This document shows positions 1 to 64,000 of a stretch of DNA of 64,000 bases, one piece after another. Under the pieces are notes generated by a model, which was not told the origin of the DNA, searched no databases, and saw only the letters and a program-made list of their open reading frames with translations. The stretch comes from Cordylochernes scorpioides. Taxonomy: Eukaryota > Arthropoda > Arachnida > Pseudoscorpiones > Chernetidae. The stretch is taken from positions 33,935,749 through 33,999,748 of the forward strand of contig CP092865.1 of NCBI GenBank assembly GCA_030710605.1, in the 5' to 3' direction. The translations under genes were made by a program, and so were the position numbers. Each line of letters begins with the position of its first letter. Position 1 is the first letter of the stretch.

Positions 1-357
1 TGGGGAACTGTGTTCAAAGAGTTTGTTGAAATTATGAAATAAATAACAAAAATTGTCAAGCAATACTGTCGTTTTTTTACGTTGATGTGAAGCAATAGTT
101 GAAATAGATAGTGAAAAGTGCACTGAAGTGGTTAGAGAAATAGATTGTTGTAAACTATTGCTGTGGATGCCCGATAGTTAATGATAAACATGGTCATATT
201 ATATAAGGGTATAAAAACAAATATAAAATGAATAGAAATATCATTGTGGTTGAATAAAGTTTAAGTGGACAAAATCAAACATGTAATATATAAAAGTAAT
301 AATAATAAAGGATAAAAATGATTTTTGACAACCAATACATGTTTTATAATTATAAAA
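1..357. other. AT-rich sequence without a gene
   Basis: No reading frame or RNA gene is recognisable. By position it is probably part of the untranslated stretch behind the integrase of minus-strand Ty3/gypsy element A, whose left LTR is not in the window. That assignment is inference from the layout of related element B, which has about 2.2 kb of non-coding sequence behind its integrase. Confidence 0.4.
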
Positions 358-1064
358 TCTATATATATAAAATTGAATGTCTGTGTGTGTGTCTGTGTGT
401 GTGTGTGTCCTCTATGGATTCAAAAACCATACATCCAATCGCCGTAAAATTTTGGGATATTATTAGGTGTATCCCCGGAAAGGTTTACGAAAAATAATTT
501 CTTGAATATCTTGAATATCCTTAGAGTTATTTTCAGATTTGTATATTTAACTCGCAAGCAGCGCCACCATTGAGACGGAGATAGGCTTAGGTCTGCCCCC
601 CCCCCCCGTCCGGCCGCCGGCCATTGGACAGTCCAAGTTCCCACCGACCAATCAGAGGGATCAAGAGCCCCACCCCCGTCCGGCCGCCGGCCAATCAGAG
701 GGATCAAGAGGTCCTGGCGCGCGGGGGGCGGGTGACCTCCGGGAACTACGTCCATCTTCCATAAACGACCATGATTCTATTCAACTTATCAAGTATTTTT
801 CAAGGGACCGGGAAAATATGTTCACTAGATAAAACGATGATTTTGTAATGTAGAAAATTATGAAAGACAAAATTCAGGATGACACGGCACACAGGGACCG
901 GGAAAAAATGTTCACTTTGTCGAGAGATTCAAATTTACGAGTTTCAAATGATCAAATATATCTTTTTTATTTATATAAGTTTATAGAGAATTGTTTTAAC
1001 AAATGTTCGTTAGACAAACCTTTACTCGGGTAAAACCTCGGGCGAAGCCGGGTACGTCCGCTAG
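358..1064 (+). mobile_element. Non-autonomous Helitron, family 1
   Basis: The element begins with TC (TCTATATATATAAAATTG) after an A and ends with CTAG before a T, the Helitron 5'-TC and CTRR-3' ends with A/T insertion. An imperfect GC-rich hairpin (CTCGGGCGAAGCCGGG) sits about 11 bases before the 3' end. A GT-rich tract follows the 5' end. Two copies of a block beginning CCCGTCCGGCCGCCGGCCA (near 607 and 675) and two copies of GGGACCGGGAAAA (near 804 and 895) lie inside. No Rep-helicase is present, so it depends on an autonomous relative. Confidence 0.8.
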
Positions 1065-1748
1065 TAATATTATAAAAATAAGAGTAATTTTATAAAAAAT
1101 AATGTTGGACTAAAAATTTATTATATAATTGAAAAGAAAAAATAATATTCAAAGATTTATACAAAAATAGAATATAATTAAATATTGTTATAATGATTAG
1201 ATGAAGGTTTGGTAGTGGAATGGGACAAAAAGTATTTTTCTCTAGAGAGAAGTTACAACTGTGGTGTGTAACTAGTTCATATCCCTTTGGTAAATATCGG
1301 TGTTTCTTTATGACTCTCTGTAACTGGGAATTTGTGAAATTCTCGAAGAAATATAAATGGTTGATGTGAAACTCGTGTTACAATTAGCGATCATTCCGAT
1401 AGCGGTCTTTTAGATGACAGCTTTGTAATGAAATATGCCTTGAGCGGGGAGAGAGGACGTTGGACGGGGGGGCTGCTGTTGTTTGAAACATGAAACGGGG
1501 GGGGGGAATCCGTGGTATAAACATGAACGGGGTCGACTGGGGAGTGATGTCTAAAGGGCATTCTCCGCTGTTTGTCGGGGATTCTATTACTGGGGTCACT
1601 CATCCTCCGCGGGATGTTTGTTAGATGTGTCATTTACTTCTCTCTCTTCTTTTTTTTTTTAGGTTGGCATATTTCTTGCCTATTTGAAAATACCGGGATT
1701 TAAATGTAAAAAGGGCTGTGAGGTTGTAGGCGGTATAATTCGGAATAG

Positions 1749-2590
1749 TTACGTCTCGAAGATATCTAGAGTCATATGATTGAATTCATTGAGATATACA
1801 TCTCGAGACAATCGCTGTCGGTTTTGAACAAATCGGGGTTGTGGAGGTGTGATGTACAGAACATTCTCTGTGTAATATTTTAATTTATTGACATGTATGG
1901 TGTCGCTGTCTCTATTGAGAGGTTGATTGGGGCGATCTATTTGAACAACATTGGGTGAGATTATTTCAATTATTGTATATGGTTCAGTAAAATACGGTGC
2001 TAATTTACCTGTGTCGGGATGTCTATAATTTTTGACCAAAACAATTATCTTTTTATGCTTATTTTGGGCACGAGAGCGTGCTATTTCTCGAGCTATAGTT
2101 ATTTCGGGGTATGGATTAAGATGAGTTCTTAGATCTGGGGAGGGATAACATTGAACATTAAGTAGTGGGCGGAAAACTTGTGATGGAATGGGGTGTATTA
2201 TTATATGTCTGAGTGACGCGCTTAACTAGTTGAGTCCAGGAAGCTTTCGGATTTTCTAGATAAGCTAGTCTGAGCTTGCCTGTAATGGTGGCATTTAAGC
2301 GTTCTATTAAGCCGTTTGCTTGTGGGTTATTGCTTGCGGTGAGTGGGGATTGTATACATGTGTTATTAGAAATTTACGGAATTTTTCTGAGGTAAAAGCG
2401 GGCGCTCTGTCAGATAACAGACGTTTTGGAAATCCTTGTTGTAGTACAATTTTGAGGGTTTGAATGTACGTTTGGGTACTGGTGGACTTCGATGGAAAGG
2501 TCCAAGCATATCGCGTTAAATGATCCACTATTACGTGTAGATATGTCTTGGAGTGTCCATATTTCGAAACTCCAGCTATGGTATCTATAG
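1749..2590 (-). pseudogene. Element A integrase core and C-terminal end, frameshifted
   Basis: Minus-strand frames show an integrase core (LLSDRAPAFTSEKFRKFL around 2400, where DRAPAF holds a catalytic Asp) and then, after frame breaks, the C-terminal module with LVKNYRHP and the GPF/Y-like TEPYTIIEII followed by IHVNKLKYY. The function would be joining element cDNA to host DNA. At least two frameshifts separate the pieces. The same C-terminal sequence recurs in element B at 9.4-9.8 kb, showing the two are related families. Confidence 0.8.
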
Positions 2591-2593
2591 AGA

Positions 2594-3490
2594 TTAAGTC
2601 AATGGTTGTTGAGGTGGTGGAATTTGTCCGAGGGCACCATAGGGTTTACCTTTGGGTCTTTTAATGATTTGGCAGGTGTGACACGACCTGAAAAAAAATT
2701 CTATAGATTTAGAGATACTTTTCCAGTAGTACTGGGTAGTAATTATGCGGGTCATCTGAGAGATGCCTGGGTGGTTATATTTTTGGTAAACTTTGTTCAT
2801 CAGAATATGTCGCAGGGTTTCCGGAATTATTATTTTAGTTATACCTTTTCGGGTAATGGTATGTAAGCCGTTTGTATCAATGTTGAAGGAGGATGCTGTT
2901 GGTTGATTCTGTTTAATAATATCAGCACTGATAAATCCTACAAAGGGGTTTCGTGATAGTAAATCTGCTTCGTACTGTTGGCTGCCTTTGAGGTAGTGGA
3001 TTTCGTAATTATAGGTAGATGGTCTCAGGCTCCATCTAAAGAGTCGTCCTGACGGATTTTTTAAAAATAGTTTTAAGCCATTGTAAAGCTGGTGATCTGT
3101 GTTTATGGTAGATTTCATACCGGTGAGGTATATTCGGAATTTGTCTACACTTTCGACGATGGCGAGGCACTCTGGTTCGGAAACGGTGTAGTTTCTCTCA
3201 TGTGCTCTAAGGGCGCGGCTGAAATATTGTACAGGATGTACTTGTCCATCTGGATGTACCCGTTTGAGTATGCCTGTGATCCATTGGGTGGATGAGTCGC
3301 AATAAAGGCGGCATGGCAAACCGACTTGAGACAAGTGTAGTACTGGTTTACTGGTTAAACTCTCTTTGAGAGTGGTGAAAGCTTGTTGACAGTCTGGGTC
3401 CCAATTCCATTTCACATCTTTTTTAAGTAGCTTATTTAAAGGTGCTCGTAAGCGGGCATAACCTGGTATAAACCTATTATAAACGTTCAC
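2594..3490 (-). pseudogene. Element A RNase H and integrase zinc-binding region
   Basis: A 298-residue open frame holds the end of the RT connection, an RNase H domain (LYCDSSTQWITGIL, SEPECLAIVES, INTDHQL carrying acidic residues in the expected order) and the integrase HHCC region ending CHTCQIIKRPKG. It is out of frame with the RT frame upstream and the integrase core downstream, so it is a fragment of a broken pol. Confidence 0.85.
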
Positions 3491-3619
3491 TGCTCCTAAA
3501 AATGATTGTAGTGTCTTTTGAATGGTAGGTGGTTTGATGGCATTTATGGTATCAAGGTTGCGCGTCTGTGGTGCATAAGTACTTGCGGTAACAGTGTATC
3601 CTATGAAATCTATATATAT

Positions 3620-4564
3620 TTAAAAAAATGAACATTTATTATAATTGAGTTTGATGTTTTCGTGTTGACACACCGTTAGAAATTGTTGTAGGTGTTGTAG
3701 ATGATCCTTTAAGGTGTCGGAAAAAATAATGAAATCGTCGAAATAATGGGTAACAAAATTTAATTTATATTTTTGCATGACCTGGTTTATGGCACGATGG
3801 TATATCTGTGGCGAATTTTTAAATCCGTACGGAAGTCTACAAAATTCGTACTGACTATCTAACGTCACGAAAGCTAGTAGATTACGTGAGTTAGATTCTA
3901 TTTCCACTTGCCAATATGCGGATGCTATATCTACAGAAGAGTAGTATTTGGCTTTCGACAATTTGTCAAGAATGGTTTCTATTAAAGGTAAAGGATGTAC
4001 GTCTGGAGCGATGATTTCATTGAGTTTTCTGTAATCAACACAAAAACGTTTCGTTTTGTCACGTTTCGTAACAAGAGTTATTGGACTGGCGTAGGGTGAG
4101 ACTGACGGGGCAATGATACCATGTTGGACCATTTGCTCTATTTGGGTTTGTATTCCTTGTTGGTCGTGTAGTGGCACTCTATATGGGCGTAATGCTATTA
4201 TTTTATCTGTGGTGGTATTGATTTTTATCGGTGGTATGTTCAATTTGGGCACATTGTATTTATTAGTAGAGAACACATGCGAGAATTCATATAGATTTCG
4301 GTGAAGTTCGTGTGGGCAATGTTCTAACTGAGGTGCCGCATTAGAAGGCATAGATAACTTAATATCATGGATAGGAGATATAAGGGGTGATACAACAGTG
4401 GGGGAACATATAATTGGGGCAGGATCCGCTTTAGAAGGCATAGATAACTTAATATCATGGGTAGGAGATATAAGGGGTGATACAACAGTAGGGGAACATA
4501 TAATTGGGACATAAATCCTGTTTGCGCTTGGTGAACTTATAGACATTTGTTGGGAGAGCATCAT
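3620..4564 (-). pseudogene. Element A reverse transcriptase
   Basis: Residues from about 160 onward are a Ty3/gypsy RT: SPYASPITLVTKRD, FCVDYRKLNE, YYSSVDIASAYWQVEIE, LPYGFKNSPQIYHRAI and the catalytic YFDD. The N-terminal third has two near-identical 30-residue repeats (ICSPTVVSPLISP) coming from a 90-bp tandem duplication. The frame stops before the connection domain and resumes shifted. It would copy element RNA into DNA in a particle. Confidence 0.9.
4339..4510. repeat. 90-bp tandem duplication inside element A pol
   Basis: TTAGAAGGCATAGATAACTT occurs at 4341 and again at 4431, and the match continues through the unit with few differences. The period is 90 bp (30 codons), so the duplication keeps frame. 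Few mismatches suggest it arose late in this copy's or lineage's history. Confidence 0.9.
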
Positions 4565-4739
4565 TCTTTTGATAAATTTGTAGATTATTAAAATCTATAC
4601 TTAATTTAAATGTTTTAAGGGTATTAATAGATAAAATACCAAAAGGTAGTGAAGCTTCTAGTATAAACATATTTAGTTTTGGGGTGAGGTTACCTATTTT
4701 AAGTTTTAAAAAAATATATCCTAGGGTATTTACATTGTG

Positions 4740-4900
4740 GGCTATTGCATTTATAGTTAAACTGTACTGATAGAAAATAATTTTATATGGTAATATATTT
4801 TATATGGTTCTGAAATATCTAAGTTAAGTATGTTTATAGATGCTCCCGTGTCTATTAAAAAGGGAAAATTTACATTTGGTGACAGTTCAGTCCATTTTAC
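4740..4900 (-). pseudogene. Element A aspartic protease fragment
   Basis: Reading the minus strand gives LVKWTELSPNVNFPF then LIDTGASINILN, the retroviral-type protease active site (DTGAS). It lies between the gag zinc-knuckle region and the RT, as expected. No long open frame spans it. Confidence 0.7.
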
Positions 4901-5907
4901 GAGTTGTTCAACGAAAAAAGGTTGCAGGTTTTCCTACCGTTGAGTTGCTCGCGGGTCTTGTAGAGTCGTCCTGGCTTGCAGCTTGGACTTGGGGAACAGG
5001 GCTCAGGGATTGGACCTTGGGCAGGTTCTGGGTGTGGGTACCACGTTTTGGTACAGTGGTTGTGCGTGGTCTGGCGCTGTAGACTTGGCGTGTTCGGCTC
5101 TGTGGGAACCGTTGTTCTCACTGGGAGTGCCAGTGCATAGCATTGCAATACTTGCAAGGCGAGGGTGGGGGTGTAACTTGGTATGTTACACGTGGTGATG
5201 ACCGCTGGTTGTTGTTCCGCGGTGGTGGATTGTGGTGGGTTGGATGTGGGGCCTTGTCTACTTGGCGCTAGTACGCGGCACTGTTGGCACACTGGGTTAT
5301 TCTGGACACTAGGTCGAACCATTCTTTAATGGTGTTTGATTGTATAGTTGCGATTAATCGCTGGTCTGCGACGGATAGTCCGTCGGTCAGAGACTCTATT
5401 AAGATGTCGGCCTGTAGGTTTAGTTCATGCCCATTACCGTTTTGTTTCGATAGTAGTCTTCTAGGGGCATTTGGGGTGTCAATTTGATGGCCAAAAAGCG
5501 TGCAAACGAAGCTTCTGTCGTTGCAGGGAATAAGTCTATCAGGGTCTGGCGGGCTTCATCATAAAATAACCAATCTAACCATAGGCTTCGGAAACATTGG
5601 AGTGGCTTACCTTGCAGGTAGCAGGGTGACTTGCGTAGGCGGTCCATGTAGGTAAGCTCAGCTCGGTCTGCTTATGCATCGAAGTTGTCGAAAAAGCTCT
5701 GGGCTCAAAGGTACCATCATATGGACTCACGTCTATCTCCCTCGGAGATCGGGCGACCTGCAGCTTACTCAGGGCATCGGCGATCTGTGTCAGCGGGTCT
5801 GCGGAGGTACCTTGGGGCGGCGGCGTTTCCTCCTCCTCAAATGTCGTCTCTTGTTTGGGGACAGATTGCTCGGTCGTATCGTTGGGTTGGTCGGTTTGCT
5901 CTTCCAT
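4897..5907 (-). pseudogene. Element A gag, frameshifted
   Basis: The first frame (5575-5907) starts MEEQTDQPND and contains SPREIDVSPYDGTFEPRAF, followed in another frame (5420-5647) by WLDWLFYDEARQTLIDLFPA, a gag matrix/capsid-like stretch. Near 5150 a minus-strand frame reads CKYCNAMHWHSQ, a degenerate gag zinc knuckle. The pieces are in different frames, so the polyprotein is broken. SPYDGTFEPRAF matches the gag of element B (LPLYDGSYKAQSFF), supporting kinship. Confidence 0.75.
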
Positions 5908-5984
5908 CTTGGTTCTTTCTCGCTTCTATCTGGACAGGCTTCTTACCTCTTCGTTGTGGTCATCCTGTCGACTCTCGCTATAGC

Positions 5985-6701
5985 TGTGATTACCGAGTGT
6001 CTCTCGCTGTGGTTAGGTAACCGAGAAGGACAGTCAGGGCGTGGAGAGTTTTCCAGTACCTCTCTGCACTTTGGAGGACCTTGAACAGTTCTCACAGAGT
6101 ACAGGCAGTAGTGGTCGAGGCAGAGTGGAAAGCTTGGGAATGTCCAGACACAAAAACGAAGAGACACAGTTGTAGTAGGAAAGTTACGTGATCAGATAAA
6201 AGTCGAGCTAAGAGCAAGATAGAGATAAAATAGTTCTTACTGTTCTATATGGTCAATGAGGTGGACCTGGAGTACAACCGACGAGGGCTCACGCTGATGG
6301 TGAAGTGACTATATTTTCGGCTAGGGCAGAGGTCTTATATATCTTTGCCGAGAGAAGAGGTATACGGGAGTATGGACTTTGAGCGGTTGCAAAGGGCGTG
6401 GCGCGTCAGAGATATTCTACACCCAATTACCTGTTGGCAACGGCCTGCCAAATTCCTCTTTAGGGTTGTTGGATTTTAGGCGTTTTTGGATTTCTATCTC
6501 AATCTTTCGCTTTAGCTCAGCTCTTAATCTATTACATAGTTTTATTTATTCATCCTCGGTTTGTACAAAGTACATTACATATGGTGATGCAATGACACAT
6601 GTCAATCATGCGTATAATTATTTATAGATGTGTTTCTATATACAACATGACAATCTTGTTTTAAATATTATACAATATAGGGTTGTTGGTTTAAATTACC
6701 A
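5985..6701 (-). mobile_element. LTR of element A
   Basis: On the minus strand it begins TGGTAATTTAAACC and ends AATCACA, followed ten bases later by the motif AGTCGACAGGAT that also follows the LTRs of elements B, C and D. A TATA-like GATATATAAGACC lies near 6330. The start resembles the LTR at 21479 (TGGGGTAATTTAAG). The right flank is TATATATA. The partner LTR is not in the window, so the boundaries rest on motif comparison. Confidence 0.6.
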
Positions 6702-6709
6702 TATATATA

Positions 6710-7330
6710 TGTGATGATTCAAGACCATGGAATTGTTGTAAATAATCCAGATATCTACTACCACATGTTCCACCACGTGACTGTATATAACTTGTTATTC
6801 ACTGCAAATAGAAAGCATCACATAATATCAATCTGTACCGCGTAAGACTCTAATAAAGTATAGCAACTGTACAGATAGAAGGAATGGAGAATAACAGGAG
6901 AAAATTAAGGTTAAAACTAATCAGGCCTAAGTGAGAATAAGAAAGCAGGCCTATCGAGCCCAGTCCAATTTTTACGAGATCGTGGCCCTCCTGGATGATG
7001 TAACTTCCCCCCCTGTTTACGTCAGAAAAGGGCAGTGACCTGCTTGGACCTAGAGAGGCTATAAAAAGGAGGCCCCAAGCCTCAGTCATTTAGTATTTGT
7101 TTCAGCCCCAGTCCGCGCAGGCTGCTCCGATAGAGGTAAACCCTTTCCTGCCAGAAATCTCCTCGTCCCATTCCTTCTTGACGTTCAGACGCTTCTTAGT
7201 GGAATCTCTGTTTGTTTATTTCACCTTTGGCCCAGCTGTGTCGCCTCCCACCACGACTGCACGGTAGAGTTGACATCGAGGTTCGTCTAGCATCAGGTAA
7301 CACTGGTCCCAGAGGTCCCAAGATACCACA
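6710..7330 (+). mobile_element. 5' LTR of element B
   Basis: Starts TGTGATGATTCAAG and ends GATACCACA. It closely matches the two parts of the 3' LTR at 12009-12335 and 15949-16243. It contains a promoter core near 7060 and is followed by GAGCCGACAGGATT, the shared post-LTR motif. The minus-strand reading frames seen here are chance frames of the LTR. Confidence 0.9.
7060..7090 (+). promoter_or_regulatory. LTR core promoter: TATA box and TCAGT initiator
   Basis: CTATAAAAAGGAGG is followed about 20 bases later by CCTCAGTCATT, an arthropod-style TCAGT initiator. The same pair occurs in the 3' LTR near 15976 and in LTR D near 21811 (TATAAAAAGG, then GTCAGTCAGTTC). It would start the genomic RNA at the U3/R border. 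Confidence 0.65.
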
Positions 7331-7410
7331 GACTCCCCCGTCCGAAGAGCCGACAGGATTGTGGACGCCAAGGTACAAGTAAGCAAGTAGACCACTGTCT
7401 GTACAGAAAG

Positions 7411-7850
7411 ATGGAACAGGGAAGAGAGGAGGATTCGAAGGAGCACGTGGAGTCTGATCCCGACTATGAAAGTGGCGAAAACACCACTTTTCCCAAGATG
7501 GAAAACACCCTCGGTAGGACGCAGGAAGTTCCCCCCAGCCAGGAGGACGCCACGCCCCCGCCGGTGGTATCAGATGTCCTGGGGAGTTGGCCAGGACGCT
7601 ACATCAGCTGTCCGCGGCGACCGGACTATCGCTAGATATGGAACTACCGCTCTACGATGGTTCCTACAAGGCGCAGAGCTTCTTCACCAACTACGACGCC
7701 CAAGCAGATCGGGCCCAACTACAATACTCTACAAGACTGAGAAAGCCACTAAACCTCCTGCAAGCGCCCCTCCGAGTTACCAACACGCGAGCGTATGTTA
7801 CCTGCTCCCCCGACCATCTCTAAACCACGAGCCCAGCGCAAGCAGTGAAC
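7411..7850 (+). pseudogene. Element B gag, frameshifted
   Basis: A frame starting MEQGREEDSKEHVE covers the acidic N-terminus. A second frame has LSLDMELPLYDGSYKAQSFF, the counterpart of element A gag. Frames are shifted relative to each other and stop early, and no zinc knuckle was found. It is a decayed capsid gene. Confidence 0.7.
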
Positions 7851-7949
7851 CCTAGCTGTCCCTAGAGTACTTCGACCACGGCACCAAACCAGGTCTGTCC
7901 CGACCCACAAGACAGCACAACAGTAGGTTCCTCCTCACATAATTTTCGT

Positions 7950-8130
7950 TGAACAATTGCTCATTCGAGCTGAACTGTCCAATAATGTACACCTACCTCT
8001 ACTACTTAATATAGGAGCATCTATCGATATAATTAGGCAGAATACCTTTAAAATAATAGAAACCAGTTTGCAAAAGAAAATACCTCTCCACCCATTTAAC
8101 TTAACTATTAACGCCGTAGCTGACAATTTA
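7950..8130 (+). pseudogene. Element B protease with altered active site
   Basis: Translation gives LLIRAELSNNVHLPLLL followed by NIGASIDIIRQNTF. The position and surrounding pattern match the retroviral-type protease, but the catalytic DTGAS has become NIGAS, so it should be inactive. The frame closes with stops near 8131. Confidence 0.65.
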
Positions 8131-8369
8131 TAATTTATATATTTTATTCAATTAAGATTAAAATTACATAAGCATAACATTTAAATATATATATCCTGCC
8201 TAACAAATCTCTATACTAACTATATAACATTAAGCGATCTATTTACAGTTTGTTTTTGGTCACTGGTCCAATATTTTTATTTTCATAGACCAAATTATGA
8301 GATTAATTCACAGATGAAAAATATGCAAAACAACTGAACAAATATATACATCAATTTAATATTTATTTA

Positions 8370-9785
8370 AAACAAATGAACAACTATATACATCAATTTA
8401 ATATTTATTTAAAACAAATGAACAACTATATACATCACATAGGTTATATATTTTTAAACTTAAAAATAGGTAACATAACGCAGAATCTAAAATTTCATAT
8501 CATAGATACACCCTTGCCTTTTGTCATATTATCCCTTAACTCCATAAAAATATTTCTACTAATTATAAACTGTCCTCAGCTACTCCTGTATCAAGATAAT
8601 GTACCCCTACCAACTACATTGTACAAATTCACCTCGTTCAAGCAACACGTGTCCCATGGACAGGTTAATAGAACTGTCCCATTTACAAAACTTCCCCTCC
8701 TGGAACGGGTTGTTCACACGTGGTGAACTCCAACGCTCTTATTTGGCCTCATTGTAATGTTCCTGATCCTATTTTCAACGCCTCTATGTACTCCTCTTGC
8801 ATAGCTTTGGACACAAGTAACCTAGTTCACTGTCTCTATAATTTACACAAGGTACTGCATCAATTTGCACCCGTTTTCGCCGCCAATAAATACGACGTCC
8901 CTAGGCTTAAAATAAACACGGTATAATTACAACCTCTGTATCTCCCTATGCCAGTCCCATCACGCTTGTCACCAAACGTGACAAAACAAAACGCCTACTT
9001 TCGGATAGAGCGCCCGCATTCACCTCCGAAAAATTCCGCAAATTTCTGCTATCTCGCGGTATACAACCACTACTTACCACCAGTAACAATCCGCAAGCTA
9101 ACGGATTGATAGAACGATTGAACGCCACCGTCACTGGAAAGCTAAGGTTACTATATCTCGAAAACCCGAAGACATCCTGGACAAAATTAATTAAACAAGT
9201 TGTCCAAATCTATAATCAATCCCCGTACACCGTCATAGGTTTCCCACCGAACTTTTTGATGTTTAATAGCATCCCACCAGAACAACAACAACAAAAAAAC
9301 ATTATAACCCGTTCCCCGACGTACAGAAAGCTAGGCAACTTGCCTTCAGCAGTACACAGCTTAAGCATGAAAAGGACAAACAAAGATATGATAAAGGTCA
9401 TCAAGCCCCGCATTTCGAGATTGGTGACCTAGTCCTCGTAAAAAATTATAAACATCCCGATATGGGAAAACTAGCACCATACTTCACAGGTCCGTTTACA
9501 ATTATAGAAATAATATCTCTGAACGTAGTCCGAATTAACAGACCCAATCGACCCCTAAATAAAGATGATGATACAGTTCATGTGAACAAACTTAAATACT
9601 ATACAGAAGATATCTTATTCCTCGCGCCCCAGCCTCTAATTCAAACACCTCGCGTAACACCTGATGTACACTTAATAGAATTTAACCATTTATGTCCCAC
9701 GATATTTGACGCTCAGAAATTCCGTCTTATACCCCCGACTTGCTCAGCCCCTTTTCTTCATCTCACTGAAGAGATCTTCCAATAA
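8370..9785 (+). pseudogene. Element B pol with RT and RNase H deleted
   Basis: The segment starts with the pre-RT region (TPLPFVILSLNSIKIFLL, PLPTTLYKF), matching element A. It runs to the RT beginning (PYASPITLVTKRDKTKR) and passes directly, in frame, into the integrase core (LLSDRAPAFTSEKFRKFL). Most of RT, all of RNase H and the integrase zinc region are missing. The integrase continues (NNPQANGLIERLNATVTG, the catalytic Glu region), shifts frame near 9330 and ends with GKLAPYFTGPFTIIEI and TVHVNKLKYY. Confidence 0.85.
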
Positions 9786-12008
9786 ATTAGAAGGAACCAG
9801 CTGTCCCCGAAAGGAGCCCCTGACCTAAATAAATAACGATTAAAATACCTCCCCCCCTCTTCCGTTTGACACGAGCTAACAAACAGCCAACATTGTCTTG
9901 TCACGGCCCATCGCCACCCCATGTCACTCTAATGAAATTTTCGCCATCTTTTAAATCGAATATTAGTGCGTGCCTTTTACTATATACCGTTCTAATCCCT
10001 AACCAATTAATCTACGCCGATATCCCATTTAGCTACAAATAACTTGTATAACACGTCCATTCTACTGTCACTAACAAATCAGTCCACTAACAGAATAACT
10101 AATTAATTCAATAACTAATCCTGCCTACTGATCCCCAATGAATTGAAATATCTATTCTTTCATTAATAAACCAAAACCAAGTTACCAGGTCTAGATTCTC
10201 TCGCCCTCAATTAACTTGTCCACTTAACATCGACACTTAGATCCAAGGACAACATTTTCCTACAAAAATCACACACACCCACATATGTTAAAAAAACAAC
10301 CCTTGACCGGTTAGAATAGATCGCCGTGTTTCCTGCACACACAATATAAATGCCGCTTTAGGAAGAATCACGTTTTCACCTAAACGTGGCACAGGGAGCA
10401 AAAAATCGACAAGATTAGGATTCAGTGAGTTTCACAGTTGGAAACAATGTGACCCACGAGTCACGTCAAACATAAAACGAATTCAAGGAGATATGTTAGA
10501 ACCACTTGTATCATCCACACCAAAGATATCGCAACCGAGGACAATTTAAAGCTCTCTCCACCCATCCTAAAAACAGGAACATACATTTGGCCTACTACTT
10601 TCCATTCTTTCCCGATATACAAACTTCTATATATAATCATACTTGCATTCTTTCTCGATGAATATATATTTTTAATTTTTCATTTTAATATCCTTTATAT
10701 AAACATTATCTAGCTCTTATAAGTGTTTTTTGGTCAACCGATAAGTTTAGACTATTGTCATTTTATATTAGTTACTTTTTCCTCTTTACCAAATTGTTTT
10801 TTACTTTTGCTTTATGACTCTATTTTATAATCAACTTTATATTTAATCTTTCATATCTAATAATCTCAAGTTTATGTTTCATGTTTATATCACTAATTTG
10901 CATTTGTGTCATTTTATATTTTCTCTCACTTTATAAATTCGATGTTATTTACATTGTTTCATCTTCCGCTATGATGTACAATGCTATCGAGCATATTATT
11001 GCTCATTTTTTTCATTTAATATGTTCACTTTCTATTACCCCTTATATACTGCTATAGTGTGTTAATCTTTGTATTATGTCATCACTATTTTTACTTTTTT
11101 TAAAGATTACTTTGCATTTAACTTCGCAATTCTATTTTCGATTTTTCAAATCCTTTAACGCTATATGCAAAGCCTTAATTTCGCAATTTCATATCTCAAT
11201 GATATATTCTTCTATAATCGAACTAAAAATCATGATCTAAAAACAGGGCAATCTTCAATAACCTCTTAATCAACCACTTTAAAGGTTACTTCTAAATAAA
11301 TACTAACCCTTTTCCGCAGGAACTTTTAACAATCCTTCGCAGGCTAGACTTGACCTACTTTGATTTCGTAATTAACAATATTAACACACCGCCCTCAGAT
11401 TTAGCTATCCCAACTTCTGGCTTGGACACGTGCAAATTTTCTCGCTAAGCCCCTAACGACTCCAATTAAAACTTTGATTTCTGGTCACTGATCTTCGCCC
11501 TCATTTATCCTGCATGCGTACGTCTTAACGAATAATTAATAAAACCCATAACAATCACCCTTATCTTACTATTCGATTGTAGTACTGTAACTTTATTCGG
11601 TCCTTAAATTTACATGTGAAACATGGCCTAGGTTTTCCGCGCCGTGCACATTAAATGGTTTGGGACTTGAGTCAAGGTGACATTGCCTCATCCTGAACAT
11701 AACTAACCCCTCAACCTTTTCTAAGCCCATCACGAAGAGATCATGATTTACCCATCCAATCATTTATATTTTTACCTATCATCATTATATGTTCCCTATT
11801 AATTCTTTTATTCCTATTTTTAATTTTACTTGTATGAATAGTATTAGTTGTTTATACTTTATTATCTCTTATGGACATACAGAAATCAAACCCATGTTAT
11901 ATACCAACTCATTTCAATTAATTTTTAAAAATTACTTCCTTAATAACAGTCTTCCTATTCCGCTCTCTTAAATCCCTCCATATGAACCCTCTCACATCCG
12001 GGGCCATC
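9786..12008 (+). other. Post-integrase tail of element B, no gene
   Basis: This 2.2-kb AT-rich stretch has no frame above about 60 codons and no transmembrane-plus-furin-site pattern that would support an envelope gene. Short matches to the tail of element A (for example GCTAACAAACA near 9876) show it belongs to the element. A G-rich GGGGCCAT precedes the 3' LTR. Confidence 0.6.
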
Positions 12009-12335
12009 TGTGATGATTTAAGACCATGGAATTGTTGTAAATACTCCAGATATCTACTACCACATGTTCCACCACGTGACTGTATATAACTTATTATTTA
12101 CTGCAAATAAAAAGCATCACATAATATCAATCTGTACCGCGTAAGAATCTAATAAAGTATAGCAACTGTACAGATAGAAGGAATGGAGAATAACAGGAGA
12201 AAATTAAGGTTAAAACTAATCAGGCCTAAGTGAGAATAAGAAAGCAGGCCTATCAAGCCCAGTCCAATTTTTACGAGATCGTGGCCCTCCTGGATGATGT
12301 AACTTCCCCCCCCTGTTTACGTCAGAAAAGGGCAG
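12009..12335 (+). mobile_element. 3' LTR of element B, left part
   Basis: Begins TGTGATGATTTAAG and follows the 5' LTR until GGGCAG, where the BEL/Pao element interrupts it. The remainder resumes at 15949. Confidence 0.95.
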
Positions 12336-12672
12336 TATTGAGTCCACTAGTCTGAGGTCTTTTAACTCAATATTGGAAAGGTGTCTCCTCTTTAACCTCG
12401 GGAGACGACCTAGTGCCTCTCTTGTCCAGTCCAGCAACTTATTTCCAAGAGGAAGGCCTGAAGAAAGGAAACCACGACGCGCACACAATCTCTCACTTTC
12501 AGAACTACATACTTTATTAAAAACTCGGTCAATTTATACACTACGAAAAATTTACATAGTAAATCTATACAGCAAAGAAATCTACATAATTTGTACAACA
12601 AAAGAAATTTACATACTAGTCTCAAGATAAACATTTGCATAAACAAAGACGACCAATTTAGTGGTCGTAACA
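12336..12672 (-). mobile_element. 3' LTR of the BEL/Pao element
   Basis: On the minus strand it starts TGTTACGACCACTAAATTGG and ends GGACTCAATA. The translated 85-codon chance frame inside is the same in both LTRs, which shows near identity. The ending TA instead of CA is slightly unusual. Confidence 0.9.
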
Positions 12673-13040
12673 TACTCCCCCCGCTGTTGAACGGGAGTTC
12701 AACAGAAGAAAAGAGCAAGAGAACAAAACATTTTCATAATCCAAAAGTTAGGAAAACTTTCCCTCCATACAAAATAAGATAAATTCAAATCTAAATTACT
12801 ATCCTTTTCACTGTCTTCAATAACATTTGAAATATATTCAGATTCCAAATCACGAACAATCAAAAAATCTTTAGGATAACAAAGATTGGCTTGAGAACTA
12901 CCTTTTAAGGTTCTCAAAGCATCAAAAATATTCATTTAATCGTTCTAGGATAAATATAAGACCAATTTTTTCTATGATCAATACTAGGATTCCTATATTG
13001 AGCAATCTGTTCAACTCCATAAACAGGAGATCCGCCATTA

Positions 13041-15512
13041 TCAGTAACATCCCTCAAAAAGCATTTTCGGCCATGTGCCTTTTCCAACAGGGACTAACTT
13101 TCTACCCCAAAAGAGCTCATCAAATCTCATTATGCTTCTGTTTTCAGACCTTTTCTCAACTTGAGATTTTTCACTTTCTTCAACAACAGACTTTCTCTCT
13201 ACTTCAGTCTTATGACTTTCTTCCGTTTCTACAACTGAATTTTTCTCAACTTGAGATTTTTCACCTTCTTCAACAACAGACTTTCTCTCAACTTTAGTCT
13301 TATGACTTTCGTCAACTTCTACAACAGACTTTTTCTCGTCTTGAGCCTTTTCATTAGCAGTTTCCTCCTTCGTAAGAGACTCTGCACTTTCAGTTTCTAT
13401 AACTGACCTTTTATCAACTTGAGCTTTTTCCCCCTGTGAAATATTTTCTACAGGGTCTCGTACACCCGACATTTCTAAGTTCCCAAGATCCTTTATATTA
13501 TGACTCATGGTCAAGAAAACAGGAGATGCATACTCCGAAGCCAAACCCTCTTTCAAAGGAATTTCTCCGAAAATCGACCAACCAATCCTCGTATTGATCG
13601 CCGTCAATCCATCCTCCAAACAAACCACCTGATCAGTCCAGATCTTGCTTAAATTGTCAGCGCCCAACAGAAGGTCGATTTCAGATGTCTCAACATTTTT
13701 CTTTCTAATAATGGTGACACCTTTTTTGTCGAGATCCCGCATCCAAGTTCCTGCTGTCAAAATAGGAACTCTGTCACAGATCATCCGTTGACCCATCGCT
13801 TTGACCTGTACGGTTTCTTCCTTTAAAATATTTGTGATGGAAAAGGAATAAAGGCTGTGCTTCTCTTCTCTTGTTTGTCGACCTCCAAAAAGGCATTTCG
13901 TCAATTTCCGCTCTCCCAATTTCTCCAATCCCAGTTCCTTTGCCAAAGATTCTTTAATGAATGAATACTGACTTCCCGAATCCAACAAAACATTTATAAT
14001 TTTTGATGCTTCAGAGCCACAGATTTCCGCTCTCACTGTCATTGAAAGCACCTCGGATGCACAGGACTGTGTGAGCAGAACGGTGGACCTTTGGTTTTGT
14101 ACTGAAGAATTGCTCTTCCTCTCTTGACTACTTCCTCCATCTTCCGAGATTGAGTTCCTTCTTGAGTTGTTTCCCCGACAGAAATTCAAGTAGTGGGGTC
14201 CTCTGCAATTCTGGCAAATAATTTTTGTCCTACAGTCTCTTCTTAGATGATTTCCTTTTAAACACTTGAAGCAGACTCCTATGTCAGACATCTTCTTAAG
14301 TCGTTCTTCCCGAGTCATTCTTCCAATTTTGAAACATTTCCAATTTTCATGGCTCATACCATCACAGAAGATGCACTTGGTTTTTCTCTCGTAGCTCATG
14401 GTCGAAAATGATCCTTTTGGATATTTGTACTCTTTATTTTTCGAAACATACAGCTGTGATGCTGTTGCTTTGTTGCTCTTATTAAAATGTAAAGGTCTCG
14501 AAGGAGAATTGTACTTGGGGTTATTCTCACCCACTCCAATCCTCGAGATATTTATTCTTTGTTGAGCTTTTATCTCGGCCCGTAAAAAACCCATCAAGGC
14601 CCTCAGCCGGTCCCCCTTCCCTTGCTCCACGTCCTGCTCGTCATCCCGGCCATAACCGGCCTCGGGTGTTCTTTGCCACACCTGTAATATCTGGGTGGGT
14701 AGGCAGGACTCCACCAGTGGGAAAAGGAAAACCTCCAGGTATTCCGACGGAATACTCAATGATTCTAGAGATTGGAGGTAGGCCGAAATCTCGTCATAAA
14801 GACGGTCCAGGTTTGCACTCTGTCTACGTGCATTAAGCACAACTAAATCGATCAACTTTCTCAAGTACAACTCAATCAATAATTTCCTGTCTCCAAACCT
14901 GCCTTTTAGAGCTCCTATGGCACTCTCATAGTTTTTTCCGGTGTGGGTGTAAGCCCCCAATAGGCGGTGTGCTCGGGAACCCGGGACCATAGCTTGGACG
15001 AGATAGTGCATTTTCTCGTCGTCGTCCAATTCTCTATCCTCATGGATCCTCTTGAATCTGGACCACCATGATATCCATCCTTCCAAGTCACCATCAAAAC
15101 ATGGCAATTCCATTTTTGGTAATTTCAGAAGAGCTCTTCTTGAGCCTTCACCTCCGGCTTCCGACATTGCCCTTTTTTCCTCAGTCTTAGCCTCTAAGAT
15201 CTTATTGATCTCCATTAGTACATTACTGTACATTTCCAAATAATGTGTAGTGGATTCCAATTCTTTCATTACCGCCTCTTCTTCATATTCTTCTGCTCCA
15301 ACCATCTCGATTTCTATTTTCTCGTCAAATTCCTTAATCTGTTGGTAACACTGGACAATGATCTCTTTCCCTTGCATCAAGAGGCATTCGTCTGGGGAGA
15401 CTCTCCTCATTTCTTCCCGAGCTTCGTTTATTCTCTTGGTGAAGATGATTCTTCTTGGCGTTCTTGATCTCTTCAAAATTTTCAGATTCATGGATTCCTT
15501 TAAAGTCTCCAT
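13041..15512 (-). CDS. BEL/Pao gag-protease polyprotein
   Basis: An intact 823-residue frame. Residues about 125-290 match the Pao-type gag region (DUF1759-like: PCFDGDLEGWISWWSRFK). About 380-445 hold three zinc-knuckle-like motifs (CIFCDGMSHENWKC, CFKCLKGNHLRRDC, CQNCRGPHYLNFC). About 500-650 are the DUF1758/A17-type protease with LLDSGSQYSFI, DSG being the active-site triad. Residues about 695-795 are a Glu/Lys/Ser-rich tail containing two 30-residue repeats starting ESHKT. BEL polyproteins normally run on into RT, RNase H and integrase. Here the frame ends at GCY. The likely role is particle formation, with enzymes supplied in trans. Confidence 0.9.
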   Translation of the reverse strand: METLKESMNLKILKRSRTPRRIIFTKRINEAREEMRRVSPDECLLMQGKEIIVQCYQQIKEFDEKIEIEMVGAEEYEEEAVMKELESTTHYLEMYSNVLMEINKILEAKTEEKRAMSEAGGEGSRRALLKLPKMELPCFDGDLEGWISWWSRFKRIHEDRELDDDEKMHYLVQAMVPGSRAHRLLGAYTHTGKNYESAIGALKGRFGDRKLLIELYLRKLIDLVVLNARRQSANLDRLYDEISAYLQSLESLSIPSEYLEVFLFPLVESCLPTQILQVWQRTPEAGYGRDDEQDVEQGKGDRLRALMGFLRAEIKAQQRINISRIGVGENNPKYNSPSRPLHFNKSNKATASQLYVSKNKEYKYPKGSFSTMSYERKTKCIFCDGMSHENWKCFKIGRMTREERLKKMSDIGVCFKCLKGNHLRRDCRTKIICQNCRGPHYLNFCRGNNSRRNSISEDGGSSQERKSNSSVQNQRSTVLLTQSCASEVLSMTVRAEICGSEASKIINVLLDSGSQYSFIKESLAKELGLEKLGERKLTKCLFGGRQTREEKHSLYSFSITNILKEETVQVKAMGQRMICDRVPILTAGTWMRDLDKKGVTIIRKKNVETSEIDLLLGADNLSKIWTDQVVCLEDGLTAINTRIGWSIFGEIPLKEGLASEYASPVFLTMSHNIKDLGNLEMSGVRDPVENISQGEKAQVDKRSVIETESAESLTKEETANEKAQDEKKSVVEVDESHKTKVERKSVVEEGEKSQVEKNSVVETEESHKTEVERKSVVEESEKSQVEKRSENRSIMRFDELFWGRKLVPVGKGTWPKMLFEGCY

Positions 15513-15606
15513 CCTGGAGTCCTGAAATGTTCTTGTTCTGATATCTTAGAATCCTGGTTTCATAGTATCCTGGAATTTTCTGAGATCCTGGCAGGCTCGC
15601 CACTAA

Positions 15607-15943
15607 TATTGAGTCCACTAGTCTGAGGTCTTTTAACTCAATATTGGAAAGGTGTCTCCTCTTTAACCTCGGGAGACGACCTAGTGCCTCTCTTGTCCAG
15701 TCCAGCAACTTATTTCCAAGAGGAAGGCCTGAAGAAAGGAAACCACGACGCGCACACAATCTCTCACTTTCAGAACTACATACTTTATTAAAAACTCGGT
15801 CAATTTATACACTACGAAAAATTTACATAGTAAATCTATACAGCAAAGAAATCTACATAATTTGTACAACAAAAGAAATTTACATACTAGTCTCAAGATA
15901 AACATTTGCATAAACAAAGACGACCAATTTAGTGGTCGTAACA
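15607..15943 (-). mobile_element. 5' LTR of the BEL/Pao element
   Basis: Matches the other LTR throughout by eye and by length. It carries the promoter side of the minus-strand transcript. The gag start codon lies about 95 bases beyond it. Confidence 0.9.
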
Positions 15944-15948
15944 GGCAG

Positions 15949-16243
15949 TGACCTGCTTGGACCTAGAGAGGCTATAAAAAGGAGGCCCCAAGCCTCAGTC
16001 ATTTAGCCTTTGTTTCAGCCCCAGTTCGCGCAGGCCGCTCCGATAGAGGTAAACCCTTTCCTGCCTGAAATCTCCACGTCCCATTCCTTCTTGACGTTAA
16101 GACGCTTCTTAGTGGAATCTCTGTTTGTTTATTTCACCTTTGGCCCAGCTGTGTCGCCTTCCACCACGACTGCACGGTAGAGTTGACATCGAGGTTCGTC
16201 TAGCATCAGGTAACACTGGTCCCAGAGGTCCCAAGATATCACA
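15949..16243 (+). mobile_element. 3' LTR of element B, right part
   Basis: Continues from TGACCTGCTTGGACC exactly where the 5' LTR would and ends GATATCACA, followed by TATA. It includes the CTATAAAAAGG promoter core. Confidence 0.95.
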
Positions 16244-16251
16244 TATATATA

Positions 16252-16373
16252 TTAAGAAAAAAAAAAAGCATCTCCTTATCGTGCAACTGAAAGTTGCTGA
16301 TGGCTTGCGCCATCTATCGGAATAAATATCAACTATTCTTCAGTTGCACGATAAAGAGATGCTTTTTTCTTAA
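16252..16373. mobile_element. Short palindromic MITE
   Basis: Terminal inverted repeats of about 37 bp (TTAAGAAAAAA then GCATCTC and TATCGTGCAACTGAA) bound a loop of about 48 bp. No coding capacity. The A-run differs in length between arms. Superfamily is not clear from the ends. Confidence 0.7.
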
Positions 16374-16435
16374 TTTATGCACCTTATCCCAGTACAATAT
16401 TACATTTGTACTATTTTACATATATATATATATAT

Positions 16436-16916
16436 AAAGATGGAAATTTTGCCGGGAGGATATTGATTTAAAGAGACAAAGGTCGCCTCTCCCGTCAAAA
16501 TAGACGTCAAAACTAGACGCCATCTATTGACCGTCACCGCAAACTAGCGGTCTCGGGTCGGTGACAAAGCCACAACACCAGCTTTGGCAAACTGAAAAGC
16601 GTCCACCTAGAGACCATGGTTTCGGGCTAATGGCCCTGGTCAGTCTAGGGCGGACTTTATTCCATTAGATCCACACGGTATCCAATGGAATCTTGACAAT
16701 CTGCCAAAGAGGTGTTTAGCTGGCAAAGTGGCTGGGCCAAATCTATGGCCAAAATATAGATGTAAATTTAGATTGAAATATTTTGGCCATAGATTTGGCC
16801 CAGCCACTTTGCCAGCTAAACACCTCTTTGGCAGATTGTCAAGATTCCATTGGATCCTGTCTGGATCTCATGGAATAAAGTCCGCCCTAGACTGACGAGG
16901 TCCATTAGCCCGAAAT
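16436..16916. repeat. Foldback repeat with 138-bp inverted arms
   Basis: Arms at 16620-16757 and 16778-16915 are reverse complements with a handful of mismatches and a 20-bp centre. The left extension (AAAGATGGAAATTTTGCC and GACGCCATCTATTGACCG) recurs in the related copy at 30053-30375 in opposite orientation, and part of it at 53290-53350. A transcript would fold into a long hairpin. Confidence 0.9.
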
Positions 16917-17625
16917 GCGTTCTGCAACCTTGCTCGTATCTTGAATTACTCGTATCTCGAAGCAAATTTCCCCATAGAAAACAATTGAACTACCATTAAT
17001 CCGTTCCAACCTCCAAAATGTCACCCCTTTTATTTTTGTTACGTGGTTTTGAATAATTAAAACATATTCATAAATATCAAATATTTATTGCACAAAACAA
17101 AAAAGAGAATGTAAAGAAATAAATTAGATATCCTCAATGGTCTTTGCCTTTTTCGCTACATTTTCTCGCTTTCCCCTGTAGGCCGTTTAGAAAAAAACAT
17201 GTCCAAGGAGGTTTGTTTCTTCCTCCCTCTCAGAATGTTCCGGAAATGAGTTAGGCAAGTGTCATTAAAAAGGCCAGATGCACGACCTGTTGCAACTTTT
17301 TCTAGGTGTTTTTTTTCCACGAACTATGAAACTCTCTCCCACATTCCTAAGATATCCTTTATCTCACTTGTAGAAATAACCTCCTCCTCTGACTTCTTAA
17401 AACCAATTACTTGCATAACCTCAGTATGCTGCTGTGACTGTAACTCTTGTATCTCCTCAGTCGTCAGTTCCTGGGTGTGCGCGTGATGGCGCGACTGCGT
17501 GTTACAACCGAACCGAACTTGTATCTCGAATTTCGCTTGTAACTAAAAGCAAAAAATCACTTGCTCGTCGGCTCGTATCTCGAAAAACTCGTATGTTGGG
17601 GCGCTCGTATGTCGAGGTACCACTG
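16917..17625 (-). mobile_element. Tigger/pogo element, internally deleted, one end lost
   Basis: The right end is GGTACCACTG before TA, the inverse of the TIR CAGTGGTACCTCGACATACG that bounds the complete MITE at 24742-24973. The left TIR is cut away at the foldback junction, but the subterminal GCAACCTTGCTCGTATCTTG remains. A transposase tail lies inside. Confidence 0.85.
17163..17490 (-). pseudogene. Tigger (pogo family) transposase C-terminal tail
   Basis: The minus strand reads HTQELTTEEIQELQSQQ, then EIKDILGMWERVS, a stop, FVEKKHLEKVATGRASGLF, NDTCLTHFRNILRGRKKQTS and LDMFFSKRP. This is the conserved tail of TIGD1-like Tigger transposases. The CENP-B-like DNA-binding and DDE parts are absent and one in-frame stop interrupts the tail, so it is dead. 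Confidence 0.85.
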
Positions 17626-17629
17626 TATA

Positions 17630-18262
17630 TGTGATATCTTGGGACCTCTCGGACTAGTTTTACCTAATACTAGATGAGCCTCGATGTCACTTCTACCATG
17701 CAGTCGTGGGGAAGGTGACACAGCTTGACCAAAGGTGAAATAAGCAAACAGAGATTCCACAGAAGAAGCGGCTGTCATCAAGAAGAAAAGGAAAGAGGAG
17801 GATTCAGGCAGGAAAGGCTTACCTGGCAATCGATGTGACGTGGACCAAGGCTCTCGCTGACGGAACAAAACGTATTAACTATTTAGGTTTGAGAGCTTCC
17901 TTTTATAGCTTCCACGGGTCCAGGCAGGTCACTGCCCTTTCTGATGTAATCGGGGTGGGGGGGAGTTACATCAGCCAAGAGTGCCATGACCTCGTAAAAC
18001 TTAGACTGGATTTCTGAAGCCTCGTTTCCTAATTTTATTCGGCCTGATTAGTTTTAGACTTAAGTTTCTCCTGTAATTCTCCATTCCTTCTATTTGTACA
18101 GTTGCTATACTTTATTACAGTCTTAAGCGGTACAGATTGATGTTATTTGATGTTTCATAGTTGCAGTAAATAGCAAGTTATGTACATTCCCGTGGTGACA
18201 CATGTGGTATTACATATTTGGATATATTACAATAATTCCATGGTCTTGAATCATCATCATCA
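17630..18262 (-). mobile_element. Solo LTR related to element B
   Basis: On the minus strand it starts TGATGATGATGATTCAAGAC and ends GATATCACA, matching the LTR of element B with many differences. TATA flanks both sides (17626-17629 and 18263-18266). It landed at the TA target flank of the Tigger element. No internal sequence is left, so it formed by LTR-LTR recombination. Confidence 0.9.
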
Positions 18263-18270
18263 TATATATA

Positions 18271-18575
18271 TGTCATAATATTACTCTTCCAGGAATAATA
18301 AAGTAAACCTAGAGTCAGCCCAGAGAGAGACAGCAGCTAAAGTCCAGTCATTTGAGACACCAGCGACATTCCAGGGGGCGACCACAGGGGCGTTTCTTGG
18401 AACCTCAGGACTAATTAAGACAGTTGAGGATTTTTTGTGTGCGATGCGAACGGCCGGCCGCTCAGCGGTGGCCGGCCCCGGGCCTCTCCCATCTTTCTCT
18501 CTGGTTGTCTGGGTTCATCTTCCAAATTGTGGTGTGATTATTTCTCTTTCCCCACATTATTATTATATTGTCACA
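18271..18575 (+). mobile_element. 5' LTR of element C
   Basis: 305 bp, with a GC-rich block (GGCCGGCCGCTCAGCGGTGG) in the middle and a TATTATTATATTGTCACA end. It pairs with 20862-21168. Confidence 0.9.
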
Positions 18576-20155
18576 TTGAAAGTCGACAGGATAAGACCTG
18601 GCCGAGAAGAAAATCCCTCATATACCAGAGTATATGAAGAAAAAAGAAGCAACACCACGATGATCGGACAAACCCACAACTAAGTTCCATAAAACTCAAC
18701 GACCTACTCTACTGTAGCCGCTTCTCTTCGAGCCCTCACCCTCTGTCTCGACCAACTTTTGAACCGTGATCCCGAATAACTAATCACATACGACGGTGAT
18801 AAACCTGCCGCACACTTCTCCCAGCACTAGATCTGCCCAAGAACGATCACCGCGCCAGAGCAGGACACCTTCCATCATCATGGACAAGACTCCGCCATAT
18901 CCCTGACACTACTGTGGCGGACAACACTGTCCCGTACAATATTAGAAGAAAGAACCCTCTCTCAATGAACTTAATGAATCTACTTGCGCCCTCAACCAGC
19001 ATAACCTGTGAGTGTAATTGTTTCCACCCCTACCATTCATTCTTCAAAAAAGTCATTCCTTGTAAACTCTGATGCCAATATTTTCTATAATTAGTTTAGT
19101 TCAATTTATTCTCTCCACGCCTATTAACAATGATTTTATTCTCAATACTATTTATCTAGATATTTGTAGCCCATTAAATTTGTACCTTGCCAATCGAATT
19201 AATAATAGACATTTTAATGAAATATTTTTATTTTAAAGTCATTCCTTAAAATTGGCATTCTATCTATGCATGCTTTACGATTTTTAATAATAACAACAAT
19301 CAATTTCATAATAGTGCTCAATCACAATAGGGCTCCAGTACCTAAACATCTTTACCCTTTTGTATACGACCTTCTCTCCTACTTGTAAGCACGGCTCACG
19401 AAATATAATTCCTTCCCCTAAACGACTCAAAATTCACTCTGTAATTCAGGCGTCGAAGAATTCCAACCACCACGTGAGCCTTGCTTACAACCAACCCTTG
19501 GTGATTCTTATCTATCTTCCCCTTAATGTCCCACTCATCCTTACAACTTTGTCAACCTTCTACCAGCTCATGACCTTCTATAGAATTATTGATTAATCAA
19601 TTATCGAACTTCTATATTGCCATTTCAAAATTCTAATCTTCACTCTTCATTTATGATAATATTTTGTAGTTTCTCTCTAGCATATCCACCGACCCACACC
19701 ATCAAGCCACTGGTGTGTTCGTCACAGGATGCAGATTGACTAACTGCTAGATGTTTATAAACTCCCTTTTGTTCGCACTTGAACAATCTGCATCGAGCGG
19801 CACAGTTCGCTCCTTCTCGCGCCACACGTTCGCCACACGGACTCTGTCTTCAAATCTATGTTTGTCCCATGTCCAAACCAGCACGATATAACCTACCCCC
19901 GATATTTCCCACGGAGGTACGTTAAACATCGTCGCTGATTCTGTCCGGTCCGTCATCATTTCGCGCAGACATGGGTTTTACGTTCGACCCATCGCGAAAT
20001 CATCGCTTCGCACAACACCTCGTGTCCGAGCAGCTTGTCACCTGTAAAGGACAACGCCGTCCTCGTCCCAATTTTTGGCACTGTGCGCGCATACATTCCT
20101 CCAATTAGTTGAAACTACAAAAGTCTCATGGTATCGAAATAATTAAGGTGGAAAG

Positions 20156-20353
20156 GCCCAAAGCAAGTTTCCCCTCGCTCTGTTCGCCTATATTCTACCT
20201 TTGTATCTCGAACTATTTTATCTTCTCAATTTAACTATAAGTCCATGCGACTTCCTCACCTACACACGGGACTTCCCCTCGGACTCGCTACACGAGTAAC
20301 TGCATAGATAAGGTAGAATTGCCCAAAGCAAGTTTCCCCTCGCTCTGTTCGCC
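20156..20353. repeat. Pair of 33-bp direct repeats in element C
   Basis: The 33-base block beginning GCCCAAAGCAAGTTTCCCC and ending TGTTCGCC occurs at 20156-20188 and 20321-20353, identical by eye, 165 bp apart. Its conservation inside non-coding sequence suggests a recent duplication or a functional RNA segment of the element. Confidence 0.85.
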
Positions 20354-20861
20354 AAAATTCTAACATTGAATGTAGTTCTATATTTACCTCAGTCCTGAGC
20401 TCACGCAATTTCCAGCCTCAACCTCATTTCTCGTACTCTACATCTATAGCATAGAAAACCCATGCCAAGTCTTCCCCTTGCCATGTCAGCCTGAAAACAT
20501 ATCTCAAACTGTAGAGTTCCCCAGTCTTAATGGCTCAATATTTTTATCGTATATATGCGACTCTTCTTCTCCTTGTTGACACCTCTCAATAACATTTCCC
20601 TTATAATATATTAGTTGTTATTGTGTATAGCCTTTTATAACTTTGAAATTATCAAAAATTCTCTTAAATATCAAACTCTCCGGTGTTGTAAAACTGCTTG
20701 TAAATAATATTTACTTGTGTACTATACAATATTTTATTTACATAAAACTATGTCATCATTACCTTAATTAATTTCAACTGTAAAATTATTTTCTCTATTC
20801 CTGGCTTCTCCAGCTTTAAGTATACTCAAACCATGTTCAGCCTTCTTCAACGGGGGCCATA

Positions 20862-21164
20862 TGTCATAATATTACTCTTCCAGGAATAATAAAGTAAACC
20901 TAGAGTGAGCCCAGAGAGAGACAGCAGCTAAAGTCCAGTCATTTGAGACACCAGCGAAATTCTAGGGGGCGACAACAGGGGCGTTTCTTGGAACCTCAGG
21001 ACTAATTAAGACAGTTGAGGATTATTTTTGTGTGCGATACGAACGGCCGGCCGCTCAGCGGTGGCCGGCCCCGGGCCTCTCCCATCTCTCTCTCTGGTTG
21101 TCTGGGTTCATCTTCCAAATTGTGGTGTGATTGTTTCTCTTTCCCCACATTATTATTATATTGT

Positions 21165-21168
<4 letters not shown>
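20862..21168 (+). mobile_element. 3' LTR of element C
   Basis: 307 bp, matching the 5' LTR except for a few substitutions and small indels. It is followed by a long TA run that contains the TATA target duplication. Confidence 0.9.

Positions 21169-21233
<65 letters not shown>
21169..21233. repeat. (TA)n microsatellite
   Basis: About 65 bp of pure TA directly behind element C. Its first four bases act as the target duplication, so the insertion went into or seeded this tract. Confidence 0.95.
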
Positions 21234-21234
<1 letters not shown>

Positions 21235-21236
<2 letters not shown>

Positions 21237-21478
21237 ATGTTTTAAAATTGAGCAATCCATATATACAATTATTTGAAAAGGATTATTTTGGATCATATAT
21301 ATTTTTTCCAATATTTCGTATGGCAACTCGTCAAACTTCTTCGGGGAACAAGATTGTTTTGAGACGCTTCACGAGTATATACAACTGCGGTAAAATTTAA
21401 AATATCTAAAACCTACAATAGACATGTTTTTAAATATAATAATAATAGAAAATAATATATAAAATATTAATATATATA
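21235..21478. other. AT-rich segment, possibly Penelope-like non-coding sequence
   Basis: No gene. On the minus strand GAAGTTTGACGAG followed by ATACGAAATATTGG loosely resembles a decayed hammerhead core, and a Penelope-like coding fragment lies 0.9 kb downstream. The link is tentative. Confidence 0.3.
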
Positions 21479-22078
21479 TGGGGTAATTTAAGAATCATAA
21501 ACACCTGTGTAAATACTCACCACCTCTTCTTACACCCCCTAATATAATATGGACTTTTAATCATTGTACCCAATCCTCTTTTAATCAATTTAACTTTGTA
21601 TGTATCGTTTTTGTGTGTTCAATAAAATACAGAGGTACATCTAGAGGGAACGTAGAAACCAAAAAGACTTATCCCGCAGCCATGAGGTCAACCGTCGCGT
21701 CAACGCGGCGCCAATAAAATGACGTAGACAGGGCTTACCCGCAACCAAATAAGGTAAACCGTCCACTCGACGCCAGGGCGCCAGACGTCCGGTGACGTAA
21801 GACTTGAGCATATAAAAAGGGCTTGCCCCGCAGTCGTCAGTCAGTTCATTGGATGCCAGATAGCGGACAGCAGCAGCAGACAGATCGTTAGTAAGTCTAT
21901 GTGAACGGGGTGGATGGCCCGCCGGCCGCTACTTGGTCTCTCCGTTCCCTCTCTCTGATGCCTCGGATTCCCCTGTGATTCGTCTCTGTGTGCCATACCA
22001 CTCACCACCATCACGACTGCGCGATCATCATCTTTCCCCACGACTCAATACAACAAACCAGATCACCGAAATACCACA
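21479..22078 (+). mobile_element. LTR D with a short piece of internal sequence
   Basis: Starts TGGGGTAATTTAAG after TATATATA and ends AATACCACA. It holds GTGACGTAAG, a TATAAAAAGG box near 21811 and a TCAGTCAGTTC initiator. GAGAGTCGACAGCATT follows within 25 bases, as behind the LTRs of elements A, B and C. Only about 35 bases of internal sequence remain before Penelope-like coding sequence begins, so this is a truncated element or chimeric junction. Confidence 0.75.
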
Positions 22079-22112
22079 GTAAAGAAGAGAGTCGACAGCA
22101 TTCGACATAGAG

Positions 22113-23279
22113 TCGACACCTAAATTCTTAAACCATATTCAGCATCTACCGGTTATCCCCAACAGTCTATTGATATCTTTTGATGTAATCAATCTATACC
22201 CTAGTCTCCCCCACCCCATCATCATAGAATGCACCATAGAATTCCTCCGGACGCATGGTTACTCTGCAGATATGATAACTAAATTAACCTCCTTAATATC
22301 GATTTGTCTGAACAATAGAATTTTTAATTACGATAAACGTTACTACAGGCAATCTAAAGGTACTCCCATGGGCAGCCCTCTTTCTTCACCACTATCTGAA
22401 ATAGTCATGCGGAAAATAGACAATTCAATAACAGATTATTTCCCAGTAGATATCCTAACTTGGTTTAGATATATAGATGACATATTTTGTATAGTTAAAA
22501 CTGATTCCTTGGACAAAATTCATGCCAAATTAAATTCACTATACCCAGACATACTTTTCACAGTAGAAAAGAAAACAATAGTTCACTAGCCTTTTTAGAT
22601 ATTCAGATTACAAAACATAATTGCAGATACATTACCAACGTTTACTATAAACCCTCTTTCCATCCCTCCTATATACACTACACATCATACTGCCCCCTTA
22701 GGCATAAGATTAACACCGTAAAAACCTTGTCGAAACGCATTTTCACTCACTGTTCTTCGCAAGAATTCAAACAAATAGAAACCCAAAACATAATCGATCT
22801 CCTGATGAACTCTGGTTACCCCAAAAATTTCATACTTAGACACTTTTATAATCCCCAACAGCACCTTAATAGCCAAATTTATAGATCCACATGCACCATC
22901 CCATTCTCTACTCATAGTGTCAACATTGCTAGATTCCGAAAAAATAACTATGGTATCCGTACCTTTTATACCAACACCCCTAAATTAGAAACAATAGTTA
23001 GAAATCCCATTACCAGGAATAGTTTTCCCGTCACCCTACCTTTTTTCACAAACTCCGTATATTCATTGAAATGCTCAAACTGTAATAGCATATACATAGG
23101 AGAAACAGGCAGACGAATCAAGGACAGGATGGACGAACATTACAGAAACATCAGAAATAATGAACCCAAGTCCCTCATCGTACAACATATCAGACAAACA
23201 GGACATTCTTTTAATACATCCCACCCACACGCATATTACTCTAATATCAACAGCAAATTCAAAAGATTGGTCGTCGAGG
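22113..23279 (+). pseudogene. Penelope-like element: reverse transcriptase and GIY-YIG endonuclease, partial
   Basis: The frame begins near PKFLNHIQHLPV and contains SFDVINLYPSLPHP, QSKGTPMGSPLSSPLSE and the catalytic RYIDDIFC of a Penelope-like RT. A frameshift near 22589 leads to a second frame with LKCSNCNSIYIGETGRRI and KDRMDEH, the CxxC plus GIY-YIG endonuclease. The N-terminal RT part is missing and the 3' end falls in the assembly gap. Such elements prime at chromosome ends or nicks. Confidence 0.92.
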
Positions 23280-23379
23280 NNNNNNNNNNNNNNNNNNNNN
23301 NNNNNNNNNNNNNNNNNNNNNNNNNNNNNNNNNNNNNNNNNNNNNNNNNNNNNNNNNNNNNNNNNNNNNNNNNNNNNNN
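23280..23379. other. Assembly gap of 100 N
   Basis: Exactly 100 undetermined bases, the usual placeholder for a gap of unknown size. It truncates the Penelope-like endonuclease frame. Confidence 1.
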
Positions 23380-23403
23380 CTTGAAATTCGGTAAACATTA
23401 ATA

Positions 23404-23561
23404 CAGTAGAACCTCCCTTTAGTGGACACCTCTCTACAAAGGACAGTTTTCATTGCAAAATTACCATTTTTACAATTTAGCAACTCTCCGGTAAGAGGAC
23501 ACCTCTCCTTAAAGGACACTTTGGCTCTGCAATTAGGGTCCTTTATAGGGAGGTTCTACTC
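23404..23561. mobile_element. MITE with CAGTAGAACCTCC ends and TA target
   Basis: Terminal inverted repeats CAGTAGAACCTCCCTTTAGT and the inverse at GGGAGGTTCTACT are flanked by TA. The body (CTCTCCGGTAAGAGGACACC) recurs as decayed copies at 24294, 28000, 41495 and 51255. TIR and TA target fit the Tc1/mariner-pogo group. Confidence 0.85.
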
Positions 23562-23984
23562 TATATGACAATTCCATCTGACATTTAGTTTCTGTAGAGA
23601 AATTTGTGTGACCTCTTGTTGGCTTTCGAGGAATCTTCAATCATTAATGACCACTCTTTGATGAGATGGTAGAATGTGTGGAGACAACCGGGTGTCTGGC
23701 CTCTGTATGAGAGTGAGGTAGAGAAAAGTTACACTGAACATATCTTGAGAATTTTTTCTAAAATATAATGAATCAATGATCTACTGCATCCACTTTGGTC
23801 ATTGTTTATACCACAAGAGTTAATATAGGGTAGAGGTAAAATTAGCCTTTTTTGTACACAAATGATTTTACACACTTGAAAAAAATTAATATTGAATACA
23901 GAGGTACACCTTTTATACAAAGGGCAGTTATCATCAACCAAAATTCCCCTTCCATTGAAAATTTGTTATTGCTAGCAAATTAAT
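23562..23984. other. No feature recognised
   Basis: AT-rich sequence without supported genes, RNA genes or clear repeats. Confidence 0.6.
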
Positions 23985-24233
23985 ATATACAGTTATCAGC
24001 GTCATGCGTTCTTAATTCTGTCACTGTTTGCTTTTGGTTCAGTGGTAGAATGCTCGCCTGCCCCAGGTTTGATTCCCGGCCGATGCATTTTTTTTTTTTT
24101 TACAATTTTTAAACTCATTATATATTATACAAGAATGACATCCACGGCGCCAATTTATAATTGTAATGAATAGTATTTGAATAAAAGCATTTAATCGGGT
24201 AAACCCTGGGCGTTGCCCGGGTCATTCGGCTAG
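23985..24233 (+). mobile_element. Non-autonomous Helitron, family 2, with tRNA-Gly relic
   Basis: Ends GGGTCATTCGGCTAG before T, with the GC-rich palindromic CTGGGCGTTGCCCGGG as terminal hairpin. The same 3' end occurs at 25764 and, inverted, at 47967. The left limit is approximate, set by similarity to the copy at 25368. Confidence 0.75.
24030..24087 (+). pseudogene. tRNA-Gly(GCC) relic inside a Helitron
   Basis: GGTTCAGTGGTAGAATGCTC is the D-arm/A-box region and GGTTTGATTCCCGGCCGATG the T-arm/B-box and acceptor end. About 10 bases of the anticodon arm are missing after CGCCTGCC, so it is not a working tRNA. A T-run follows, which would end a Pol III transcript. Confidence 0.85.
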
Positions 24234-24293
24234 TTTTTAAAATAAGAGACACTTTCCCAACACATGATTTATTTGCATAAACAGTAAAGCTTA

Positions 24294-24465
24294 TTTGCGA
24301 GGACACTCTTGCTAGAATGTACCTTTTTATCAAAGGATAGATATCAACATTACCATTTTCTATTTAGCAGCTCTGGACACCTCTTTCTCTAAAGGACACA
24401 TTGGTTCTGCTAATAGGTATCCTTTGTGCTAATAGGTATCCTTTGTGTTAAGAGGTTCTCTGTAT
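24294..24465. mobile_element. Decayed copy of the CAGTAGAACC MITE
   Basis: AGGACACTCTTGCTAGAATG and CTCTAAAGGACACATTGG correspond to the body of the MITE at 23404. The ends are eroded. It contains a small duplication of AATAGGTATCCTTTGTG. Confidence 0.6.
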
Positions 24466-24514
24466 GATTCTCCCTAGTAAACAAATTACCATTAATAAAA
24501 CTCAAGATTTATTA

Positions 24515-24695
24515 ACACAAGTAAAATCCAAATACATAGTGTGTGACGTTTCGGTAACAGCATTGTTACCATCTTCAGACAAAAGTACCGAAGATGGTAA
24601 CAACACTGTTACCAAAACGTTACACACTATTTATTTATTTGGATTTGGTCTTATTACTTTGTGTTTATAATCTATTATCCAAATTGTGCCTTATC
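24515..24695. repeat. Foldback repeat of the hammerhead family
   Basis: Two inverted arms (AAATCCAAATACATAGTGTG then TGACGTTTCGG, and their inverse ending in TTTATTTGGATTTGG) meet at a short centre. The outer tail CTATTATCCAAATTGTGCC is shared with the copies at 32 and 42 kb. The left arm holds an intact hammerhead core. The right arm has lost core bases. Confidence 0.85.
24540..24587 (-). ncRNA. Hammerhead ribozyme motif
   Basis: On the minus strand: stem-I bases TTTTGT, core CTGAAGA, stem II GGTAACA/TGTTACC with loop ATGC, then GAAA, then CGTC with cleavage expected after the C. Core positions C3-U-G-A-N-G-A9 and G12-A-A14 all fit. Stem I is only about 3 bp and stem III is minimal, as in Penelope-type hammerheads, which often work as dimers. 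Activity is untested. Confidence 0.7.
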
Positions 24696-24741
24696 ACTCA
24701 AGATTTATTGAAAAATACCTCTATATTAAAAAAATAATATA

Positions 24742-24973
24742 CAGTGGTACCTCGACATACGAGTTTTTCGAGATACGAGCCGACGAGCAAGTGATTTTTT
24801 TGCTTTGAGTTACGAGCGAAATTCGAGATACGAGTTCGGTTCGGTAGTGTTGAAGATATTAATCTGTGATTTTAAATGGGAATTTTGTATGGGGAAATTT
24901 GCTTCGAGATACGAGTAATTCAAGATACGAGCAAGGTTGCGGAACGAATTACTCGTATGTCGAGGTACCACTG
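24742..24973. mobile_element. Tigger-type MITE with complete TIRs
   Basis: CAGTGGTACCTCGACATACG at the left is inverted at the right (CGTATGTCGAGGTACCACTG), with TA on both sides. The 232-bp body repeats CGAGATACGAG motifs and matches both ends of the Tigger remnant at 16917-17625, of which it is an internal-deletion derivative. Confidence 0.95.
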
Positions 24974-25367
24974 TATTTAAAAATAAAATATACATCTTTG
25001 TTATAACTTTCATCTTTGTTTGTATCTTTTATCCTTAATAATTGTGCCGGTTAGCTGGGCTATCTCTCTCTCTCTCTTACTATGTAACCTATTGTAAAAA
25101 TTGTTAGCTCCAGGAACCTGGGTTAACCAATTACATAGTGTAAATCATTATTATTTTAAAGATTTTTTCAACTATTGTAAGGAGTACGTCAGATAGTGAA
25201 TGAAATGTGTCTGTTGGGAAAACTTCCAAAATAAAAATATGAAAATTATAGTTTCAATATTATGAAATTACCCACAGTATTATACACATTTGATGTGATA
25301 CCAAAAATATTTCACTGTAAATAAAGAATATAACTTGGATCTTACTATTGATTAGAAATATACAGTT

Positions 25368-25764
25368 ACGAGCATCTTTCCTCATCTCCTAATCAGTCAT
25401 CTCTCTCTCTCTGTCACCGTTTGCTTTTTTTTTGGAATGGAGCCCTCCTATTGGTTGCTACGGTCACACCATCTTTGCCCCCCCCTCCCCACTCGCTATT
25501 TATGTAACTATTGTGTTGGAGCGGGTCACTCCCTAAATAAATGCATATATTAGATAATAACCAAATGGAATCCTCTCTTTCTTTTTCCCAGTAAGAGACG
25601 CCTACGGAAGCCAACAATACATAGACAGATAAAGCACATAGGCTATAGTTATTAACTAACATATGCAATTAATTAAGGCGCCAATTTATAATTGTAACAA
25701 ATAGTATTTGAATCAAAACATTCAATCGGGTAAAACACTGGCGTTGCCCGGGTCATTCGGCTAG
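25368..25764 (+). mobile_element. Non-autonomous Helitron, family 2, with different cargo
   Basis: Shares CTGTCACCGTTTGCTTTT at the left and GGCGCCAATTTATAATTGTA through GGGTCATTCGGCTAG at the right with the copy at 23985. The middle, about 230 bp, is unrelated and replaces the tRNA-Gly part. The left limit is approximate. Confidence 0.7.
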
Positions 25765-25919
25765 TTGATTAGAAATTGGGATGAAGGGTGCAAGAGTAAT
25801 CCATTAAAACAAAACTAACTACGTTTATTGAAGCTTAGAGTCTAAAATGATATTCCATTTCACATAAGAAGCTTAAAATAGATAATTATTTAAAAAAATA
25901 AAATATACTTTTAATAAAT

Positions 25920-26072
25920 AATGAAAAATTTCGAAACTATTATAGACGCATATGATTCTTTTAAAAATAAAATAATTTCTACTGCCCTTACTTTTTAAAA
26001 GAGTCGTACGAGTCTATAATAGTTTTGAATTTTCATAACAGATGGCGCACTAATGCATCATAAATGAAAAAT
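25920..26072. repeat. Inverted repeat ending in ACAGATGGCGCACTA
   Basis: TTCGAAACTATTATAGACGC is inverted as GAGTCTATAATAGTTTTGAA around a centre that contains TTTCTACTGCCCTTAC. The same centre and the ACAGATGG(C/T)GC end occur in the larger palindromes at 35 kb. Confidence 0.7.
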
Positions 26073-26420
26073 TTAACAAGTTTATTTATAAAAACACAAG
26101 ATAATATGATTTAATGTGCTTATTAAAAGGTATTTTTAATTTTTAACATAAAATAATAACTGGCAAGAAGACACCTCACCTTGGATCTGCAACTAGGTGC
26201 CTTTAATAGGGAGTATATGTAAGTATAGGTCAGGGGGCAATTCTTTATTGAACAATTATCCTGTGTTCCTCCTTGATGCCAATTACATTTTAATAATGTT
26301 TCCTGCTCTCTTAGGGTGTGAGCATCAGCCTGAACTTCTTTTGTCTTTTACATTTTGAGAAGTTGATGGGAAACTTTAGTGCCATTTCACACTTTGGATA
26401 TCCTTAATATTGTAGAACCT

Positions 26421-26580
26421 GATAAAGCACAATTTGGATTTTAGATTATAGATACAAGGAAATAAGACCTAATCTAAATAAATTAATAGTGTGACATTTT
26501 GGTAACAGCGTTGTTACCAAAACATCAGACACTATTAATTTATTTGAATTAGGTCTTATTTTCTTGTATTTATTGTAGAA
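26421..26580. repeat. Foldback repeat of the hammerhead family, degenerate
   Basis: Contains GGTAACAGCGTTGTTACC flanked by inverted AATAGTGTGACATTTTGG arms and the outer AGATTATAGATACAAGG tail. The ribozyme core bases are lost in both arms. Confidence 0.7.
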
Positions 26581-26994
26581 CCTCATCAATTCAAGCAACT
26601 ATAATTCTCTCAACACTTATATCAATTCAACCAATTTTTCAAATCCAAGCATTGCCTCTCTCAAGTTACAATCTGTAATACAAAGTACACTACAATTTAT
26701 TACTTACTATAGTTAACCATTTTATTCAATCTCCCTCTCAAATTGAAAGTTTTGAAAGTGTTTTATTTGTAAAAGTAACATTTGTGCTTAATAAATTTTA
26801 TTTCCTATTTAATCAGCTACAATTCAACATTCCCTTTAAATTTCCCTTTAAATGCCTTAGAAAAAGAAGTTGAAATAATTAGCCAAGTGTCCAGGGATTC
26901 TTACAGCAATCTGTATGGGAACAGAACCCAATCTCCAACATTTGTTGTGTTTTCTTATCACCTATCTTATTTACACACCTGATAACAGTCTTCT

Positions 26995-27335
26995 TCTTCT
27001 TTCTTATCTTCACTCATTCATATTGGGGTGTCTGTTGACAACCATCATGATTGGGTGAAGTAGTATGCGTCTGCCTTTGTCATTAAGACTGGGAGCACTA
27101 CTCAGTGGCAGGCCGACTTAGCTCCAAAAGAAATGGCCGCCACTGACATGAGGAACAGACGACATGTGCAGCCGCTCCTTACATAGAGTAAAAACGCTGC
27201 TCATCCTGTATCTCTGGATTAGGAGCCCTTACAGGGTACTATCAGCCGGGTCAGCTGAGCCCAGGTTTTTTAGTGAGCTTGTTACTGCTCCCCCTCCTCC
27301 TTTTTTTATCCGGGCTTGGGACCGGCAAAGGCGGA
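26995..27335 (-). mobile_element. Non-LTR element tail, LINE or SINE
   Basis: On the minus strand it ends in GAGTGAAGATAAGAAAGAAG, a tail shared with sequences at 31.37, 44.67, 47.85 and 49.2 kb. It has no poly-A, and no coding region was found, so whether it is a truncated LINE 3' end or a SINE is open. Confidence 0.5.
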
Positions 27336-27380
27336 GTTCCTGATAACAGTGCTATTAAGAACATGCTGTGGTTTTTTTTT

Positions 27381-27480
27381 TCTCATTCAGTACTTTTGTC
27401 TGATGATGGTGACAGCACTGTTACCGAAATGTCACACACTTTTTATTTATTTGGTGTCTTATTACTTTTTGTTTCTAAAG
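27381..27480 (+). repeat. Single-arm copy of the hammerhead family
   Basis: One arm only: CAGTACTTTTGTCTGATGAT through TTTTTATTTATTTGGTG. It carries an intact ribozyme core. Confidence 0.75.
27390..27440 (+). ncRNA. Hammerhead ribozyme motif
   Basis: Core CTGATGA (the most common natural form), stem II GGTGACA/TGTTACC with loop GCAC (7 bp, one G-T pair), GAAA, then TGTC with cleavage expected after the C. Stem I TGT/ACA. Compared with the other copies, the second core base set is canonical, which argues that the motif in this family is real. Confidence 0.7.
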
Positions 27481-29029
27481 ATTCTTAGAATAATTGCTAA
27501 AGTAGAAACATAGTTTATCAATAAGGATAATTGTTTCTTTATTATTAGTTCAAAGTGGCTAGCAAGCCATTTCTACACAATGGTTGATGAGGTTCTCTCT
27601 TCCACATCAGCTTGTTCATTGAGTTTTAACTAATGAGCAGGTGATCCTGGGCCTGCACCCAAGCAGCCTCCTTGTACTGACAATCTAACTAGTCATAGTG
27701 GAAAATATAAATAAAGGAGAGTCTGATAACAAAGTGTTAAAACTATTGCAGTCTAACCTTTGCTATAACATTACTTGGGGCTAAGTTTTTAGGTTATGTT
27801 CATTGTTATAACCATGGGACATTAAACTTGAGTTCTTAGAACTGTTCTAACAAAGATAATGTTATCAGTATTTATGAACAATGCCTATAGATATACCTTC
27901 ATCACACTTTAAAATATACTGCTATTTAAAACTATCTTTTTTTAGCATTTCTTTCAGCATAGCTAATATTACCATTTTACCTTTTCTCTTTTTAATAAAC
28001 AGTAAACTTCCATGAGAGGACACTCTTATTAGAGAGCACCTTTCTACAAAGGACAGGTTTCATCGCCAAAATTACCTTTTTTTGCCAATTAGCAACTCTT
28101 TAGTAAGAGGACAGTTCTCCCTAAAGGACACTTTGGCTCTACAACTAAGTGTCCTTTACAGAGAAGTTTTATTGTCGATGTATATAGTATTTAAATGCTC
28201 TTTACTCCAAAAAAATAAATGAGAAAGAAAGAAAACATTTTGATAAGCTGGCAGCAGTCTGAGAGTGGAATGTATAACCTACTTATTTGGAGTTGTTACC
28301 TTTTACTATCCCATTTTATCTTATCCCCAATGAGGGAAATAGGAGGAAAAAAGAGAGTTATGACTATAATCAGGATCTTTGGTGGATGCTAATCTAATCT
28401 GGAGGGAGGGAGGTGTAGTGGTCTCACATTACTGAAGCCTTCCACCCGCTGCAGCTGTTATTGATGGCTCACTCTACCACCCAGTATTGATCTGACCCAT
28501 CCATCACCTCTCATCTATTCTTAATTCTGGCCTTGGTGCCTCTCTCTGTCTATCTCTCTACTTTGGTTAATATTAAAATTACACAACCTCCCCCCTCCCC
28601 TCACTTTTTTTTTAAAGATGCTATCATATCTCTCAACTTAAAAAAAAAAAAAAAAAAAAAAGATACACAATGAAAAAAGAATGTTCTGAACCAATTTTCA
28701 AGGTTGAATGTTCTTATTAAGAAGCAAAGCCATTTAGTAACATTTCTACCTGTTCTTTGGACAATATACATAGTTATATTGCCTGATGCTCTGTAAAATG
28801 AAATAAGATTATTTAAATGGTTATTGTTTTTTGGTCAAGACTTTCTATAAAATGAGAACATTTTAAAAGTGTATGTTGTCTTCAAAACTCCTATTTTTCT
28901 TTGTGTAGAGATTTTGAAAGTTTTAGATAAATGAAGTTTTTTTTTTAACCACAGAGAATAACTACAATCTGTACAGAAAGTGTTCCATTTTTAAAATAAT
29001 GATAATAATGCTTTATTAAAAATAATTTA
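27481..29029. other. Non-coding stretch with a decayed MITE
   Basis: No gene is supported. A decayed copy of the CAGTAGAACC MITE occupies about 28000-28171 (GAGAGGACACTCTTATTAGA, AAAGGACACTTTGGCTC). A 21-base A-run is at 28640. The rest shows nothing recognisable. Confidence 0.6.
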
Positions 29030-29590
29030 CAAATGTTTGCGTAACCTTTTGTTTTCTATGTGCAATCCTTAATGTTAAACAACAGCCCTGCATAGCTGTT
29101 TCTAGGAAATAAGGCTTCATCTAAGAATATTTTGACCATTCCAACATTCCTCAACAGCTTTCCAGTGACTATCCAGCGTCTTCGGTTTTCTAGACCTAAG
29201 AACAGTTTTCAGCAAGCCAAAAACACAAAAATCATAGGGGCCAAGTCTGGGGATTTGGCAAGGATGTGCTTAAAAGGGATGTATGAAATTCCGGTTTCAT
29301 CCATCTTTTTGTCTAGGTATTTAAATGTTGAATGTAAGATATGACTCGTGGCTTTATTATGGTGCAGCCACACATATCTTGAGTTACTTGGATACAAAAA
29401 TGTGACCTAATTATTGAATAATGAGTGTAAGACAAGTCTTTGGCAGATTTGTGAATTCATCTTGACATTTGGGTCCACCTTTTTTATAGGAAGCTTTTCA
29501 TTGTAGCAGAAACCTGCAACCACCATGAAGCCCTTTGAGAAACTCTCCTTGCATTGCTTGACCCAGTTCTAAAAAGTATTTATTTGAGAG
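29030..29590 (-). pseudogene. Mariner transposase relic, DD41D-type spacing
   Basis: The minus strand reads KQCKESFSKGFMVVAGFCYN, VDPNVKMNSQICQRL, a stop, then SRYVWLHHNKATSH, DETGISYIPFKHILAKSPDL and RSRKPKTLDSHWKAVEECWN. This is the C-terminal half of a mariner transposase. The second catalytic Asp is Asn (HHNKA) and the third, 41 residues later, is Ile (APMIF). Stops also interrupt it. Dead copy. Confidence 0.85.
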
Positions 29591-30052
29591 TTAGCGTAGT
29601 AAATGGCACGGGGTTGGTTGCTATTATAGGTATTATTTTTGTCACCTTGTTATTCTTATCTATAATCCAAATTGCTTGGTCCTTTGTAAGATATTCAACA
29701 ACAACAACAAAACCCCAACTATATAGCTAAAATGGTGAGGAATATTAAACATGTTGTGTGCTATGTTCCTTCAAATCTGAACTAGGTACAGAAAATGGTG
29801 ACTCAGATATTCTCAGTCGCAATACACTGCAAGGACTTTTTGCTCACTTGACAGCAATAGCCAAGTTGGCCCTTAGAGAAAAACAATTTTTAAGTGCCCC
29901 TAATGGGTCTGCAACATTTTATCAAGGCAGATTTCAAGAGGCCCTTGTGTGTGAGTAACCAGCCTGTGATTCACCACTTTGTAGAAATACATTCTAACCT
30001 TTTTTAGATTCAACACCCCAAGGGATCTGAACTTTCAGTCGGATTAAAGTAA
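29591..30052. other. No supported feature
   Basis: A 66-codon frame at 29758-29958 (ending ATFYQGRFQEALVCE) has no recognised homology or splice context, so no gene is called. Confidence 0.5.
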
Positions 30053-30375
30053 ATTATAGATGGCGCCATAACTAGACGCCATCTATTTTGATGGGAGAGG
30101 CGACCTTTATAGATGAATATCCTCCTGGCAAAATTTCCATCTTTATTTTGGTCATAGATTTGGCCTAGCCACTTTACCAGCTAAACACCTCTTTGGCAGA
30201 TTGTGAGGATTCCATTGAATCCCTTGTGGATCTCATGGAATAAAATCCCACCTAGGCTACTGACAAGGGCCATTACTGGTGTTGTGGCTTGTCACTGGGC
30301 TGCTAGTTTGTGGCGACGGTCAATAGATGGCGCCAAGTTATGATGTCTATTTTGACACAGAAGGGACCTTTATCT
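30053..30375. repeat. Copy of the foldback repeat at 16.4 kb
   Basis: Carries GATGGCGCCATAACTAGACG, GGCAAAATTTCCATCTTT and CAGCTAAACACCTCTTTGGC, all found in the 16.4-kb element, here arranged in opposite order. TAGATGGCGCC appears at both ends. Confidence 0.8.
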
Positions 30376-31941
30376 TTATTAAGTAAGATGATTTCATCAC
30401 AACATTCATTTCTATTTTATATATGATAACCAAATATATAATTAAAATGTTTTTAAAATACTTTTGGGTCTAATATATTTTAATTAATAATGGTAATTGA
30501 TACCATTGGGACTTTTTTTTTCTTCTGAATATTTCATGTTCAACGATAGATAAAATTGATAGATTTTTGAACAAAGGAAAAATTACAAATATTTTTTAAA
30601 TCTAAGTGAATGAATACAATGGGAAGAAAACAAATAAATTTAGTAAATATAGAAAAGGATAATTTTTTTTTTGGCTTTTAAGACACCGTTGCTAACAACC
30701 GTTAAGTTAGGCTTAAATTGTTGAGTAAATAATCGTGTGTAGATGTCAGCACCTATATTTACGACACATTTTAACATTTTTAAGCATAGTGCGCATACGC
30801 TAACCTTGGTCACTGTGTTCCGCATGTCAAAGTATCGTATTTTAAGCAATAAATTTGTATTTTTAACAAGAATTATTTAATGTTGTCGAAACTTGAGAAT
30901 CAGTTGAATTATTGATAATGTCCAATTAGCCTTATTAGATGGAATTAACGTTTGCTATTTGATAGGCTGGAGGGCATGAAAATATGGCCGGATTACCGCA
31001 AGTGTTGAATTAACGAGGTTATAATGTATCAACCGAACCACACATTCGAACAATCCTCATTATCATTTGGTACCAATATTTTATGTTGTGTTGCACTTTT
31101 AAAACAATTTGAACCTGAACTTTGAAATTGGAATGTTATATCCAAGTTGTTCTTATAAAAGAAGCTGCTATAACAAGGTTACACTCTTTAACCTTTCCCT
31201 ACCATTGACTTTGTTTCGATTCAATAAACTATTTTAAAATCTTTATTATCTAAAGTGTGTGTGTGTGTGTTATTAGTGTGTTACAAATGTGATAGATAAA
31301 TTCAAGAATATTTGCACAGCATACTTAAACATTAGCCTGTCCCACTTGTATATCAGAACCAAAATACTCTTCTTCTTCTTTCTTATCTCCACTCAATCAT
31401 ATTAGGGTGTCAAGCTTGTAAAGCTTAAGACTTTTGATGGTGTCTGTCGGGATGAGTAGAGTACATCAATGGATGAGTCAATAGAGTCAATAATGTGTTG
31501 GAGTTGCAGGTTGACACTTAGTACATAGTGGGAAAACTTTGCGACCATTCTGTCATTGGCCGTAGATGACCAGACTGGAAATCAACAAAATACTACTTAC
31601 TGTATTTGGTTTTTATCTTATTTTGAAATAATAATAATAATAAAAAAAAATTAAATATTAAAATAGCTCTTATTAAAAAAGCTGTAAAATTCAAACTAAA
31701 ATAGCTACGAGAATGGAATAAAATAGTGTGTCACCTTATTTTAATATTATTAAAAATATCGACATTTTATTTCCTAATGTATAATTTTTCCACATATTTA
31801 AAATTGAACAAATTATTTGACCTATTTTAATTTACTAATGTAGTAGTGGTAGTGACAGCCTTATTAGATACATATGTTGTTGACTCTTCTTTATATATTA
31901 AGAAACGATTTTTGCCAATATTTTGGAATACAAATAAATAA
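30376..31941. other. Non-coding sequence with a LINE/SINE tail piece
   Basis: 31372-31600 (minus) repeats CTTCTTTCTTATCTCCACTC followed by GGGTGTCAAGCTTGTAAAGC and TCAATGGATGAGTCAATA, shared with 49.2 kb. A short GT run is at 31255. The remainder is AT-rich with no supported gene. Confidence 0.5.
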
Positions 31942-31979
31942 TACACAAGGTAATAAGACCAAATCCAAATAAATAAATA

Positions 31980-32026
31980 GTGTGTAACGTTTCGGCAACA
32001 GCGTTGTTACCATCTTCAGACAAAAG
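31980..32026 (-). ncRNA. Hammerhead ribozyme motif, left arm
   Basis: Minus strand: TTTTGT, CTGAAGA, stem II GGTAACA/TGTTGCC with loop ACGC, GAAA, CGTT with cleavage expected after the last T, then ACACAC. One stem II pair is wobble relative to the right arm. Confidence 0.65.
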
Positions 32027-32049
32027 TACTGAATGACTTCATTCACTAC

Positions 32050-32096
32050 TTTTGTCTGAAGATGGCAACAACGCTGTTGCCGAAACGTCACACACT
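32050..32096 (+). ncRNA. Hammerhead ribozyme motif, right arm
   Basis: CTGAAGA at 32056-32062, perfect 7-bp stem II GGCAACA/TGTTGCC with loop ACGC, GAAA at 32082-32085, then CGTC with cleavage expected after 32089. Compared with other copies, stem II carries a paired change (T-A to C-G), a compensatory change that favours a conserved RNA fold. Confidence 0.72.
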
Positions 32097-32327
32097 ATTT
32101 ATTTATTTGGATTTGGTCTTATTACCTTGTGTTTATAATCTATAATCCAAATTGTGCTTCATCAACAAATAAATAATGTGGTATTGTTTCTCATAGATAG
32201 CACAGACCATCCACAACATTCAGTTTCATGGTCAGGAGAAAACTTTTTTTTTTTAAATAAAAGGCAGCTTAACACTAATTTTAGAAACTATGGAGCCCCA
32301 CCTTATAACTGTTTGATGGTGTTTCAG

Positions 32328-32419
32328 GGAGAAAACAACAATGGGTTTGATGTGCTGACCCAGAATCTGAAGTATGGCCAAGTGGCTTCCAAGGAATTGG
32401 CAGACTTCTTCAGAGACAG
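32328..32419 (+). CDS. Fcho: FCHO-like F-BAR protein, first exon in the window
   Basis: FCHO proteins are F-BAR membrane benders that help start clathrin-coated pits at the plasma membrane, recruiting Eps15, intersectin and AP2. This exon encodes [20 protein letters not shown] and [10 protein letters not shown], aligning without gaps to residues just after the N-terminal MAYFVENFW of vertebrate FCHO2 ([20 protein letters not shown]). The acceptor is TTTCAG and the donor AG/GTGCGG, leaving phase 2. The start-codon exon must lie upstream and was not found. The other ten exons follow on this strand in compatible phase. Confidence 0.92.
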
Positions 32420-32496
32420 GTGCGGACACCTTACAATTGGGATCTTCCTGCCCATTGCTCTATGACATACTTACTGCCTGTAAAACTCCCCCCATT

Positions 32497-32780
32497 TGTT
32501 GATTTTAACAGATATTTATTTCTCAACACCCAGGTTGGTGGAAAATCTCCCTCTCTGTGAGAATCCTCCAGGATTTTTGGGTAAAGAAATTGTTAGCACA
32601 ATTATCAGAGAAACATTTATTTTTATTAGGATATATAAAGAAAAAAAAAAAGAGATTAAATGGAATACAAAGCAAAGCTAGCGTGAACATATTTACATAA
32701 TGATAAACAAAGCCGGCAGACAATCCCGTGATGCGACGGGAGGTGAGGTGGGTGATCATTGGCCGGGCCGCTGGCCATCA
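32497..32780 (-). mobile_element. LTR of a Copia element
   Basis: On the minus strand it begins TGATGGCCAGCGGCCCGG and ends ATCTGTTAAAATCAACA. It follows a purine-rich GTTGGAGGGAGTA and the end of a Copia pol gene, so it is the 3' LTR. No partner LTR is in the window. Confidence 0.75.
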
Positions 32781-32783
32781 TAC

Positions 32784-32910
32784 TCCCTCCAACTCGCTGG
32801 CCATCAGATGGTTAGATCCGACATCATGTCTTGCTGTATCATGGAGGACTCTGGTTAAAGGTTTAGTGAGCAGGTCAGTAGTGTTCAATTGCTGGCGAAA
32901 GTAGCTACTA
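32784..32910 (-). pseudogene. Copia pol, C-terminal end
   Basis: Minus-strand translation gives YFRQQLNTTDLLTKPLTRVL followed by HDTARHDVGSNHLMASELEG and a stop. The A-D-x-L-T-K-P-L pattern is the conserved end of Copia RNase H. Everything upstream in the element is gone, replaced by Ty3 sequence. Confidence 0.85.
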
Positions 32911-32979
32911 TTCCAGAAAAGCTAGAAGGGCTGAAAATAATGATAGGAAGTTGCAGCATAAGCCTATCACACTAAAGGG

Positions 32980-34700
32980 AGAAAGTGTGTGTTTTCAATG
33001 TGGCAATAGAAGTGCAAGATAAGTGCAAATTTGCAGTAAAATCTGTTGAATATTTAGGTTTAAAAATGGATTGCATCCCATGCGTAATAAAATATAAGCA
33101 GTGATAGAAGCACCTGAACTGAAAACATTTCACAATTGAAATCTTTTATAGGTCTCCAGATGTATTACTCTAGATTTATAAAGAATATTGCCAATATTTT
33201 AACCCATTATATCAGCTTCTAAAAAATAATTCTAAATGGAATTGAACCACAGCAAACATTGGAGATTATTTAAAACATTCAAATCATTGCTAACTGACGA
33301 GTCTGTGTTGGTACATTATGATGCAACAAAGGAACTAGTTCTTGCATGTGATGCATCGAGCTATGGACTGGGAGTAATTCTTAGTCATAGAAACAATAGA
33401 AAAGAAGAAAGGCCAATAGCTTTTGTTTCAAGAATGTTAACGGAAGCGGAAATACATTATTTCCAATTAGAAAAAGAAAATTAGAAAATCAGGTATAATT
33501 TATGGGTATGTGAAATTTAGACAATATCTTTTGGGACGGCAGTTAGTGTTGATCACAGACAACCAACCATTGATGCACAATTTTCATCCCAGAAACAGAT
33601 CCCCATATGTGCAGCATCAAGAATCAAGAGTTGGTCTTTAAAATTATCTGCGCTCAAATATACTGTGGAATTTCGAAAAACTGGTGATGGCAATGTTGAG
33701 GCATTGTCATGTTTGCCATGTTATTGAGGAATGTTAAGGAAAACAATTGGCAGAGAGTATCTAATGTAAATCCACTATATCCTCATTATAGGATAAAACT
33801 AAGCTCAGAGTTCAGGTGTCTCCAATGGCATGAAAGAGGGGTAATTCCCCTAAAATTAAGATATTTAATTATAAATGATTTACATGAAATGCACATGGGA
33901 ATAGTAAAAATGAAGATGATTGCCAGACGCCATTTTTGGTGGCCGGGCATAGACAAAACATAGAGAGTGCAGAATATGCCAAGAATCCTTCTACCATTTC
34001 AGAATGGACTTGGCCTGAACAACTGTGGCATCAACTTCATTTAGATCTAGCAGGTCCATTTATGGGAAGAATGTTTATGGTCTTGTAGGCACATATACAA
34101 AGTGGTTGGAAATTTTTATCCTAAGAGATATTACGAGCAGAACTATTATAAGACATCTCGGAGAAGTGTTTGTCAGGTTTGGATTACCCGAATTTTTGGT
34201 GACAGACAATGGTAGACAGTTTGTTTCAAATGAATTTACGGAATTTACAAAATTGAATGGAATTAGGCATACTAAAGCTAGTCCGTACAATCTTAGCACA
34301 AATGGTTTGGCGGAGTGATATGTATGTGAATTAAAGAACTCGTTATGAAAGAACCAAGGAAAGGACAGTATAGAGGTAAATCAACAAAGATTTTTTATTT
34401 GCTTATAGAGCTTTTCCTCAAACTGTAGTAAAGTAATCTCTTGTGGAACTTTTAATGAAAATAAGCTTAAAATCCAGGTTTTCAAATTTAATTCTGAAAA
34501 TGGGAAAAATGGGAGAGGTGTTCCATGATGGCGTGAGCAAACAATAATATTTTTCAATTGGTTCTGATGTTTATTTCCGCAATTATGCTTTGGGACCCAA
34601 ATGGAAAAGGGGTACCATCATAAAACTATTGTGCTACAGCCCATTATCTTATTAGTTTTGAGGACCTCTACTTTAAAAGGCACATAAATCAACTACAGCC
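32980..34700 (+). pseudogene. Degraded Ty3/gypsy gag-pol remnant
   Basis: Fragments in order: a CFQCGN zinc-knuckle piece near 33000, an RNase H piece (VLACDASSYGLGVILSH, RPIAFVSRMLTEAEIHY) at 33236-33484, an integrase zinc region (HMGIVKMKMIARRHFWWPG) near 33900, and an integrase core (YTKWLEIFILRDITSRT, FGLPEFLVTDNGRQFVSNEF) at 34025-34318. Frameshifts and gaps separate them, and RT is mostly absent. It is older than the Ty3 element at 53 kb. Confidence 0.85.
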
Positions 34701-34988
34701 TGCAATGAAAAAATAAGATGAGACAAGGGATTTGATACTGCCTAGCACCTCCTGAGAGCATCCTATGGGTGGAGGACAGGAGAAAAAAATGGAAGAGGAG
34801 GTTACTAGGGTTGATAAAGAGTTGAAAGGAACGGATTCCTCAGGACTGGAAACCACTAGAATTGGAACCAGGACCTGTCCCAGTGCCCTGCCGCCGCAGC
34901 AAGTCAGAAGACCACCAGACTGCCTGAATATACTAGGAGTGATGTGTATTAGCATATTTATCTCTTATCAAAATTCGAAACTATTCTG

Positions 34989-35416
34989 GAATTGGAATTG
35001 GGTATTTTAGAGGAACTATGGACATAAGCTTTTAGGACAGTAGAATTACATATAATTATAAATATATAATATGCTTCGAGCAATCGCTCTTCTGCAAATA
35101 TCAAATTGTGTCCTTTATTAGAACATTTTAATATGATGCACTAGCGTGGCATCTGTTATCAAAATTCAAAACTATTTTAAACGTGTAAAATTCTTTTTGA
35201 AATTAAACAATTTCTACTGCCCTTACTGCAATGGAAAAATTAATGGGAGGGCCTGGCTTTTGATAACAGATGGTGCGCTAGTGCATCATATTATAAATGT
35301 TCCAATAAAATACACAATTTGATATTTGCGGAAGCATATTATATATTTATAATTATATGTAATTCTACTGTCCTAAAAGCTTATGTCCATAGTTCTTTTA
35401 AAATAACCCATTCCAA
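34989..35416. repeat. Large imperfect palindrome
   Basis: GAACTATGGACATAAGCTTT with GGACAGTAGAATTACATATA at the left is inverted at the right. Arms are about 150 bp around a centre with TTTCTACTGCCCTTACTGCA. The inner part recurs inverted at 35490-35650 and, shorter, at 25920-26072. Confidence 0.85.
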
Positions 35417-35489
35417 GAGTCTAGCAACAGTATCACTATAAAAGGAAGTTCCAAAAATGCAATTTAACAGCGGTATGGTAGATTAAACT

Positions 35490-35650
35490 GGCGAAACCGC
35501 TGGGTGGGTTCACCACTGATGAGCCATGCCCTCCCATTAATTTTTCCATTGCAGTAAGGTAAGTAGAAATTGTTTAGTTTCAAAAAGAATTTTACACGTT
35601 TAAAATGGTTTTGAATTTTGATAACAGATGGCGCACTAGTGCATCATATT
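35490..35650. repeat. Inverted copy of the palindrome centre
   Basis: CCCTCCCATTAATTTTTCCA through TTGATAACAGATGGCGCACT is the reverse complement of 35150-35260. It makes this locus a cluster of three inverted segments. Confidence 0.8.
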
Positions 35651-36058
35651 TATTCTTGTATCTGCACTATTTGCATAGTTATTATGCTTTTGGTGAATAT
35701 AAATACAGTTTTAGAGTAGAGTGGAAGTTAAGTTAGTCTTGTACCTTATCTTGTGCAGGCAAATAAAGGCCACATGTTGGTGATTGGAGAGACACAACAC
35801 TACATAAATAATAAAAGTTGAAAATATCAGGCTTCCGGGAATAAGTTTATTTTAAAGCATTTTAATTTCTAAATCTCTAGTTTCTGGCATGAAAGCCCTT
35901 CTACAATAAATTGCCAATAGTGTTACAATAAAATCAAATACATAGGGTGGTTATTTGAATTGTTTTATTTCAAATAACTGTAAACACTATTTGATTTTAT
36001 TCTAACTTGATATTGAAATATGTTTTTTTTTTTAATGAACAATAAAAAGCTATATATA

Positions 36059-36472
36059 TGTTACAAAAATGAATAGAAATAGAGAGATGATTTTCTGCTT
36101 GTATTTAATTATCTTGAGGATTATACTATGTTAGTTATTTGCTGGTTCTTTTTTAGGACTAAATGGTATTGGTGATGCAGTCGTGGCTAAAATATTGAAA
36201 GTATAATAATAAAAATGGTTTTGATCAGAGATTGTTTTATTTGAGCTAAAGTAATATATAAGAACATAATTTGATTAAAGTACTGCCTGGCTTAAGGCGT
36301 AAGAATAAAAAAATGAAAAGCTTATTTACATAATGTACAAATGTTTGAGCCGACCATCGGGATAAAACAACAACGGGTTTTTATAGGGAAGAGTGACCTC
36401 TAGCGGTCGATTTAGCAGAGTATTTGGATCTTTGAAATATAATTTTAAATAGAATAATATTTTAATATAACA
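36059..36472 (-). mobile_element. Solo LTR, family E
   Basis: Starts TGTTACAAAAATG and ends AATATAACA on the + strand, with TATA on both sides. On the minus strand a CCCTATAAAAACCC box lies near 36395. Relatives are at 58.55-58.97 and 61.49-61.91 kb. No coding sequence. Confidence 0.75.
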
Positions 36473-36902
36473 TATATATATATATATAAAATTTTGTTTG
36501 AAAAATTAATATAAAAAGAAGGATCAAGCTCTAGTTTCTATGCACTGAGAACTGAAACTCAGTAGGTCAACAATCAATGTGGTAGATATGTTGAGTCACC
36601 CACCACCACCCGTGGTGAGTCACTCCAGCCAGGTGGGGTTATTGTCTCCCTCTCTCCTCATATTGTGTATTTCACATTGCCCTCTCTATCTTCACATTAG
36701 TTTATTTCATATCCTTATATATACATATTATTTACTGATTGGAGTCCTAAAGAAATTGTTGACTCAACAAGTTATAATTTAATGAGGTCTTTCCTTATTT
36801 TCCCAAGAAGCAACAAAAATATGTAATGTGTTGGTACATGCTTTATTGTTTAAAATTAAAATCTTTAAAATTATTTTTTATCATTTTATCCCATTGTATA
36901 CA

Positions 36903-36995
36903 CAAGGTAATAAGACTAAATCCAAATAAATAGTGTATGACGTTTCAGTAACAACGTTGTTACCATCTTCAGACAAAAGTACTAAATGCCTTATC
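36903..36995 (-). mobile_element. Single-arm hammerhead repeat with 15-bp target duplication
   Basis: ATCCCATTGTATACA occurs immediately before (36888-36902) and after (36996-37010) this 93-bp segment. The segment is one arm of the foldback family, from CAAGGTAATAAGACTAAATC to AAAGTACT plus a short tail. A long, variable target duplication fits insertion by reverse transcription at a nick rather than cut-and-paste. Confidence 0.75.
36935..36982 (-). ncRNA. Hammerhead ribozyme motif
   Basis: Minus strand: TTTTGT, CTGAAGA, stem II GGTAACA/TGTTACT with loop ACGT, GAAA, CGTC with cleavage after the C, then ATACAC. Core bases all fit. Stem II ends in one G-T pair. Confidence 0.68.
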
Positions 36996-37010
36996 ATCCC
37001 ATTGTATACA

Positions 37011-39790
37011 AGGTCACAGAGACTATGTGAATTGAGGGATAAAATTTAAAATCTTGATAGGGTTGGTATAAAAGTCCTGTCTTGAGGCTCCCACACATCT
37101 CAAGAGGTGGTCCAAGTGAAGTCTCTTTGCTCCTGCAGATGGTGCATTGTGGGAGGGTCTTGAATCCATTCTGGAAAAGAACGGTCTTGTATGGCCAGTT
37201 TTGAGCCTGGAAATACAGGTTGCTGCTGCCTGTCGGTTCATCCCACACTCTAGAAAAGTTCCAAGCTCTTGGTTTAGGTACCAATGAAGGATATTGATTT
37301 CTGTAGTTTTGCCTGGATATTTAATTTTTGTAAGCATTTGAAGGGAGTTGAATCAAGGTCTGAGCCAAGCATTGCTGCTGATTTTACAAGCGCATCTGCT
37401 GTGTCATTGCCCTTCAGTCCTATGTGGAATGGGATCCACTGGAAGGTGATTTGTGTGTCTCTGTGAAGTTTGTCTAAATTCAGAGCAATTTTCCTCAGGG
37501 ACATTTTAGAGCTGGGGTAGCAATGTTTTATGATTTGTAGAGCTGTCTGTGAAGAAGACAGTTTATGTGGGCCCTCTTTATCAATGTGTTCTAAGGCTAG
37601 GCTGATAACTTCTAGGTCAGCATTACAGAGCTCCCAAACTTGTTGGTGACCTTGAGTTCTTGACCTTGGTTTCTGACCTGCACACCACTCCCATATAACA
37701 ATCTAGAGCCATCAGTGCAAGTTTTTATAAGTTTGTTTTATACTGATTCACCCTTTCAAGTGCTAGGGACTTGAGTATATGTGGATTTTCATTTTTCTTG
37801 TTAAATTAATTTCTTAGCTTTAGATTAAAGGTTATTCTCCAAACTTGTGTTTTGGTGGGATGAGCAGGTAATTTATAGTTTTTCAGTTAATTTATTGGAT
37901 TTGTTTCTAGAATTTTGTGTATTGTGGATTTTTAAATCTAAATTCTCTATCTCTTTTTTTTTTTTTTTTCGGAGGGTAGCCATTTATTTTATATTAATTT
38001 ACTTGTTCTATGCTGTTTGAGTTTTTTCTCTAATTTTGTTTGGGATACTTGTCATTGGTGCTCCAAAGGAATTAGATCAGTGTCATATTCTGCAATATTT
38101 CCAGGTGCATTGTTGCATGCATATGTATCTGGGGTTGTTGCATTTAATATCTATGTGATTTAGTTTAATTTTTGGAATGAATCATCTTAGATAGTTGTTT
38201 ATGGTGTAAACACAGATTTGCTAGGGTCGATTTTTTTTTGTGTTTTTGATGTGAATCTTGTTCGTTTTTTTAATTGCATCGCTTAGGTAGCATTGGTCTG
38301 TGTTGAAGTTATTGTCATAAGACTGTCATCAGCTATTTTGGTTTTATGGTAGTATTTTAAGCCATCAAGGTAGATGGAGAAAAAAATGGGGCTTAAAATG
38401 CTGCTTAGTTTGATTTTATGTTTTGGACAGTGTAATCTGGAGACCTACTCTGATTGTTCAACTTTTTAGGAAGTTGTAAACCCTTTTGTAGATTTTGCCA
38501 TTAATGCAATCAGATATAATACAGTCAAGAGTTTCTTGTCACCAGACTTTATCAAATGCAGAACTGAAATCAATGAATGCTGCAATAGAGGATTTAATTG
38601 AGCTTGATTGAAAGTTATTATAAATGGTTTGGGTTAAATAAAAAATTGATCAGCTGTGGAGTCATTTCTCCTAAAGCTACTTGGTATTTTGGTATAATAT
38701 TTTCTTTAATAAGGACATTTTTAATTCTACAAGTATAATTTATTCCATAAGTTTTCTATCTGTGTGTGTGTTTTCTATCTGTGTGGAATGTGATGGGATC
38801 ATTGAATAAGGGTTCAATATTTGTAGAGAGTGCAGAATTTTTATATTGTTTGACCCATTTTTCTGTTTTTCTCTCTCTACTCGGGTTCGTTTCTAGGCTA
38901 TTAATCTTTTACAGATGCATTTGAAATCTCAGAAATATCAGATTGCCATGAGAATCTTGTAAGGTGTTTGTATTTGGTGTGTTTGAATGAAGGGATTTAG
39001 TAATGTACCATAGTTTGGTATCTGTAATGGGCGTGTTTAGGTTGCCAATCTCTTCTTTTAAGGAGACAGTATTTTATTTTATTATGGCATTGCTTTTTTT
39101 ATAATTCAATCTGCGATCAAATAGAGTTATATGTTTTGACTGTATTGTGTATAAATGGTTCTTTTATTGTATTTTGAGTTAAGGTTATAATTCATTATAG
39201 TGTGGAATAATATTTTTCTTCATGTATGATCTTTTTTGTTGCTTGTAGAATGATAGATCTAAGTATAAGAACATCTAGATTGGGATCTTCTATTTTATTT
39301 TATTCATCTCTTTAGGGTCTTCAAGATAATTTCCTTATAAAGTTTCGAATTTGCTTTTCAGAAACTTCAATGGACTTTTGATTTGTGTGGTTCTCTGTGA
39401 TCTTGAGTTGATGTTTATTAGAACAGGTTGTTGGTCGTATGCTACAGGGTTCAAGTTGCTCCAGGTAGTGCTTCCATAGAGGTACAGTGTAACAGCTGTG
39501 ATGTCCAGAGCATCTGTTGAACCATAAGAGACCATGAGAATGAGAGATAGGTGGGTTTTCCAGTTTTTATGACAATCAAATTTGTTTCATAAAAGAAATT
39601 TAAAATAGATTTCTCCTCTTCCTTTATGCTCATAAGATCACCATAACTGGTTTTTGCCGTTAAAATTTTCAAGAATGATTGTAAGGGGAAACAAATATCA
39701 CTGCCACCTCCTAGAGGCCTTATACCGGGTGCCCCCTGGATGACCAGCCAACAGCAGCAGTACCCCATCATGGGGATTGAAGAGGGAGGA
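37011..39790 (-). pseudogene. Non-LTR retrotransposon with EN, RT and RNase H domains, decayed
   Basis: Minus-strand order: an endonuclease end (KILTAKTSYGDLM, NLIVIKTGKPTYLS, STDALDITAVTLYLYGS near 39340-39700), RT motifs (IAAFIDFSSAFDKVW at 38541-38586, SILSPIFFSIYLDGL near 38362-38406, IADDSL near 38316-38340), RNase H (ITFQWIPFHIGLKGNDTADA near 37390-37450) and a terminal CTICRSKETS with H and C. An RNase H behind the RT fits I, R1 or Loa-type clades. Many stops and frameshifts. Confidence 0.85.
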
Positions 39791-40274
39791 AGCAGCCCCA
39801 GAACATGTCTCGTGCATGGGGGCCACTAAAGAAGACTTGTATCATATCTCCAACGAATCTTGCCCTTAGTCAATGTATATAGTGTCCATGGCCTTATGGG
39901 ATAATAATTATAAAAATGAATAATTGAATTATCCTACAATAGATTGGCAATGCTATTTAATGTTGGTCCTGGTTTGTTCGGGAGTATACTAGCTGTTGAA
40001 GATATTGCATCCCCAATATTTCTGTAAAACTTGTATTTGTTTTAATGTTAATTTTCTTAACACAGACACCCTCTCCAATTTGTTCAGCCTCTCTGTGTTG
40101 CCTAATGTTATATTGAAAACCCCTAATTCAGCTTGATTTAAGTTTGGTCTCTTGAATGCAGATATATTACATCCACTTTGTCAGCCAGCAGTGAGAGTTC
40201 AGTCAACTACTACCATTTAAATAACATTGAAGAACTCCAATATTGGTAGTAATGTTTGGGGTGAATAGCATTTT

Positions 40275-40550
40275 TATTATTGTTTTTTTTTTTTTTTGCT
40301 TATCCCTAGTACACGTGGTACAGGCCATGATAATCATGGTGGGTAGTTAGCGACTGCTTTTTACTGTAAGCGCACCACATGTCTACACATGTGAAAGCAG
40401 TTCGACTTTACACTTACAAATGTGCCAGAGCCCCGTTTGGTTACTTGCACTTGCTGGTGGGGGTTGGACTTTTGTAAAAATCGGGGGGCCATTGGAGCAT
40501 TTTTTTTTTTTAAACAGAAAAAAGTGTCCAATGCGGGAATCGAACCCGTT
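40275..40550 (-). mobile_element. Probable tRNA-related SINE
   Basis: On the minus strand CGGGTTCGATTCCCGCATTGG is near the 5' side (a Pol III B-box) and a run of A follows GTACTAGGGATAAGC at the far end. The A-box side is not clear. Superfamily is not assigned. Confidence 0.45.
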
Positions 40551-42659
40551 TATTATTGTTAAAATGTTGCAGGTTTCTTCAATTAAAATACAAACATTAG
40601 GCCTTCAGAGAAAAGTGTCTTTTTTTTTAATACAAATTGTTTATTTATAAATATCTCTAGCTTTCGGGCAAGAAAGCCCTTTTACAGGAGAAAATATTTA
40701 CATTGAACCACCAATAGAATAAAAATTAAAATCAAATAAAATGCTTCGAATGTTTACAGTTGCATGATCAGCGCGGGCCTCCATTGCGTGTGCTTATTGA
40801 CTTTGCTATTCAGAGATGATATCTTCATTTGGAGGTTATGAGGTGGGTTCAGGGAATAGTATATTATAAATTTCTGTAATGTCTCTTCTTCTGTTAATGC
40901 TGTTGTGCTTTCTGGATATGATGGATTCCATCATAAGGTTTCTTCAATAAAATTTCCACAATTTATAGCAGTGGAATTGATTATGCATACTGCTTTTAAA
41001 AATAACATTTTTAGATTATATTCATTTTTTTTTTCAATAAATAAAAATACTTTAATAAAATGGTATGGAGTTTCATTGATCGGCCTTAAATGACTTGAAT
41101 AATAATATTTTTAGTGAGAGTGTTAAAGGAAAAATACAATAAGGGAGAGGAAGTATGCTTATTGGGGCTACATGGGGGCTTCGAGATCAATATTTTCCCA
41201 AGAGTAGTGCCCGGTTCTCCAACTAAAACTGACATGTTCCCCCCAGTCAGCATCAGACTATTGCAATAGCACCCTTTACTGTTTACCAGCATATTGATTA
41301 GATAAACTCTAGTAGAGTGACCTTTCAACTCCTGGCCTCCACTAGCAAGGCTTGTACTGCTTTAACTGGAAGCCTTTCTAAGCCTTTGTTCTCTTTACAG
41401 CTCCTCACTTATTTATCATTCTTTTAATATAATATTAAAGGGGAAATATTTATAAATAAAATATATGTATTTTTGCAACAAGTTTCTTCTATCACAGTAG
41501 AACTTCTCTCTAAATGATACCTAGTTGCAGAGCCCAACTGCTATTTATAGAAAGGTGTCCACATACCCGAGGGTAGCTAATTGACAAGAAATCATTTTAG
41601 CCATGGAAATTGTCCTTTGTTTAGTGGTATCTCTGTTAGTGTGGGGTTTTTCTCTTATGGAGGTTATACTGTACTATAAAAAAAAAAGGCTTATAGTGTG
41701 TGTAAGTATTTTTATTTTATTTATAGATCTTTTAAAATTTCACCTTTAGTGTGCTATTAATGGAATCAAAATGCTGCAAATACAGAGGTTTATAAACACC
41801 TCATATTAAAGAAATATCTTCAGCTAGCAGATGTGGAGATGCCATCTACAGTTTAATTTGAAATGCCAGGATGCCAATTTCATTGCACTTCCCTCCAAAT
41901 CAAAGACCCGTTAGAAATCACCAATATCACTTGAATATTCTGAGAGCCATGTTTAGTCATTCCATTATCTGCGTTCAGAATTATTTTGATTAACAATGCA
42001 GTGTTGCTGAACTTTTTTTAAAAAACTTTTCTTTCAAACTTAGCAAGATCCATTATATGCTCAATCCCACTTTAAAACATACTTATTATTCAAAATGATA
42101 CGATTTTTCTGACAAACTAGCAAAAAACAAAATATTTTCAAGTATTTTTTTTCTCATGTTGAAGACTACTTTTATAAAGGGTTTTTTTTTTTTGCTTTTA
42201 CATTTTTATCTTGTTAAAATTGCAAAAGTAGGCTTTGTGTTGAAATTAAGGTAAACTTTATTTATAATAATTCAAATTTTGTACCTTCATCTTGGAGTAG
42301 ATGAGATGAGTGGAAGGTTTTCAATGTTTTGCCATTTCAATGGGAAACCAGAAGGCCCAGAGATCTTGGGCAGAAATTTGAAGCTCCACTTCCATTCAGA
42401 TGCAGACAGATGTGTAAATAGTTTACACCACCACCTGCAGCAATTCAGATGTTTTCATAAATCAAATTCTTGTTTTCTCTCTAAGCACTAAATGTTTGGT
42501 TCTACATCAAGTAAAACTTTATTATATAATGCTTCTGCTCATTTTGTCCTTTTTTTTTGTTCTGCATAAGGTATTAAGACCAAATCCAAATAAATTAATC
42601 TTATTACCTTGTGTTTCTATTCTATAATCCAAATTGTATCTTATCACTGTTATCTTTTC
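40551..42659. other. Intronic sequence with a decayed MITE
   Basis: 41495-41672 is a MITE of the CAGTAGAACTTCTC type with its inverse GGAGGTTATACTG. 42570-42655 is a partial outer arm of the hammerhead family. No exon or other gene is supported. Confidence 0.55.
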
Positions 42660-42862
42660 TTGATAAGCACAATTTAGATTATAGATTATAAATATAAGGT
42701 AATAAGATCAATTCTAAATAAATAAATAGTGTGTGATGTTTCAGTAAAAGTGTTGTTACCATCTTCAAACAAAAGTAACAATTTGTTGAAGATGGTAACA
42801 ACACTGTTACCAAAACATCACACATTATTTATTTGAATTTGGTTTTATTACCTTGTGTTTTT
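42660..42862. repeat. Foldback repeat of the hammerhead family, inactive
   Basis: Both arms are present (TAAATAGTGTGTGATGTTTC and the inverse), but CTGAAGA has become TTGAAGA in both and GAAA is lost in the right arm. Confidence 0.75.
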
Positions 42863-43054
42863 TCTTGTTTCAATTGGAAATAAATCAATTTAAATTGTGA
42901 ATGAACAAATTCAACAATTTTTTTTTTTTTTGGGAATTCCAAATTTGAATAGCCAAATTAATATTGGAATAAGCAAATTCTAATAAGAGACCTAATCAAA
43001 TTGGGAATAAATAAATGTGGAGAAACAATTACTGTGATTACAAACTATATTTAA

Positions 43055-44330
43055 CCCTTAGTTACTCGCGCCTATTTTACTGACGTTAGTACTCGCGCTG
43101 GGTCTCGTAGACCCCAATATTCTACAATGAATAAAATCCTTGAAAAATAAAATATGGAAATAAATTTTGCTTGCAGCAAAAAGAATAGTCTTTAGTTTGC
43201 AAATATATCAATTTATTATAAAAAAAATTACACTATTAATTATTTTTATCTGATAAAATTGGTAATACGGCAAAAATTCTAAACAATCAATATATACAAA
43301 CAATTTCCTTAAAATTATAAATGAAAATCTAAATTATTCTTGTGCACACTTACTGAAAATTGTTGTTGAGTGTTCAGTATAAATGTGCTTAGCGCATTTA
43401 GCACATATAATTTTGGATTTTCGGTCTTTGTATTGATCACAAAATAGGCAACCCCTCCGTTTCGCTGACGATGACTCTGGCTATTTTCTTCCTAAAGAAA
43501 CAAGAACTTAATATATCTCAATTAATTATAGCATTTCATGACTTTGCTTGTTGTTGCTCATCTGTAGAAGTATGTGCAGATATAAAATTTTTGATATCTT
43601 TTGGCAGAAACAATTTATTTTCCTGTTTTGTTAGGTTCGGGTCAATTAGCCCAAATGCAATCTCTTCAATAAACAATTTTCTTTTAAATATTTACACTTT
43701 TTGTTCCTTTTATATACAACTTTTGTTGAAACATTGATGAAATAAAAAGATACGCAATGGCCACCTCCTTGTCCTCCTACTTACTGTGGAATTTTACACA
43801 ATTGATCAACTATATCACCTTATTTTGTTTCATTACAATATTTTCCACCAGATTTAGAATCTATTTGTTTTGTGGAGTCGATTATTAAAATTAAAATAAC
43901 TGCTTCAGACTTTTTTGTGGTACATACGAAACCAGTCTACTCTTTCTTTCCTTGACTCCAAAAATGAAAGTGTGGGTTGAACGTAGCTTTTGTAGCAAAA
44001 AATTGGGGGAAATTTTCGTTAATTTTTATTCATTGTTCTTAAAAAACTAAGAAAAGTCATAGATAAAGGATATAAATTATTGCAGAGCTATAAGGTAGCT
44101 TACCTATTTCCCCATGTGCTTGAAAATTAAAGTTACGTTATTACTCGCGCGGGGTCCAATGGACCCCAACTCCATTGTATTGTCTATCATAAGGCAACAA
44201 AATTAAGTTAATATAGGTTTGCATATTCATTGTCATATAAAATTAAGCTACTAAAGTTTTGATCTCCAAATTTTTTATAGAATTCTAGATATTTAATGGG
44301 TCTATCAGACCCCGCGCGAGTACTTAAGGG
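43055..44330 (-). mobile_element. piggyBac element
   Basis: TTAA on both sides (43051-43054 and 44331-44334) and ends CCCTTAGTTACTCGCGC versus, inverted, CCCTTAAGTACTCGCGC. Subterminal GGGTC...GACCC palindromes lie inside each end (near 43100, 44150 and 44305). TTAA targets and CCC ends are diagnostic. Confidence 0.92.
43343..44010 (-). pseudogene. piggyBac transposase, C-terminal part
   Basis: Minus-strand frames give RLVSYVPQKS, KYCNETK, GDIVDQLC, SRRTRRWPLRIF, FYFINVSTKVVYK, LFIEEIAFGLIDPNLTK and finally RRGCLFCDQYKDRKSKIICA then KCAKHIYTEHSTTIFSKC before the stop. These are the late DDE region and the cysteine-rich terminal zinc domain of piggyBac transposases. Stops and frame changes break it, and the N-terminal half is missing. 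Confidence 0.88.
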
Positions 44331-44334
44331 TTAA

Positions 44335-46263
44335 AGGTAAAATTCTATTCAAGATTTCCTTATTATTGCGATTTATATTTGTATATTAATTAAAGAACCA
44401 GTACAAAATCATCAATAAAGGGAATATCCTATATATTTAATGCCTTAGGTATGAATCTTTGTGCATGATTGATATGAATTTCACAGCTGTCTTATGTTTT
44501 CAATTATAAAGCTCTATAACTGTTTGTGTCATGCTAGCTCTGTCTTCTTCAGATGGATTGTGTAGCATTTGTGTACCACCTGCTTTTAAACTTGACCAAA
44601 TGTATTCAATAACATCAAACGTTGGCTGTATCGTTCATGCCTTGTTGATAATAACCAGTAGATTCTACTTCTTCTTTCTTATCTTCACTTAATCAATATA
44701 AAGAATAGCAAGGAGCATTATCTGTTACTAATATACTTTTTGATATTTACCTATTTTTTTCAACCTTCTGAAGACAAGTCTGTACAAATTTATTAGCTTC
44801 TGCTTTCTTTAAAGGCATCCTTTTTTTATTTTATGGTAAATTAAGCCCACATTTCCAATACCCAACAGCCTCTGGGAGACTGCCAAGGGCAAAAATGTGC
44901 TGGACAGGCAGGATGTCAGGAGTGTGAGTCGGGAAGACACTTCCACAGTAAAGGAAAACAACGTAAATCAAAGTTTCTAATCTTACGGAAATGGCAACTG
45001 CGGCTATACAGGATGTAAGCAAGGAGAAAACCAAGTCACAGACGACATCACTGAAAGGATTGAACTAGAGTCGCTGTTATTTGGAGAACTGCTTTGTGAT
45101 AGGCGGGTCGCTTGACAGCAAGGTCTTGACTCTGTTTGAGAGTGGAAAGAGGGCCACAGAGTTGGAACATGTTGCAATAAACAAGCTTTATATCCTCTTG
45201 TAATCCGAGACATTCAGGAGTTCAAAGGTCCTCCTGAAGAGGAGTTTTGCCCTATTTGGGAGACAAACAGCTTTTCTATGGGGAGAGTAGTGTTATGCCG
45301 ATTTACAAAGGAGGCTAAAATCATTCACACCACATGTGGGGCCGGGGGGGGGGGGGGGGGGGACAGATGGTCCAATCAAGTAAGAAGCCTATCTGGCCAG
45401 CAGTGGTTTTGTTCTCCAAATGCACGAAGGTAAATAAAAAAAAAAGGAGCGAACATAGATTCGATCCCACATGATTATTTGACCATCCTTGACAAGCAGA
45501 GGTGTAACAATATTTAGACAACAATTTAATTTCCCCATAGGCACCATAAAATATAGTAGCACACAGTTTTAGGCATATTTAAAAGTTCATTTATAAATAA
45601 TAATAATAGTGTATTTAATTTAAATCCCATCTTTTGAATAGTTTGCACAATCTCTTTACCCAAAAATTGTATACATTTCACTAATAAAAAGTTTTAATAC
45701 AAAATAAAATATTTATTCCCAATTTGAACTTGAATTGGTAGTCTTATATTTTCTTATATTCTTCAATTTGCTGAACATATTTAAAGGTCAGTAAAGATTT
45801 TAGTTTCCAATGAAAGACTCCATTCCAAGACTCTCTAGAGTCTATTTTTTTTTTCAACAAGAGTAACTCATTAATGTTATGCAGTATACAAGAAATGAAA
45901 AATGGCAATTTGTCATTGAGCCCAAGAAAATGTAATGCAATAATCACAATTGTTTTTATGAAGTTTTCCTGTACATGACTTAAACTGCATGAAGCTCAAA
46001 ATTAATTTGGCCTTATTTTTGTTGAGATGTACATCCATTATCACATTTCTCTCACTTGCTTGGCTGTATTCAGGTTATATATAGTTTTGGTCTCAAATAT
46101 ATCTTTTATTTCAAGAAAGGACATTGTACAAGTTTGCATTTGTGTGAATTATCAGGAGCAACTTTGTAATAGTGGTTAATTAAAGTAAAATCATTAGGGG
46201 GGGGGGGGGTTGTCAGAGAGTGTGGAAAAATGCCTTTACAAAGGTGGAATGTTGTCTGCTCAG
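44335..46263. other. Intronic sequence, no gene recognised
   Basis: A scrap of the LINE/SINE tail is near 44668, a run of about 20 G at 45343, and a weak tRNA-like piece (TTCGATCCCACA) near 45460. Reading frames here lack homology and splice context. Confidence 0.55.
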
Positions 46264-46338
46264 GTCTAACATTGAGGACACCCATTCTAAGCTTCTGGCC
46301 AAGCTCTCCAAACATGCCAACAACTGCTGTTCCCAAGG
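46264..46338 (+). CDS. Fcho: FCHO-like F-BAR protein, exon
   Basis: Encodes SNIEDTHSKLLAKLSKHANN CCSQ, completing an Arg codon with the previous exon. It aligns with the FCHO2 stretch [20 protein letters not shown]. Acceptor TGCTCAG, donor GG/GTAAGT, phase 2 at the end. The intron before it is 13.8 kb and full of transposons. The one after it is only 48 bp. Confidence 0.93.
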
Positions 46339-46386
46339 GTAAGTGGCGGACTGATCTGACCACCTGAGCTAACTTTCCTTGTGCAG

Positions 46387-46528
46387 GACCTTTGCTCCCC
46401 TCTGGCAGATCCTCAAGGTATCCTCTGAGAAGCTCTCAACTCTCCACACCCAGATGGTTCAGCGATTCCAAGAACTCATCAAAGATGTCAACAAGTACTA
46501 TGAGGAGCAGCATCGAAAGCATAAACAG
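46387..46528 (+). CDS. Fcho: FCHO-like F-BAR protein, exon
   Basis: Encodes TFAPLWQILKVSSEKLSTLH, TQMVQRFQELIKDVNKYYEE and QHRKHKQ, the heart of the FCH/F-BAR coiled coil and the best conserved part (TFAPVW in FCHO2). Acceptor TTGTGCAG, donor CAG/GTGCCT, ends in phase 0. Confidence 0.95.
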
Positions 46529-47194
46529 GTGCCTTTATATTCTTTCAGCCATTTTTTTTTTCATTTGACCTATTTCTAAATTGGAACTATAAATATATGG
46601 CCATTTTCTACGTAAGAAATTTTTGTTAGCGTCCATTGAGTTTGACTTTTGATGACTATATAGACAAATATTCTCCAATTCCAGTAGTTTTCTTAACCTC
46701 TTTTATCCAGCTTATTGGAGGTCTTCCTCTCTTCCTTCAATTTTTTCCAGCGTCTTTTCTAAATCATTTGTTCTCACTGTGTGTCCAAATGTTTTTAGGC
46801 AAATGATGATAAATCTTAATCCCATCAAAGATTTAACTCTTTTTTTTTTTTTTTGTACACCATCAAATCTACTAAATATCTGCTTTAAAAAAAAAAAAAC
46901 TAAAAATGTTTTGATTTATGTTTAAAATAAAAATGTGCTAAAATTCACTATTTAAAACACTTCATTGGCAGATTCCTCTCTCAAGATGTTATGAAATTAT
47001 AGTCATGCACTGATGTGAATCATGGTAAATACGTGGTGTTCCAATTTGTTGAAGCTGATGTTTTGGTGCTTATTCTCTCAAATGAATCCTAGCATTCTGC
47101 TCAAAAAAGACATATTGTTAAAAATCATGGTGCCATTTTTGCACATAGTAATATTTTCTAAAGTACAATTTGAATTCTAGATTAGCAGAACAAG
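46529..47194. other. Start of a 4.9-kb intron, no feature
   Basis: AT-rich, with T and A runs near 46840 and 46890. Nothing else recognisable. Confidence 0.6.
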
Positions 47195-47556
47195 CTATAA
47201 AGACCAAATAAATAGTGTGTGATAGCATATAGTTCAGTCACAACGTTGTTACTATCTTCAGACAAAACACAAACATTTTTTTTTTTTACTTATCCTTTTA
47301 GTCTAAATTAGACAAGATCTTGGAGGTCGTGCTCGTAAAGAAGCTCAAGAACTCTTCTTGGTTCTCTGTACAGGGATCTTTTGTCCTTTCCAATGCAATT
47401 TAGTAAATGTTGGGAGTGGCTTCTTCGGTTTTGCACCTAGTGCACATGGGGAAGCTTTTGGCTCCCTCTTTATAGACTAGAGGGAATGGTAACAGCGCTG
47501 TTACAGAAAAGTCAGACACTATTTATTTATTTGCATTTAGTTTTATTACACATTGT
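47195..47556. repeat. Hammerhead-family repeat with separated arms
   Basis: Left arm 47195-47274 keeps CTGAAGA on the minus strand but GAAA is GAAC. Right arm 47484-47556 (GTAACAGCGCTGTTAC through TTTATTTGCATTTAG) lacks the core. About 210 bp of other repeat sequence lies between them. Confidence 0.65.
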
Positions 47557-47854
47557 GAATTTATATAGTTATAAGTTTAATTAAAACCAATATTTGTTAT
47601 AGGAAAATTTTATTTTTCCATAAACACTTAAAAAGTATTTTATTTGTAAGAATATTGTGGTAATATTTGTCAAAAGGTTTATTAGCAAGAAAATATATTT
47701 ATATATTTTTGCTCATAGTGTTTTTTTTATCATGCTTTTTTCTTTTTCCACAATATCCATTTGCTTAAACCCTGTTTGATTAATCAATCAGTACTATATT
47801 AAAATTTTTTTTTTTGTTGGTTGGAATTTTGTTTGTGGAAAAATACATGGCTAC

Positions 47855-49240
47855 ATCAATCAATGAGTGGAGATAAGAAAGAAGAAGATGATTAAGTATT
47901 TAAGAGTTATGTCAAGCTTCTGACCAATACCAGATAGGCAGATAAGCCCTTATATATATATAACCACTAGCCGAATGACCCGGGCAACGCCCGGATTTTA
48001 CCCAATTAAATGCTTTTATTCAAATACTATTCGTTACTATTATAAATTGGCACCGTGAATGTCATTCTTGTATAATATATAAATGAGTTTTAAAAATTGT
48101 AAAAAAAAAAAAATGCATCGGCCGGGAATCGAACCCAGGCCGCCCGCGTGGCAGTTCCCGACATTTCAGTGACTCTCAGGAAAAATGTTCAGAAAATTGG
48201 ATTCAAAATTCCCTCCTGAGGAGATTGACAGCAAGTCACTGAGAAACATCGGGAATTAGATAAATAAGGTATTTAACATTGAGAACTTGATCTTGGCATA
48301 AAGCTTGCTAAAAAAGTGGATGCTTATCAGAGGTGAAAGAACCTAAGATTGCTTAATAAAGGTACCAAGCTGATGGGGCAACCACCTCCCTGAGTGACCA
48401 TCTTTGTAAAATAAATTTGTAGGGGACATGTAAATTATTGTTTTGTATTTCTATTTTATGTAAATTTTATTTGCTTTTGATAATTCATATTTTTTTGTTG
48501 CAAATATGCAAAATTTTTATCTCTAATTTATATATATATATTTTTTTTTCTATTTAATTGACTTCATTATTATTCTTCCTCTCATTCTTTTGGTTGCCTG
48601 AACAAAATAGCCATAGCGAGGTGTAGCCATAGTGATCGTAATAAAAAGGCTTGATTTTATAAAGAAATTATTTATGTGGAGTGTCATTGCTTAACCACCA
48701 CAAATTCTTCAGATAGGCCTGAGGAGAGTATTCACAGTTTTAGGTGATCTCCCTTGAAAGGTATTAATAATCAGTATATCAAAAATAATATTTATTTAAA
48801 CAAATAAAGAATTCCAGTTCTTTCTTAATTTGACCTTCTTGGCCACTTCTCTCACCAACACGGTGTTTTCCAACTCCGACAAATAGAATTAATATCAATT
48901 AAGTCTTGGAGGACAAATCTTTTTGGCATTGGTGCTTCTTTATTCAAGAAAATGTCCCAAGGGAAGTTTCCTATGAATATATATATTTTTTAAATGTAAG
49001 AAAAATTGCACAAACTGGGCTGTAAAATAGAATTTTACATATTTCTTTATAAATATGCAGAATCCATTGAGGGAATCCATAATTGAGGGAACTAGATGCA
49101 GTGTAGTAAGATGCCTTTTTCAGTTAGATATGGTTATATATATATATAATGGCTTATCTGCCTATCTGGTATTGGTCAGAAGCTTGACATAACTCTTAAA
49201 TACTTAATCATATTCTTCGTTCTTATCTACACTCAATCAT
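47855..49240. repeat. Block bounded by roughly 90-bp inverted repeats
   Basis: GATTAAGTATTTAAGAGTTA with GTCAAGCTTCTGACCAATAC (47890-47930) is inverted at 49160-49210, together with the GAGATAAGAAAGAAG LINE tail and an outer TATATATA. The 1.2-kb interior holds a truncated Helitron and unassigned sequence. Confidence 0.85.
47967..48154 (-). mobile_element. Truncated family-2 Helitron with tRNA-Gly half
   Basis: On the minus strand it ends GGGTCATTCGGCTAG like the copies at 24.2 and 25.8 kb. Upstream lies the 3' 41 nt of tRNA-Gly (48114-48154: CTGCCACGCGGGCGGCC, then GGGTTCGATTCCCGGCCGAT) with an intact GCC anticodon. Everything 5' of the anticodon loop is missing. Confidence 0.8.
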
Positions 49241-50079
49241 ATCAGGGTATCAAGCTTGTAAAGCTTGTTGATGGTGTCTCCCGGGGATGAGTAGAGCTCA
49301 TCAATGGATGAGTCAATACAGTCAATAATGTGTTTTGAGGTTGCAGGTTGAGATTTGCACTTAGTACATAGTATACTTAACCACAAATGTAATGGGGATG
49401 TTTAAAGTGCTGGGAATGCAAACAAAAGGTGACCAAGATGTGTATTCAATGGCACTCTCCAGGTGATAATCTCGACCAATGGAAACTGCAATACTGCAGT
49501 ATGATGAACAATATTTCTAATAGGCTACATTTCTACTTCTATCAAACTCAGAAAAGTGTTGGTAAGCATTTCTTCTCACACGAGGCATCACTACTTTTCA
49601 CAATGAAGCAACATTTCAAATGCTATTTATATATGAGAAATGTGCTGTACAATATCTTCTTTTCAGCACATTGTAGTCACTATCTGCATCTACTTTGCAT
49701 AAATGCATTGAAAACTAATCATTAGCATATAACAGCATCTTTTTCCTTTTGTTTGAATGTCACACCTGTAGTGGGTTACCTTTTTGATGTAGAAATTTTA
49801 ATGGCCAAGTACTGTATATAAATACATATGGATGGTGTCCTAACATTACTCCCTCCCAAGTAACTTAGGAAAGATGGGCATAGTCTCCTAACTGGGTGGA
49901 ATCCCACCTAGTCTCTGAAACAAACATGAAGTCATTCTTCCTGAGCTTGACTGGTTTTAACTCTGCTGGTGGAAGGTGCTTCATCTTCTTGGCTCTCTTC
50001 ACTTTTTGATCATCTTCCTCTTTTATTACATTGAGTGTCAATGGAAACATTTATTTCTTTTCACTTGAATTGGAAAATA
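48155..50079. other. Intronic sequence, no gene recognised
   Basis: Apart from the inverted repeat and the LINE/SINE tail (49205-49390), nothing could be assigned. A 61-codon minus-strand frame at 49865-50050 is lysine-rich but has no recognised family. Confidence 0.5.
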
Positions 50080-50408
50080 CAGTAAAACCCCTCTATAGTG
50101 AACCCCAATGTGACAGAGCTTTTGGTTCACTATAGCCACGGTTTGGCCATTTTTAAAAACTTTTCTAAATTTTTAGACCGTATAATTAAAAAAACAGCCA
50201 TACAAACAGGAAAAGGCAGCCACTTAATAATGGTCACTTTGTTTTAATTCCCTAAATTGACCTATTTCTTTACAGTAATGCTGAATTTCAAAAGAAGTCA
50301 TTTGATAATAGGTTCTTCTTATCATTAGCATACATGTTTATATATAAACCTATGTATTATTTAAAAATTAAGCCGAATCCCTAAGGCAAAACATTATTAA
50401 TTATGACA
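50080..50408. mobile_element. Left half of the CAGTAAAACCCC element
   Basis: CAGTAAAACCCCTCTATAGT with GGTTCACTATAGCCACGG matches the left 330 bp of the complete element at 59394-60874. The right TIR is missing. Confidence 0.85.
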
Positions 50409-50602
50409 TGAAAAAACGAAAGAAAAAATAAAATATAAAAAGATCAGGTGTTGAAATCAAAATAAAAATGGCATATCCTGACCAGGAGCACATGTGCAGA
50501 AGGCAGAGCACCATCTGGTTGAACAGAAATCAACTAAACATTTATTTAGCCTGTTCCCTGATATTTGGCCAACCCAATTTCTTGATAAATCAAGAAAAGC
50601 CA

Positions 50603-50645
50603 TCCACGAACGCGTTTCGCGCTTTTTGGCGCTCGTCAGCGTGGA
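50603..50645 (-). ncRNA. Hammerhead ribozyme motif, short type I form
   Basis: Minus strand: stem I CCACG/CGTGG (5 bp), core CTGACGA, stem II GCGC/GCGC with loop CAAAAA, GAAA, then a two-pair stem III (ACGCGT) and cleavage expected within GTT/CGTGG. Every conserved core base is present. Very short stem III is typical of hammerheads from Penelope-like elements. Confidence 0.8.
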
Positions 50646-50812
50646 GTAGGCTGTACCACTGCGACCAAAAAACGAAGGAAAAAATAAAAGATAAAAGATC
50701 AGGTGTTGAAATCAAAAATAAAAATGGCATATCCTGACCAGGAGCACATGTGCTTTACAGAAGGCAGAGCGCCATCTGGTGGAACAGAAATCAACTAAAC
50801 ATTGATTTAGAC

Positions 50813-51142
50813 CAGTGATTCTCAACCAATGTGCCGCGGTAATTTTGTGTGCCGCGAAATTCTAAAAATGTGCCGCCGAATTTTAGTCATATGATTATGT
50901 TCACGTTTGTATTGGTTTTTCTTTTTTTCTTTTTCATTTTTTTACTTTTTAAAATAACGAAATTAGCAAATTGAATGTTAGAGATGTATATTACTTATAT
51001 TTTGCATAGAAATATTGATACATAATTTGAATTTTCTTGCATTCAAGTTAGCAAAAGTGTGCCGCGAAATTCTAAAATTGTGCCGCCAAATTTTCAAATC
51101 TTTAAAATAATGCCGCAACAAAAAAAAGGTTGAGAATCACTG
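50813..51142. mobile_element. hAT MITE
   Basis: Terminal repeats CAGTGATTCTCAACC and GGTTGAGAATCACTG are flanked by the perfect 8-bp duplication ATTTAGAC (50805-50812, 51143-51150). GTGCCGCGAAATTCTAAAA repeats inside. No transposase. Eight-base duplications and these ends are standard for hAT elements. Confidence 0.95.
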
Positions 51143-51254
51143 ATTTAGACTGTTCACTTATATTTGGTCAACCCAATTTCTTGATAAATCAATTTTGATT
51201 TCAACACCTGATCTTTTTATCTTTTATTTATTTTTTTTTTTTTGCCTTCCATCA

Positions 51255-51370
51255 TAAAAGGTTCACTTTTCAAGGTTCAGTTTTCATCGCCAAAATGATC
51301 CTATCCATCAAATATCTGCTTTCCAGTAAGAGAACACTTCTTCCTTAAAACACTAGGTTTTATAAAGAGG
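51255..51370. mobile_element. Decayed CAGTAGAACC-type MITE next to an exon
   Basis: TTTTCATCGCCAAAATGATC and CCAGTAAGAGAACACTTC match the MITE body seen at 28 kb. It ends about 50 bp before the next FCHO exon. Confidence 0.55.
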
Positions 51371-51421
51371 TTGTGTTGCTTCTGCTATCCAGCTTCCAGC
51401 CAGCAGGGTGTGTGTGTGCAG

Positions 51422-51493
51422 GTGAAGGAGGAGGAGGTGACCACCCAGGAGGCAGTCCAGACCATCCAGCACACCACGGCCTCCTTACACAAG
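51422..51493 (+). CDS. Fcho: FCHO-like F-BAR protein, exon
   Basis: 24 codons, VKEEEVTTQEAVQTIQHTTA SLHK, aligning with FCHO2 TKEEVAGTLEAVQTIQ. Acceptor GTGTGTGCAG, donor AAG/GTGAGG, phase 0 at both ends. The next intron is 52 bp. Confidence 0.95.
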
Positions 51494-51545
51494 GTGAGGA
51501 GACTCCTGGCCACACTCCACCACCCCAACACCTCTGTTTGCTCAG

Positions 51546-51626
51546 GCTAAGGAAAACTATACTTCCAAGTTTGTTGAGTGTGAAAAGCTCAAAAGGGACA
51601 ATGGATCTCCCAAAGACATTGAAAAG
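51546..51626 (+). CDS. Fcho: FCHO-like F-BAR protein, exon
   Basis: 27 codons, AKENYTSKFVECEKLKRDNG SPKDIEK, matching [20 protein letters not shown] of FCHO2. Acceptor GCTCAG, donor AAG/GTAAAT, phase 0 both ends, followed by a 59-bp intron. Confidence 0.95.
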
Positions 51627-51685
51627 GTAAATCAACTCTCCCCACCCCATTCTGTTCCAGACCTGATCCAGTATTGCTGCTGCAG

Positions 51686-51710
51686 GCGGAGAACAAGTGC
51701 AAGAAGGCTT
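51686..51710 (+). CDS. Fcho: FCHO-like F-BAR protein, 25-nt microexon
   Basis: AENKCKKA plus one base, corresponding to KAAVKSKKA of FCHO2. Acceptor CTGCTGCAG, donor CTT/GTAAGT, phase 1. The next exon is 10.3 kb away, so recognition of such a small exon before a giant intron is notable. Confidence 0.9.
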
Positions 51711-51925
51711 GTAAGTTTAAAATGGTTCTTATGTTATCAAATCAAAGCCGTGATGTAATTTGTGTAATCTTTACACAAGGGGATAAGAAACAACAACAAC
51801 AAAGCCGTGATGTGGGCCTGAAACCATAGTATACAGATTTTGTCTGAATTGCCAAAAACTGGTATTGTGGCTCATCACACAACCATTACATTTTGTACTG
51901 GGCTAATAAACATTGTTTTAATATA

Positions 51926-53229
51926 CAGGGTGTACCAGGTAAATTGGGACTAACTTTGACAGTCCATAAAACAAAAACTACTTGAGATTAAAAACTTGTT
52001 TTTTTTTTCATTACGTAGCCATATTCATGTAAAATGCAACAGTACATGTGTGCGCAGTGTAGTGATGAAGAGTAACCGAGAATTTGAAAATCGAGCTGCC
52101 ATCATCGTTGCTCTGCGCGCCGGAAGGAGCCCCAAAGAGATAGTGGATTTTCTTAAGTTGCCCAAAACCACTATTTATCGTGTCAAGAAGCAGTTTGATG
52201 AGGCCGACAGTAACAAAGAGGGGATAGCTACAAGGAAAAAGCACTCGCGTCGATCGGACAGGGTAAGAGGCGAAGAATTTGTCAAAAATGTCAAGGAGAA
52301 GATTGATGGAAACCCTGGGAAGAGCATGAGGGCCATAGCCAAGGAAATGGACGTTGGCTCTATGACAATTGTCAGAACTATCCATGAGGACCTTGGTCTC
52401 AAGTCTTATGCCCTTCGGAAAGGTCAGTTGCTGACTGAGAATATGAAGAATAACAGAAAAGGAAAGGCTGCTGCCCTCCTCAACAACCTGAAACACGACT
52501 CTTTTGGCATGCTAAGGTTCTTCTCTGACGAAAAGAACTTTGACGTGGACCAAAAGGTAAATCCCAGGAATGATCGCTGGATCTGTAAAGACCCCTCAGA
52601 GATACCTGTCGTGATGCACACGAAATTTCCTGCCTCCGTAATGGTCCTTGGCGTTATCAGCAGTGAAGGTGATGTCATGCCTCCCCATTTCTTTGAGAAG
52701 GGCCTTAGGATGAACGCTGACACCTACATCAATGTTCTGGAGACCGTTGTGAAGCCTTGGATGGACATGGTGGCCGCAGGAAGGAAGTATGTCTTCCAAC
52801 AGGACTCAGCTCCAGCCCATAAGGCAAAAAAGACACAATCGTGTCTGACACTTAACGTCCCTAGTCACTGGGGTCCTGATATTTGGCCCCCTAATTCTCC
52901 AAATTGCAATCCCCTCGACTACTATGTATGGGGCGTTGTTGAGAGAGATGTCAACAAAGCTCCTCATACCACCATCCAGTCTGTCAAGAAAGCAGTTCAC
53001 ACGGTGATGACCCAAATGGACAAGGTCATCGTCGCCAAGGCCTGTGCTTCATTCCGCACTCGCCTCGAGACTGTTGTAGCTAATAATGAAAACTACATTG
53101 AATAAATAAAAACTATATCCTTTTATCTACTACTGTGTCAAATTTCATTCGGATATTTTAATTTTTACTTGCAAAAAATTTCAGTTAAAATACCATTGTT
53201 GAAATTCCCAATTTACCTGGTACACCCTG
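51926..53229 (+). mobile_element. Complete Tc1/mariner-superfamily transposon, DD37D type
   Basis: 24-bp terminal inverted repeats (CAGGGTGTACCAGGTAAATT then GGGA) are identical by eye, with TA at both sides. The 1304-bp element has one intact transposase gene. Identical TIRs and an open frame suggest recent, possibly current, mobility. It lies in the sense direction in the 10.3-kb FCHO intron. Confidence 0.95.
52065..53105 (+). CDS. Mariner-family transposase, DD37D
   Basis: 346 residues from MKSNREFENRAAII, the ATG nearest the conserved N-terminus; the open frame extends 23 codons further upstream. Helix-turn-helix regions span about 1-110 (GRSPKEIVDFLKLPKTTIYR, SMRAIAKEMDVGSMTIVR). Catalytic residues: Asp in FFSDEKNFDVD, Asp in VFQQDSAPAHKAKKTQ and Asp in PNSPNCNPLDYYVWG, with 37 residues between the last two. 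That spacing and the PNSPN-LDYYVW block fit the DD37D (maT-like) group. It would excise and reinsert the element at TA. No stop or frameshift. Confidence 0.95.
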   Translation: MKSNREFENRAAIIVALRAGRSPKEIVDFLKLPKTTIYRVKKQFDEADSNKEGIATRKKHSRRSDRVRGEEFVKNVKEKIDGNPGKSMRAIAKEMDVGSMTIVRTIHEDLGLKSYALRKGQLLTENMKNNRKGKAAALLNNLKHDSFGMLRFFSDEKNFDVDQKVNPRNDRWICKDPSEIPVVMHTKFPASVMVLGVISSEGDVMPPHFFEKGLRMNADTYINVLETVVKPWMDMVAAGRKYVFQQDSAPAHKAKKTQSCLTLNVPSHWGPDIWPPNSPNCNPLDYYVWGVVERDVNKAPHTTIQSVKKAVHTVMTQMDKVIVAKACASFRTRLETVVANNENYIE

Positions 53230-53357
53230 TATTTTTAAAGAGAGAGGTACCACTTCAGTACATGAATCAATCCTTTGTTTTATATATAAAAATGGCCTCT
53301 CCCATGCTTAAACCAAGCCCCATCTATTGACCTTCACAAACTAGCGGACTAATATAT
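53230..53357. repeat. Fragment of the 16.4-kb foldback repeat
   Basis: GGCCTCTCCCATGC and CCATCTATTGACC with CACAAACTAGCGG match the outer part of the foldback at 16436. It is cut on the right by the Ty3 element. Confidence 0.6.
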
Positions 53358-53697
53358 TGTTACATCATGATTAATAGCGTATTTCTTATATTAGTTTTAA
53401 TATATTTGAAATTTAAATTATATATTTATTTATTTTTATATAAAATATTCTATGATATTTATTTAAAACAGATTATTAATTTATCATCATTTGTATTTAG
53501 GTACACTGTGACTTCACTGCTCTCTTTGATGTGAGAAAATAAATAAAGGATTCTGGTGGCTACTTAAAGAAGACTTATCTCGTTATTCCCTTTTATAAAT
53601 TTGTAGGATGGTTGAAACACGCTCTGGTAAGATGCAAGACCCAGCACAGGAGAGAATCCAGGCTGAAGAGTCTGCCAAGCCGCAACCTGGTGCAACA
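53358..53697 (+). mobile_element. 5' LTR of element F, containing the gag start
   Basis: 340 bp. Its last 90 bases are the first 30 codons of gag, in frame. AATAAATAAAGG near 53540 could serve as a polyadenylation signal. No separate leader is left between LTR and gag. Confidence 0.9.
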
Positions 53698-54756
53698 ATT
53701 GGTAGAGATGCTAGTTCCGACCCAGTTGTCCTGAATCCCAACATCGACATCCCCAAGTATGATGGAACGGAAGACCCTCGCCCATGGATTGAATCTCTTG
53801 AAGAAATTGGCTTCTTGTACCATTGGGCAGACTACATTATCTCTCGTTATGCCGCCATGAACATGACGGGAAGCGCTAAAACCTGGTTGAATTTACACAA
53901 AGCTAGTTTCACGAGCTGGGAAAATATTAAAATCCGCCTCATTCAGGATTTTTCTTTGGACGCGAATAAAGAAGAACTTAGAATGAAGCTCAACAGAATG
54001 CAACACTGGAATGAACCAGCAATCAGGTTCGCGGAAGACATTCTAGTGTTGTGCAACAAGGTTGACCCCGCAATGGAAGAAGAAACAAAAATTGAACATG
54101 TTATTGGAGGACTGAAAAAAGAGTACTCATTCGCGCTCTACCTGAACCCTCCTAAAACGACCGATCACCTTCTTGTCGTGTGCAAGAAAATGGATTCTTT
54201 TGAAAAGAAGTATCGGGAACGTGTGGAGAAATCCAGAAACCTATATAACGGTCCACGCTATTCTAGACCCCAACAACAATCGAGGTACGTGCCGCCGACT
54301 GCCGCACGAAACTACCAGACCACTTCCAGGCCCCAAGCCCCTGTTTCCAATAATTACAAGAACGACTCCCCTCCTACCCCCAGACAGTATCGAAACAACT
54401 TTCCCCAGCCCTCTACCCCTAGACGTCCTTATAATCCTAACTTTGTGCCGAAACCAAACCTTCAGAGAAACACTTACAATAAAAGCCAAGAAGTGAGCAA
54501 AAATAGGACGGAAGATGGAAGACCAATCTGCTTTAAATGTAACAAGCCAGGGCACGTGGCCCGTTATTGTAGGGTCAAGTTTATAAGAATCCTAGAAGAG
54601 GATCCAGCAGATACCCAAGAGAAGGTCGAAGAAAAATGCCAAATGAATGAAATATCAGAGAAATCAGGACCTCGGCTTTATGCTGATGTATGTCATAGCA
54701 CACAGACAAATATTCCTACCCGGAATAGATATTCCGTGTTGGAAGATTTAAACTAA
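53608..54756 (+). CDS. Element F gag
   Basis: An intact 382-residue capsid/nucleocapsid protein. Residues about 45-210 form the retrotransposon gag domain (IPKYDGTEDPRPWIESLEEI, SAKTWLNLHKASFTSWENIK). A Pro/Arg/Gln-rich stretch at about 215-300 is followed by one CCHC knuckle CFKCNKPGHVARYC (about 308-321) for RNA packaging. The start ATG lies inside the LTR. The frame ends at DLN before the protease frame begins. Confidence 0.92.
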   Translation: MVETRSGKMQDPAQERIQAEESAKPQPGATIGRDASSDPVVLNPNIDIPKYDGTEDPRPWIESLEEIGFLYHWADYIISRYAAMNMTGSAKTWLNLHKASFTSWENIKIRLIQDFSLDANKEELRMKLNRMQHWNEPAIRFAEDILVLCNKVDPAMEEETKIEHVIGGLKKEYSFALYLNPPKTTDHLLVVCKKMDSFEKKYRERVEKSRNLYNGPRYSRPQQQSRYVPPTAARNYQTTSRPQAPVSNNYKNDSPPTPRQYRNNFPQPSTPRRPYNPNFVPKPNLQRNTYNKSQEVSKNRTEDGRPICFKCNKPGHVARYCRVKFIRILEEDPADTQEKVEEKCQMNEISEKSGPRLYADVCHSTQTNIPTRNRYSVLEDLN

Positions 54757-55547
54757 GCGTCGCGCCTGAATCTGTCAATCAAAGCAAGTCGACCATAAAC
54801 GGAATCAAGAAGTTGGACCCTAAATACAAATTAAAAATTAATGTGGACAAGATAGGGACTTTTGAAGCTTTGGTTGATACAGGTGCTGACCTCTCAGTGG
54901 TCGACCTCAGAACGGCCCTCGATACAGGCCATGGTATAAGTAAACTCGCAAAAATTTGTGCAGGACCCGATGGAAAAAAATTGGACATGGTAGGAAGTAT
55001 ATTCTTAAATATAAAAATTGATGACGAAACATTATCACACAACTTTGTGATATTGAAAACGCATTTACGGACATTAATTCTTGGGAGAGATTTCCTTAAG
55101 AAAATGAACGCAAAAATAGATTGTAAGCAAGAAACTATAAAATATGATTTGACGAATAATCATGACGAAATCAATTTTGAAATGTTGAAAATAAAGAGTG
55201 CCAAGGATTCCATTGTACCGGAATGTTCCATGAAATTGATCAAGGCATTGGTAGAAACAGAGGATGGAGAATATATTATCGAAGAGAGCAGCAAAATGTT
55301 TCAAACAAATGGACTTCGTCTAGCAAGAAGCTTGATCAATGTTATAAATAGGGAAACACACATCTGGATAACTAATCCGTATCCTCGACCGTTAAAAATA
55401 ATGAAAAACCAAACATTGGCTTTTGGAAGTAGTCCAGCGAAAATAAATGTGAGTCGAGAAAGAGAGGTAGAAAAGAACGAAGAACCTAGATTCCAAATAA
55501 ACGAAAATCTTTCACCAAAGGAACAGAAGGAGTTAAAACAAGTTTAG
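54757..55547 (+). CDS. Element F protease region
   Basis: The open frame reads INVDKIGTFEALVDTGADLS, with DTGAD as the aspartic protease active site, and later LILGRDFLKKMNAKIDC, the flap-side ILGRDFL typical of Ty3 proteases. It is in another frame from gag, consistent with frameshift expression. It stops at KELKQV just before the RT through an apparent one-base loss, so pol is probably broken here. No internal start is claimed; the Met of the mapped frame is at 54813. Confidence 0.85.
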
Positions 55548-57609
55548 AAAGGTATGGAGATCTTTTTTCATCGAGATTAGGGAGAACCAATTTGGCAAAA
55601 CATCGGATAGACACAGAAGACGCGAAGCCAATTAAACACAAGCCTTACCGGTAAGTGCTAAAGAACGAGATATTATAAAAGAGCAAATTGACGAGATGCT
55701 TACAGAAGGCATAATTAGGCCATCTTCTAGCCCCTGGTCTTTTCCAGTAATATTGGTCAAGAAGCGAGATGGTAAATACAGATTTTGTGTGGACTACAGA
55801 AAACTGAATAATGTGACAGTAAAAGATGTCTATCCGATCCCTAGAATAGACGAAGTTATGGATACTCTCCAAGGATCTACACACTTCTCAGCAATAGACC
55901 TCAGATCTGGATATTGGCAAGTTGAAGTCGAAGAAAGAGACAAAGAGAAAACAGCTTTCACTACAGCGCATGGATTATATGAATTCAACGTGATGCCTTT
56001 TGGACTTTGTAACGCGCCTGCTACCTTTGAGAGAAATATGGAGAATATGCTTGGAAATCTGAGATGGCAAATTTGTTTGTGTTATCTGGATGATGTTATC
56101 ATATATAGCCCGGATTTTCCAACGCACCTCAAAAGACTTGAAGCTGTTTTTAGATGTTTTCGTGAATCTAATTTAAGGTTAAACGACAAAAAATGCCGAT
56201 TTGCTTTTGAAGAATTGGAGATTCTCGGCTATATAACGAGCAAACATGGTATAAAACCTGCGGAACATAACATCAAAGCTGTCAGAAATTTTCCTCGGCC
56301 CAAAAAGGCCAAAGAAGTACAATCCTTTTTGGGAATGTGTTCATATTATAAAAAATTTATCAAAGACTTTTCAAAAATTGCTGACCCTTTGACCAACCTT
56401 ATAAAAAAAAGTGTATCATTTACCTGGACAGAAAGACAAGAGGAAGCGTTTCAAACCCTAAAAACAACATTATTAAGTCCACCAATTTTAGGTCACTTCA
56501 ATCCAAATGCACCTACTTATGTTCATACTGATGCGTCCAACATCGGCATAGGTGCAACACTTGTCCAAGACATCGGTGGTGAAGAGAAGGTGATCTCATA
56601 TTTGAGTCGTACCCTAAGTAAAGCGGAGCAAAATTATTCAACCACTGAAAAAGAATGTCTGGCCGTTGTCTGGTCAATGTCAAAATTACGACCCTACCTT
56701 TATGGAAGACACTTTAAAATAGTAACAGACCATCACGCCTTATGCTGGCTCAAAAACTTGAAGGATCCAACAGGTCGATTGGCAAGATGGGCATTGAAAA
56801 TTCAAGAATATGACTTCGATATAATACATAAATCGGGAAAGAAGCATCTGGACGCCGATGGCTTATCTAGGGGGCCCTTACCAGAAACTGATTGGAATGA
56901 GGATTTTGAAAGGCTATTTTTAAATCAAATAACAGACGAAGAGGATAAATTTATCGAAAGTGTTAAGAAAAACCTTAATGGAAGCAGGCGATCAATTGCG
57001 CAAAACTTTAAAGAAGAAGATGGATGCCTCTTTAAGAAAAACCCGAACCCTGAAGGCAGGGCGTGGTTGCTTGTGGTTCCAGAGAATAAAAAGAGAGAAA
57101 TTATGAAAGAATATCACAATCATATGTCGAATGGCCATCTGGGCGTCGCCAGAACCATGTACCGAATAAAGAGTAAATACTTTTGGCCATCCATGCTAAA
57201 GGATGTCTCAGAATTCGTTAAGACGTGTCACCTTTGCCAAAGTAGGAAAGGCTCAAACCAATTACCTTCTGGACTACTACAGCCCATCCCCCCAGCCAAC
57301 TTTCCTTTCGAAAGAATTGGAATTGACTTTGTTGGTCCACTACCATCTACGAAAAACAGGAAAAAATGGATAATCGTGCTGTCGGACTACTACACTAGAT
57401 ATGCAGAAACAAGAGCAGTCTCGGAAGCAACAGTGAAAGAAGTTTCTAAATTTCTAGTAGAGGATATTTTTCTTCGGCACGGAGCCCCACAATATCTTAT
57501 TAGTGACAGAGGCTCTCAATTTACCAGTAATTTAATGAAAGAGGTGATGAAACGTGCAAGATTAAACATTGCTTCACAACGAGCTATCATCCCCAGACTA
57601 ATGGATTGA
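55548..57609 (+). pseudogene. Element F RT, RNase H and integrase core
   Basis: A 637-residue frame from 55696 holds RT (SPWSFPVILVKKRDGKYRFC, FSAIDLRSGYWQVEVEE, catalytic YLDDVIIY), RNase H (VHTDASNIGIGATLV, EKECLAVVW, VTDHHAL), the HHCC zinc region (HNHMSNGHLGVARTM to CHLCQSRKG) and integrase core (GIDFVGPLP, YLISDRGSQFTS). Frames break near 55650 upstream of RT and again near 57600 before the catalytic Glu. All catalytic motifs seen are intact. Confidence 0.93.
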
Positions 57610-58217
57610 CAGAGCGGTTAAATAGAACATTGATCAATATGCTCAGTATGTATGTGAACACTGATCAGAAAAATTGGGACGAAATACTCCCATTCATCAC
57701 TCACACTTACAATACTACAATTCAGGAAACCACAGGATATTCTCCCTTTTTCCTGATGTTTGGAAGAGAACCCACGTCTCTTTTGGACGACAGGAATATC
57801 TCGGTGGACATTGACAAAGGTGATTATGATGAATACATAAAACATCACTTAGACAAAATAAACAGAACAAGAAAATTAGTTATTAACAACACAATAAAGA
57901 CTCAAGAAAGAATGAAAAAGAACTATGACAAGAAACACATGGAAAGAAGCTACGAACCAGGAGAATTAGTAGCAGTTTGGACACCAATTAGGAAAATAGG
58001 AAAGTGTGAGAAACTACTGAGAAAATATTTTGGCCCATATAGAATATTAAAGAAGCTGTCCAACGTAAATTACTTAATTGAACCAAAAGATAATCCTGGC
58101 CAAGACCCATTGATTGTCCATGTCTCAAGAATCAAACCCTATTTTGAAAGAATTGATGAGGTCAATCACGAGGACGTGACGACCTCTGGAGAGGGGGAAG
58201 TGTTACATCATGATTAA
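57606..58217 (+). pseudogene. Element F integrase C-terminal part
   Basis: Begins TERLNRTLINML, holding the third catalytic residue (Glu), and ends with the GPY/F module (LRKYFGPYRILKKLSNVNYL) and IVHVSRIKPYFERI. The stop lies 17 bases inside the 3' LTR. It is out of frame with the integrase core. Confidence 0.9.
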
Positions 58218-58539
58218 TAGCGTATTTCTTATATTAGTTTTAATATATTTGAAATTTAAATTATATATTTATTTATTTTATATAAAATATTCTATGATAT
58301 TTATTTAAAACAGATTATTAATTTATCATCATTTGTATTTAGGTACACTGTGACTTCACTGCTCTCTTTGATGTGAGAAAATAAATAAAGGATTCTGGTG
58401 GCTACTTAAAGAAGACTTATCTCGTTATTCCCTTTTATAAATTTGTAGGATGGTTGAAACACGCTCTGGTAAGATGCAAGACCCAGCACAGGAGAGAATC
58501 CAGGCTGAAGAGTCTGCCAAGCCGCAACCTGGTGCAACA
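58201..58539 (+). mobile_element. 3' LTR of element F
   Basis: 339 bp and near-identical to the 5' LTR. It carries the pol stop at its left and, near its right end, the gag start codon with 30 codons that run on into flanking sequence. Confidence 0.95.
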
Positions 58540-58549
58540 ATATATATTA

Positions 58550-58968
58550 TATTTAATAAAGATTTTTTTTGTTGTTTTGAGATTAATTACCTGTAGAGGA
58601 ACCACTGGTCATTTGCTTGCTTTAGGTATGCATTCGTGGAAGAGATTATAATAAAATTAGTTATCAAAAATAGCTTTAAATAAAAATAATGGTTTTGATC
58701 AGAGGTTGCTTTAATTGAGCTAAGGATTGTATAAAAGACAATTTGGTAAAAGTACTGGCTGGCTAAGGCGTAAGAATAAAAAAGAAAAAATTATTTACAT
58801 AATGTACAAAAGTTTTGAGCCGGCCAACGGGATAGAACAACAATGAGTTTATATAGTGGAAGCGTGACCTCTGGCGGTCGATTTATCAGAGTATTTGTAT
58901 CCATGAAATATAATTTGAAAAAATATAATATTTTAATATAACATTTAAAATAATACCTTTATATAACA
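58550..58968 (-). mobile_element. LTR of family E, left end unclear
   Basis: Matches the solo LTR at 61487 (TGGTTTTGATCAGAGGTTGC, TTATTTACATAATGTACAAA) and ends AACA before TATA. A CTATATAAACTCATTG box lies near 58853 on the minus strand. The left end next to element F is diverged. Confidence 0.65.
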
Positions 58969-59393
58969 TATATAGTGAACCCTAATGGGGCCGAACCTTT
59001 GGTTCATTATAGCCAAGGTTTTCCTAGGCATCACTAAGTGCATATTTTTACACCAGCTTGCTGATTAATAGCTTCATCACTCTTGGTTTTTTTTCTTCAC
59101 TCTTATTAAGTATCTTTTCTGAGAGTTTTCATTATTGAATACAATAATAAAATAATATCTTTCAAATATAGTTAATCTACCCGTTTTCACGATAAGGCAC
59201 AATTTAGATTATAGATTACCTTGTGTCTACTTGAAGGGTGCAATCTGGAACAGAGGGGTTTGCTTCCTTTACTCCTGCCTCAGGATAAGTAAAAAACAAA
59301 ACTCCTGCCTCAATTGTCCTTCCTTCACACCAAGTGTTGTGACAGTGTTGCCCAATATAAGTAAAATTAATTCACTCTTAAAATATATATATT

Positions 59394-60874
59394 CAGTAAA
59401 ACCCCTCTATAGTGAACCCCAATGGGACAGAGCTTATGGTTCACTATAGCCACGGTTTGACTATTATTATTATTTTTTTTACTTTTCAAAATTTTTAGAC
59501 AGTATAATTAAAGGGCAGCAATACATACAGAAAGAGACTGCCTCTTAATATTGGTCACTTTGTTTTAATTCCCTTAATTGACCAATTTCCTTATAACAAT
59601 ACTGAATAATAAACAAAATTATTTGATAATAGGTTATTATTATTATTAGCATACATGTGTACCTCTATGTCTAATTTAAAAATCAAGACAAATCCTAGGC
59701 AAAGTTTTATTAATTATATATTCAAAGATATAAAATGATTTTAAAATATCTTTATCACATTATATAATACAATGTTTACTTGAAAAAATTACTCTAATAC
59801 CTTGTTGCTTCAAAGCACTCTTCAAGCATTGCACCATTCAAATAAAGTTAGTGTTTTTCTTCCATTTCATGTTTCCACATATTCTTCTTAACCCTTAATT
59901 ACTGGCATTCGGCTTGAAAGGCCGTGTGAAAATTAAAAATGTTTGCAAAAATTTCAAAATGCATCATTTTTCATCAAATTTTTAGGTAGCTTAATAAAAT
60001 GCATTTATTTGAAGAACTTTGCATTTTAAGAGAAATCTATTTTGTATATTCCATCATATTATATAATACAATGTTTACTTGAAAAAAACTCTAATACCTT
60101 GTTCCTTCAAATAAAGCACTTTTCCAATAAAATTTTAAATAGTGTCTTTCTTTCTAGTTTCCACATATTCTTCTTAAGTCTATATTTTGTTTTGAACCTG
60201 TCATGTAAACCATTGCTGGCTTTAAAATCACCATAGTTCATGACAAAAAAAAAAATTATTGCATTTTGTTTATTTGAACATTTTTTTCAGCCCTAAAATG
60301 TACAATTATGACAAAAGTTTTTATCTCTTTTTTATAATAGAAAAGTTATTTTTTTATTATTTTAACATGTTCTGAAATTTTGCCTCTGTTGTTTCACTTT
60401 GAAAAGCTTTGAAAATGGATTTTTTTTTAGTAATATCGTTTTTGTTTTTAGAATGCCATTGTTTTCTTTATTTTGGAAGCCATTTGCATTTTTTCCATTT
60501 CAAATTTAATTAATACAAAGTTATTCTATTTAATAAAAGTATAATGTGTAAAAATATGTATACAACATACAGCAAAAATAGAATGTAAATGAAAACAAAC
60601 AATGCCGCTAAATTTATTAGTTTGAAATCGCTATCCGTGAGCTGAAACATGCTCAAATTTTTTTTTTTTTTAAATTATAATTTTAAGTTCATTATAAGAC
60701 CAGTATTTTAAATAGATTATATTATATTTGTTATAAGGGTAGTTCATTATTTTTATAATCGTAAAGTTCGTTATGCCGATGGTATTTTCAAAGGAATGGA
60801 ATTCGGAATCACCTTAGGTTCGTTATAAAGGAAGGTTTGTTATATCCAAGGTTCATTTTAGCGGGGTTTTACTG
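59394..60874. mobile_element. CAGTAAAACCCC element, pogo/Tc1-like, non-coding
   Basis: TIRs CAGTAAAACCCCTCTATAGT and, inverted, the end GCGGGGTTTTACTG before TA. GTTCACTATAGCC and its inverse GGTTCATTTTAGC follow. A truncated relative is at 50080-50408. No intact transposase is present. TIR and TA fit the pogo group, but the family is not proven. Confidence 0.75.
59761..60178. repeat. About 120-bp direct duplication
   Basis: TATAATACAATGTTTACTTG through TTTCCACATATTCTTCTTAA occurs at 59761-59892 and 60060-60177 with small indels, separated by about 170 bp that begin TTAACCCTTAATTACTGGC, recalling the piggyBac end at 43 kb. Confidence 0.8.
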
Positions 60875-61115
60875 TATATGAATCAGAGTGAAAGATGTAA
60901 TTAATTTTTCCAAAATAAGACAAAATTTTTAATTTAAAAATTGTTAGATAAAAATATTGCTGCACCATATTCATCAAAACACAATGCAAGAATAGAATAA
61001 AAAGTTCTTCAATTAAAAAAAAAATCATTTTCATTACTTTTTATTCAAGAAACTAAAATCCTAAACAAATAAAATATATAATATAACATAATGCGGCTTG
61101 TGATTGTAAAATGAC

Positions 61116-61250
61116 ATTTGAAAATTATCCCGCATGTGTTTCTTTTGAACGAAAAATAAAAATTTATTCAAGGAAAATTATCGTTATTTCTCCTTGAAAT
61201 AAATTTTGATTTTTCGTTCAAAAGAAACACATGCAGGATAATTTTCAAAT
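61116..61250. repeat. Near-perfect hairpin of 58-bp arms
   Basis: ATTTGAAAATTATCCCGCAT with GTGTTTCTTTTGAACGAAAA is inverted after an 18-bp loop, with two or three mismatches. No family assignment. It could be a MITE without visible target duplication. Confidence 0.85.
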
Positions 61251-61486
61251 AAAATATATATTTGGTCAAACCATCCTATAACAATTAGAATTGGGACCAA
61301 AATTTCTTGTTGTTTTAATCACTATTGTCATAACCCTGGTTAAAAGTTGTGCCTTTAGAATTACGACAATTATATATACAATTAAGATGGTTTAGCAACA
61401 TAAAATCATCTCCCAAGTGTTGTTGTTATAATGAGATAATGAGAGTGTATTTACCATAGTTGTAAATATCCATTTAATACAATATA

Positions 61487-61906
61487 TGTTATATGAGGTA
61501 AAGAGAAATGAGATTTCTGTTGTATTTTAGAATTGTTGAGATTATGCTATGGTAATGCAGTAGTGGTTAAAAATCTTGAAATAAAAATAATAATGGTTTT
61601 GATCAGAGGTTGCTTTAATTAAGCTAAGGAATGTATAAAAGACATAATTTGGTAAAAGTACTGCCTGGCTTAAGGCGTAAGAATAAAAAAATGAAAAGCT
61701 TATTTACATAATGTACAAAGGTTTTGAGCCGGCCAACGGGGAACAACAACAATGAGTATTTATAGACAAAGCGCGGCCTCTGACGTCGATTTAAACATAG
61801 TATTGAATCGATGAAATATAATTTTAAATAAAATAACACCCTAATATAACATAATTCTAAATAAAATATTTTAATATAACATTTTAAATAATACCTTTAT
61901 ATAACA
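61487..61906 (-). mobile_element. Solo LTR, family E
   Basis: TGTTATATGAGG to TATATAACA on the + strand, flanked by TATA (61483-61486 and 61907-61910). A TCTATAAATACTCATTG box lies near 61760 on the minus strand. It ends 87 bp before an FCHO exon. Confidence 0.8.
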
Positions 61907-61992
61907 TATATATATATATACATTTGCACACCACCTAGTGAACCCAAGACCTGGTACTCCAAATGAAGATAGCCCACTGCTGGGTGTGTCAG

Positions 61993-62072
61993 GTGAGGAG
62001 TACAAGAACTACCTGGAGAAGTACGAGACTGTCCGGTCAGACTTTGAGTCTAAGATGAGCAGGAGCTGCGAG
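61993..62072 (+). CDS. Fcho: FCHO-like F-BAR protein, exon with an alternative 3' splice site
   Basis: Encodes EEYKNYLEKYETVRSDFESK MSRSCE, aligning gap-free with DTYKLYVEKYALAKADFEQK of FCHO2 when the acceptor GTGTCAG at 61992 is used. A second acceptor CACCTAG ending at 61938 would add 54 bp (18 codons, NPRPGTPNEDSPLLGVSG) in the same phase. Donor GAG/GTGAGG, phase 0. Confidence 0.88.
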
Positions 62073-62123
62073 GTGAGGACCTCAGCCATCAATGTATCTC
62101 AGCCACACCATTCTGTGGTGCAG

Positions 62124-62222
62124 CACTACCAGAGAATCGAGGAGGACCACTTGACCCAGATGAAGGAGTTCCTCTCCAGCTACTCCCATATCCTGGAGAG
62201 TGGCCACAGCCTCATTGAACAG
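62124..62222 (+). CDS. Fcho: FCHO-like F-BAR protein, exon
   Basis: 33 codons, HYQRIEEDHLTQMKEFLSSY SHILESGHSLIEQ, matching [20 protein letters not shown] of FCHO2. Acceptor GTGGTGCAG, donor CAG/GTACCT. The 51-bp intron before it has no stop and keeps frame, so retention would add 17 residues. Confidence 0.93.
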
Positions 62223-63444
62223 GTACCTACCTCTCAAATACCAAGACCATAATCATATAAATTAAGCATCACTTTTCTCTAACAATGCTGTTACTGCATA
62301 ATTTATTTATTTGGATTATGTTTCTAATCGCACACAATAATTCAAATTTTTATTTATTTATTTATTTCCTCTCAAATTTACAGTGTACCATTCGAGCATA
62401 GAGCTCACGAGTCACTTTGTCGTGGATGTTAGGCATCAAGAATTTCTAAAAAAAATGGTCTTCAGAACTGACTGGAAGGTCACAGTTCAGGTAGAGTGAA
62501 GTCCCGGTCTTTTATGTCTTGGATTGAGGTCTCCATCAAATTGGAATAGTTCTTAGAATTGGAATAATTCAAATTATACCTTATGAACTGATGAAACAAG
62601 AGTTGTTGTTAGTAAAGGTTCTCATAAGTTGTGTTTAGAGTTATCTAGTCAAAAACCCTCCAGAAGGCAAGTGAAGGCACACAATCACAGTTTGAAATGT
62701 ATAGAACTACCAGAGCAGTCTTAAAGATGATATTATGTTTTTCTTATCTCCTCTTGTAAAATTTTATTTGAAATCAATTTCTTCTTTCTCCTCTTTCATA
62801 GAATGGGATGTAGGTTTTCACAAGGTTGACATTGATGCCTCCTGTAAATTGAGGAATATCCACAAATAGGATCCTTTTGGTGCCAACTCGGCACAAGTAC
62901 AGATGCACTGTTTGCATAAAACTGAAGAGCAGTTCCTACTGAGCATAATTAACTGAGCCAGTTGAATGTTTTTTTAAGTGGTTGATCCTCCTCCTCTACT
63001 GTTTTTTTTTTCCACCTGGGCTTGTTGGGACCAACACCAGTTACTGTCATTGAGGCCATTCATAGTGATCCAACATCTAATGGTAGTTTCCTAAGGAAGA
63101 AATATTTGCCCTGATTCGAATATCCAGTCTAATCTGGCTATAACAGATTGAGTCAAGGCAGTAGTCATAGGCTCAACAGCATTTCTGTAGATATATTATA
63201 GGAATTTAATGAAACAGTTTTAGTTCACTTTTTATAAATATAAGGAAATTGATATCAAGAAACTGCTTTGCGGCTCTTAGATATTTGATTTCTAAATAAT
63301 ATATATATATTTTTACATTTTATTTAGGTGATCATTATGTAATACATAATTTTTTTGTTTAAAATAAAATTTCCATGAGCCTCTTCTACTAATGAAAAAT
63401 AAAAAAAATAGAGTAAGAATAAGAGCTGGTGTGTGGCTGGCTAG
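62223..63444. other. 1.2-kb intron, no feature recognised
   Basis: AT-rich sequence with a TTTA run near 62350. No repeat family seen elsewhere in the window could be assigned. Confidence 0.6.
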
Positions 63445-63541
63445 GTGTACCGGGACTTCAGGCACCAGTGCAATGAGATGGATGTGGAGGCCCTGCTGCT
63501 CCACTTGGTGACTGCCAAGGCCACAGGAGCCCAAAGACCTG
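63445..63541 (+). CDS. Fcho: FCHO-like F-BAR protein, exon
   Basis: Encodes VYRDFRHQCNEMDVEALLLH LVTAKATGAQRP, matching VHEEFKQNMDEMSVEKLIQK in FCHO2, the last helix of the F-BAR domain. Acceptor GGCTAG, donor CTG/GTGAGT, phase 1. A 53-bp intron follows. Confidence 0.93.
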
Positions 63542-63594
63542 GTGAGTTGTTGCCACCTTGGTGTTGCCCCCAGAAACTTAGATGGGAAGTCTAG

Positions 63595-63798
63595 GTCCCT
63601 TGGAGTTTGAGGAGGTGGATGTGTCTTCCCTAGCCTCCTCCCTCCCCGCTCCTGCTGCAGAGGACGACTCCAAAGCTGGCAAGAAAGAAGGTAACCACCG
63701 ACTGACTTCCCTGCGCCACAAAAGCAAACCATCGCGCCACCGATCCACCTCCCTTCTGGACCTGTTTTTCCCACCATCTACCCAAAAGTCCACCACTG
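63595..63798 (+). CDS. Fcho: FCHO-like F-BAR protein, exon after the F-BAR domain
   Basis: Reads GPLEFEEVDVSSLASSLPAP AAEDDSKAGKKEGNHRLTSL then RHKSKPSRHRSTSLLDLFFP. The start matches RPGLIEFEECD of FCHO2, which closes the F-BAR module. Upstream candidate acceptors put stops in frame, so 63594 is the chosen one. A possible donor GAAG/GTAACC inside could split the exon, but the frame stays open through it. Donor CTG/GTATGT, phase 1. Confidence 0.85.
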
Positions 63799-63897
63799 GT
63801 ATGTTTTGGCGAGGCCCGAATCTATCTCTCTCTCTCTCTTCTTTTCCCCTCTCCTCCCCTCCTGGCCTGGCGATGGGAATCTTGTTTGTTGTTCCAG

Positions 63898-64000
63898 GCA
63901 GCAGCAACCCGACAAGGTCTCCTCCCCCTAGCAGACTCACCCTAGCTAGGGAATCTCTCCGTGGCTCCAGATGTAATAATGCCCCTCTCTCCTCATTCTA
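63898..64000 (+). CDS. Fcho: FCHO-like protein, linker exon cut by the window edge
   Basis: After acceptor GTTCCAG the frame reads GSSNPTRSPPPSRLTLARES LRGSRCNNAP in matching phase. It is a low-complexity Ser/Pro/Arg linker, as expected between F-BAR and the C-terminal mu-homology domain, but not conserved enough to prove. The exon end is outside or near 63967. Confidence 0.6.

Follow-up and report, generated by a model that had tools for sequence, protein, structure and literature searches.

How a palindrome that carries a hammerhead-like ribozyme motif in each arm came to stand beside a coding exon is the question raised by this locus of the pseudoscorpion Cordylochernes scorpioides, which lies in a 64-kb window, the whole stretch of DNA that was analysed. 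The first-pass annotation proposed a palindromic unit that cleaves itself whichever strand is transcribed and that may be a distinct mobile RNA family. As judged from sequence comparison, the insertion at 31943-32164 is most likely that of a Penelope-like element (PLE) reduced to its 3′ end. The element itself, a PLE end with a minimal hammerhead, is of a kind already described, and what is new is the evidence bearing on the formation of the palindrome. The origin of head-to-head PLE terminal repeats with a one-sided tail is left open by their describers in the available part of their paper (PMC3846280), and the pseudoscorpion genome holds enough copies to put it to the test.

The palindrome is an inverted repeat of two 94-nt arms (31943-32036 and 32039-32132) that are 97% complementary and stand 2 nt apart, which confirms that hammerhead-like cores lie in a palindrome on opposite strands; the two motifs, described at first as head to head, both point outward. 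The extent initially given, 31942..32160, needs correction: the insertion proper runs from 31943 to 32164, with exact 13-bp target site duplications (TSDs) at its edges. One of its ends is at an inner site, and the other lies 32 nt farther out, the difference being the known PLE "tail", whose family form terminates in CCTTATC. The adjoining FCHO exon was correctly recognised, as it matches FCHO2 (PDB 2v0o, E 4.9e-8), with a Pfam FCH score of 15.1 bits, under the cut-off of 27.8. The features are as follows.

31930 to 31942, no strand: left TSD ACAAATAAATAAT, an exact 13-bp repeat bounding the insertion
31943 to 32036, minus strand: left arm, an antisense-oriented PLE 3′ end from the inner site ACACAAGG, without tail (inverted repeat; alignment to other arms)
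31986 to 32019, minus strand: minimal hammerhead-like motif of the left arm, predicted cut 31986|31985 (GUU) (motif and descriptor match)
32037 to 32038, no strand: copy-specific centre CT, putative cDNA-cDNA junction (34 distinct centres in 35 copies)
32039 to 32164, plus strand: right arm, a sense-oriented PLE 3′ end to the outer site (alignment; all 8 fetched PLE 3′ flanks have the same sequence past the ORF stop)
32056 to 32089, plus strand: minimal hammerhead-like motif of the right arm, predicted cut 32089|32090 (GUC), stem III only ACGU (motif and descriptor match)
32133 to 32164, plus strand: 32-nt tail from the inner to the outer end, on one side only (comparison of copies, TSDs)
32165 to 32177, no strand: right TSD ACAAATAAATAAT, the same exact 13-bp repeat
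32328 to 32419, plus strand: FCHO2-like exon, 92 nt, 163 bp past the insertion (PDB 2v0o match; splice sites by eye)

Both arms carry a hammerhead-like core (CUGANGA ... GAAA ... NUH) together with its stems I and II. The plus strand of the right arm reads CTGAAGA (32056-32062), stem II (32064-32069/32076-32081), GAAA (32082-32085) and CGTC (32086-32089), and the minus strand of the left arm reads CTGAAGA (32019-32013), GAAA (31993-31990) and CGTT (31989-31986). A descriptor written after the motif had been seen, comprising the core, a stem II of at least 6 pairs, a stem I of 3 pairs and a minimal stem III, found 5 matches in the 64 kb, all of the palindrome's family, versus 1 in 20 Mb simulated from the dinucleotide frequencies of the window, both strands being searched. 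The covariance-model check that had been proposed gave no support: no Rfam family reaches its gathering score anywhere in the 64 kb, and between 31700 and 32400 no hammerhead family is among the 18 matches with E up to 10, the best of which are microRNA hairpin models below gathering. We think that this miss may stem from a stem III that is only ACGU. Of 70 arms from 35 copies of the family, taken from the best-scoring and probably younger copies, 62 have an intact core, and none of the 35 copies lacks it in both arms. Non-CpG core sites vary by 0.5% per site and arm versus 1.9% at other non-CpG sites, a figure to which one shared site contributes 29 of 77 changes and which falls to about 1.2% without that site. 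As changes in the core are not random and are fewer than elsewhere, a hammerhead-type motif is still the best reading despite the Rfam miss. An excess of compensatory change in stem II, which the first-pass annotation had looked to, is not apparent, with 35 one-sided changes that keep the pair (28 of them a single shared U-G variant), 12 that break it and 1 that is two-sided across the 70 arms. The compensated change reported for the right arm is real, a C-G pair standing where the family has U-A, but it is unique to that one arm of the 70.

Whether such a unit would cleave itself is a separate matter. The whole element is predicted to fold as one hairpin at -147.7 kcal/mol versus -37.0 for the arms apart, and the ribozyme of each transcript follows its own complement. 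A palindrome transcript that folds as one long hairpin is unlikely to cleave itself, so the proposal of cleavage from either strand does not hold up well for the whole unit. Stem-III-poor hammerhead variants reportedly cleave as dimers (a result attributed to Lunse et al. 2017 and to Cervera and de la Pena 2014). A dimer within the same molecule needs two motifs of the same sense, whereas each strand of the palindrome has one sense and one antisense copy. In the coding PLE, it is plausible that the motif would work.

Hammerhead-like sequence is also found outside this locus. With a looser descriptor, 200 kb elsewhere in the genome gave 10 places versus 0.78 expected by simulation, and six of these form head-to-head pairs, in L049 (the palindrome's family) and in L053 and L065 (other families). 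One of the other families, with a 5-bp stem I, is also present in the window at 50300-51300 (core 50639-50615, minus strand), and its head-to-head pair in L053 (6361-/6646+) has 251-nt inverted arms that are 99% complementary. The palindrome in L065 (5633-6068) belongs to a third family, of the GAAAGCTC type, and has 196-nt arms; read by eye, it has a TSD AAAAAAAAAAGG and a one-sided tail, the same anatomy as 31943-32164. Hammerhead-like cores lie 3.6 kb apart in convergent orientation inside long inverted repeats in L055 (300-4507), and a further hammerhead-like string, CTGACGA-GGTC..AGCCC-GAAA, is present on the plus strand of the window at 16892-16915. A pattern scan of viral contigs for the motif found no match.

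The 200 kb comprise 20 stretches of 10 kb (L048-L067) at round coordinates, chosen without a random generator. In the window itself, exact TSDs of 13-15 bp bound four of the nine places examined, 31943-32164 and the following three, all recognised by sequence comparison and their TSDs.

24500 to 24709, no strand: related head-to-head insertion including 14-bp TSDs, with a different centre
26408 to 26583, no strand: related insertion in the opposite orientation including 13-bp TSDs, its arms joined in stem II
36888 to 37010, no strand: related insertion including 15-bp TSDs, its right cDNA reduced to CCTTATC

All 13 readable paired copies (8 in the window and 5 in the 200 kb elsewhere) combine the inner site at one end with the outer site at the opposite end; two of them, at 47.2k and 59.2k, are diverged or very short. 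The duplications of the paired copies were identified four by script and four by eye from the sequence (L051, L052 twice and L059). In each of the 13 the tail is on a single side and, at 32 nt, falls within the 30-40 nt of the optional PLE tail. The copy at L052 4910-5150 was read from a BLAST coordinate as outer/outer, a reading that was dropped when its TSD gave outer/inner.

Searching the assembly itself (2.62 Gb, 24 contigs) with the palindrome gave 4002 first-look candidates, the best 40 of which were scored and contain 39 other near-full-length palindromes at 90-97% identity. These 39 loci were taken with their flanks, and removal of five segmental-duplication partners (L012, L015, L024, L035 and L036) left the 35 copies and 70 arms used above. 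TSD length varies, as in PLEs: in a search without a shuffle control, 33 of the 40 loci gave a TSD of 9 bp or longer, 3 gave one of 7-8 bp and 4 gave none. The arms are alike in alignment, and the 35 copies have 34 distinct centres with 0-16 inserted bases. A MITE with ends that are like a hammerhead only by coincidence would offer inverted repeats and high copy number, both of which are seen here, yet neither a TSD of fixed length nor a shared internal sequence was found, the tail is one-sided and a PLE ORF is adjacent, and we reject this explanation as having next to no probability.

The same copies bear on whether a palindromic master gave rise to a hairpin transcript that PLE machinery retroposed, its loop being scrambled on each occasion. 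We favoured this at first on the strength of the 39 similar palindromes, many copies of which have the same 94+94 layout, and the arms of one copy do share variants beyond chance, being 96.7% alike within copies versus 95.9% between copies (reached in 0 of 5000 shuffles). The master was dropped after alignment of the copies: the 94+94 layout partly reflects the query, longer-armed copies run on into a leader and a PLE ORF, and there are many arm break-off points and no common centre. A palindromic parent would pass on its centre, so 34 distinct centres in 35 copies, together with varied arm break-offs, argue that each palindrome is made anew, and we regard a master as very unlikely.

The break-off points were read from a second search with the outer right arm and tail (67 bp), in which no palindrome was required; of 536 candidates the best 40 were scored and 34 used, the set omitting the window itself, three presumed segmental duplicates (by position and score) and L031 and L037, which were already included. 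By BLAST coordinates, right arms start from at least 89 nt upstream, the reference edge and hence a lower bound, to 64 nt downstream of the arm start at 31943-32164, and left arms from -20 to 75, giving an overall range of -89 to 75 over the 34 loci. A left arm was found by script in 26 of the 34; of the other eight, L077, L083, L093 and L101 show one by reading, and longer stretches show inverted copies for L082, L083 and L079. Six of the 34 copies are joined within the self-complementary stem II. The predicted hammerhead cut (51|52) is crossed by 52 of 60 arms from this search, 8 stop short and none starts within 49-55. The RNA templates of those 52 arms were thus whole at that point, as a cut at the hammerhead would have shortened the insertions, an observation that bears on the purpose of the ribozyme.

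The identity of the element comes from what lies upstream of the arm. Longer copies extend into a leader and, beyond it, an ORF with GLIYEVKCGKCDQCYVGQTSRTLKERMKIH in its C-terminal portion (L102). In L102 a GIY-YIG-type ORF end lies immediately upstream of the arm's leader, and this ORF end, in sense, is found just upstream in 5 of 12 leader copies. The copies examined are 3′ ends and head-to-head copies, and the PLE enzyme is deduced from the C-terminus of the ORF. The 175-aa piece from L102, which has no Pfam match at 0.01, gave 37,212 first-look candidates in the genome when used as query, and among the best 150, which were scored, open frames reach 860 aa. In 8 of 8 PLE 3′ flanks, hand-chosen from these 150, the leader and arm start shortly past the ORF stop; seven run through the hammerhead and one (L119) breaks off inside it. 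The family member L126 matches PF01541 (GIY-YIG) with 24.3 bits, above the cut-off of 22.6, and the terminal sequence is thus adjoined by a GIY-YIG endonuclease ORF, as in PLEs. The link to Penelope that the first-pass annotation had raised for a mobile element is borne out by this ORF.

The coding copies are themselves arranged in inverted pairs. Among the best 150 protein matches, 22 of 24 neighbouring coding pairs within 6 kb are head to head, as expected of PLEs, with 1 direct and 1 tail to tail, and this sole tail-to-tail pair sits between two insertions. Three long coding palindromes among the 22 pairs (L126-L128), read by eye, obey the same inner/outer end rule. Other PLEs were also met with. 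The window contains one at 22083-23401 (RVT_1 7e-11; GIY-YIG-like end), which is interrupted by a 100-base N run at 23280-23379 and was rejected as a member of the same family, being only 34% alike over 58 aa. In L062 (4550-5420), a long head-to-head palindrome encloses the C-terminal end of yet another PLE, GIY-YIG-like but with a PF01541 score of 19.7 bits, under the cut-off; the weak similarity between the leader and L062 was put down to chance.

A distinct RNA family, spreading as a palindromic hammerhead unit that cleaves itself on either strand, would agree with cores that are intact in most arms and that every copy retains on one side at least. Against it stand the PLE ORF that adjoins the arm, the stability of the full hairpin and the lack of any arm that starts near the predicted cut (0 of 60). 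The arms belong to the 3′ terminus of an abundant, coding PLE and the palindromes arise anew, and we consider such a family highly improbable.

We propose a model for the formation of the palindrome that best fits these observations and to which we give a good deal of credence, in which each of the two cut target strands serves as primer for reverse transcription of PLE RNA, and the resulting pair of cDNAs is joined head to head. The PLE enzyme would cut the target with a stagger of about 13 bp, and both freed 3′ ends would prime reverse transcription on PLE RNA. One cDNA would start at the inner site, about 43 nt beyond the hammerhead cut position, and the other at the outer site, about 75 nt beyond it. 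Both cDNAs would traverse the hammerhead and stop early, and their ends would then be joined, either directly or with a few bases added, so that the RNA 5′ sides meet in the middle of the palindrome. The outcome would be a palindrome of head-to-head arms, tailed at one end only and set between duplicated target sequence, since two cDNAs that are each primed by one strand of a 3′-overhang cut would give a duplication, one antisense arm and one sense arm. The copies have a PLE ORF upstream of the arm, two different ends, duplications, independent centres and an excess of head-to-head pairs, and we infer that the target primed both cDNAs and that end-joining united them. The asymmetry of the ends, the independent centres and the varied truncation of the arms are better accounted for by two target-primed cDNAs than by self-priming or by descent from a palindromic parent.

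Self-priming, in which one cDNA or antisense RNA folds back and copies itself, so that the palindrome derives from a single primed strand, is the reading preferred for rotifer Penelopes by authors who leave the question open (PMC3846280). It would suit the six copies joined in the self-complementary stem II, and it predicts that the truncation points of the two arms correlate, as they do (Spearman 0.71, 26 copies of the tail search). This correlation counts against two cDNAs, and arises partly from the joins at stem II. A fold-back should, however, duplicate the tail, which is single-sided in all 13 paired copies, although two of the 26 (L078 and L097) appear to be outer/outer, which is further evidence against the two-cDNA model. 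Centres with 0-16 inserted bases also speak against self-priming, as does the common A/G variant, a single site picked post hoc, at which 5 of 35 copies differ between their arms versus 2.1% at background sites (P 0.0008), a hint of two RNA molecules from one source. Variants confined to right arms at arm positions 7 and 27 were considered as side-specific inheritance and discarded, both being variants of the query and thus enriched by the search. On balance we hold self-priming to be unlikely, and continue with two target-primed cDNAs.

Extended to the group, this model would have PLEs integrate as a rule by priming from both strands of a staggered cut, with two fixed start sites, one per side, followed by end-joining that exploits the element's short palindromes, stem II included, so that the palindromes of the genome are its footprint; we give this generalisation an even chance. 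Among the titles and abstracts listed by a literature search that covered few subscription journals, none reported two-sided priming as the source of PLE palindromes. Palindromic scars of this sort give clues to PLE integration, and they can be picked up by hairpin-based annotation such as miRNA models and MITE finders. Rfam miRNA families score the palindrome itself at 31982-32093 (mir-2513 73.9 bits, gathering 89); the mir-2513 consensus and the palindrome have GUCUGAAGAUGG in common, and PLE scars may be among the annotated miRNA hairpins.

Among known systems, animal retrozymes are short non-coding repeats with type I hammerheads, whose TSDs, if present, are longer than those of plants (PMC7229834). 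They are direct tandem repeats with canonical hammerheads, whereas the palindrome is an inverted pair with a minimal motif, and it was not classed with them. The motif is closer to the minimal hammerheads without helix III described from PLEs (PMC6155905), as in both the place of stem III is taken by the self-complementary ACGU and a C, which follow GAAA. In PAc, a Poseidon PLE of Anolis, a minimal hammerhead lies at the junction of pLTR and ORF with an ATG at the start of stem II (PMC11167929), and in the palindrome's family CTGAAGATGG likewise reads ATG at the same position. The PAc protein cuts and extends both strands, with an AT-rich target preference, and two internal start sites of reverse transcription bound the tail; the in vitro reactions show no difference in start site between the strands, which tells against inner/outer pairing (PMC11167929). 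PAc is described in tandem arrays, and in the accessible portion of that paper head-to-head genomic copies are not reported as a product of two-strand extension. The closest likeness in overall form is to Pen2a_Av, a Penelope of the rotifer Adineta vaga, where head-to-head inverted pLTRs, the inverted one 37 bp shorter, come with a 9-bp TSD and just one of the two carries a 31-bp tail (PMC3846280), in a paper whose main text does not contain the word hammerhead. Pen2a_Av has few copies, with an ORF enclosed by the pLTRs, whereas the insertion at 31943-32164 and its fellow copies from the same search consist of ends only; what Pen2a_Av and the palindrome share are head-to-head ends, a single-sided tail and a TSD.
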